43,847 bases of DNA from Parcubacteria group bacterium (GTDB taxonomy: Bacteria > Patescibacteriota > Minisyncoccia > Phycocordibacterales > Phycocordibacteraceae). Positions 1-43,847 of the stretch are shown here, piece after piece; the stretch's first letter is position 1; the number at the start of each line of letters is the position of its first letter. The stretch lies in NCBI GenBank assembly GCA_028286945.1, contig JAQBQR010000033.1, positions 1 through 43,847 of the forward strand, given 5' to 3'. The notes below the pieces were generated by a model that was given only the letters and a program-made list of their open reading frames with translations, searched no databases and was not told where the DNA came from. Both the position numbers and the translations under genes were made by a program.

Positions 1-1149
1 TATATCCTTCCAAAACGCCCCTACCTTTCCGTACCGTACGCGCTAGAAGCATTAGCTCAAGCACGCCAGGTGTCTTTTATACTCGGAGATTTCCCCATAC
101 CGCTTGAGTACCGACCCAACCCAACTGCAGGCATTGCTCACCCACCTAAAAATCTTTCGGTACTTGATGTGCGAAACAATCCGGTAATGACCCAAGAAGA
201 ACCGAAACCGTTTAGTGCACTTTCTGAAAAGGCCCTTGAACGAATTAAAACGGAACTTGAGGAAGGTGGCCGCGTTGTGGTGCTAGCCACACGAAAGGGG
301 TATGCACCTGCAGTAGTGTGTAGAGACTGTGGCCAGGCACAAACTGATGAGCGCGGAGTTCCACTGCTTTTTTCCACCGCGCATGAAGAGCGAGTATTCA
401 TATCTCGCGATGGAGTGTCGGTACTTAATGCAAAGCGCACCTGCACCAGATGTGAAAGTTGGAACCTTCTGCCACTAGGTATTGGCGTCGAACGTGTTGA
501 GGAAGAGTTACGAAAAGCATTTCCGGACCGCGACATCACGGTTCTAACTGCAGAAGCACTTACCTCAAGAAAGGCAGCTAAGAACTCAGTAGAGGACGCA
601 CAACGTCCAGGGAGTATTTTGGTCGGAACTGAGGCTCTGCTCCCGTGGATGCTTACGTACGAAGGTCCACCTGGATTGCGTCCGCTCGGAGTCATTGCTT
701 CAGCCGATAGTCTTCTTTCACTCCCATTCTGGCGTGCCCGTGAACGCTTCATCCGTCTTTCGTACTTTATGAGCGGGCTCTGCCATGAACTTCTCCTTCT
801 TACCCGCAGACCTGAAGATTCAGCTGTACAGAGTCTCAGCAGCTCTGCCACAGGCACACCTGAAGTCAGCTTCTGGAGCGAAGAAACAGCACTTCGTAAA
901 GCGCTTTCATATCCTCCCTACGGGACTCTTATAACTCTTTCATACGAAGGGCCATCCGCGGCATTGGAGAAGTTCCACGCTCAGATAAAAAGTGATTTGA
1001 ACCAATATTCACCAAGCATTCTTCCAGGCCAAGGTACGGTCGTCTTCTCGCTTCCTGAGAATGTATGGCCAAATATGGAGCTCAGTTCCTATCTCCGTGA
1101 ACTGCCTCCGCAGGTACGCGTACGTATTGACCCCGAGTCACTATGGTGA
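1..1149 (+). CDS. priA: Primosomal protein N' (PriA-like) C-terminal part, truncated by the window start
   Basis: Frame +1 open from base 1; 'RVVVLATRKGYAPAVVCRDCG', 'CTRCESWNLLPLGIGVERVEEELRKAFPDRDI' and 'ILVGTEALL' resemble the PriA zinc/helicase C region. Confidence 0.75.
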   Translation, partial: YILPKRPYLSVPYALEALAQARQVSFILGDFPIPLEYRPNPTAGIAHPPKNLSVLDVRNNPVMTQEEPKPFSALSEKALERIKTELEEGGRVVVLATRKGYAPAVVCRDCGQAQTDERGVPLLFSTAHEERVFISRDGVSVLNAKRTCTRCESWNLLPLGIGVERVEEELRKAFPDRDITVLTAEALTSRKAAKNSVEDAQRPGSILVGTEALLPWMLTYEGPPGLRPLGVIASADSLLSLPFWRARERFIRLSYFMSGLCHELLLLTRRPEDSAVQSLSSSATGTPEVSFWSEETALRKALSYPPYGTLITLSYEGPSAALEKFHAQIKSDLNQYSPSILPGQGTVVFSLPENVWPNMELSSYLRELPPQVRVRIDPESLW

Positions 1150-1155
1150 TATAAC
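1127..1155 (+). promoter_or_regulatory. Sigma70-type promoter TTGACC-N17-TATAAC
   Basis: -35 TTGACC at 1127-1132, 17-nt spacer, -10 TATAAC at 1150-1155; no ORF follows before the terminator near 1373-1400. Confidence 0.65.
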
Positions 1156-1161
1156 TTTAAG

Positions 1162-1400
1162 GCCCGCGTTTTGTCACTGCAAAGACAAATGTGGTGTGGC
1201 TCGCCACCACTGACCATTTTTCAGGGTTAGATTCGGTGAGTCGTTGGGGAAGGACGGATGCTGTGAATTTTCGCGCTGAGGCTACGAGGGTGGAGCTTTA
1301 GCATCCTCTCACTCCGCTGTCGTCACGTGCTTGACCCTTGGGTCAGCAGCATCCGTCCAACCTTGAGAACAAGCTCCGCAACACGCGGGGCTTTATTTAT
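1162..1400 (+). ncRNA. Candidate structured ncRNA or long def leader
   Basis: Strong promoter upstream; stem GTTG[GGGAAG]GACGGATGCTG / CAGCATCCGTCCAAC; hairpins GTGGTG..CACCAC and TGACC-CTTG-GGTCA; terminator-like AGCTCCGC-AACAC-GCGGGGCT-TTATTTAT. Confidence 0.55.
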
Positions 1401-1424
1401 ATAAAAATGTGGTATGGTGCGATT

Positions 1425-1967
1425 ATGAAAGCAATCGTTCAGCAAGAAAATCCCGTACTTCACGAGGTTGCACCACCTGTAGCTGAAGAAGAATTCGGTA
1501 CTCCAGCGCTCACGGGCATCGTGCAGGACCTGATTGACGCGCTTGATGCAGAACAAGATGGTGTGGCCATTGCAGCGCCACAAATTGGAGTATCTAAGCG
1601 TATCTTTGTGGTTCGTTTTGATCGTCTCCAGCCTCCCCCCGAAGGAAGTCCCCTTCCACCTGACGTAGGAGTATTCATAAACCCTGAATTCGTGCGCGTA
1701 TCCCGAAGACGTGAAGAAATGGATGAAGGATGCCTTTCGGTGCGCGGCACATACGGAAAGACGTATCGTCATGAGCGCGCAACCGTGCGTGCACGAGATG
1801 TTAATGGCGCACGTTTTGAACGCGGCGGCGGCGGTATCCTAGCGCAGGTATACCAACACGAAACAGATCACCTTGATGGCATTCTATTCATTGACCACGC
1901 CATTGAGACATATCAGATATCAAAAGAAGGTCGCGATATTCGATCCTCTACCACCGACCATGAGTAA
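1425..1967 (+). CDS. def: Peptide deformylase
   Basis: 'GVAIAAPQIGVSKRIFVV', 'EEMDEGCLSVRG', 'QVYQHETDHLDGILFID' (HExxH variant HETDH); ATG 6 nt after TATGGT. Confidence 0.9.
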   Translation: MKAIVQQENPVLHEVAPPVAEEEFGTPALTGIVQDLIDALDAEQDGVAIAAPQIGVSKRIFVVRFDRLQPPPEGSPLPPDVGVFINPEFVRVSRRREEMDEGCLSVRGTYGKTYRHERATVRARDVNGARFERGGGGILAQVYQHETDHLDGILFIDHAIETYQISKEGRDIRSSTTDHE

Positions 1968-2823
1968 GTTTGTTTATTTTGGAACGCCGTACGTGGCGCG
2001 CGATACGCTTGAAAAACTTGTTGGTGCCGGTTACACACCGTCTTTAGTTATTACTTCACCCGACTCTCTAAAAGGTCGCGGACTTACCCTTACTCCCTGC
2101 GAAACAAAGTCGTGGGCGATTGAACATGGTATTCCCGTACTTTCACCAGCTGCACTCGATGAGGAAACCATAAAAGAGATTGCAGCGTACGGTTGTGCGT
2201 ATGGCATAGCTGTGGCCTATGGAAAAATTATTCCGCAGGCGCTTATCGACGCTTTTCCAAAAGGAATCCTTAACGTTCATTATTCCCTCCTTCCAAAGTA
2301 TCGTGGAGCCTCACCTGTGGAGATGGCGATTTGGAATGGAGACACCGTAACGGGCGTCACTATTCAGCAGATGGTCTTTGAACTCGATGCGGGAGATATT
2401 TTGTCGCAAAAAGAAATGGCCATTGATCCTGCTGACACTACGCTCACCCTTCGCCCAAAGCTCATTACGCTTGGTGCTGATTTACTTATACAGACATTGC
2501 CATCGTTCATTGATGGTTCTGTTGCACCTACTCCGCAGGACGCATCTCAAGCAACCCGCGCAAAGAAGATTAAGAAGGAAGAAGGAGAACTGTTTCTTTC
2601 TGACGATTCTCGTATTAACCTGCAAAACTGGAATACCTATCGTGCTCTACGCGAATCGCCCGGCACCTACTTCTTCGCAGAGAAAGAAGGAAAACGCATC
2701 AGAGTAAAGATAACTGACGCCACCTTTAAAAACGGTTCATTCCAGATTCTCCGTATTATTCCCGAAGGAAAATCAGAGCAAGACTTCACATGGCTCGCAC
2801 AGACAGGCTGGAGTGTTTCTTAA
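1960..2823 (+). CDS. fmt: Methionyl-tRNA formyltransferase
   Basis: 'FVYFGTPYVARDTLEKL', 'NVHYSLLPKYRGASPVEMAIWNGDTVTGVTIQQM'; start overlaps the def stop. Confidence 0.92.
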   Translation: MSKFVYFGTPYVARDTLEKLVGAGYTPSLVITSPDSLKGRGLTLTPCETKSWAIEHGIPVLSPAALDEETIKEIAAYGCAYGIAVAYGKIIPQALIDAFPKGILNVHYSLLPKYRGASPVEMAIWNGDTVTGVTIQQMVFELDAGDILSQKEMAIDPADTTLTLRPKLITLGADLLIQTLPSFIDGSVAPTPQDASQATRAKKIKKEEGELFLSDDSRINLQNWNTYRALRESPGTYFFAEKEGKRIRVKITDATFKNGSFQILRIIPEGKSEQDFTWLAQTGWSVS

Positions 2824-3182
2824 TAGAACCGCTGGGTAAAACGTTTGAATATTCCACCCCCTTTCTTAACCATCGTGAGGTGCTTTGAGCGAGAACTAAT
2901 AATGCTGCGTTTTACTTCACTTACTGATCGGTCGATAGCTTTGTCCGGAGTATCAGCTCGTTCAGATGCAATGAAACTTTCTCCTGCCATATCAATGCTC
3001 ACCGATGCACGCCATAGTTGCTGAGAGTGCTGTGATGCGCTTTCTCGTATGATGTCCACATTCGCAATGGACTGAAACTTTCGTTCGTCCAGAAGGCGAA
3101 CTAATTTTAAAAGCTTTGCTCGGGCGCGCTCAAGGGTCTTGTCGAGGATAATTTCTGATCCGTGTCGGATGGTGATGTGCAT
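2820..3182 (-). CDS. S30AE/HPF-like ribosome-associated protein
   Basis: 120 aa; 'LWRASVSIDMAGESFIASERADTPDKAIDRSVSEVKRSI' resembles the sigma54-modulation/HPF fold. Confidence 0.55.
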   Translation of the reverse strand: MHITIRHGSEIILDKTLERARAKLLKLVRLLDERKFQSIANVDIIRESASQHSQQLWRASVSIDMAGESFIASERADTPDKAIDRSVSEVKRSIISSRSKHLTMVKKGGGIFKRFTQRFY

Positions 3183-3220
3183 AAAGTACGTATTATCCTA
3201 GTAACTGCTTCCCCATTATC

Positions 3221-3463
3221 TTACGTATCCTTTCCAAAGTGTTCGTGAAGATAGGTCACAATGGCATCTGATTCATACATTTCTGTTCCGGTCTCACTGT
3301 CAGCCATATACGGCGCTTGAAGTTTTCCGCCGCGAGCTTCAAGTTCTTCAGACACGCCTTCTTCATCAATATCTTTCTCCTCAAATGGAATATCGAGCAT
3401 TTCTGCGGTAGCTACGGTTTTTGCACAGTATGGACAGCCTCTTCGAATGTACAACGTGATCAT
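3221..3463 (-). CDS. Glutaredoxin-like protein
   Basis: 'ITLYIRRGCPYCAKTVATAEML' CPYC active site; 80 aa. Confidence 0.85.
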   Translation of the reverse strand: MITLYIRRGCPYCAKTVATAEMLDIPFEEKDIDEEGVSEELEARGGKLQAPYMADSETGTEMYESDAIVTYLHEHFGKDT

Positions 3464-3570
3464 GGCAGAAAGATTAGCGCCTATAACTCTCTAAGTGTAG
3501 CAGGTGCTTGGTTAGTAGCCCGATGTTGCTGTTTTAGCTATTTAGCCCTAAAATACTCAAGTTCACACAT

Positions 3571-3642
3571 TCCCCGGTAGCTCAGCGGTAGAGCAATCGA
3601 CTGTTAATCGATTGGTCGCAGGTTCGATCCCTGCCCGGGGAG
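3571..3642 (+). tRNA. tRNA-Asn (anticodon GTT), no encoded CCA
   Basis: Acceptor TCCCCGG/CCGGGGA, anticodon arm ATCGA-CTGTTAA-TCGAT, T arm GCAGG-TTCGATC-CCTGC. Confidence 0.95.
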
Positions 3643-5115
3643 CCCAGAAGGACAGTTAGCCAATTCCAAGACAGTATTGAATGGAGAACGCAAGGTAAAC
3701 CCTAGCGTTTTTCCGTCTACAGTCGGGTTCTGAAGTAGATAGTTCAAAAGCATTCGTTTTTCGTAGGGTTCAGAACTTTCAAAGATACTGCCCACTCGAC
3801 GACTGATAGAAAACACACGGGATACAGTGAGTTTGTAGTCATGGTCGGCTTTTGTATGCTCTTCAGCTTCAAGGTCGAGGCGGTACTGCTGGTCTTTAAA
3901 CTGTTGCAGCTTTTTGTCGTACTCGTCCTTAGTAATACTCTTGTCGAGCAGAAGGTCCATGAGCGCATCAATGCGATTCTGAACGCGGTCGTATTCTGCA
4001 CGAATACGTGCAAGCTCTTTTTTGTGGTAAACGACTTCGCTCTCATTGTTTGTTCGAAGCTCGTCCGTAAGGCGTTCCTCTACGTTGGTTGGGATTGCTG
4101 CAAAGGCCTCGAATACGTCCATGAGAGGCTTCAGGAGGTCCTTTTCGGGCACATAGATGCGCTTACAAATACGCTTGGCGTTCGTGCACGAGTAATAGAT
4201 AAAGCGGCCCTTCTTCTTCTCCGGGGTCATTACGCAGCCACAGTTTTTGCAATGTAGTAGGCCTTTGAAAATAAACTCCTCGGATAGCGGCTTCCATGTA
4301 GCATTGGAACGCTTACGAGCCACAGCCTGACAGCGCTCATAAAGCTCCAATGTGATGATGCACGGGTAATGATGCGGGTACGTCCCGTATTTCTTTGAAC
4401 GAGCGACACCGTAATAAAACGGGTCTTTTAGGACTAGGTCGATGTTGCTTCGAGAAAGTACGTTCCCATCTACGCTTCGAAGTCCCAGCTTTGTTATTTC
4501 CGTATGTAATGTCGTCAACGAGTAGTTGCCTGATGCGTAGAGTATGAAAATACGCTCTATAAGATGGGCGCGTTCTGGGTCGAGCACGATGTCTTTCTTG
4601 CCGTTCACGTCGAGCGAGTTGATGTATCCGATGCGTGGTTTTCCGTTCCAGTCCCCATTTCGGCGCTTCTGCTCGAAGGCACGCTTCACGTTGTCGCTAA
4701 TAGCATCCGAGTAGTACTTCGCGAGACCCAAGCTCATGCCGAACTGGAACTTCTCGACGGCTGACATGGATGGACCGATTATCTGGCCCTCTGACGTGAA
4801 GTGCAGTTCAATCTGGTCGTTGACTGCCATTTCGTACAGAAGCGAGACGCGCTTATCGAAAACGTTTCGCGAAAGACGGTCTACCTTATCGAAGCAGACT
4901 GCGAGTTTTATCTTGCTTTCCTGTATATAGCGTACAACTTCATCGAACGTATCACGCTTGGTCTTATATGCGCTTTCATCGAAACTAAACTCTTTGTCTA
5001 TCTCCAAGCTCTTACGGGAGCAGTACGATTTAAGACGCTCAGCCTGTGCGGGAAGTGAGTTCCCGGCGTCCCTCTGTTCTTCTGTAGATACTCTCGCAAC
5101 TATAACTGCCTTCAT
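3604..5115 (-). CDS. Large serine recombinase (site-specific integrase)
   Basis: N-terminal 'AVIVARVSTEEQRDAGNSLPAQ', Zn ribbon 'CKNCGCVMTPEKKKGRFIYYSCTNAKRIC', C-terminal coiled coil; last 12 codons plus stop lie antisense in the tRNA. Confidence 0.93.
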   Translation of the reverse strand: MKAVIVARVSTEEQRDAGNSLPAQAERLKSYCSRKSLEIDKEFSFDESAYKTKRDTFDEVVRYIQESKIKLAVCFDKVDRLSRNVFDKRVSLLYEMAVNDQIELHFTSEGQIIGPSMSAVEKFQFGMSLGLAKYYSDAISDNVKRAFEQKRRNGDWNGKPRIGYINSLDVNGKKDIVLDPERAHLIERIFILYASGNYSLTTLHTEITKLGLRSVDGNVLSRSNIDLVLKDPFYYGVARSKKYGTYPHHYPCIITLELYERCQAVARKRSNATWKPLSEEFIFKGLLHCKNCGCVMTPEKKKGRFIYYSCTNAKRICKRIYVPEKDLLKPLMDVFEAFAAIPTNVEERLTDELRTNNESEVVYHKKELARIRAEYDRVQNRIDALMDLLLDKSITKDEYDKKLQQFKDQQYRLDLEAEEHTKADHDYKLTVSRVFSISRRVGSIFESSEPYEKRMLLNYLLQNPTVDGKTLGFTLRSPFNTVLELANCPSGLPGQGSNLRPID

Positions 5116-5666
5116 GATTTGGAAGGACGGATTTTACCGAGAAATACATAATAAAAGATTCTGCGAATAGCCTCAAAAAGTAGAGCAACACTAACAATAA
5201 TTACAGCTGAATATCCCAACATGCTTTGCCAATCACGAGAGGTATAAATGCTTACAATCCTGTAATTAACACTACTAATGGTTGCATGTTCCAAGAATGC
5301 ATCTTGATTTGCTCGCATGATACTTGCAATAACTTCATCGCTAAGGGAAGAGTATCCATTCGGATATGCTTTACGTGCAATTTCTGCAATATCGCTGTCT
5401 GATGCACACAAGAAACGTACCTTATTCTCTGACTCATATGGAATAAAATTGTCATATAAGAAAACGCCTTTGGTGGACAGTGTATTCGAATCTAGTTTCA
5501 ATCCGTTATTACATTCAACATATGACTTTGAAATGTCGAAAGTAGGTGCCGACTGTACCCACATAATCCATACAGGGATTACAATTACAATAAACAACGT
5601 AATGAAGTAAATGACTTTTGTAAGCCGATACCACCATTTTTTGTTTAGCTCTGAGATGGTTTGCAT
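5112..5666 (-). CDS. Two-TM protein with an external Cys-containing domain, coupled to the recombinase gene
   Basis: Hydrophobic segments at both ends; ATGA overlap with the recombinase start. Confidence 0.7.
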   Translation of the reverse strand: MQTISELNKKWWYRLTKVIYFITLFIVIVIPVWIMWVQSAPTFDISKSYVECNNGLKLDSNTLSTKGVFLYDNFIPYESENKVRFLCASDSDIAEIARKAYPNGYSSLSDEVIASIMRANQDAFLEHATISSVNYRIVSIYTSRDWQSMLGYSAVIIVSVALLFEAIRRIFYYVFLGKIRPSKS

Positions 5667-5668
5667 AT

Positions 5669-5869
5669 CTATTTTGCTTTAGCTTTATTCATAAATCGCT
5701 CGAACTCTACATGCTCGATGCGAAACACTTTTCCTATTTTATGTGCCTTCAACTTACCCGCGCCGATATAACGGTAAATCGTCATCACATTGAATGAAAG
5801 CTTGTCTGCAAGTTCTTGTGCCGTGTAGTACTCTTTCGTATTCTTTGCCATATTATTCTCTTTTATCAT
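5669..5869 (-). CDS. HTH/excisionase-family DNA-binding protein
   Basis: 'YYTAQELADKLSFNVMTIYRYIGAGKLKAHKIGKVFRIEHVEFERFM' is a typical excisionase/MerR-type HTH. Confidence 0.85.
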   Translation of the reverse strand: MIKENNMAKNTKEYYTAQELADKLSFNVMTIYRYIGAGKLKAHKIGKVFRIEHVEFERFMNKAKAK

Positions 5870-5878
5870 AGTTTACTA

Positions 5879-7000
5879 TTATTTACAGGCAATACGCCCG
5901 AGTTGATAAGTCGCAAGTGCTTTTTTGACCTGTCCGTACCACTCACGCGGTTGCATCTTATGTAGGTCGGCCGCTATGCCACGAAGGTCTGCTGCGAGCC
6001 GATACCATGTACGGTCGTCATTGTGTTTACCGAGAATGGACCGTAGTTCTCGTAAACCATTTTCGTCGCGAGCGAGAAAGAGAAGGCCTGTGAGATATAC
6101 CGCTGTCTTGCCCTTCGCACCTTTACGGGCAACAAGTATGCGCTTCAAGAGGTCCTTTGGCGTGTATGCGTGCGAGAAGAGTGGAATACTGTGCCCTGCT
6201 ACCATTGTGTCCCAGTAGTTGTTTACGACTTTCTTGCTTTTGGCCTTCGAGAAGACGTCTCGGAAGGTAGGATTTTCCGCGAAGCCGAGCTGCTTGAAGA
6301 GTGAGTTCATCTTTCGTTTCTGGCTCAAGCGCACTTCGAGCCGCAGGATTTCCTTTTCCTTCTTCAACTCTTTGAATAAACTCATCTGGTAGCGGGTCTG
6401 GTCTTTATCAATGGCTCGCTTCTTTCCCTTCGCGAGGTCGGCTATTTTGTCGTAGAGCACGAAGGAGTGCGCGATTGTATATAGATACAAGCTCTGTCCA
6501 TCGTTCATGTAGCGAGCGCGGGTAAGGTCGAACCGCTTGTTCGCATCTACCTTAGCAAGTTCTCCAATTACGTACTGGGACGTATAACCGTCCGTAAGTT
6601 CTACATTCTTCGAGTAGTGGACCGCACTGACTGGCGCGTTCCGTAGAACATCGATGGGAAAGGCGACGCCCATCTGCTTCAAGCGGTCGTCGAGCGTTTC
6701 CAAAACATTCTCAAAATCGCTATCCTTCAATTCGTCGAGGTTGTTCCTGTAGAGGAGCTTCGGTGCAGAGAACTCGATTTTAATGCCCTGTTGCCAAGCG
6801 AGTTTGCCTTGGGCGCGCCGGAACCCTGTGAGGCGGGGGAAATACATCCCACTTTCCTCATCTCTCGTTGAAGGGTTCTTCACGAATTTTTCGTAGGTCT
6901 TCGTGCGTGCTTGCAGGTTCCAGCGGTCCACACCTCGACCCGTCAAATCGAGCATCATTGCCTTGTCGCGTGGAAGCATGAGAATGACGGTGTCTATCAT
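5879..7000 (-). CDS. Phage/plasmid replication initiator-like protein (gene II/Rep type)
   Basis: 'MIDTVILMLPRD', 'IKIEFSAPKLLYRNNLDEL', 'APVSAVHYSKNVELTDGYT', 'EILRLEVRLSQKRKMN' resemble filamentous-phage/plasmid Rep proteins. Confidence 0.7.
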   Translation of the reverse strand: MIDTVILMLPRDKAMMLDLTGRGVDRWNLQARTKTYEKFVKNPSTRDEESGMYFPRLTGFRRAQGKLAWQQGIKIEFSAPKLLYRNNLDELKDSDFENVLETLDDRLKQMGVAFPIDVLRNAPVSAVHYSKNVELTDGYTSQYVIGELAKVDANKRFDLTRARYMNDGQSLYLYTIAHSFVLYDKIADLAKGKKRAIDKDQTRYQMSLFKELKKEKEILRLEVRLSQKRKMNSLFKQLGFAENPTFRDVFSKAKSKKVVNNYWDTMVAGHSIPLFSHAYTPKDLLKRILVARKGAKGKTAVYLTGLLFLARDENGLRELRSILGKHNDDRTWYRLAADLRGIAADLHKMQPREWYGQVKKALATYQLGRIACK

Positions 7001-7167
7001 GGCAGGTCAGCGCTTTCCTCATAGCGTTCGGGTTGAAGACGACGGTCGATTTTGTAGAGCAAATCAAAGAACCCTACGAAGTTTGTCTTTGCTTCGTAAT
7101 CGTCAAAAGACTGTAGTAGCAGTTCTTTGGCCCCTGTCTTCGGTTGTAGCTTTGTATCGCTTGGCAC
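6997..7167 (-). CDS. 56-aa protein (GTG start) coupled to rep; absent from the ORF track
   Basis: MPSDTKLQPKTGAKELLLQSFDDYEAKTNFVGFFDLLYKIDRRLQPERYEESADLP*; its TGA overlaps the rep ATG (ATGA). Confidence 0.6.
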   Translation of the reverse strand: MPSDTKLQPKTGAKELLLQSFDDYEAKTNFVGFFDLLYKIDRRLQPERYEESADLP

Positions 7168-7236
7168 TTAACCAAGCTATCTAAAATGTCATACGATGCC
7201 CAAGAAAGAAGCGGGATACAGATGAAATGATGTGCG

Positions 7237-8025
7237 CTACAGTTTTTTTCGCTTCTGCTTTTCCAGCGAGATTACCTTCGAGATATGCCCCATATCGAGC
7301 GTCTTATTCGCTCCATATTTCTCTGTAAGAAGTTCCATTATTTCCCGTCTCGGTAGGTTGCGGTTCCCGTATATGAAATCATTTCGTTCCTGCACTTCCG
7401 CACTACGCTTCTTCGTCTTACCTATACGAATGCCTTTGAAACCTTTACGGTACTGTTCCTGCATCTGCGCGATAAACACCTCATGTTTTTTGATGAAATC
7501 AAGAATGTCTCGCTGTGTTGCGAATGGGCTTATACGTATGGCTAGCGGGAAATGTAGATTATCTGCGTCCTGTATTTCTTTCGAGAACGGTTCTTCAGCC
7601 TCGTTTTGTAAGTCGACTAGCATGCAAAGGTCTGCCCCAGCCTCGATTGGGATAAATGGCTCATCGTGGGACATGACGCTCCGTATCACATCACCCCAGT
7701 ACACGAAGTGCAGACCGTACTTTTTGCATACAGTTTCCAGCTCTCTATCCAGCTTCCGCAGCAGTTCTTTTCTTTCTCCCCAGTTTCCGAGATTGTAAGT
7801 AATGCCTTCCTTATACCCACCTTCAGGGTAGCCGTAGCGTTTCCGCAAGTCGCGGATTGTTTCCTGAAAATCCTCTGTCTTTAACAATTCTATAAAATAC
7901 CGCTCGAGCTTGGCACGGCCTTGCGTACTCGCCCCTCTCTCGAAGGCCTTTTCCCAACGCTTCTCCTCCTCTGGTGTAGTTTGCTCGGAAAAACCAAGCT
8001 CCGCGCTATCATCATGTGTAGCCAT
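7237..8025 (-). CDS. Hypothetical protein of the integrated element
   Basis: 262-aa ORF, charged, no TM or Walker motif; opposite-strand ORFs are composition shadows. Confidence 0.75.
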   Translation of the reverse strand: MATHDDSAELGFSEQTTPEEEKRWEKAFERGASTQGRAKLERYFIELLKTEDFQETIRDLRKRYGYPEGGYKEGITYNLGNWGERKELLRKLDRELETVCKKYGLHFVYWGDVIRSVMSHDEPFIPIEAGADLCMLVDLQNEAEEPFSKEIQDADNLHFPLAIRISPFATQRDILDFIKKHEVFIAQMQEQYRKGFKGIRIGKTKKRSAEVQERNDFIYGNRNLPRREIMELLTEKYGANKTLDMGHISKVISLEKQKRKKL

Positions 8026-8062
8026 TGCTTTACTTTAGTTTACAATCCCATATCATACAAAC

Positions 8063-8416
8063 ATGCCTAAAAGCCCGCCTAGAGATGTCTTGCAAGCTAC
8101 ATACGATGGTCTTGGAGAAGAGCTGACAAACTGGAGTAATCCTGGAAATAGCGACAAAATAAACATCTCGCTTGGCTTACTTAATGCACAGTCAGCAGAC
8201 GAAATTGCAACAGCGTTGGATAACCTCAAGCGACAGCTTGTCGGTGTAAGCGAAACTATCACTGTACAAAGTGGAAAAATGATTGCATCGAACGACCGTG
8301 CTGAGACGGTTAATACACGCTACGCAAACTGGGCAAGGTGGCTCACGATAGCCCTTATTGCCACGACCCTTGTGGTTGGACTACTTCAAGCGTACGTTAT
8401 CTGGCGTACAGCATAG
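8063..8416 (+). CDS. Small protein with a C-terminal TM anchor
   Basis: 117 aa ending 'WLTIALIATTLVVGLLQAYVIWRTA'; ATG 6 nt after TATCAT. Confidence 0.75.
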   Translation: MPKSPPRDVLQATYDGLGEELTNWSNPGNSDKINISLGLLNAQSADEIATALDNLKRQLVGVSETITVQSGKMIASNDRAETVNTRYANWARWLTIALIATTLVVGLLQAYVIWRTA

Positions 8417-8424
8417 AAACTCAT

Positions 8425-8997
8425 ATGGTTATGGAGCAGTACAAAAAATATCTTCCGTTTCAAACAGCTATATTGGCAGCCTCAGCGTTGGTCGGTTATT
8501 TAATAGTGTTCCTGATTAATTACGGCTACTTGTCCTATTACCATGTTCCGTATGGATTAGTTGAGTTTCCAAGAAGCGATATTTACGCGGGTATCGCGCT
8601 AGGTATTATTGCCCCGTCAATGCTGCTTTTGTTTGATTGGATTGGTAAGTTATCCGATAAGGCCATGAGGCTAGTTCTTGGACTCCTTAAATTGAAGCTT
8701 CCAACACGAGCAGTACCTGTTAAATCGAGTATGAAGTTGACAACCATTTTCATTATCTATGCTTTAGTTATTGTGGTTTTAAGCTATCTGTTCGGTTTTT
8801 ACCTTGCTAAATCGCAACGTCTTTTCTATAGCTTCGATACTAAGAGTGGAGAGATGATTGTTATACGAATGTATCCAGACAAAATCCTTGCAAAAAGGGC
8901 AGATTCGTTTCCTAACAAGAGGGCCAGTAGCCTCTACGTCTTCCCTTCGGAGCCTGACGCTGACGCTGGCTTAGAACTAAAGCAACTCAGCCTTTAA
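8425..8997 (+). CDS. Multi-TM hypothetical protein
   Basis: Start 8 nt after the preceding stop region; three TM segments. Confidence 0.75.
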   Translation: MVMEQYKKYLPFQTAILAASALVGYLIVFLINYGYLSYYHVPYGLVEFPRSDIYAGIALGIIAPSMLLLFDWIGKLSDKAMRLVLGLLKLKLPTRAVPVKSSMKLTTIFIIYALVIVVLSYLFGFYLAKSQRLFYSFDTKSGEMIVIRMYPDKILAKRADSFPNKRASSLYVFPSEPDADAGLELKQLSL

Positions 8998-9084
8998 TAA
9001 ACCATAGCTGGAAGTGAGAACGTTAAAAAGTCCATTTCCTTTTGAATTATTGCCCAATTCAAAGTTCTGAAGTTAGCCTGTTGC

Positions 9085-9215
9085 GGGAGCCAAATAAAAA
9101 CGCCCAGCAATGGGTGTTTTTATTTGGCTCCCTGCAAAGAAGCCTGGGAGGCTTCTTTGCAGGGATCGAAAACCTTGTGAGCATTTTCTGAGTCATTGAA
9201 GAAAATCCACAAGGT
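9085..9215. repeat. Three consecutive inverted repeats (hairpin cluster)
   Basis: GGGAGCCAAATAAAAAC..GTTTTTATTTGGCTCCC; CCCTGCAAAGAAGCC..GGCTTCTTTGCAGGG (shares CCC with the first); ACCTTGTG..CACAAGGT. Confidence 0.85.
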
Positions 9216-9240
9216 GTACTGCTCCTGTAAGGAGAGATCT

Positions 9241-9639
9241 CTATTCGCCAACTACCGACACATGCATTATCTCTACAACCCAATCAACAAAAAGATCAGG
9301 CAGATCAAAATAATGCTCTCGTTCATTCCACGACTTTTGCATAAACGTAAGTCCTTTTTCTTCAGCCCACACACGCACTTTCTCTATATGCTCAGCCGGG
9401 TTTTCAGAAACGAAAGAAATCTGTGAATCTCGCCTGGTCTCATCTTCTAGCTGCTCTCCTTCCACCTCGATAAGCTGAATATCAAAATTAAGTCCCTCTT
9501 GGTCGATCATCGCCCACCTCATTCCTTCTGGCTGGTACGATAACTTACATCCCAATAATCCAAACATCTCGATTACCTTCTCGAGACTTCCTGGTCGTAT
9601 GCGCTTTGCTGTGTGATGTAGGCGAGGATCAGGATTCAT
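9241..9639 (-). CDS. VOC/glyoxalase-like protein
   Basis: 'RLHHTAKRIRPGSLEKVIEMFGLLGCKLSYQ...GLNFDIQLIEV' resembles the VOC fold. Confidence 0.55.
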   Translation of the reverse strand: MNPDPRLHHTAKRIRPGSLEKVIEMFGLLGCKLSYQPEGMRWAMIDQEGLNFDIQLIEVEGEQLEDETRRDSQISFVSENPAEHIEKVRVWAEEKGLTFMQKSWNEREHYFDLPDLFVDWVVEIMHVSVVGE

Positions 9640-9643
9640 AGAG

Positions 9644-10420
9644 CTATTTTAACGTATCGCTTGATGCTTGTTTCTTGCTTGCAACAAATATCATCTCCTC
9701 ACTCTGTGGCGTAGCTGGACTTCCATCCCAATCACCATACACAGACTCGACATCGAAGCCTGCGCCCTCGAGTGACTTTGTGAATTCCTCTTGTGATCGG
9801 AATATCAATTCATCCGTAGAAATAATTCGTTCCCCAGAGTTTATAAAATGAAAATGCAGTTGGTATCGTACTCGATTGTTCTCAATCCCTAGTAGCTTGT
9901 AGTACCAATCAATCGGGCCGTGCGTGGAATCCTCAACTCTTCGAGGAGACTTTTCCGTTGGCCATGTTTGGTATGGCGGAAAGATTGGAGTACGGCTATC
10001 GAAGACTATATTACCGCCTGGTGTTAGAGCATTAGCTGCAGCATCTAGCATTTTCTCCCACTCGCTATCTTCTAGAAAGAACTGCGCTACATGACTAGTC
10101 AACAGGACCATGTCTGCCTGTAGTCCATCGAACTTCTCATATCCTCCTTCTATCCATTGAACTTTCTCAGCGTCCGGTTTGGTGCGGGCAATATCCGACA
10201 TCGCACCTGCTGGCTCTATACCAATCATCTGATATCCCTTTCTCGCAAGTTCACAGGTCAAAAGACCAGTGCCACAACCAAGATCAATAATTGTCTTTGG
10301 TGCAAGTCTTTCTATTTCGCGTACCCAGAAAACACCATCAGCCCCAAAGGAGTTCATGGCGTCGTATGCGGAAACTAATAGCGGATTAATAAATTGTTGA
10401 GAAGTGCTTTCTTCAGACAT
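9644..10420 (-). CDS. Class I SAM-dependent methyltransferase
   Basis: 'TIIDLGCGTGLLTCELARKGYQMIGIEPA'; ATG at 10420 follows TACACT-N6. Confidence 0.85.
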   Translation of the reverse strand: MSEESTSQQFINPLLVSAYDAMNSFGADGVFWVREIERLAPKTIIDLGCGTGLLTCELARKGYQMIGIEPAGAMSDIARTKPDAEKVQWIEGGYEKFDGLQADMVLLTSHVAQFFLEDSEWEKMLDAAANALTPGGNIVFDSRTPIFPPYQTWPTEKSPRRVEDSTHGPIDWYYKLLGIENNRVRYQLHFHFINSGERIISTDELIFRSQEEFTKSLEGAGFDVESVYGDWDGSPATPQSEEMIFVASKKQASSDTLK

Positions 10421-10442
10421 GCTCAAAGTGTATCAGAGACCT

Positions 10443-10871
10443 TTATCTCCCAATTAAATACGCAACGGCAACTACTAAAACACAAACAAAGAATAGTATT
10501 TTCCACATTTTTTGATCCTGCTTGAATAGCAGGTATAGCAAGTACATTGCAGGAATCAAAAGAACGTAAACATTTTGAAGATATATAAACTCAAGAACAG
10601 TAAGAATTATTAAACCCCAAACAAAAGCATACGTCGCCATAACCTGACTCCATGCAGTAGGTATCTTTGCAAGATGATATTGAGTTGAAGCACCTATAAT
10701 TACACCTGGTATAAACGTGCTCTTAGTTTCTCCGCGTATGACTCGGTAAGAGCCAAGTGGAATAATGGGAAGGAGAAGAAGAATAAACCATTTCGTCGCA
10801 ACGTAAGAGCCGTCAGATTCTATGTGCCTTTTCCCATACAGCGTTGTGCCAATGCCCATGAAAGAATACAT
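10443..10871 (-). CDS. Membrane protein
   Basis: 142 aa with several TM segments; TATACT-N7-ATG. Confidence 0.7.
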   Translation of the reverse strand: MYSFMGIGTTLYGKRHIESDGSYVATKWFILLLLPIIPLGSYRVIRGETKSTFIPGVIIGASTQYHLAKIPTAWSQVMATYAFVWGLIILTVLEFIYLQNVYVLLIPAMYLLYLLFKQDQKMWKILFFVCVLVVAVAYLIGR

Positions 10872-10967
10872 ACCGGCAAGTATATCAGTCGGTTAATGAC
10901 TTTATGTAGGCATGGGGAGAACTATTTCTCCATTATAGCCAGCCGAACTTCATCACACGTTCGGATC

Positions 10968-10996
10968 TTGACTAATCAGTATTAGTGTGCTATTTA
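10968..10996 (+). promoter_or_regulatory. Promoter TTGACT-N17-TATTTA
   Basis: Direct match to sigma70 boxes upstream of the 11140 CDS. Confidence 0.6.
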
Positions 10997-11139
10997 TATA
11001 TTCGGCCCGCTTTGGGTAAGGGAGACTCGCTATGCGAATATGTTTAGGGGCGTAAGCCCACCCACACACGCACCTTTCATCTACATTGGTTTCCCTTTCT
11101 GAGAGGTGCGGCAACGCATCTCAACAGAAGGAGGCAACC

Positions 11140-11901
11140 ATGCCTAAGAATCTTCCGATCGACTTTCCTCGCTTCTTCAACGTCGTCCTTCAGTGCAGCC
11201 CTCATCAGGGGCAGCGCCAGTTCTGGGCCCCTTTTCTCTATGGTAACAAGACCTACAGGGTGGTGATCCGTTCCCCGCGCGGGAACGCAACCACCTGCAA
11301 GACCGGAGAGACATGGGAGGTTCGCCTGGACAACAGCCCTAACGGGCACGTTGTCTTTTGCGAGCTCTGGAAGCAGATCAAGACCGCGTCGGGTAAGCAC
11401 CCGGCAGTCGAGCAGGCTGAGAAGCATGTTTTCGACAAGTGCGCGGTTGCGCTCAAGGATCGCTTTCGCCACTCATCGTCTTTTGGCGGAGGCGAGCTAA
11501 AGAGTCTTGGCCTTTTGGCGGAGGCTCGGGTTGAGGACGATGTGCTCACTTTAGTCTTTGCTGATGCTGCGACGGGTACGTCGACGCGCTTGGCAAGGGG
11601 TGGGTCCATTTATAATGCAGAGTCGCGGATCAATCCGTTCGAGATCCAGGTTCCCTTGGCTCGCGCCGAGTGGACTCATGACGATGCTGACGGCTCCTCG
11701 CTTTCATGGGCGCTGGACTACAACAGGACCCATGTCTTGATCTTCCTCGATACGTCGTGGGAAGAGGTGGCTCGCTACCTCGACTCCGAAGATGATGAAG
11801 ATGAGCGCGACGATGACATGTACTACGATGATTCCGATGACTATCGGGAGCGCCAGGAGGAGATCTTCTGGGCTCGAGAAGAAGAACGTGACTACGACTA
11901 A
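11140..11901 (+). CDS. Hypothetical protein with a strongly acidic C-terminal tail
   Basis: SD AAGGAGG before ATG; 253 aa; tail 'SEDDEDERDDDMYYDDSDDYRERQEEIFWAREEERDYD'; terminator downstream. Confidence 0.8.
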   Translation: MPKNLPIDFPRFFNVVLQCSPHQGQRQFWAPFLYGNKTYRVVIRSPRGNATTCKTGETWEVRLDNSPNGHVVFCELWKQIKTASGKHPAVEQAEKHVFDKCAVALKDRFRHSSSFGGGELKSLGLLAEARVEDDVLTLVFADAATGTSTRLARGGSIYNAESRINPFEIQVPLARAEWTHDDADGSSLSWALDYNRTHVLIFLDTSWEEVARYLDSEDDEDERDDDMYYDDSDDYRERQEEIFWAREEERDYD

Positions 11902-11925
11902 CTGACTCGCGCAGATCAACGCGAG

Positions 11926-11959
11926 ACGCCCCGGGACCCAATATCCCCGGGGCGTTTCT
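11926..11959 (+). terminator. Rho-independent terminator
   Basis: ACGCCCCGGG...CCCCGGGGCGTTTCTA. Confidence 0.75.
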
Positions 11960-12036
11960 ACTTTCATACTGTCTTTCTTTCTAATATGGCTAATCGAAGA
12001 CCCTCCATCCATTAAGAGCTTTGCTATAGTTACCGC

Positions 12037-12654
12037 ATGTTTAAAATCACTATCTTGAACACGGTCCTGTATGCCTTCGCCTTTTAAACGGTTTACTATG
12101 TCTTTATCTGTATATATGCAAAAAGAATAGTTGGTTTTGAACTTAAGAAGCTTTTATATTACATAACGCTTTTCTGTCTTTTTGGAGTTAGCGGAGAACT
12201 GTTGGTTAACACGGTCTGGAAAGTACTCTTTTCTGTACCGCTTTGGCAGTACCATCTTTTTCCTACGCACGGAGGAAGCGTAAGTTACTTTTTCATATTA
12301 ATTTGGGGAGCACTGGGGTATTACAAATATCTCAATGATTCGGTTATTCACCGATTTGATTCTGGTCAGCACCTGACGCCTGGCTTTGTAATGGGTGCCG
12401 AGGCCATTGTCTTAGAAATATTATATAACGGTTTCTTCTTTCTGCTTTTTGGAAGTTATATATTTTATTACTTGCCTGGAGATCTTGGGCCCTTATCTCA
12501 CCTGTCTTGCCTTGAAGTTATTCCTTGCTACTTTGTCGTGGGTTTTTTTACAAACCAACTTATTCGGCAACAAAATAAGATTGGCTACTCCAATAGTATA
12601 TTTATCTTGATACTGTTTTATTGGATGGTTATAGCGGCATTGTTCTTGGCGTAG
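12037..12654 (+). pseudogene. Membrane protein gene interrupted by an in-frame TAA at 12085-12087
   Basis: TATAGT-N6-ATG at 12037; same frame continues after the TAA (TVYYVFICIYAKRIVGFELKK...) into the 12202-12654 ORF. Confidence 0.55.
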
Positions 12655-12658
12655 TGGG

Positions 12659-13198
12659 TTACGCCCGCAACACCTCCACAGAGCCATCCTTCCCCATAGA
12701 AATTACCTTAGAAGGATTTCCTTTTCGTTCACCTTTATCAATATAGAAATTGACCTGATTTCCAAAATAGTTTCTTGCTTCCTCTACATTCACAGCAGGC
12801 GGCAGTCCTTGTGGATTTGCGCTGGGAGCAATCACTGGACCTGAGACTTCCAGAAAGAATACGAGCCACTCATCTTTAGGGAGACGGAATGCAAGGGTGT
12901 TCGTTCCTCTATGCAAATAGCGCAACGCTTCATCGGTGCACGGAAAAATAATACTTACAGGACCTGGCCAATATTCGCCGAGTGCCTTGGAAGAAATTAA
13001 CTCGTTCGAAATACCAAAAGAATGCAGATCTTCAACCGAGGATATGAGAATAATACAAGGCTTTTCAGGCGCCCTTCCTTTGGCCAGATACACTCGTTCA
13101 ACAGCTTCTGGCAGGTGTGCAGAAGCCACGAGACCGTAAATCGTGTCTGTGGGCAGAATTCCGATTTCCCCTTCTCCCAGCATCTTTGCTTCGTTCAT
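12659..13198 (-). CDS. tsaC: Threonylcarbamoyl-AMP synthase (Sua5/YciO/YrdC family)
   Basis: 'GEIGILPTDTIYGLVASA', 'KGRAPEKPCIILI', 'NTLAFRLP', 'PVIAPSANPQG'. Confidence 0.92.
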   Translation of the reverse strand: MNEAKMLGEGEIGILPTDTIYGLVASAHLPEAVERVYLAKGRAPEKPCIILISSVEDLHSFGISNELISSKALGEYWPGPVSIIFPCTDEALRYLHRGTNTLAFRLPKDEWLVFFLEVSGPVIAPSANPQGLPPAVNVEEARNYFGNQVNFYIDKGERKGNPSKVISMGKDGSVEVLRA

Positions 13199-13223
13199 GT
13201 GTCTCGAAATCGTTCAAACATCG

Positions 13224-13514
13224 CTATCCCTCGTCTTGCTTTTCTCCACCCAAGCGCTTATACAATGACCCGGTAACAAAGAGTCCCAGTATTCCAAGCA
13301 TCATCAAAACCAAAGGATATTCTTTGAAATAGGTAATTTCCTCTAAGACACCATTAACTCCCTGGAATGTAGCGGCAACGCTGAACGTTAGCACCAATAG
13401 GAACAAGAGCGGATATTTACGATAGACAGGGTGAAGATGTTTATACGTTGAGTCATGCATTTCACGTATGGCATGTTCTGCATCTGCAAGTGGGTTGTAC
13501 TCAGTATTTTTCAT
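13224..13514 (-). CDS. Hypothetical two-TM protein
   Basis: 96 aa; TATACT-N6-ATG. Confidence 0.65.
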   Translation of the reverse strand: MKNTEYNPLADAEHAIREMHDSTYKHLHPVYRKYPLLFLLVLTFSVAATFQGVNGVLEEITYFKEYPLVLMMLGILGLFVTGSLYKRLGGEKQDEG

Positions 13515-13557
13515 ATTTAAAGTATAGCGTAGGATTTTATGCGCCTATATAAAAATC

Positions 13558-13579
13558 GACACCCGCGCAGACGGGTGTC
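13558..13579 (-). terminator. Terminator hairpin GACACCCG..CGGGTGTC
   Basis: Inverted repeat followed by a T tract on the minus strand, at the stop of 13578-14012. Confidence 0.7.
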
Positions 13580-14012
13580 AGTTTACATATCGACGGATAG
13601 CATATCGCAATGCGTGGATATCAGACCAGGCGAGTGTTTTATTTGTATGTTGCCCGTCATGGTCTCGAACGAGAATGAATGCAATCTTGTGGCGAATACA
13701 GGCTCTGCGCTTCCTGTCTATTCTGCGTTCGGATTGTTGTATGAACTCTTCGAGCCGAACTGGTGTTGGGTGATCGTGTTTGCGAAATAGCTTTACTCCT
13801 CTCTGAGTAATTTGCACGGGAATCAAGACCATCGATCCGGGCATTTTTACCCAAAAATCAATACCGCTTGAATCTTCACGATTAGTTGCAGGAACGACAT
13901 ACCCTTTCTTTTTCTTTAGGTTACGCCGACGACGCACGAATCGATATCCGTGGTACATCAATGAATGAACATATACTCGCTCCCGGGTCGGAAGCTTGCG
14001 TTGTGTAATCAC
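13578..14012 (-). CDS. Hypothetical basic protein, possible divergent nuclease-like fold
   Basis: 'SSGIDFWVKMPGSMVLIPVQITQRG' loosely resembles a PD-(D/E)xK core. Confidence 0.55.
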   Translation of the reverse strand: MITQRKLPTRERVYVHSLMYHGYRFVRRRRNLKKKKGYVVPATNREDSSGIDFWVKMPGSMVLIPVQITQRGVKLFRKHDHPTPVRLEEFIQQSERRIDRKRRACIRHKIAFILVRDHDGQHTNKTLAWSDIHALRYAIRRYVN

Positions 14013-14088
14013 CTACGCCTCCCGTATGTGCTGCCGTTGTTTATTGTAGGCGGATAGTAGATATCGGGCAACGTTTTCAAAATATAAG

Positions 14089-14115
14089 GAAAAGACCCCG
14101 CACGGGGTCTTTTTC
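14089..14115 (-). terminator. Terminator hairpin AAAAGACCCCG..CGGGGTCTTTT
   Basis: Perfect inverted repeat with A/T flanks. Confidence 0.8.
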
Positions 14116-14131
14116 TCGCTCTGATCAAGAG

Positions 14132-15028
14132 TTACTTACACGCGTTATTTTCAACTACCATCTTTCCACCTGCATCGAAGTAGAAACTTACTGGATTTCC
14201 TGAGGCAGATTTCATGTTTACACATGACTTTGAAGCGGTATTGGTAAGATCACCCACGGTAATGGTTGTGGTAGCGGTACTTGTCGCAGCTACCACCTGA
14301 AATGGAGAAACTGGATTAGTAATTCCAATTCCTACAAGTCCATTTCCGGTGATGCGCATGCGCTCAAGGCTGTTAGTACCGAGGACAAGCGGCGCTGAAT
14401 TATCGGTATGGATAATACCGACTGTTGCCTGACCAAACTGGATGTGTCCTAGGCGATTGTTTGGAAAGCCCATAGTCGAGCCCACAGCATGCTCTCCGTA
14501 ATACTGAAGGAGCGCTGAGTTCGGCATATCATCATAGTTCGAGCCTTCAAGCTCAATAGTAGCCTGGTCGCCACCATAAATTGTTGAATCGCCTCGCACA
14601 TCAACGTTGGCGCCCGTTGGACCTCCCCAGACGTAGAGTCGGCTATTTATATTCGATGTGCTCGAACCAACCGTAAGGTTTCCGTCAGTGCTTACGTAGA
14701 GTGCCGTCTTTTTTGCACTCGCATTATAGAGATCAAAGCTTGCTGCGAATTGGCTGGCGCCACCCGTGCGAAGCTGCCACTCCTGATTAATGAGTGACTT
14801 CTTGATAGCGATAGCTGGCATGCTGCCCTGAACGAAAAGACTGCTCGTTGGCGTACCAGAACCAATGCCCACGAGTCCTGTGTCTGCCACCGTAAATGCC
14901 GGCGTGCTTGAGCTTACTCCTCCTACAGTAAACGACGTGTTAGCGGAAAAGGTAGCTGCGTGAGCAATAGGCACAATAAGAATAAGCAGCACGACAAGCC
15001 CGATTGCGACATTCGAGTATTTTTTCAT
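14132..15028 (-). CDS. Secreted/surface repeat protein
   Basis: Signal peptide 'KKYSNVAIGLVVLLILIVPIAHAATF'; repeated 'GLVGIG.. P' and 'TSSLFVQG' segments like fibre/S74-type proteins. Confidence 0.65.
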   Translation of the reverse strand: MKKYSNVAIGLVVLLILIVPIAHAATFSANTSFTVGGVSSSTPAFTVADTGLVGIGSGTPTSSLFVQGSMPAIAIKKSLINQEWQLRTGGASQFAASFDLYNASAKKTALYVSTDGNLTVGSSTSNINSRLYVWGGPTGANVDVRGDSTIYGGDQATIELEGSNYDDMPNSALLQYYGEHAVGSTMGFPNNRLGHIQFGQATVGIIHTDNSAPLVLGTNSLERMRITGNGLVGIGITNPVSPFQVVAATSTATTTITVGDLTNTASKSCVNMKSASGNPVSFYFDAGGKMVVENNACK

Positions 15029-15194
15029 ATATATGCGTAGTTTTCGAACAGTAAGTAATGGAGGTCAAATCTGAAGAGACTGTGCCATTAATTATAAATA
15101 TCCGCAATGTGGCTCCCCTCTAACGTTAAAGGCGCCCATGATCACATGAGCGCCCCTCCTGGCCATCTATTTTTTGCCTCGGAATTCCTTACCG

Positions 15195-15599
15195 CTATGC
15201 CTGAACCGTTAAAATGGTACCCGTTATGACAACGGTTATCAGTGCCGGTATGAATCCGAAATAGGCGAACCGATAATGGACTTTCGGGCGTTTCTTGCCG
15301 TTGTACCGCCACTCAATGAGCACGGTTACTACAATCAGAATCGCCACAGCAATCCAGTGCACGATAAGCAGTGTCGAAATTCGACCCTGCTCAGTCAAGT
15401 CATCGCTGCGCAGACAAAGCACGAATGCCAGTAACACGAGAAAGCTCCCGTATATCCACACTCGAAACTTCCGGTGCATCACACGATCATATTCGCTGTC
15501 GTATTTCCGACTGAAAATGCCGACACGAATATGAACAGCCAGGAGCGACAAAATGAACAAAGCGTCCAGGATGATACAAAACTTCAAGAACAGGTTCAT
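15195..15599 (-). CDS. Four-TM membrane protein divergent from the cyd cluster
   Basis: 134 aa, four hydrophobic segments. Confidence 0.65.
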   Translation of the reverse strand: MNLFLKFCIILDALFILSLLAVHIRVGIFSRKYDSEYDRVMHRKFRVWIYGSFLVLLAFVLCLRSDDLTEQGRISTLLIVHWIAVAILIVVTVLIEWRYNGKKRPKVHYRFAYFGFIPALITVVITGTILTVQA

Positions 15600-15645
15600 C
15601 TTGCTAACCCTTTATATTGACCCTGCCAGACTATACACTAGAAGC

Positions 15646-16026
15646 ATGCAAATAATAAACGGAGCAAAAGGGCGAACAAAGAATCGAATTCACCTTATAT
15701 GTATTTCTTTGGTGCCGGTATTCATCCTTCTTTCCGGATATTTTCTCCTGACGCACGCATACGGATATTCCCTGATTTCTCTTCTGGGAATCGTTTTGTG
15801 TATGGAAACACGCGTTCGAATGGGATATCGAGGACCTCGTAAGACCGCCTTTGCTATGCATATGGCCTGTAACGCAGCTCTTATCGCTTCACTTATCCTA
15901 CTTAGCACCCTTCATTTACTCCCGTGGGTGCTTGTGTGGGTCGTACCCATCGCCTATTTCGCATTTCTCGGCATGGTTGTCACGGGCATTGTGTTAATCA
16001 AACAGAGCTGGCACCCGGTATACTAG
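15646..16026 (+). CDS. Small multi-TM membrane protein upstream of cydA
   Basis: MQIINGAKG...; TATACA-N8-ATG; ends 25 nt before cydA. Confidence 0.65.
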   Translation: MQIINGAKGRTKNRIHLICISLVPVFILLSGYFLLTHAYGYSLISLLGIVLCMETRVRMGYRGPRKTAFAMHMACNAALIASLILLSTLHLLPWVLVWVVPIAYFAFLGMVVTGIVLIKQSWHPVY

Positions 16027-16050
16027 GGAGAACGCAGATTTGCCGCACTC

Positions 16051-17460
16051 ATGGATATCCTTACCCTTTCACGCATACAATTCGGCGGCACCGCTGCCTT
16101 TCATATTTTGTGGCCACTTTTGTCCATTGGACTCGGCTTGTATTTATTCGTGCTTGAAGCCATGTGGCTCAAGACAAAAAATGATGCGTATTATCGTCAG
16201 CTTCGTTTCTGGGTGAAGATCTTCGTGCTGACGTTCGTTATGGGCACCGCTTCTGGTATTCCGCTTGAGTTTGAATTTGGTACGAACTGGGCGGCATTTT
16301 CAAATGCCGCTGGCGATTTCTTTGGAAATATCCTTGGTTTTGAATCCACCGTTGCCTTTGCGCTTGAGGCAGCCTTCTTAGGAATCTTCGCCTTTGGGTG
16401 GAAGCGCGTACGCCCAGGAGTTCATTTATTTGCAAATGCGATGGTGGCTTTCGGCGCTACGCTCTCTGCGTTTTGGATCATGGTCGCTAACTCATGGATG
16501 CAAATTCCCACGGGTATTACGGTAGAAGGAACTAAGATCATTGTTACGGATTATATGGTTGCCATATTTAATCCGGGCTCGCTCATTAGCTTTGCGCACA
16601 TGGAGGTGGCAAGTATTGAAACGACACTCTTTTTTATCATGGGTATCTCCGCTGCAGCCATTTTGTTTGCAAAGGATGAAGTGAGAAAGAAATTCTTTTT
16701 GCAGTCATTTCGCATTGCACTCGCTATTGCAGTCATCGTCACCCCTCTCCAGCTTTTCTTAGGCGATGTCTCTGGACAGGAAGTGGCAAAGTATCAACCA
16801 GAAAAACTAGCAGCGCTTGAAATGCATTGGGATACAAATCCTGCAGGGACAGGTGCAGGATATTCATTGCTAGCGTGGCCTTCTATGGAAGGTGGTCACA
16901 ACACCTTTGATGTACAGATTCCTAACGGACTCTCGCTCATCACTACGCACTCAATGACCGGTCAGGTGAAGGGATTAAACGAATATCGTCCTGAAGACCG
17001 CCCAACTCCTATAAACAGCATCCTTACCTTCTATTCATTCCGCCTCATGGTGCTTTGCGGCATCACTATGTTCCTTCTCATGCTCGCGGGTATGTTGTAT
17101 TGGAAGAAGGGATGGCTCTCTTCAGAGTCAGTGCAAAACCATCGTGCATTCTGGTGGCTCTGGGTCATCGCTATACCTACAGGATTTGTCGCAACGGAAG
17201 CAGGATGGATGGTACGCGAAATAGGACGTCAGCCATGGGTGGTGTATCACCTGCTGCGTACGAGCCAGGGAATTTCTCCAAACCTTTCTGTAGCTCCCGT
17301 GTTTACCACCACTATTCTCTTTGGACTGTTCTACTTCGTAGCTATCGCTGGCTTTATTTACTTCACCCATCGCATTGTGCGGAAAGGTCCTGATCTGACG
17401 AGTCCGGTGCTCAGATATGTGCCACGCGCCAAGAAAGAGAAATTGGAAACAACGCTATGA
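16051..17460 (+). CDS. cydA: Cytochrome bd-type quinol oxidase subunit I
   Basis: 'SRIQFGGTAAFHILWPLLSIGL', 'LISFAHMEVASIETT', 'GQEVAKYQPEKLAALE', 'GWMVREIGRQPWVVY'. Confidence 0.95.
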   Translation: MDILTLSRIQFGGTAAFHILWPLLSIGLGLYLFVLEAMWLKTKNDAYYRQLRFWVKIFVLTFVMGTASGIPLEFEFGTNWAAFSNAAGDFFGNILGFESTVAFALEAAFLGIFAFGWKRVRPGVHLFANAMVAFGATLSAFWIMVANSWMQIPTGITVEGTKIIVTDYMVAIFNPGSLISFAHMEVASIETTLFFIMGISAAAILFAKDEVRKKFFLQSFRIALAIAVIVTPLQLFLGDVSGQEVAKYQPEKLAALEMHWDTNPAGTGAGYSLLAWPSMEGGHNTFDVQIPNGLSLITTHSMTGQVKGLNEYRPEDRPTPINSILTFYSFRLMVLCGITMFLLMLAGMLYWKKGWLSSESVQNHRAFWWLWVIAIPTGFVATEAGWMVREIGRQPWVVYHLLRTSQGISPNLSVAPVFTTTILFGLFYFVAIAGFIYFTHRIVRKGPDLTSPVLRYVPRAKKEKLETTL

Positions 17461-18299
17461 TACTCGATCTAATTTCACTTATTCATACGTACTTCCAACA
17501 GGACTGGCTCCCTGCACTTTGGTTCTTCACGGTTGCCCTTGAGATTGGTCTATACCTTATGCTCGATGGCGCTGACTTAGGCATTGGAATTCTTTCACTC
17601 TTCACTCGTACAGAAAATAATCGAGGGATTATGATGCAGGTCATTGGGCCCATCTGGGACGCAAACGAGACCTGGCTTGTTGTGGCCGCAGGAACGCTTT
17701 TTGGAGCATTTCCACTCGCGTACGGAATTATTCTAAGCGCACTCTATATTCCGGTGATGATATTGATCTTTGGGCTTATCCTGCGAGCTGTTTCCTTTGA
17801 GTTCTATCATTTTGCTAAGCGTAAGCATATCTGGGGACGCCTCTTTGGAATTGGAAGCCTCATGGCTGCGGTGGGTCAGGGATTCCTGGCGGGAGGCTTG
17901 GTGTCAGGCATCGTCATCTCTAACGATATGTTCGCAGGAGGTTCGTTTGATTGGGCTACGCCCATCGCCTGCGGCATTACTGTCAGCATCGTCATTGCGT
18001 ACCTTATTACAGGACGTGCCTACCTTCTGCGACGCATGACCACTTCAGGGGCACTGACACGCCTTATATACCCTTCTGCACTTGCGGTGCTCGCTGTGGC
18101 CTTTGGCACGGTTACCATCATTCTTTTGCCGAACATCGTACCTCCGAGCATCACCATATATACAGCAGCAGCGTCTCATAAGACGCTGGTTTTCATGCTG
18201 TACGGCATAGGGCCGCTCATCCCTATAATCTTTGCCTACAATATTTATTTGTATCGAGTGTTTAGTGACGAACGTGCAGACGACCGCTACGAAGTGTAA
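17457..18299 (+). CDS. cydB: Cytochrome bd-type quinol oxidase subunit II
   Basis: 'LMLDGADLGIGILSLF', 'GPIWDANETWLVVAAGTLFGAFPLAYG'; overlaps the cydA stop. Confidence 0.95.
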   Translation: MILDLISLIHTYFQQDWLPALWFFTVALEIGLYLMLDGADLGIGILSLFTRTENNRGIMMQVIGPIWDANETWLVVAAGTLFGAFPLAYGIILSALYIPVMILIFGLILRAVSFEFYHFAKRKHIWGRLFGIGSLMAAVGQGFLAGGLVSGIVISNDMFAGGSFDWATPIACGITVSIVIAYLITGRAYLLRRMTTSGALTRLIYPSALAVLAVAFGTVTIILLPNIVPPSITIYTAAASHKTLVFMLYGIGPLIPIIFAYNIYLYRVFSDERADDRYEV

Positions 18300-18308
18300 T
18301 TTAAGTAA

Positions 18309-18662
18309 TTATTGTTGCCCCTCCAGCTTTTGGGCAGCTTCTGGTGTAGTAACAGACTTGCTCATGGTAAGAAGGCGGATGATAGCAAGCGCGACAAGCC
18401 AGTATACGATCATGGCAAGGAGCGTTGTCCATTCAAATACGCTTCCTGCGACGCGTGAGGTGCGGAAGACAGCGATGAATGGTTCAGCAAATGGATAGGT
18501 TACGGCGTAGATGAAATGAGTAAATCCAGCACCGGTATTCGCGCCAAGCAATTTAAGGATAAAGCGGAATGCTAGTAGAGCCTCAAGAATGCCAAGAATG
18601 TACCAAACGATCTGCGTGCCACGATAAAGCGGCTTTGTACTTGATGCTACGTAAGGATCCAT
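18309..18662 (-). CDS. YggT family membrane protein
   Basis: 'LEALLAFRFILKLLGANTGAGFTHFIYAVTYPFAEPF'. Confidence 0.75.
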   Translation of the reverse strand: MDPYVASSTKPLYRGTQIVWYILGILEALLAFRFILKLLGANTGAGFTHFIYAVTYPFAEPFIAVFRTSRVAGSVFEWTTLLAMIVYWLVALAIIRLLTMSKSVTTPEAAQKLEGQQ

Positions 18663-18752
18663 GTGATATTCGGTTAGGTAATTAGCTAATACGTACTAGT
18701 ACAACCCATTACTCATGAAGCGCAGGTGAAGCAATCACAGTCTCCCGTGTTC

Positions 18753-19301
18753 TTATTGTTGAAACAGAAAGCTCAAGAACAGCATGAATGTGACATCAGC
18801 AGCTAGGAGCACTGGCCAAAACTTTCGATACTCATACCCGGTGACCATCAGCGCAGCTAAGATAATGTCATTTGGAATGGGACCGAATGCGCAGAATATA
18901 AAAATACCAAGATACACCACGGGGTCAGGAACGCGAATCAACAAACGATTTAGTTTTTCAAGTCGTGGACCAAATTTAGATTCGATAGATTCACGACCCC
19001 GCATTACTAGTACATAGAAAATAGAGTCAGAGAGGAAAAGTCCAATCCCACTGGCCAGACCCAAATAAAGAGCGTTCGCTCCCCCGCGAGAGAATTCAAT
19101 GACGGCCGCGTACGCGGCCGTCCCCGTAAACACAGAAAATCCCGCAACGAGCGAGATGCCGAAGGAAACAATATAGGAATTACTTATTCCAACGCTCTCA
19201 ACGATGGTGTCAGCGGGTATAAGATAAAAAAGCGCGCTCCAGCACCCGAGGGCGAGCACGACGAGTATCACGGTCTTGTATTGAGCAATCCAGCTTCTCA
19301 C
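18753..19301 (-). CDS. DedA/VTT-like membrane protein
   Basis: 182 aa multi-TM; 'GLFLSDSIFYVLVMRGRESIESKFG...FIFCAFGPIPNDIILAALMVTGY'. Confidence 0.6.
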   Translation of the reverse strand: MRSWIAQYKTVILVVLALGCWSALFYLIPADTIVESVGISNSYIVSFGISLVAGFSVFTGTAAYAAVIEFSRGGANALYLGLASGIGLFLSDSIFYVLVMRGRESIESKFGPRLEKLNRLLIRVPDPVVYLGIFIFCAFGPIPNDIILAALMVTGYEYRKFWPVLLAADVTFMLFLSFLFQQ

Positions 19302-19345
19302 GTATCTGTATGGTACCAGACGAAGGTGAACTGTAGATGAGTGAG

Positions 19346-19639
19346 CTAGGAGCCAACTCTAATGGAGTGCACTGGCATCTTCTTTGAAGTGCGTTTGTCA
19401 CACTTAACACATTTAACAAAAAGACGGAGTTTTTCACCTCCCTCAATCTTCTTATCTACTTTCCAGTCATGAGAACAAACGGCGCGTGAGAGTACGGCGC
19501 GGATATTACCCACGCTGAAAACATATTCTCCAATCATGTCGCGTAAAATGTCGTGCTCGTCAAAAGTTAACGGCCTCTCCAAAAGCTCTTCAATGTAGTC
19601 ATATATACGTTGACGGTAGTGCTTTGGGCGTTGCTTCAT
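19346..19639 (-). CDS. Hypothetical protein with a CxxC zinc-like motif
   Basis: 'VCSHDW...LFVKCVKCDKRTSKKMP'; TATAGT-N6-ATG. Confidence 0.65.
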   Translation of the reverse strand: MKQRPKHYRQRIYDYIEELLERPLTFDEHDILRDMIGEYVFSVGNIRAVLSRAVCSHDWKVDKKIEGGEKLRLFVKCVKCDKRTSKKMPVHSIRVGS

Positions 19640-19662
19640 GAGATTACTATATGTATTGACGA

Positions 19663-20091
19663 TTATACTCCTACTTTCTTACCCGTATGGAGTTCCGGTG
19701 CGCAGGAGGCACAGCGGCAAGGCGTACAGTGCTCTTTTGTATATTCTTTTCCGTAGTCATACGTGATCTCATCTCCCTCTTTAATGTTCTTAGTGGCGAA
19801 GATAAAAACACGGGCCTTATGTATGACGGCCTCTGCATTAGGCTTGCATGAGTGATTTATATATCCCGCTTTGTTTATTGCGGGCTTTCCATCAAGTGTT
19901 TTCTTCTTCGTTATCTCAAACAGATACTTACTCTTGCTTGAGTATGCCTCCTCTTCTGAAATCTCACGTCCCACGTATTCAATGATGCAGGAATCCTTTG
20001 GAATTGAACTGCCTGCGAACATTCCCAGTCCTGCGCTCGAACGCTTAACGAGCAACGTGAAATCTCCCGGCGTGTAGATGCGTCGTGCCAT
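19663..20091 (-). CDS. SET-domain protein
   Basis: 'SSAGLGMFAGSSIPKDSCIIEYVGREIS', 'GYINHSCKPNAEA', 'EGDEITYDYGKEY', post-SET-like 'CTPCRCASC'. Confidence 0.88.
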   Translation of the reverse strand: MARRIYTPGDFTLLVKRSSAGLGMFAGSSIPKDSCIIEYVGREISEEEAYSSKSKYLFEITKKKTLDGKPAINKAGYINHSCKPNAEAVIHKARVFIFATKNIKEGDEITYDYGKEYTKEHCTPCRCASCAPELHTGKKVGV

Positions 20092-20115
20092 ACCAATGTA
20101 AATCTATTTCTTTAT

Positions 20116-21726
20116 TTAGCTTCCAATTTGAGCACGACTCATAGGACCAAAGAATCCAGTTGCGGGAAGCTTTGCAGCCTTCTGCCACGCCTTAACCGCG
20201 GCGAGCGTTGCAGGACCAAACTGTCCATTAGCCTTTACTTTAAGATATCCTTTCTTAGCTAGAATATTCTGAAGCTTGGTTACGTCTGCTCCTGAAGCGC
20301 CATACTTGAGGTCTTTCGTGAATGAGCTGCCTCCGGTGGTGATCGTGGTTGTCGTCTGTGTTACTCCGGTCACCGGTGGCGTAGGGACCGTGGTAACCGT
20401 CGTGGTGCTAGTTGTTGGTGGTGTTTGAACAGTACCTGTAAGCGTTACTGAACGCGACGTTACTGGATTGATAACTGGACTCGCTTCAGAAGCAAGGGCG
20501 CTCCAAGTGTTTGGATCTTCTCCCCCATCAATCTTAAAGAGCGCGATTCCGGCTACGCCTAGTCTCTTTGCTAACACTGCCTTAGCCTGAATAGCCTGTG
20601 CATCGCTCCATGTAACATACGTTACGGGCGCCTGCTTGGTTTGTTGCTTTGAGAATGCAAGAGCTCCTGCCGCTGCAAGGGATCCTGAGGCCGTACCATT
20701 TGGGGCAAGGGCTGAGAGGATGGAGTTACTTGGAAGTGCTGACGTTTGATTTGGATCAACGTAGCTGAAGTACATTTCTCCGGCTGAGTTGCGGCTTGGC
20801 GTTATGTTCAGCTGCTTTGCAAGATCAATAGCGTACTGCGGATTGAATGACGAAGTCTTTGTGTACGTGAATCCACTGCCATCAATATTAGACATAGCCT
20901 GGTATTCACCTCCGTACGTTGCTACTCCAAGGAGCATCTTGCTTGGTGAAATGTCCTGCTTCATATAGTTCACCACCTTCTCTACCCAGGCGGTATCAGC
21001 CACAGGCGCGTAGAGTTCGCCACCGTGTGAGTTATTGAGCTGAATATCAGCCGTCTGCTGGTCATACGTCATGATGCGTACGCGGTCACATACTTTATTA
21101 ACGGTTGGGAGATCGTTTGCGTACTCAATGTTTGCCGGAGGTGTTCCTGAGTAGCGGGCAGAGAGCGGCATGCGGGCCTCGACGGTACAGTCGAGCGTTG
21201 CGTGTGTGTTTACGGCATAGAGCGCAGCAGAAAGCTCAGTAAGGAACGCTGAGTATGCGTCACGCGTCTCTGCGGTCTTACCTTCGTAGTCAATGTCGAC
21301 ACCATCAAAACCATACTGCTGAACAGCCTGAACGATGGACTGAATGTGTGCAGCACGCTGGACGGGGTTGCTTAGAACGGCATAAATATTTCCTGTGTCT
21401 GACCACATGATGGTAGGCACCACTTTTACGCCTTTGGCGCGTGCTGCCTGGAAGAGGGACTGCCATGCGCTGTTACCGATGTTCGCTGTATCGGCAAGAG
21501 TTCCGTCTGTCTTAACACTGTAGCCAAAAGGATTTATCTCCGTTAGCTGAGAGATGTGTGCCTGTGCATCCGCAGTGCCTTTAGCGGTAGCCCAGTACGG
21601 TATCCAGCCGGTTATCTCAAGCTGGCCTGATGCTGCGTTAGCAGCTGGTGCAAACGTAGTAAATGTTATAAGAGCGAGCATTACTGCGGCGCTCAGTTTG
21701 GAAAGTGAAAGTACAGTTCGTTTCAT
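20116..21726 (-). CDS. GH18-like glycoside hydrolase with a C-terminal peptidoglycan-binding domain
   Basis: Signal peptide; 'GFDGVDIDYEGKTAETRDAYSAFLTEL' (DxxDxDxE); C-term 'GASGADVTKLQNILAKKGYLKVKANGQFGPATLAAVKAWQKA'. Confidence 0.88.
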   Translation of the reverse strand: MKRTVLSLSKLSAAVMLALITFTTFAPAANAASGQLEITGWIPYWATAKGTADAQAHISQLTEINPFGYSVKTDGTLADTANIGNSAWQSLFQAARAKGVKVVPTIMWSDTGNIYAVLSNPVQRAAHIQSIVQAVQQYGFDGVDIDYEGKTAETRDAYSAFLTELSAALYAVNTHATLDCTVEARMPLSARYSGTPPANIEYANDLPTVNKVCDRVRIMTYDQQTADIQLNNSHGGELYAPVADTAWVEKVVNYMKQDISPSKMLLGVATYGGEYQAMSNIDGSGFTYTKTSSFNPQYAIDLAKQLNITPSRNSAGEMYFSYVDPNQTSALPSNSILSALAPNGTASGSLAAAGALAFSKQQTKQAPVTYVTWSDAQAIQAKAVLAKRLGVAGIALFKIDGGEDPNTWSALASEASPVINPVTSRSVTLTGTVQTPPTTSTTTVTTVPTPPVTGVTQTTTTITTGGSSFTKDLKYGASGADVTKLQNILAKKGYLKVKANGQFGPATLAAVKAWQKAAKLPATGFFGPMSRAQIGS

Positions 21727-21811
21727 ATAAGGAAAGTATACCTGTTAAGACGCAGCACGTCAGCTTTTCTTTCTACACAATGCTTCATGAACACGCGGTG
21801 AGAGAGAAACG

Positions 21812-21851
21812 CAAAAGAACCCATGCTCTCTAGGAGCCGGGTTCTTTTGTC
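21812..21851 (-). terminator. Terminator hairpin CAAAAGAACCC..GGGTTCTTTTG
   Basis: Perfect inverted repeat just downstream of the 21863-22480 gene. Confidence 0.8.
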
Positions 21852-21862
21852 ATAGTACGAAT

Positions 21863-22480
21863 TTAACGCACTGCGAGCTGTGTTGATCCTTCTACCATCT
21901 GAGCGAGTTCGGCCTGAGTGGAAGGAATATCCTTCACGCTCATTTTGCCGACCACACGGATGCTGACAGAACCACAGAGTCCGAGTGCACGCCCTGGGTT
22001 GATCTGGCGACCGTTGTACGAGACCGTGTTGTCTTGGTCAAGAAGCACGTCCACCGTGTTAGTGATGCGAGGGTTCATGGCGTCCGCAATAACGCGGTAT
22101 CCAATCTGTGACTCCACCTTCGAGTATCCACAAGAAGGGGTGTCAGCATACACTCGATCAATTTCGATGATCGTACCGAACGGAAGCTTTGAGGCTAGGT
22201 CGCCGGAGCGAGCTGCCACAACCTCAGGGTTCGAGAACGCACCGCTCGCAGTCCAAAACGGGTTGTTATCCGTCTGGGCAGGAACAGCATTATAGGCGGT
22301 GAGCTTGGTCGTGAGAGGTACTGCTGCCGAAGCAAGAGTAACTTTCGAGGCCGGAAGTTGCGCGACCGGAGTCGTGCTCGCGATTACTACTGGCGTCGTT
22401 GCTTGCGCGGTGGCGACGGGAGTAAACACGCTAACCGGCCAAACCATAAGACCCACCAGAACAGGTATTAGGAAAGGCAT
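21863..22480 (-). CDS. Secreted protein with a 3D-like domain
   Basis: 'LTAYNAVPAQTDNNPFWTASGA...IGYRVIADAMNPRITNTVDVLLD'; N-terminal signal segment. Confidence 0.7.
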   Translation of the reverse strand: MPFLIPVLVGLMVWPVSVFTPVATAQATTPVVIASTTPVAQLPASKVTLASAAVPLTTKLTAYNAVPAQTDNNPFWTASGAFSNPEVVAARSGDLASKLPFGTIIEIDRVYADTPSCGYSKVESQIGYRVIADAMNPRITNTVDVLLDQDNTVSYNGRQINPGRALGLCGSVSIRVVGKMSVKDIPSTQAELAQMVEGSTQLAVR

Positions 22481-22524
22481 AAATGCAAAAACGGCTTACC
22501 GAGGCTCGCCGTCTTTACTTGGAT

Positions 22525-22554
22525 AGACTAGCATGGCAAGGGGTTCGCTGTCAA
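22525..22554 (-). promoter_or_regulatory. Promoter TTGACA-N18-TAGTCT with extended -10 TGC
   Basis: Minus-strand TTGACA (22549-22554) and TAGTCT (22525-22530) upstream of the 3D-like gene. Confidence 0.6.
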
Positions 22555-22588
22555 GCCTATTCACCCCTTTTTCATGGGTCTGGGGATA

Positions 22589-22616
22589 ATAATATGGCCT
22601 ACATAGGCCGTATTAT
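22589..22616. repeat. 13-bp near-perfect inverted repeat
   Basis: AATATGGCCTA-CA-TAGGCCGTATT with one G-T pair. Confidence 0.85.
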
Positions 22617-22660
22617 GTCAATACAAAACAACACATATTTATCACTTGTCTAGGCCTTCA

Positions 22661-25570
22661 CTAAGGGATCAGGTTCAATATCTTGCCAGGGATGTAAATA
22701 ACACGGCTTGGTTGTCCGTTCGGCATAGCCTTCTGAACATTGGCATCAGACAGAGCCGCCAGGACCGCTTCCTCTTCGCTGGCGGAGGGTGAAATAGACA
22801 CTTCTCCTCGTCTCTTACCCGCAACCTGGACTCCAATGATCACCATATCTTCGGATAGGAGCCTTTCATCAAAGGTTGGCCAGTCCTGAGTATGGATGCT
22901 GTCTTCGCTCTTAAGTATCTCTGAGTACAGGTGATCAGCAAGGTGTGGAGCGAACGGAGCAAGAAGGCGGAGGAATGTTCCAAAGCCGTCTTTTGATATC
23001 TCTGCAGCGTCTTCGAGTGCGTTCACCAAGATCATGAGCGCAGATACTGCGGTATTCAATTTAAAGCGCTCGATGTCCGTACCAATCTTAAGAGCTGCCT
23101 TTGCGAGTGCCTTCTGCTCTTCTTCGGTGGCTGGAGTGTCAGATACTTTTGTACGAAGCGCATAACATCGGTCGAGGAATCTGCGCATTGCCTCAATGCC
23201 TTCCGGTTTCCAAGGATAGTTTCCAGGTTCGTTATAGGGACCAATGAATGAGAGGTACGTACGAACGGCATCTGCACCAAACTTAGCCACCACTTCATCG
23301 GGGTTAATAACATTCCCTTTTGATTTGGACATCTTCTGTCCATCAGGTCCCATGATGAGTCCTCGGTTGAAGCGTTCATAGAACGGCTCTGCTGTGGGAA
23401 CCAAGGCAAGGTCATACATTGCCTTATAGAAGAAGCGTGAGTACAAAAGATGCATCGTGGTGTGTTCACTTCCACCGGAGTATCGGTTCACCGGAAGCCA
23501 CTTCTTCATCAGATCAGCGTTTGAGAACTGCGTATCATCATTCGGCGCGAGGTAGCGCATGAAATACCACGATGAGTCCACAAAAGTATCAAGTGTGTCA
23601 TATTCAGGTGTCCATCCTTCTCCAAAGATACCCGTAACGCGATCTTTGAGTTCCTCACTGGTAGCGAGGGGTGAAACTCCCGACGGAGTGAAGTCCACGT
23701 CTTCAGGAAGAAGCCATGGCAAATGTTCGCTTGGAATTAAGTGCGCATTTCCTTCCGGGTCATACACAACAGGAATAGGACATCCCCAGTAACGCTGACG
23801 GGATACAAGCCAATCACGGAGACGGAAGTTTATGGTTCGCTCACCACCCGCTGCAGCAACGATGTCCCACATCGCTTCATTTGAATCTCTTCCGGTAAAG
23901 TCACCTGAGTTAACGAGTCGGCCGTGCTCTCCTGTTGCAAATCCTCCGCTCTGATAAAAGCGCCAGATTATTTGATCTGAAGGAACGTTCAGCTGGGCGG
24001 TAACCTCATCGGCTGTTAGCCATTTAAAATCGTGCTTTGATTTCTCTTCTGCGTCAGTCTCTTCCTTTTCATCACTTTTAAGAGTAAACACAAACGTACG
24101 AACGTCAGAATCCCTGTTCACTTCCTTTTGCGCCTGATAGAAATATGCATTTATGGGCAAACCAACTTCCTGCTCAAGTACAATATCCGTGTAGCCAGTT
24201 TCTTCTCGAATCTCACGGGCTGCGGCCTCTGCCCAATCTTCCCCTTGGTCAACGCCTCCAATAACAAAGTTCACTGGCTTACGGTCACCCCACGATTCGT
24301 CCTTTAAGAACCCAACGAGATACGTGTCATCTGCTGGATTGCGTAGTATCGCATGAATCACATTACGCTTTGTATTTGGCTTTCCTTCTACCGGAGGATT
24401 ATGCTCATTTATAACCGTCATTGAAACAACGGGCTTGATAGGGAGGTCGAATTTCTTTGCAAACTCAAAGTCACGCTCGTCATGTGCAGGAACGGCCATA
24501 ACTGCGCCAGTTCCATATGAACCAAGTACATAATCAGCCACGTAAACAGGTATTTCCTCTTTCGTTAGGGGGTGGATAGCCATGATGCCTTCAAGCGCTA
24601 CGCCGGTCTTTTCCTTATTCTCCATGCGCTCAAGTTCGGTCTTCTTCTTTGTCTCTTCGACATATGCACGAACGGCCGACTCATTTGTTAGCACGTCATG
24701 TTCCCCATCAAGCGCAGCGGTTACCCAAGGATGCTCAGGAGCAAGTACTAAATACGTAACGCCAAAGAGCGTATCAGGACGAGTAGTAAATACTGCAAGT
24801 TGTGCGGGTTTTCCATCCTCATCACGCCAGTCGTTATCACTTGGATTCTTTTTAAACGAAAGCGTAAACGCGAGCTTTGCACCTTCTGACTTTCCTATCC
24901 ATTCACGTTGCGCGCTCTTGATTTCTTCCTTCCAAGGAAGTCCTTCGAGATCCGTGAGAAGTCGGTCTGCATACTTGGTTATGGAGAAAAACCACTGCGT
25001 AAGAATACGTTCTTCCACCTCATGACCACAGCGTTCGCACTTCCCGTCCACTACCTGCTCATTCGCGAGCACGGTCTGGTCATGCGGACACCACTTCACG
25101 GGCGCTTCCTTTCGCTCAGCTAATTCATGCTCATACAAACGTGAGAAGAGCCACTGTGTCCATTTGTAGTATTCAGGCGAACAGGTCACCACCTCTTTAC
25201 TCCAATCAAACGATCCGCCCATAGTACGCATCTGCGTGCGCATAACATCCATGTTTTCATACGTCCATTTCTTCGGATCGAGTCCGCGCTTTATCGCCGC
25301 GTTCTCGGCAGGTAAACCAAAAGCATCAAAACCAATGGGGAACAAAAGATTCTTCCCTTGCATGCGCTTAAAGCGAGCAAAGATGTCCGTAATAGCAAAG
25401 GCATACCAATGGCCCACATGAAGGTCACCGGATGGATACGGGAATTCGTTAAGGAGATAATACGGCTCCTTGGACTGATCAGTTAGATCAACTTCGTATA
25501 TCTTGCCGTCGTCCCATTTCTTCTGGGCCCACGGCTCTATCTCTGAATGATTGTATGATTCTCGTGCCAT
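22661..25570 (-). CDS. leuS: Leucyl-tRNA synthetase with an inserted Nudix domain
   Basis: 'PYPSGDLHVGHW', 'TTRPDTLFGVTYLVLAPEHP', 'GAVMAVPAHDERDFEFAKKF', 'RLRDWLVSRQRYWGCPIP', 'KMSKSKGNVI'; Nudix box at aa 438-460. Confidence 0.97.
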   Translation of the reverse strand: MARESYNHSEIEPWAQKKWDDGKIYEVDLTDQSKEPYYLLNEFPYPSGDLHVGHWYAFAITDIFARFKRMQGKNLLFPIGFDAFGLPAENAAIKRGLDPKKWTYENMDVMRTQMRTMGGSFDWSKEVVTCSPEYYKWTQWLFSRLYEHELAERKEAPVKWCPHDQTVLANEQVVDGKCERCGHEVEERILTQWFFSITKYADRLLTDLEGLPWKEEIKSAQREWIGKSEGAKLAFTLSFKKNPSDNDWRDEDGKPAQLAVFTTRPDTLFGVTYLVLAPEHPWVTAALDGEHDVLTNESAVRAYVEETKKKTELERMENKEKTGVALEGIMAIHPLTKEEIPVYVADYVLGSYGTGAVMAVPAHDERDFEFAKKFDLPIKPVVSMTVINEHNPPVEGKPNTKRNVIHAILRNPADDTYLVGFLKDESWGDRKPVNFVIGGVDQGEDWAEAAAREIREETGYTDIVLEQEVGLPINAYFYQAQKEVNRDSDVRTFVFTLKSDEKEETDAEEKSKHDFKWLTADEVTAQLNVPSDQIIWRFYQSGGFATGEHGRLVNSGDFTGRDSNEAMWDIVAAAGGERTINFRLRDWLVSRQRYWGCPIPVVYDPEGNAHLIPSEHLPWLLPEDVDFTPSGVSPLATSEELKDRVTGIFGEGWTPEYDTLDTFVDSSWYFMRYLAPNDDTQFSNADLMKKWLPVNRYSGGSEHTTMHLLYSRFFYKAMYDLALVPTAEPFYERFNRGLIMGPDGQKMSKSKGNVINPDEVVAKFGADAVRTYLSFIGPYNEPGNYPWKPEGIEAMRRFLDRCYALRTKVSDTPATEEEQKALAKAALKIGTDIERFKLNTAVSALMILVNALEDAAEISKDGFGTFLRLLAPFAPHLADHLYSEILKSEDSIHTQDWPTFDERLLSEDMVIIGVQVAGKRRGEVSISPSASEEEAVLAALSDANVQKAMPNGQPSRVIYIPGKILNLIP

Positions 25571-25590
25571 ATGGTGCGAACGTCTAATTC

Positions 25591-26577
25591 TTAGAGTGCC
25601 TGTGACTTAACCGTTGAAGGAGCATTTATCTGAGGATATTTAACCGGGTCAATGAATTTTGTGTAGCACTGTTGACCTTTTTCGTGTGCCCAAGCCTCGT
25701 CGCCGAATCCATTAGATGGTGCGTGCACATATGAAATTGCGCTACCCTGCAAATCAAAGCTGGCGCAAATCTCGAAACTAATACGACCATCCTTCACTTT
25801 TCCAAGTGCCGTATACGGATATTCTGCACCATTCTCTGGATCAACAGGAATTTGATACCCAATGAGTTCGTCATTCAATACCGCAAGTGACTCCGGGAGC
25901 GCCTGCTTAAGCTGCCAGTATGAAAGCACCTGAGACTGGATATTCTGAAGATCCTGGATGCGTTGCTGATCAAAGCGCTCTGCACGCGCATGCGAAGGGG
26001 TTCCAATAATGAGAAAACCTCCAATGACCGTCATAATAGCGAGCGCTCCCGTGGCAGCACCCACAAGGTTCACCTTGCGACGATGAAGTGTCCAGTACCC
26101 TTTAAGGTCAGCAAGGAAGTGCAATACTACAAGAACAGAAATGAGAAGTACCACCAGAGCCTTAAGAACGAAACGCGTGGTGATGTCTCCCCCAAAGAAC
26201 GCAGAGAGAAGCGTGATGAGGTCAATCACCGCAGTGGCTGACGCAAGGAAGATGGTAAACACGAGTGCCCAACGACGTACCCAAATGAGTGCCTTACCGG
26301 GTTCGCGGACAATGTCTCGGCGAATAGTGAGGAGAACCGCAAGCATGGTTGGAATGAGTACTACGATGGCTGCCATGGCAACACGAATGCCTCCACTGTA
26401 CGGGTCAGAGGGATATGAAAGCGGATCTGGAAAGGCCAGATCAATGTACTGAAAAATAAGGGTAAAGAATGCGATGATTCCGCCATAAAGGGTGATCACT
26501 GCGCCCGTCCACAGAAAGAAGTCCTTCGGTGTGGTCTTAGAAACGCGTGGGTGATGCACTTCTGTGTGGTGTTCCAT
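25591..26577 (-). CDS. Membrane protein with five or so TM segments and an extracytoplasmic C-terminal domain
   Basis: Hydrophobic segments, then soluble 'QQRIQDLQNIQSQVLSYWQLKQALPESLAVLND'; TATAAT-N9-ATG. Confidence 0.75.
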   Translation of the reverse strand: MEHHTEVHHPRVSKTTPKDFFLWTGAVITLYGGIIAFFTLIFQYIDLAFPDPLSYPSDPYSGGIRVAMAAIVVLIPTMLAVLLTIRRDIVREPGKALIWVRRWALVFTIFLASATAVIDLITLLSAFFGGDITTRFVLKALVVLLISVLVVLHFLADLKGYWTLHRRKVNLVGAATGALAIMTVIGGFLIIGTPSHARAERFDQQRIQDLQNIQSQVLSYWQLKQALPESLAVLNDELIGYQIPVDPENGAEYPYTALGKVKDGRISFEICASFDLQGSAISYVHAPSNGFGDEAWAHEKGQQCYTKFIDPVKYPQINAPSTVKSQAL

Positions 26578-26623
26578 ATAGGCTGGATTATACCATTTTC
26601 ATGTTAATTCGGATCTCTAATAT

Positions 26624-27322
26624 CTATCTTACTTCGCAAATATGAATATAGTCTCCATATCCAGGCGGGTTCGCATTTGGCCACGTTTTTATCGTTGTAA
26701 CTTTTCCAAAGCACTTTTCAAGCAATGGAAGTCGCTTTTCATACGATGGTTTGAACTCATGCATCAATACGTCATTTGAAAGAATATCAATCGTCCATGA
26801 AATAACACGCTCTGAGCCGCCGTTTGCAATGGTTTCGCGGATATATTCATACCCAAGTTTTGCTGCAGCTTGCTTTCGCTCAGTCTCATCCGAATAGTCG
26901 TCCACATAACAATCAGAAATAATCACTAATCCTGCAGGTGATGCCATTGAAGCAATATTTGCTATTGCCTGCTCCTGAAGTTCGTATGGAATATGATGCA
27001 CCGAGCCCGTGCATACCACTACATCAAATTTCTCTTCTGGTCGCCAAGTTAACACATCACCTTGTTCAAAGTGAACTCCAGAATATGTTTTGTTGCCATG
27101 CTCAATATATCGTTCGTCTATATCAACACCGTATAAAGAAAGATCAGGACGTTTCTCCTTTATTTTTCCAAACAAGTATCCTGGTCCACACATAACATCG
27201 AGCAGCTTTCCATTCTGCGGTGCGTGTTCGCAAATATATTCAATGACTGTTAGCAGCGAAGTTTTGTAGGGCCAGTATTCAAGGCCTTCTTCGTACGTTT
27301 CAGCTTCTGGCAATTCCTTCAT
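26624..27322 (-). CDS. SAM-dependent methyltransferase
   Basis: 'GKLLDVMCGPGYLFGKIKEKRPDLSLYGVDIDERYIEHG'. Confidence 0.85.
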   Translation of the reverse strand: MKELPEAETYEEGLEYWPYKTSLLTVIEYICEHAPQNGKLLDVMCGPGYLFGKIKEKRPDLSLYGVDIDERYIEHGNKTYSGVHFEQGDVLTWRPEEKFDVVVCTGSVHHIPYELQEQAIANIASMASPAGLVIISDCYVDDYSDETERKQAAAKLGYEYIRETIANGGSERVISWTIDILSNDVLMHEFKPSYEKRLPLLEKCFGKVTTIKTWPNANPPGYGDYIHICEVR

Positions 27323-27333
27323 GAACGATGGAT

Positions 27334-27954
27334 TTAATATCCTGCTGGGAACGTGTAGGTGCTTGGAATCGAAGTTGGGATTTCAGCATCAGTACCGTAC
27401 GTGATAACTATTTCCTGATGTGCGGCCAATACAAGGTCACGAGGATCCCCTACATACGGCTTTCCGTTCACAAATACCTTTAGGCTGTTTTTGTCATCAT
27501 TGCAATAACTTCCAATACAGCTTGCGCTGAAACGCAGTCCCCAAATATCAAAGAATTGCCCAAAGGTGAAGTCTTGGATGACTGGCGACTCAACGTGAAT
27601 AATTCCCGTCGTATCGTGCACGTGAATTGGTGATATGAATCCCTCAATCTCGTTAATACCAATATGAGAAGGAATTACTTCGCTTTTCCCATGAATATAG
27701 ATATCAAGATGCTGATGGATGTGGAGTGCCTGACCTTCTTGAGAAAGCGCAGGAAGCTTAATGGCAGCTAGACGGTTGCGAAGATTACCGATCTCCGGCT
27801 GCCAAGGAGCATCGTTGCTCTGCATACCGGGAAGTGTGCTTGAGTCGGTAATAGTAAGAGGAGCGGTCTTTGTGCGATTTGCGAAATATATAGTCAACGC
27901 AAGAATAACCACAATTACTCCGATCCATATCAATCCTGTCTTTTTGTTGGGCAT
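27334..27954 (-). CDS. Membrane-anchored His-rich extracytoplasmic protein
   Basis: N-terminal TM; 'ALHIHQHLDIYIHGK' and 'PIHVHDTTGIIHVES'; TATACT-N7-ATG. Confidence 0.7.
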   Translation of the reverse strand: MPNKKTGLIWIGVIVVILALTIYFANRTKTAPLTITDSSTLPGMQSNDAPWQPEIGNLRNRLAAIKLPALSQEGQALHIHQHLDIYIHGKSEVIPSHIGINEIEGFISPIHVHDTTGIIHVESPVIQDFTFGQFFDIWGLRFSASCIGSYCNDDKNSLKVFVNGKPYVGDPRDLVLAAHQEIVITYGTDAEIPTSIPSTYTFPAGY

Positions 27955-27994
27955 ATGAACTAGTATACAGGCTCCGGCTTAATACAAACTGTTA

Positions 27995-29080
27995 TTAACT
28001 ATGCAAAAAGACTGCCACATCTCCGTCCTGGAATACGTATGTCTTTCCTTCTGTACGAATGTCCCCTTTATCACGTGCAGCGCTCCATGAGCCGTCAGCA
28101 ATGAGCTTGTCGCAACCCACCACTTCAGCCCGGATGAATTTATCTTTGAAATCGTTATGAATGGCCGCGCCGGCTTCCGGCGCGGTGGCTCCTTCAGGGA
28201 TTGTCCACGCACGCGTCTCTTTTGGTCCTGTCGTAAAGAAGGTAATAAGTCCCAGAGTTTCGTATGCGCCGCGGATGAGCTCTGTTAGGCCATTTATTTC
28301 CACGCCAAGCTCCTCGCGGAACATCGCCTGATCCTCGTCTGACACGTCGTTAAGCTCGCGTTCAGTTCCAGCATCCACGTGCACATACTTTGAACCCATT
28401 GATTCAATGAGCGCATGGGCTTTCTCACGACGCTCATCATCAACCGTTGAACCTGACTTTCCGTTTAAGGAATAGAGGATCGGTTTAAGGGTAAGAAGGT
28501 TAAGTGACTTGATAAGCAAAAGCTCCTCCGGACTAAGTCCAGCCGTTCGTGCCAACTTCCCTTCAGCAAATACGGTCTCAATCTTCGCAAGTGCAGCGTC
28601 TTCAGCTACAGCCTCCTTAAGATTCTGCTTCACATCGCGAACCAACTTCTCACGACGCTTCTGTACGGACTGTGCATCCGCCAAAATAAGCTCGAGGTTA
28701 ATTACTTCGATGTCTCGTACAGGATCAACATCGCCGTGCACGTGCGTAATATCAGCATCTTCGAAGAAACGAACCATATGAAGAATGGCGTCGGTCTCAC
28801 GAATGTTGGTGAGGAATTGATTTCCGAGGCCTTCACCTTCAGAGGCTCCTTTCACGAGGCCAGCAATGTCCACGAACTCAATGACCGCGGGAATGGTCTT
28901 CTCAGACTTTGAAAGTGCTGCAAGCTGATCCAGGCGCTCATCAGGCACCGTCACAATACCCACCGATGGATCAATGGTCGCAAATGGATAATTAGCAACC
29001 AGCACGTCTGCACGCGTAAGGGCATTAAAAAGCGTCGATTTACCGACGTTTGGGAGTCCGACAATTCCTATCTTTAGCAT
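27995..29080 (-). CDS. ychF: Redox-regulated ATPase/GTPase YchF
   Basis: 'MLKIGIVGLPNVGKSTLFNALT', 'FVDIAGLVKGASEGEGLGNQFL'. Confidence 0.97.
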   Translation of the reverse strand: MLKIGIVGLPNVGKSTLFNALTRADVLVANYPFATIDPSVGIVTVPDERLDQLAALSKSEKTIPAVIEFVDIAGLVKGASEGEGLGNQFLTNIRETDAILHMVRFFEDADITHVHGDVDPVRDIEVINLELILADAQSVQKRREKLVRDVKQNLKEAVAEDAALAKIETVFAEGKLARTAGLSPEELLLIKSLNLLTLKPILYSLNGKSGSTVDDERREKAHALIESMGSKYVHVDAGTERELNDVSDEDQAMFREELGVEINGLTELIRGAYETLGLITFFTTGPKETRAWTIPEGATAPEAGAAIHNDFKDKFIRAEVVGCDKLIADGSWSAARDKGDIRTEGKTYVFQDGDVAVFLHS

Positions 29081-29104
29081 ATATAGACTTTACCTTAATA
29101 CGTA

Positions 29105-29143
29105 CAGAAAAGGAAAAGAGCCTTGCTGTGGCAAGACTCTTTC
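29105..29143 (-). terminator. Terminator-like inverted repeat
   Basis: GAAAGAGTCTTGC..GCAAGGCTCTTTTCC on the minus strand. Confidence 0.65.
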
Positions 29144-29155
29144 CAGACTTCAAAC

Positions 29156-29395
29156 TTACGCTGCTTCGTCGTACTTCCCCCAGTTCGCCTCAGCGTTCAC
29201 ACCAGGCGGAATCTTATCAAGTTCATCTAGTGTAGGACCTCCTGTTCGTGGAGTGAGACTACGGTATGCATCAAGATGCATAACTTCATTTATTTCTCCT
29301 TTAAGCTTCTTTTCCTCCGCTTCAGTTCTCTCACGCAATGGAGTTCCCATTGAATCAACGCGTACTTTCGGTTTGTCATTATTGAAGCCTTCCAT
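29156..29395 (-). CDS. Hypothetical small protein
   Basis: 79-aa ORF between a terminator and the next gene. Confidence 0.6.
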   Translation of the reverse strand: MEGFNNDKPKVRVDSMGTPLRERTEAEEKKLKGEINEVMHLDAYRSLTPRTGGPTLDELDKIPPGVNAEANWGKYDEAA

Positions 29396-29420
29396 ATTTT
29401 ATTGCTTTAGATAGTCAATA

Positions 29421-30284
29421 TTAATAAGCACCATTTACCTTAACTGAGGTATCTCCCGTCTGAACAGAAACATAGCCATCGCGAACAACTACACTTGCAT
29501 CATTTGAAAGCACTTCTGCCACCGAGTGAGATACGCGTACCTGATCTGTTGAAGAGAACGCTCCGTTCGATACTACAATCTGATTACCTGCTTTCGCTGA
29601 GGTGAATTGCTGAGCCACAGAAGCTTTAAGACTTGCCGTATCCTTCGTTGCGAGGAAGCTGTACCACGGAAGCATCACCGATACATTTCCGTTAGCATCA
29701 ACGCTCACGCGTGCGTTTAGGTGCATTGGAATAAAGCCAAAAAGCTTTGCTTGCTGAACATACGCCACTTCAACCTTTTGCGAATTTGTTGAAGCACTCA
29801 CAATGCTTGGACTCGTACTTACAAGAAGAGTGTTGTATGCGTCTACGTCGCTTTGATCTTTTATGTATAGTGAGGGATCTCCTGAAAGCGAAACAATAGT
29901 TTTTGCACTGCCAGAATCAATTCCACTTGAAACAACGGTATGCAGTGTTTGCCCGTTAGAACCAAGCGTTACCGTATTACCTGTGGTGCTTTTGATTATG
30001 ACGCCTGGAGCGTGTACCATCACGTTCGTATTTCCAGACGCATTTCCACCTTTACTGGTTACGCCTGTCGTTACATTCACACCTCCTGTATGAATATCAA
30101 CGCCTGTGTCCGTTACGGTACCAACCCCTTCAACGCTTACATTTGTTGAGTTGTCTCCAGCGTGCACTGAAACGCCAGGCACGTTCACATCTACGTTGTA
30201 TCCTTGCGCTAATGCGCTTTGAGCGATACCGGTAAGTGCAAATGCCGCACCAAGGGATAAGGTTGCTGTCCTAAGAATGTTCAT
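29421..30284 (-). CDS. Secreted protein with a repetitive Val/Gly/Thr-rich region
   Basis: Signal peptide 'MNILRTATLSLGAAFALTGIAQSALAQ'. Confidence 0.7.
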   Translation of the reverse strand: MNILRTATLSLGAAFALTGIAQSALAQGYNVDVNVPGVSVHAGDNSTNVSVEGVGTVTDTGVDIHTGGVNVTTGVTSKGGNASGNTNVMVHAPGVIIKSTTGNTVTLGSNGQTLHTVVSSGIDSGSAKTIVSLSGDPSLYIKDQSDVDAYNTLLVSTSPSIVSASTNSQKVEVAYVQQAKLFGFIPMHLNARVSVDANGNVSVMLPWYSFLATKDTASLKASVAQQFTSAKAGNQIVVSNGAFSSTDQVRVSHSVAEVLSNDASVVVRDGYVSVQTGDTSVKVNGAY

Positions 30285-30361
30285 GAAATTATTGTGCTGT
30301 TAGCTGTATATCTATAGCCTAGCACCTATTTGCGGGCGTCAAATTGGATTTGGGGAAAGTA

Positions 30362-30648
30362 TAAAAAGGAAAGGGCTCGTCATGTTGCTTGCGCAAATGA
30401 CGAGCCCTGAGCATAACCCAAAAGCGGGTTTGCTCCAACTGCAGGATTACCACAAAGCCCTGAGGCAAATGCGAGAAATCGCTGGCAGTATCAAGAGGTG
30501 AATTCGTCCCGTTATTTTTCGGGGACGAAACAGAGCTCCACACAAAGGGATATCCGAACTAAGGAATTAACCGAAACCGGATATCTGACCGTACCCTATC
30601 ACCCACGGGAACCGTGGACGCGTATTGGAGGGCAACCACTTTCGCGCG
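30362..30648 (-). ncRNA. Candidate autonomous structured ncRNA of about 285 nt
   Basis: Minus-strand promoter TTGACA-N17-TAGATT (30654-30682); hairpins CCACGG/CCGTGG, GATATCCG/CGGATATC, TTCGTCCC/GGGACGAA, GCGA/TCGC, GAGCA-AACCC/GGGTT-TGCTC; terminator AGGGCTCGTCAT..ATGACGAGCCCTTTCCTTTTT; no credible ORF. Confidence 0.7.
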
Positions 30649-30653
30649 TTTGT

Positions 30654-30682
30654 AATCTACCCCACTACCAAAATTCTGTCAA
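30654..30682 (-). promoter_or_regulatory. Promoter TTGACA-N17-TAGATT
   Basis: + strand AATCTA at 30654-30659 and TGTCAA at 30677-30682. Confidence 0.7.
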
Positions 30683-31254
30683 GCCCCCTTCCGCGCGAGC
30701 TTTGAAATAGTGTGCATCCAAGCTGTCTTCTTCGCCTCTGGCATGTTTTCTGCATGACCAATTTCCGTAATGCGTACTTTGTATCCAGCAAATCCAAGGA
30801 GCGCACGTCCAATCTCATTCTTAAAATCACCGAAGAGAACTCGCTCAATCATTGGCCAATTCTTTGAAGTGATGATTACGCGAGCAGTCTTTCCTGCAAG
30901 GAGTCTGTCCCAACCCATACCGTCTTTATGAAAATGAAAGGCAAAACCGGGAATGAACATACGGTCCCACATACCTTTAAGAAGTGCCGGCATACCGGCC
31001 CACCAAAGCGGATAGATAAGAACAAAATGATCTGCCCACTTCATATCTTCCTGCACCTTTAACAAGTCCGGCTCGAGAGCTTGAATGACTTTGTATCCTT
31101 TGTGGAGTATTGGATCGAACTGAAGATCACCGAGGTTCGCGCGGCGCACCTCATGTCCTGCAGCTACGGCTTCTGCAGCGTATGACGTAGCGATGTCATT
31201 ACCAAGCGTGCCCTCAGAGTCAGGGTTTCCCATTAGGATGTAGATTTTTGACAT
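30679..31254 (-). CDS. NAD(P)H dehydrogenase (quinone)/flavodoxin-fold oxidoreductase
   Basis: 'ADHFVLIYPLWWAGMPALLKGMWDRMFIPGFAF'. Confidence 0.88.
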   Translation of the reverse strand: MSKIYILMGNPDSEGTLGNDIATSYAAEAVAAGHEVRRANLGDLQFDPILHKGYKVIQALEPDLLKVQEDMKWADHFVLIYPLWWAGMPALLKGMWDRMFIPGFAFHFHKDGMGWDRLLAGKTARVIITSKNWPMIERVLFGDFKNEIGRALLGFAGYKVRITEIGHAENMPEAKKTAWMHTISKLARKGA

Positions 31255-31281
31255 GAGAGTAGTGTACCAGGTTGGTTAACC

Positions 31282-31512
31282 CTATTTCCCCATTAATCCC
31301 GAAAGCTCCGAGCGATATTTTTTCATCACCTCCATAGTGGCTTTCATCTGAGGCTCGCCGCCTTTCGTGCGCTTTTCTACCTCTTCCCCAATCTTTTTAA
31401 AGAGTTCAGGATCCTTCTGCACAAGCGCCATTATCTGCTCGCGCTGCGCCTCTGGCACATCCTTCATCTTCCACTTCATTGCCTGTGCTAACAGAAAGTT
31501 TTGTATACCCAT
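31282..31512 (-). CDS. Hypothetical small protein
   Basis: MGIQNFLLAQAMKWKMKDVPEAQREQIMALVQKDPELFKKIGEEVEKR; start chosen from TATACT-N8-ATG. Confidence 0.65.
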   Translation of the reverse strand: MGIQNFLLAQAMKWKMKDVPEAQREQIMALVQKDPELFKKIGEEVEKRTKGGEPQMKATMEVMKKYRSELSGLMGK

Positions 31513-31611
31513 ATGTGAATAGTATATCAAATTACCCTTTTCAATCCAGGTGGTTTTGACAAAAAAACGAAGTGCTTCATACTGCAGTTCTCCTAAAACC
31601 GGAGACGTGAA

Positions 31612-32112
31612 ATGTTCGAAATACCGAAAGACGTAGAAAAACTGAATTTGACCTTTACGTTCCTTACTGGCGGAGACCGTCCAGATATCGTTGGGCCGCC
31701 AGAGACATTTGCTGCCAGTAAAGGTTCACCTCTTTCTGCGATAATGCTACGGAATAGAATCGCAGGCGCGAAAAAAAATGAGAAAGAACCTACGCCCGTG
31801 CAGCAAATACCACTTGTCGGCGAACGGGGTTCTAAGCGCACCTCAACAGCATCGCTTTCTTCGTTACTGCGTGATCGCGCATTCGCCTTGGTGGGTTTGC
31901 GGCATGCTTTTGAAGAGAAGGCCAATGGTATGGTCTTACATCGGTGCCAATTTTCGTTTATCCATGAAGGAGGAACAGAAGGGGTAAACGAGCGTAAACG
32001 CTGGGATGAGCTCGAACGATTGACTGAACGTCTTTCGTGGCGATGGGACTACATTAAACGCCCGACTTCCGAGTGGCATCGGTTTTTCTTCACCAAGCCA
32101 GGTAACGGCTGA
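31612..32112 (+). CDS. Hypothetical protein
   Basis: 166-aa ORF; promoter TTGACA (31556-31561)-N16-CATACT; terminator at 32117-32152. Confidence 0.65.
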   Translation: MFEIPKDVEKLNLTFTFLTGGDRPDIVGPPETFAASKGSPLSAIMLRNRIAGAKKNEKEPTPVQQIPLVGERGSKRTSTASLSSLLRDRAFALVGLRHAFEEKANGMVLHRCQFSFIHEGGTEGVNERKRWDELERLTERLSWRWDYIKRPTSEWHRFFFTKPGNG

Positions 32113-32116
32113 TATG

Positions 32117-32152
32117 GCAAAGGGTCATCGCGCATCAGCGCGATGACCCTTC
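32117..32152. terminator. Bidirectional-type terminator AAGGGTCATCGCGC..GCGCGATGACCCTT
   Basis: Perfect inverted repeat between convergent genes. Confidence 0.8.
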
Positions 32153-32172
32153 ATCAATTACTGACACGATGC

Positions 32173-32421
32173 CTATAGAATAACCGTCGCTTGGTTATTG
32201 GAAACCTCCAGGATGCCTGTGGTGTGAAGTTCGAACTCAGTCTTAGTTCCATCTTCAGCCTCAACACGAATCTTTCCTTCCTTAAGCGGAGAAACAAACG
32301 CTTCGTGATTTGCCATGACCGTCAAAACTCCTTCAGCTCCAGGAACAATAACTGACACCGCTTCTCCGTCGAAGAGATTCTCTCCTACTTTTGCAATGGT
32401 GAGATGAAAGGTTTTTGCCAT
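32173..32421 (-). CDS. atpC: ATP synthase F1 epsilon subunit (short form)
   Basis: 'FHLTIAKVGENLFDGEAVSVIVPGAEGVLTVMANHEAFVSPL'. Confidence 0.9.
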   Translation of the reverse strand: MAKTFHLTIAKVGENLFDGEAVSVIVPGAEGVLTVMANHEAFVSPLKEGKIRVEAEDGTKTEFELHTTGILEVSNNQATVIL

Positions 32422-32444
32422 GGATAAGATGTATTGCCGACTGA

Positions 32445-33830
<1,386 letters not shown>

Positions 33831-33838
33831 TTATTTAA

Positions 33839-34006
33839 CTACTTTTTACGGTTGCTAACCAGCACCAGTACCACTCCAATAATAAAGAGCCCAGCAAGTT
33901 CGATCTGACCGGTCTGGCTCGCGAACGAGGCATGGTATACGCTCCCAATTTCAATACCAAGTGCGAGAGTAATAATAGCGAGTGCTACCTGCTTGTTTGA
34001 TTTCAT
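33839..34006 (-). CDS. 55-aa membrane microprotein inside the atp operon; absent from the ORF track
   Basis: MKSNKQVALAIITLALGIEIGSVYHASFASQTGQIELAGLFIIGVVLVLVSNRKK*; two hydrophobic segments; fills the atpG-atpD gap. Confidence 0.75.
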   Translation of the reverse strand: MKSNKQVALAIITLALGIEIGSVYHASFASQTGQIELAGLFIIGVVLVLVSNRKK

Positions 34007-34015
34007 AAATAAATA

Positions 34016-34924
34016 TTACGTTGCCAATGCTTCGCGTCCGCTAATAATCTCCGACACTTCGCGGGTGATGGCCGCCTGACGAAGTTTGTTGTACAGACGG
34101 GTGAATTCACGAGTGCGCTCCTTTGATTTGTCAGAGGCGTTCTTCATGGCCACCATGCGAGCTGAATGCTCTGAGGCCTTTGCTTCAAGAAGCATAAAGT
34201 AGAGCGAAACAGCCACAAGGCGAGGAATAAGAAGCGTAAGAACTTCTTCCGCTGAAGGCTCGATGCTGTAGGCATCAGGCGCTTCAAGCGAAATCTCATT
34301 ACTCCACTTTCCACGGGCAGGACGAATATGCTCTACGATTTCACTTACGGTCTCAACAGAAAGTGGAAGAAGGGTGCGAACGGTTGGCACTTGTTCGAAG
34401 GTTGATCGGAAGTCACTGTATGCAGCAAGCACTTCGTCATACTCACTACTCAAGAAGCCATTTGAAAGCTGCTGTGAAAGCTCATCCATCGTATTGAGCG
34501 GGATGTTGTCCTCACGATTCTCTTTCGACATAACTACGTTATACCCACGATTGCTGAAGAAGTCCTGGCCTTTCTTTCCGAACGCAAAGATCTGAATAGA
34601 ATCTAGAGGACGTCCTTCAAGTGCTTTCTGTGCGGCGCGAGTAACGCTTGAGTTAAGTGCACCGGCGAGTCCGCGGTCACTCGTGATGACCACGATGGCG
34701 GTCTTCTTTACCTCGCGCTTCTGCGTAAGAGGATGTGACTTTGCTTCGTTACTTCCTGAAAGACGAGCAAGGATAGAAAGAGCAGCACGAGCATACGCAC
34801 GCCCTTGGAAGGCAGCCTGCTGCGTCTTACGCATCTTTGCTGCAGACACAGCCTCCATGGCACGGGTAACCGTGTTCATGCGCTGTGTCGCGAGAATCTT
34901 TGCTTTGATGTCTTTAAGTGCCAT
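34016..34924 (-). CDS. atpG: ATP synthase F1 gamma subunit
   Basis: 'LKDIKAKILATQRMNTVTRAMEAVSAAKMRK', 'SDRGLAGALNSSV'. Confidence 0.97.
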   Translation of the reverse strand: MALKDIKAKILATQRMNTVTRAMEAVSAAKMRKTQQAAFQGRAYARAALSILARLSGSNEAKSHPLTQKREVKKTAIVVITSDRGLAGALNSSVTRAAQKALEGRPLDSIQIFAFGKKGQDFFSNRGYNVVMSKENREDNIPLNTMDELSQQLSNGFLSSEYDEVLAAYSDFRSTFEQVPTVRTLLPLSVETVSEIVEHIRPARGKWSNEISLEAPDAYSIEPSAEEVLTLLIPRLVAVSLYFMLLEAKASEHSARMVAMKNASDKSKERTREFTRLYNKLRQAAITREVSEIISGREALAT

Positions 34925-34947
34925 GTCGTTTTAGGTGCCAGTGCAAA

Positions 34948-36495
34948 TTATGCAGCTCGTTCGGTGAACTTAGTGAGTGCGTCGCGAAGAACTTTCTCTG
35001 TATCTTCGCCAATATCCTTCGTTGAGCGGATGAGCTCAAGAGCTTCCTTTCCTTCACGCTCCAAGAATTCCTGGAGCTTCTGCTGCGCTGCGCGAGTGTT
35101 CTCAGGTGCGAAGGCATCAAAGAAGCCGTTGATGGCTGCGAAAATGACCGCTACTTCAATTTCAAATGGAAGCGGCTTGCCCTGCACCTGTGTAAGAACC
35201 TCTGTCATACGGCGGCCAGAGTCAATCTGTGCCTTCGTATCTGCATCAAGATCTGACGCAAACTGCATGAAGGCTTCGAGTTCGCGGAACTGCGCAAGGG
35301 TAAGCTTGATCTTTCCTGACACTTTCTTCATTGCCTTTGTCTGTGCAGAAGATCCCACACGAGACACGGAAATACCCACATCAATGGCAGGACGAAGTCC
35401 CTTGTTGAAGAGGTCAGCCTGAAGATAAATTTGTCCGTCCGTGATTGAAATCACGTTCGTTGGAATGTACGCAGACACGTCACCTTCCTGCGTTTCAATG
35501 ATTGGAAGTGCGGTCAAAGAACCTCCTCCCTTTTCCTTTGAAAGCTTTGCGGCACGCTCAAGAAGGCGTGAGTGAAGGTAGAAAATATCTCCCGGATACG
35601 CTTCGCGTCCTGGTGGTCGGCGAAGAAGAAGTGACATCTGGCGATACGCAACGGCCTGCTTTGAAAGGTCGTCATATACCACAAGCGCATCACGTCCGGC
35701 GTCCATGAAGAATTCTCCGATGGTTGCTCCAGCAAATGGTGCGAGGAACTGGAAGGCTGCTGGTGAAGAAGCCGGAGCAGTAACCACAATCGTGTAGTCC
35801 ATTGCTCCAGCTGCCGTAAGTTCAGCCACGATACGCGCGGTCTTTGATTCCTTCTGACCGATGGCCACATAGATACAAATAGGACGAGTCTCCGCTGGCT
35901 CTGACTTCTGGTTAAGGATGGTGTCGATAGCGATAGCCGTCTTTCCCGTACCGCGGTCACCAATGATGAGCTCGCGCTGACCGCGACCAATTGGAATCAT
36001 GGCGTCAACGGCCTTCACTCCCGTGTGAAGAGGAACGTTAACGGGAGAACGGTCAATAACACCGTATGCTTCGCGCTCAATAGGCATGAGTGTGGTGCCG
36101 GCAAGAGGACCCTTATCATCAACGGGCTCGCCGAGTGGGTTAAGCACGCGACCAACCAATGATTCGCCTACGGGGATGGATAGGAGGCGATTAAGGCGGC
36201 GCACCTGCATTCCTTCGAACACATCACTTGCCTCTCCGAGGATAACGGCACGCACACCGTCCTCTTCGAGGTTAAGCACCAAGCCGTACACGGACTTTGC
36301 ATCCTTGAGCGCATCCTCAAGACTTCGATCAAACGTTGGATCGAAGAGCACCATTTCAGACATAACCGCACCTTCAAGACCGTCGATTTCCGCAATACCG
36401 TCACCGGTCTCGCGTACAATACCAACGCTTTCGTCTACTCCTGCTGGCGTGAAGCCTGCAATTTGTTCCTCGATTCGTTTAATGATGCTTTCCAT
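34948..36495 (-). CDS. atpA: ATP synthase F1 alpha subunit
   Basis: 'IGRGQRELIIGDRGTGKTAIAIDTILNQK', 'RRPPGREAYPGDIFYLHSRLLERAAK'. Confidence 0.98.
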   Translation of the reverse strand: MESIIKRIEEQIAGFTPAGVDESVGIVRETGDGIAEIDGLEGAVMSEMVLFDPTFDRSLEDALKDAKSVYGLVLNLEEDGVRAVILGEASDVFEGMQVRRLNRLLSIPVGESLVGRVLNPLGEPVDDKGPLAGTTLMPIEREAYGVIDRSPVNVPLHTGVKAVDAMIPIGRGQRELIIGDRGTGKTAIAIDTILNQKSEPAETRPICIYVAIGQKESKTARIVAELTAAGAMDYTIVVTAPASSPAAFQFLAPFAGATIGEFFMDAGRDALVVYDDLSKQAVAYRQMSLLLRRPPGREAYPGDIFYLHSRLLERAAKLSKEKGGGSLTALPIIETQEGDVSAYIPTNVISITDGQIYLQADLFNKGLRPAIDVGISVSRVGSSAQTKAMKKVSGKIKLTLAQFRELEAFMQFASDLDADTKAQIDSGRRMTEVLTQVQGKPLPFEIEVAVIFAAINGFFDAFAPENTRAAQQKLQEFLEREGKEALELIRSTKDIGEDTEKVLRDALTKFTERAA

Positions 36496-36527
36496 ACGTG
36501 TGTGCGGTTAATAATGTACAGCGCGAG

Positions 36528-36899
36528 TTACGCGTGTGCAGTGATGCGCTTATAAAGGTCTAACAGAGCTCGTTTTCCGGAGCGGTCGATGATGCGGCTA
36601 CCGGTGCGAGCGCGCCAACCAGAAACAAGGTCTTTGTTTACCGTTGCGTTCGCGTTGATACCTAGTTCTTTTGCTTCTTTCGTTGCCTCTGAAATCTCTG
36701 ACTCACTGGCTACCTCAAGGCTTTCCATAAGTGTTCCAGCACGTGCATCAATGCGCTTAAGTTCAAGGAGAATACGCGGCAAAAGCTTCATGCGACCCGT
36801 CTCACGCAAATGCGCGATCAAGGTATCAACAAGTTTCTTTGAATCAGCTCCTTCTTTAGAAGCTAGTTCGTAGAGTGCTTTTGCGTATGTTTTTTCCAT
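36528..36899 (-). CDS. atpH: ATP synthase delta subunit
   Basis: Position in operon; 'VNKDLVSGWRARTGSRIIDRSGKRALLDLYKRI'. Confidence 0.85.
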   Translation of the reverse strand: MEKTYAKALYELASKEGADSKKLVDTLIAHLRETGRMKLLPRILLELKRIDARAGTLMESLEVASESEISEATKEAKELGINANATVNKDLVSGWRARTGSRIIDRSGKRALLDLYKRITAHA

Positions 36900-36913
36900 G
36901 AGTGTAGTGCTGA

Positions 36914-37357
36914 CTATGCTTTACGCATTGCCTTTTCTGCTGCCATGATTGCAAGGCGAGCAATTTCCTTCTCACTTTCGCGAAGAACACGTTCGTGTTC
37001 TTCTTTTGCACGTGCCTCTGCATCCTTTTCAATGCCTTCAGCGCGAGCCTGAGCGTCTTTAACGAGGCGGTCACGTTCCGTGCCTGCTTCGTCACGAGCG
37101 CGAGCGACGATTCCTTCTGCTTCCGTTTCAGCACCGCGCGTAATGACGCTGGCTGTTTCGCCTGCATCCTTAAGCGCAGCTTCTGCTTCGCGCGCGTCTT
37201 CGACGCCCTTTGCGACCACTTTTCGACGCTCATCAAGCGTCTTCATGACCGGACGGTACAAGAAGTACCAAAGAACGGTGAAGAGCACGGCGAAGTTCAC
37301 CAACTGAGCGATCAGAAGGTGCGTTTGAATGCCGAAGGCGTCGAGTAGTGCTCCCAT
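36914..37357 (-). CDS. atpF: ATP synthase Fo subunit b
   Basis: N-terminal TM 'AQLVNFAVLFTVLWYFLYRPV' plus Ala/Glu/Arg-rich helix. Confidence 0.93.
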   Translation of the reverse strand: MGALLDAFGIQTHLLIAQLVNFAVLFTVLWYFLYRPVMKTLDERRKVVAKGVEDAREAEAALKDAGETASVITRGAETEAEGIVARARDEAGTERDRLVKDAQARAEGIEKDAEARAKEEHERVLRESEKEIARLAIMAAEKAMRKA

Positions 37358-37376
37358 AGCGAAGAATAATTACGTG

Positions 37377-37628
<252 letters not shown>

Positions 37629-37667
37629 TTATTAATGCTCCATCCCGGAGCCGCACGGAAAGACGCG

Positions 37668-38426
37668 CTAATGCGCTTCCTCCCCGTGTGGTTCCATGAT
37701 GCCAAGCTTGATAAAGAACAGCGTCAACATCGCGAAGACGACTGCCTGAATAAATCCAACGAACACTTCGAACATTTCCAGCGGCACTGGCAGGAAATAG
37801 GAAACGAAGAATCCCGCCACCACAATCATCACTTCGCCGGCAAAGATATTTCCGAAAAGACGGAATGAGAACGAAATGATGCGTCCGAGGTTCGAAAGTA
37901 ATTCGATGAGTCCCACGACGAAATTGATTGGTGAACTAAAATTAACGTACTTTTTTCCATATTTCCAGAACCCTAAGACCACGATGCCGGTGATCTCAAT
38001 CGTAAAGAATGAAATAAAGGCAAGCGCAAGCGTAAAGTTAAGGTCAGCACCTGGTGCACGGAAGAGAGGAATGAATCCTTCTGGTGCGTGGAAGCCCACT
38101 GATCCGATGCCTGGAATGAATGCCAGCTCATTTCCCACCAACACAAGCAAGAAGATGGTCATGATGAGCGGAAAGAACTTTCGAGCGTAATGTTCGCTCT
38201 CAAGCGTTTCTGTCATGTAGTTCAAAACCCCTTCAAAAAGCCATTCGATTCCCACCTGGAGCTTTCCAGGAATGAGTGCGATCTTACGACGGAAGTAAAA
38301 CGTGAACCCAATAAGGATAATCATCACGAGCCAGGTCATGAGAAGACTGTTCGTGAGGGTAAGGCCAAAAAGCGAGCCGACCTGTTCAGCCTTAAGTACA
38401 ACACTAATACCCGTGTTTGAATCCAT
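37668..38426 (-). CDS. atpB: ATP synthase Fo subunit a
   Basis: 'ELLSNLGRIISFSFRLFGNIFAGEVM'. Confidence 0.97.
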   Translation of the reverse strand: MDSNTGISVVLKAEQVGSLFGLTLTNSLLMTWLVMIILIGFTFYFRRKIALIPGKLQVGIEWLFEGVLNYMTETLESEHYARKFFPLIMTIFLLVLVGNELAFIPGIGSVGFHAPEGFIPLFRAPGADLNFTLALAFISFFTIEITGIVVLGFWKYGKKYVNFSSPINFVVGLIELLSNLGRIISFSFRLFGNIFAGEVMIVVAGFFVSYFLPVPLEMFEVFVGFIQAVVFAMLTLFFIKLGIMEPHGEEAH

Positions 38427-38449
38427 AAAAAAGCACGGCGCACCGCCGT
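38427..38449 (-). promoter_or_regulatory. Terminator-like hairpin in the atpB leader
   Basis: ACGGCG-GTG-CGCCGT then TGCTTTTTT immediately before the atpB ATG. Confidence 0.6.
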
Positions 38450-38527
38450 AATAGACATATTATAGCGTACCGGAAGAACTAATGAAAGCGTGGATAATGA
38501 CCGCCGTTGCCGTGGTATAACGGGTAG

Positions 38528-39370
38528 ATGAAAAGTGAAAACGGTACCGTATGGCAGCAACAAGTGCTGCCAATTGTCTTAACGCTTGTTGTCTGCGCTG
38601 CGCTCATAGGACTGGTCTATCTTCAGATTTCGTTACTTAACCGATTCAGTACCGAAGACATTTCACTGCGCGTCACCATTGCCGACATTCTCATTGGTAT
38701 GACGGTGTATTTGAAAACGTCCATCGACTTTGCGCTATTCATTGGAAACTTGATGCATACAAACGGTGGGTGGAAGAACCGCATAAGTATTGAATTGGGT
38801 ACCGCCTTAGGAAATGCTTTGGGCACGATGGCAGTGCTGGCTCTTTGGACGTTTTTCCGTGAAATCGACTGGCTTTTGGCCATTATGATTGTGCTCGCCG
38901 CGCTCGTCCTCTTTAAGCTCGCAGAATCAGGTCTTGATCACGCGAAACATACTGACCGTCAGTATCCTGCCTTTTTTAGGTACGCCGTGAAGGTTGTGGA
39001 AATATTCTTGCACCACGTAAACTGGTTCACTGCGCCTATATTGCGATACATCCTGCCAGAAATATCCATGAACGCCGGTAAGCGCAACGGATTCTGGGCA
39101 TTATTCGCCTTTGCGGTTGTCGTTCCGTTCATGCTAGGTCTCGACGACTTTGCGGGATATGTACCGCTCTTTTCGCTCGTAAATGTATTGGGCTTTAGTA
39201 TTGGAGCCTTCATTGCGCACGCATTCCTCAATATTCTTTTGTATATTTCTCCACAGAAAACAATTCAGGCAGTAAAAAACCCTCTCATTTCGTTTATAGG
39301 GAGCATTGCCTTCGTGGGACTAGGTGCGTGGGGCATCTTTGAGGCACTTCACCTCCTCTTTAGGTTCTAA
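38528..39370 (+). CDS. Multi-TM hypothetical membrane protein
   Basis: 280 aa; TATAAC-N6-ATG. Confidence 0.75.
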   Translation: MKSENGTVWQQQVLPIVLTLVVCAALIGLVYLQISLLNRFSTEDISLRVTIADILIGMTVYLKTSIDFALFIGNLMHTNGGWKNRISIELGTALGNALGTMAVLALWTFFREIDWLLAIMIVLAALVLFKLAESGLDHAKHTDRQYPAFFRYAVKVVEIFLHHVNWFTAPILRYILPEISMNAGKRNGFWALFAFAVVVPFMLGLDDFAGYVPLFSLVNVLGFSIGAFIAHAFLNILLYISPQKTIQAVKNPLISFIGSIAFVGLGAWGIFEALHLLFRF

Positions 39371-39394
39371 CAGTAAAATAGCGGGATAGTAAGA

Positions 39395-39426
39395 AATAGC
39401 ACTTCGCAAAAGCGAAGTGCTATTTC
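39395..39426. terminator. Bidirectional terminator AAATAGCACTTCGC-AAAA-GCGAAGTGCTATTT
   Basis: Perfect inverted repeat between convergent genes; includes the stop codon of the minus gene. Confidence 0.85.
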
Positions 39427-39965
39427 TTTTTCTTCAATCCCTCAAGGTCATCTAGGATCTGACGCACGTGCGAAGTGAGCTGTTCAAGTGTTACCGCCTG
39501 CTCCTTATCACGCTTCTCTTCCTCCTCATCTTCTTCGGTCATTTCTTCGATCTCTTCACCAAGCTCTTCAAGATCTTCCTGCATTTCACCCACATCTTCA
39601 GTAATCTCCTCAATATCTTCCTGGATTTCGTCCAGATCTTCACCAAGCTCTTCAACGTCTTCTTGAATCTCATCAATATCCTCTTCAACTTCACGGAGAC
39701 TTTGAGTGTTTTCGTTCACTGTCATCTGAATAAAGATAGCCAGGTAAATGGCTTCAAGGGAGAGCGCCGTGGTGAGTACCAGGAGCATCGTACTGAAATC
39801 CAAAAGCCCCACGAGCACAATAGCGAAACTAGATACGAACACTATTGTGTGCACGATCAAAGAGGTGGTTGAACCAATGCCCTTCGTAATGCGCTCAGTG
39901 ACGGTGGGGGTCTGCGGACGATTCTTCATGTATTGAACGTAGCTCGCTCGCGCAGGCTTGTCCAC
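39420..39965 (-). CDS. Two-TM protein with an acidic heptad coiled coil (start may be 39929)
   Basis: 'EEDIDEIQEDVEELGEDLDEIQEDIEEITEDVGEMQEDLEELGEEIEEM' after two TM segments. Confidence 0.75.
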   Translation of the reverse strand: MDKPARASYVQYMKNRPQTPTVTERITKGIGSTTSLIVHTIVFVSSFAIVLVGLLDFSTMLLVLTTALSLEAIYLAIFIQMTVNENTQSLREVEEDIDEIQEDVEELGEDLDEIQEDIEEITEDVGEMQEDLEELGEEIEEMTEEDEEEEKRDKEQAVTLEQLTSHVRQILDDLEGLKKKK

Positions 39966-40051
39966 TTATTTCATTGCGCAGATTATTGATGCGTCCTAGT
40001 TGTTAAAAAGCACGGTTCCCATACCTTTACAAAATAGCTACAATATATGGA

Positions 40052-41122
40052 ATGAATTCGCCTCGGTTAACTTCAAGCCTCATGCCGAAGCCTCGCAGCT
40101 CTCGGCCAGGGTCAGCGCGCCCTAAGCGCAAGTTCCCTTTTGTACCGATCATCATATGTATAGTCATTCTTGGAGCTGCAATCTTTTCTTTGCCTCTAAT
40201 TCTGGCAGTGGACGTTCAGCTGGCAAACAAAGCATCTGGTACCGGAGTTCCCTTTACCGTAACGGTTAATCCAGCACTTAAGACCATTCACACAGATCCT
40301 CAGGTAGAGGCATTGCTGGCGACTCCTCCCACTCAGCTCCCTGCAGCCGCAGGCTTCCTTACAAAATTGTTCCAATACGCTGCACTTAAGGTCGCTTCGC
40401 TCCCGATATATCAGCAACTTGCCGCAGCTGCCGGGGCGCCGAGTCTTTTCGTATCCGTTTCTGCAGGCACTCGTCAGGAACAAGTTGCACAGTCTTTTGG
40501 TACTCAGCTAGGGTGGAGTGCAAAACAACGCACACAGTTCATTACAGAATCAAAAGCGCTTGAGCCTGATCTTCCTCAAGGCAGCACCGTACCTGGTATT
40601 TATTTCGCAAGCATTAGTGATCCGAAAGATGTTGCCACACTCGTACATGACCGTTTCGATTCTGAAATTCTTTCGCGATACAGCAGCAGCACCGAAGCAC
40701 AGGTTCCTTTAAGCGACGCCATGACCATTGCATCTCTCATCCAGCGCGAAGCAGGCAGCTGGGATGATATGCGCATGATCTCCGGTATTATCTGGAATCG
40801 TTTGTTCATTGGGATGAAGCTTCAGGTGGATGCAACGCTTCAATACGCAGAAGCGAGCAAGGCTTCCGGAACAACGGGGTGGTGGCCTTCTGTTGAGCCA
40901 AAGGATAAATATATTAAGTCCGCATACAACACGTACCAGAATGCCGGTCTTCCTCCTGCACCAATTGCGAATCCATCCATCGCGGCGGTGGTTGCTGCAC
41001 TAAATCCGAAAAAGACTGACTGTCTCTTCTATTTCCACGATTCCCATAGCGTATTCCATTGTTCAAAGACGTACGCGGAACACGTGGCACTTTTGAAGAA
41101 GTATTACGGTCAGGGTAAATAG
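40052..41122 (+). CDS. mltG: Endolytic murein transglycosylase MltG-like
   Basis: 'DAMTIASLIQREAGSWDDMRMISGIIWNRLFIGMKLQVDATLQYA', 'YNTYQNAGLPPAPIANPSIAAVVAALNPKKTDCLFYFHD'. Confidence 0.93.
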   Translation: MNSPRLTSSLMPKPRSSRPGSARPKRKFPFVPIIICIVILGAAIFSLPLILAVDVQLANKASGTGVPFTVTVNPALKTIHTDPQVEALLATPPTQLPAAAGFLTKLFQYAALKVASLPIYQQLAAAAGAPSLFVSVSAGTRQEQVAQSFGTQLGWSAKQRTQFITESKALEPDLPQGSTVPGIYFASISDPKDVATLVHDRFDSEILSRYSSSTEAQVPLSDAMTIASLIQREAGSWDDMRMISGIIWNRLFIGMKLQVDATLQYAEASKASGTTGWWPSVEPKDKYIKSAYNTYQNAGLPPAPIANPSIAAVVAALNPKKTDCLFYFHDSHSVFHCSKTYAEHVALLKKYYGQGK

Positions 41123-41134
41123 GCTTCAGACAAA

Positions 41135-41165
41135 TAAAACGAATCTCCTCACGGGGGAGGAGATC
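41135..41165 (-). terminator. Terminator for the minus-strand microprotein gene
   Basis: ATCTCCTCC-CCCGT-GAGGAGAT then TCGTTTTATTT on the minus strand. Confidence 0.75.
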
Positions 41166-41194
41166 CAGGTGGCGGGAGTTTAAGCCCGCTGAAT

Positions 41195-41359
41195 TCAGCG
41201 CATGCTGTCCAGCACCTTAGCCAAACAGTCTGGGCATGTGGCGGTTAAACGACCTCCCGAACTGTGGCCTTTAGGCCAGGTTTTTGAATTTTCTCTCAGG
41301 AGTCCGCACAGCGTTATGAGGCCATTGTCCGCTGTTCTTGATCCTCGCAGGATATGAAT
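41195..41359 (-). CDS. Zn-binding-like microprotein (54 aa, GTG start)
   Basis: MGPKPLIHILRGSRTADNGLITLCGLLRENSKTWPKGHSSGGRLTATCPDCLAKVLDSMR numbered from an upstream GTG near 41377 in the track; H..LCG..CPDC pattern; GAGAGG upstream; downstream terminator. Exact start is uncertain between 41359 and 41377. Confidence 0.55.
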   Translation of the reverse strand: MHILRGSRTADNGLITLCGLLRENSKTWPKGHSSGGRLTATCPDCLAKVLDSMR

Positions 41360-41467
41360 GAGCGGTTTTGGGCCCACGTGTGGTTCCTCTCAAGAAGGAT
41401 GACAGAACCTTTGCAGAGTACGCCTAGTAGCCGCGCCTTACAAGAAAGATACGCATTCTTGACAAAA

Positions 41468-41503
41468 GTTAGTTCACGGGGCATGCTAATTTCGTGAACT
41501 AAC
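41468..41503. promoter_or_regulatory. 11-bp perfect dyad in a divergent intergenic region
   Basis: GTTAGTTCACG (41468-41478) / CGTGAACTAAC (41493-41503), right after TTGACA at 41459-41464. Confidence 0.7.
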
Positions 41504-41542
41504 GGATGATCGTTGATTTCTCCAGGAGTGAAAGGCCTGCTC

Positions 41543-41884
41543 ATGTTCAAGCACATTCTCACAGTCCTCGCCTACCTGCTGATCGCAGGCACGACCTACA
41601 TCTGGCTGGTCCGGTTCGAGGCAATGCCTGCGGACTGGGACCACCTTATCAGGACCGTGTCCATTCTGATGATCAGCATGCATGTGATGAAGTTCGATGG
41701 ACGCAACGCGCTGACAATCATCGCCGCGCTCGCGTCCTACTTCACGGCTTGGTGGCTGACCTCTACCCATGGCAGCGATTCGCTCATCTGGGTCTTTACC
41801 CTCGCAGCGTTTTCACTGCTCGTCATCGCCATCGCGCGGTGGCTGCCGGCGCCTCGAGAAACCTTTGAGCCGGCGGAGAGATAG
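41543..41884 (+). CDS. Small multi-TM membrane protein of atypical composition
   Basis: MFKHILTVLAYLLIAGTTYIWLVRF...; GC-rich codons; strong terminator downstream. Confidence 0.7.
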   Translation: MFKHILTVLAYLLIAGTTYIWLVRFEAMPADWDHLIRTVSILMISMHVMKFDGRNALTIIAALASYFTAWWLTSTHGSDSLIWVFTLAAFSLLVIAIARWLPAPRETFEPAER

Positions 41885-41889
41885 CCCAC

Positions 41890-41940
41890 GACCCGTTCGA
41901 CAGAAAGCCCGTCTCGGCTTTCGTCGAACGGGTCTTTCTG
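41890..41940 (+). terminator. Long terminator hairpin
   Basis: GACCCGTTCGACaGAAAGCC..GGCTTTCgTCGAACGGGTC then TTTCTG. Confidence 0.85.
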
Positions 41941-41976
41941 TAAAAGCTGACCTATCAGGCGCAGAGATTACAAGGA

Positions 41977-42873
41977 TTATTGAAGAGGGCCAAATCCCTC
42001 GCTCTGGAGACGAGCACTTTCAAGCGCTTTGAACTTTTCATGGAATGCTCCGGGAATCCTTCTATACACCGACAGAACGGCATCCATCTTGCTTGAGGTA
42101 TCTATTGTTCCTGAACCAATAGTGTTATCGAAAAACTCCTGTGCAAGTGCTTCCTGTGCTGATGGATCAAGACTAAGAATTTGATCACGAATTTCGAATC
42201 CCTTACCGCCGTCCCACTTTCCTTCTACAAGTCCCTCCATAAGAGCGTTGCTCAACTCTGGATGCGCTTCAGATTTCTGTTCGTTATTGAGTGGTATTGG
42301 TTCTCCTTGTTCAGCTGAATTTCCCGCTAATCTTTTCTTTACTTCGAGCTGCGCTGCGGTTGTCTGTACTGCAGCTTTTACACCTTCTAGGTAGCGAATC
42401 TGAGTCGCAAAAGCATTTTGTGTTTCCTGCGCAGCGTTTGCCTTGTTCCAGCCAGTTGTTGGATCATTTTCTCCATCTTCTGAAATTCGTTCGAATACTT
42501 TCTTTGCGTCTTCAAGACCGTCAGGAATACTTTCTTTTATTCGATCTCCAGTATCTGAGACTATGTCCATGTAGCTATATGCAAAGATAGTATTCTTTGC
42601 ATCAAGTTTGGCTAGATTTTCTGCAAGGAGTTTTGCACCTTCTCCTTCTTTGATATCTGGATTTGCTTGAATCTCCTTTTGTATTGATTCCACGAGTTCA
42701 GTTGCCTGCGTTGAATATGCCTCTGCTTCAGCTTCTGGGAACGTCATTTCTTCTGCTGCAGTTTCGGCAACTTCAGGTGCAACAGCTGTCGGGGATGTTT
42801 CTCTTGTAGCCATGTCTAAATAGCTAGTATCAACAGCTGGTTCCTGGTCTCTTTTGTCTGGGCCTTCGTGCAT
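41977..42873 (-). CDS. Hypothetical protein (ORF can extend to 42954)
   Basis: Long charged ORF; MHEGPDKRDQEPAVDTSYLD chosen as likely start. Confidence 0.65.
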   Translation of the reverse strand: MHEGPDKRDQEPAVDTSYLDMATRETSPTAVAPEVAETAAEEMTFPEAEAEAYSTQATELVESIQKEIQANPDIKEGEGAKLLAENLAKLDAKNTIFAYSYMDIVSDTGDRIKESIPDGLEDAKKVFERISEDGENDPTTGWNKANAAQETQNAFATQIRYLEGVKAAVQTTAAQLEVKKRLAGNSAEQGEPIPLNNEQKSEAHPELSNALMEGLVEGKWDGGKGFEIRDQILSLDPSAQEALAQEFFDNTIGSGTIDTSSKMDAVLSVYRRIPGAFHEKFKALESARLQSEGFGPLQ

Positions 42874-43027
42874 AGTCAAGATGAAATTTAGATAAAATAT
42901 AACTGTGTGTATTGTACCAAAGATTAAAACTAGGAAACGTAACCCTGCAGACATTTACAAATCCTTTCTCTATGGTACTTTTCCTTTGGGAATGTTCCCA
43001 AGATTCTATTTGCCTGGGAGGGCAATT

Positions 43028-43231
43028 ATGTCCCAAATGCCTCAGAAAAAAGGCGTGAAGATGATCCCAATGGGACTCATTCTTCTCGCCGTCATCCTCG
43101 GCCTCGGGTATGACCCCATCGGTCACTGGCTCGGGCAGAAGAATGGGCTGCTGCTCGTCAGCGCCATCATGATCATCGCGATCATCTTCTCTCCCGCGAT
43201 CGACCGCTACCTCAGGAATCGGAACTCCTGA
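43028..43231 (+). CDS. 67-aa two-TM protein of atypical composition
   Basis: GGGAGGG SD then ATG: MSQMPQKKGVKMIPMGLILLAVILGLGYDPIGHWLGQKNGLLLVSAIMIIAIIFSPAIDRYLRNRNS. Confidence 0.7.
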   Translation: MSQMPQKKGVKMIPMGLILLAVILGLGYDPIGHWLGQKNGLLLVSAIMIIAIIFSPAIDRYLRNRNS

Positions 43232-43255
43232 ACCACCCTATCGTTTTTGTGTAAT

Positions 43256-43293
43256 AACGTCCGGCCCTCACAGGTCGGACGTTCTGCTTTATT
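43256..43293 (+). terminator. Terminator hairpin AACGTCCGGCC..GGTCGGACGTT
   Basis: Inverted repeat followed by CTGCTTTATTT. Confidence 0.8.
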
Positions 43294-43543
43294 TAAAATG
43301 AGTTCTAATCCACCAACGCTTAATTGCGGGAAGAGAAAGCGTGGAGAGTAAGAAACCGAGCGTTGGTATAAAGGCACTTAGATAGAAATTTGATACACCA
43401 ATAGCCCACATAACTACTGACGCTATTACGTATGTAATAGCTGCAATTAGAAGTTTACGAAACAGGCTCGTCTCCCAAGCCTTATCTGCTTCAACGCGCT
43501 TATTTCTATCGCGAATGACTCTTAGTTCTTCTTCGATTTCCAT
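43289..43543 (-). CDS. Hypothetical two-TM protein
   Basis: 84-aa ORF with two hydrophobic segments. Confidence 0.6.
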   Translation of the reverse strand: MEIEEELRVIRDRNKRVEADKAWETSLFRKLLIAAITYVIASVVMWAIGVSNFYLSAFIPTLGFLLSTLSLPAIKRWWIRTHFK

Positions 43544-43545
43544 AC

Positions 43546-43847
43546 CTAGTCAATCTGATATTCCCATCCTGGCTGCCATGACTTCGTCTTGCGCCAGTCA
43601 TTAGCCATTGCTTCATCCCACGTCATTCCTTTGAGTATCACATCTAGAGCAATCTGCGGTGCTTTGTGAGCAACAATCGCTACGCTCTTACCGTCATAAT
43701 TTTTCTTTAGGAATTCTAGGAAATCTGCGACACGGTTTTTTACATCATCGTAGCTTTCACCGTTAGGAAATGGCTTATGGTGCATTTCCTTTTCTTGTAG
43801 CGGTTCAACAATTTCTGATGCAGCACCATTTAGGTCGCCATAGTTAC
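43546..43847 (-). CDS. Histidine phosphatase family protein, C-terminal part (runs off the window)
   Basis: Frame open to the window end (NYGDLNGAASEIVEPLQEKEMHHKPFPNGESYDDVKNRV...VAIVAHKAPQI). Confidence 0.75.
   Translation of the reverse strand, partial: NYGDLNGAASEIVEPLQEKEMHHKPFPNGESYDDVKNRVADFLEFLKKNYDGKSVAIVAHKAPQIALDVILKGMTWDEAMANDWRKTKSWQPGWEYQID

Follow-up and report, generated by a model that had tools for sequence, protein, structure and literature searches.

A candidate lineage-specific accessory segment behind mltG in a Parcubacteria group bacterium

What stands directly behind mltG in this small-genome bacterium, and does it amount to a functional unit? The window, i.e. the whole stretch of DNA analysed (43,847 nt; assembly GCA_028286945.1, contig JAQBQR010000033.1), holds mltG at 40052-41122, assigned to the YceG family by a family-library match. 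Directly behind it come two ORFs that face away from each other, with a dyad in the 165 nt of intergenic DNA between them and one strong hairpin within about 50 nt 3′ of each. A preliminary description had seen there a self-contained regulated unit of foreign style, in which the genes of a zinc-like microprotein and of a membrane protein surround an operator or leader hairpin. The anatomy that it proposed is real, as outward ORFs, terminators, TTGACA and dyad were all recovered in the sequence (Table 1). As for what this anatomy stands for, we favour, with middling confidence, a lineage-specific accessory segment obtained by horizontal transfer, likely an ordinary, recently gained orphan.

Table 1. 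Sequence features of the segment behind mltG, with their positions in the window
Feature	Position	Strand	Basis
Intrinsic terminator behind the minus ORF; stem of 11 bp, followed by TTTTATTTGT	41140-41167	-	Terminator scan and fold, z -3.7
Possible 60-aa Cys/His microprotein, GTG start, H..LCG..TCPDC	41195-41377	-	ORF, codon test, shuffles; no homologue
GAGAGG, Shine-Dalgarno-like, ends 8 nt before the GTG	41386-41391	-	Sequence
TTGACA (read as TTGTCA on the minus strand), a -35 that both ORFs may share, lacking a good -10	41459-41464	+	Sequence, promoter scan
Perfect dyad GTTAGTTCACG-N14-CGTGAACTAAC	41468-41503	both	Inverted-repeat search, shuffles; unique among 93 genus genomes
Small membrane protein, 113 aa, four hydrophobic segments, GC3 0.79	41543-41884	+	ORF, codon usage, hydrophobicity
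Intrinsic terminator of the plus ORF, then TTTCTG	about 41890-41937	+	Inverted repeat and fold, z -7.2

The segment (about 41123-41945, an insert of some 0.8 kb) begins where DNA resemblance to the closest relative stops. With this relative, whose mltG is 68% identical, the shared DNA reaches no further than 41123, a single base beyond the mltG stop codon. The 3′ flanks of mltG differ among the dozen relatives listed, several carrying a small membrane protein pair and others other genes. An apparent inversion of mltG in relatives was rejected, minus-strand loci not having been reoriented. The gene that adjoins the segment on its other side (41977-42954, 325 aa) has a low GC3 (0.31), and its C-terminal part is common to only two other genomes of the genus. 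As this neighbour is itself rare in the genus, the whole stretch around the segment has to be seen as variable. The segment may also be an assembly error or a chimera, against which it can be said that its mltG side is clearly of the genus and that the gene beyond its other end has weak relatives there. Further away, two adjacent genes at 16051-18299 resemble, by eye, subunits of a cytochrome bd oxidase, unusual for a genome of about 0.7 Mb.

Absence from close relatives, a first mark of an accessory segment, is found throughout: neither protein has a match in 58 relatives or in the 29 mltG 3′ flanks searched, and none of the other 92 genomes of the genus contains the DNA of the segment, for which a search of E. 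coli was negative as well. Nor was either protein matched in 366 genomes of the order, in plasmids, in phages or in viral contigs, so that the conservation of the microprotein, which the preliminary description had made a test of its proposal, did not emerge. In 379 genomes of the phylum nothing rose beyond chance level, the weak protein matches having E values of 0.001-0.01 per genome over 380 genomes, which is what chance provides, and several of them containing stop codons (the phylum and order sets, of about 380 and 367 genomes, overlap in part). A shallow scan of GTDB contigs, with a reach limited to close relatives, did not find the plus protein. Neither protein was matched credibly by the family and defence models of Pfam, PHROGs, NCBIfam and PADLOC, a sequence search of the PDB gave no match, and a fold search of PDB and viral structures, made with a weak model, returned nothing below E 0.5. 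The best phage match to the microprotein, from a Streptomyces phage (E 0.8), was discarded, as it lies inside a serine integrase and does not have the cysteine spacing. We found nothing specific in the literature.

A donor was likewise not found in phages, plasmids, viral contigs or E. coli, scans outside the phylum reaching close relatives only, and neither a mobile-gene signature nor a flanking duplication was seen at the segment. As neither donor nor homologue came to light, the case for horizontal acquisition is one of composition and absence. Elsewhere in the window, a tRNA-Asn gene (3570-3646) has its end overlapped by a serine recombinase gene (3604-5115, minus strand), in the manner of an integration site, and orphan-like genes come after the recombinase.

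Composition unlike that of the host, a second mark of an accessory segment, is seen in the plus gene, the region of the minus ORF not being deviant. The GC3 of the plus ORF lies outside the range of 15 other genes of the window (0.79 against 0.31-0.57), and it is on this account that the gene looks foreign, as had been proposed. Measured with the window's own codon usage, it scores 3.6 z units above shuffled sequence (mltG reaches 7.8 and the next gene 8.6, both being among the genes used to build the usage table), as would be expected of a genuine coding gene that has a foreign codon preference. Length alone is no proof of coding in this composition, since an ORF of at least 110 aa turns up in 36% of the region's shuffles. 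The ORF starts with an ATG at 41543 (alternative starts are GTG at 41528 and TTG at 41513), with GAAAGG 7 nt and AGGAG 14 nt upstream. The structure predicted for its product, which has about four hydrophobic segments, is all-helical at low confidence (pLDDT 67), and by default one would infer that it serves the cell envelope in an accessory role.

Each ORF has its own terminator, with the T run on the proper strand; the hairpin behind the minus ORF resembles a terminator when read on the minus strand but not on the plus, which is why we attribute it to that ORF. Promoter elements are less complete. At 17 bp spacing from TTGACA, the best -10 is CATGCT, with 3/6 matches, and scanning the DNA between the two ORFs yielded no promoter with 9 of 12 matches. 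The dyad that follows has arms (41468-41478 and 41493-41503) of 11 bp that are 100% complementary, with 14 nt between them. It is non-random at this place, a perfect 11-bp inverted repeat with a loop of 3-30 nt appearing in 20 of 20,000 shuffles (0.1%) of the intergenic stretch. Over the whole window, the same kind of repeat arises 0.4 times per shuffle, and the real sequence holds several other perfect inverted repeats of at least 11 bp, some of them terminators, so that repeats of this class are nothing out of the ordinary. The dyad has a single copy in this genome, is absent from the other 92 genomes of the genus even when three mismatches are allowed, and was not found as an exact pattern in GTDB or viral contigs. 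Two candidate relatives were rejected: a match of relaxed spacing in one viral contig, which lies in an unrelated repeat region, and the integron attC site (RYYYAAC...GTTRRRY), as the arms here (GTTAGTT...AACTAAC) have the wrong order and bases. A second perfect long-loop dyad, of 12 bp with a 13-nt centre, stands at 30372-30408, some 90 nt upstream of a minus gene that starts at 30284, and two adjoining long hairpins, with arms of 22 and 23 nt and sequence common to both, occupy 9085-9171.

Were the two ORFs a true module, the zinc microprotein would be a regulator or partner acting on the dyad, controlling both itself and the membrane protein. The divergent layout, the ribosome-site-like sequences at the starts and the terminator directly after each ORF all speak for such a module, as does the rarity, 0.016 per shuffled region, of an ORF of at least 50 aa that combines an H/C/CxxC motif with a ribosome site. 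It nevertheless appears unlikely, because no second instance of the pair turned up in the sets searched, the codon score of the minus ORF (z 0.9) is no better than chance, the family libraries recognise no DNA-binding domain in either gene, and the structure model of the microprotein is poor (mean pLDDT 53). A regulator, its operator and its target would also be expected to travel together, yet neither dyad nor pair is conserved with the genes in genus genomes, GTDB or viral contigs. Pair and dyad co-occur nowhere else in the sets searched, an outcome which the preliminary description had itself set as refuting its proposal, and functional pairing is therefore unsupported. The precise form of this idea, a novel two-gene unit that places a small membrane protein under the control of a 60-aa zinc microprotein acting through an 11-bp dyad operator, we hold to be very improbable, the role of the microprotein as an operator-binding regulator being pure conjecture. 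At the other extreme, the membrane-protein gene alone would be real, with a chance minus ORF and a dyad devoid of regulatory role. Small ORFs do abound by chance (4.8 of at least 50 aa per shuffle of the region, with a zinc-like one in 11% of shuffles), and the minus ORF lacks codon bias and homologues; we nonetheless find this quite improbable, as the minus ORF has a fitting terminator as well as a fitting ribosome site and such a dyad is rare by chance. Of the minus gene as initially described, then, the zinc-like pattern and GAGAGG stand, whereas codon score and searches do not bear it out: a second gene here is possible, weakly supported, and plausible if its well-placed terminator is counted.

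The dyad could alternatively act as RNA, either as a leader hairpin of the membrane-protein gene or, on the minus strand, as a weak terminator. The plus strand can indeed fold across it (14 pairs, including three G-U), and on the minus strand the stem is followed by TTTTG; the z-scores of the leader fold are, however, only -1.5 and -1.6, Rfam gives no match, and a single sequence allows no covariation, which makes this reading doubtful. A role as operator is likewise conjecture.

We come back to the acquired accessory segment, which would have settled 3′ of mltG, where relatives vary. Its best-supported content would be one horizontally acquired gene, coding for a small polytopic membrane protein and bringing along a leader and an intrinsic terminator of its own. 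The dyad would overlap the promoter region of this gene and most likely be bound by a dimeric transcription factor whose gene lies elsewhere in the genome, the minus microprotein being a possible second gene. Besides the negative searches for donor, homologue and mobility signature, two features sit badly with this account, the want of a good -10 and a dyad deprived of the second copy that would define a regulon. Of the "self-contained regulated unit of foreign style", the foreign plus gene is retained, while evidence for a conserved or regulated unit did not appear.

Known systems offer partial parallels. Divergent regulator-target pairs of the TetR or LacI style share an operator, and the present ORFs resemble them in having a dyad between them, near TTGACA, but differ in having no recognisable helix-turn-helix regulator and in the 14-nt centre of the dyad. 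Small H..LCG..TC..C proteins, which occur in phages and Actinobacteria, share with the microprotein one histidine and three cysteines, without significant sequence match. The lineage-specific orphan genes that occupy variable slots of small genomes are alike in being short, of unusual composition and without homologues, with neighbours that vary from one relative to the next; the segment differs from them by its divergent pair, its matched terminators and its perfect dyad. If the two genes did work together, they would form a compact module of regulator and target in which no known DNA-binding fold takes part. On the present evidence, we may see the segment as one more orphan accessory segment, chiefly an example of how genes turn over behind mltG in a lineage with small genomes.
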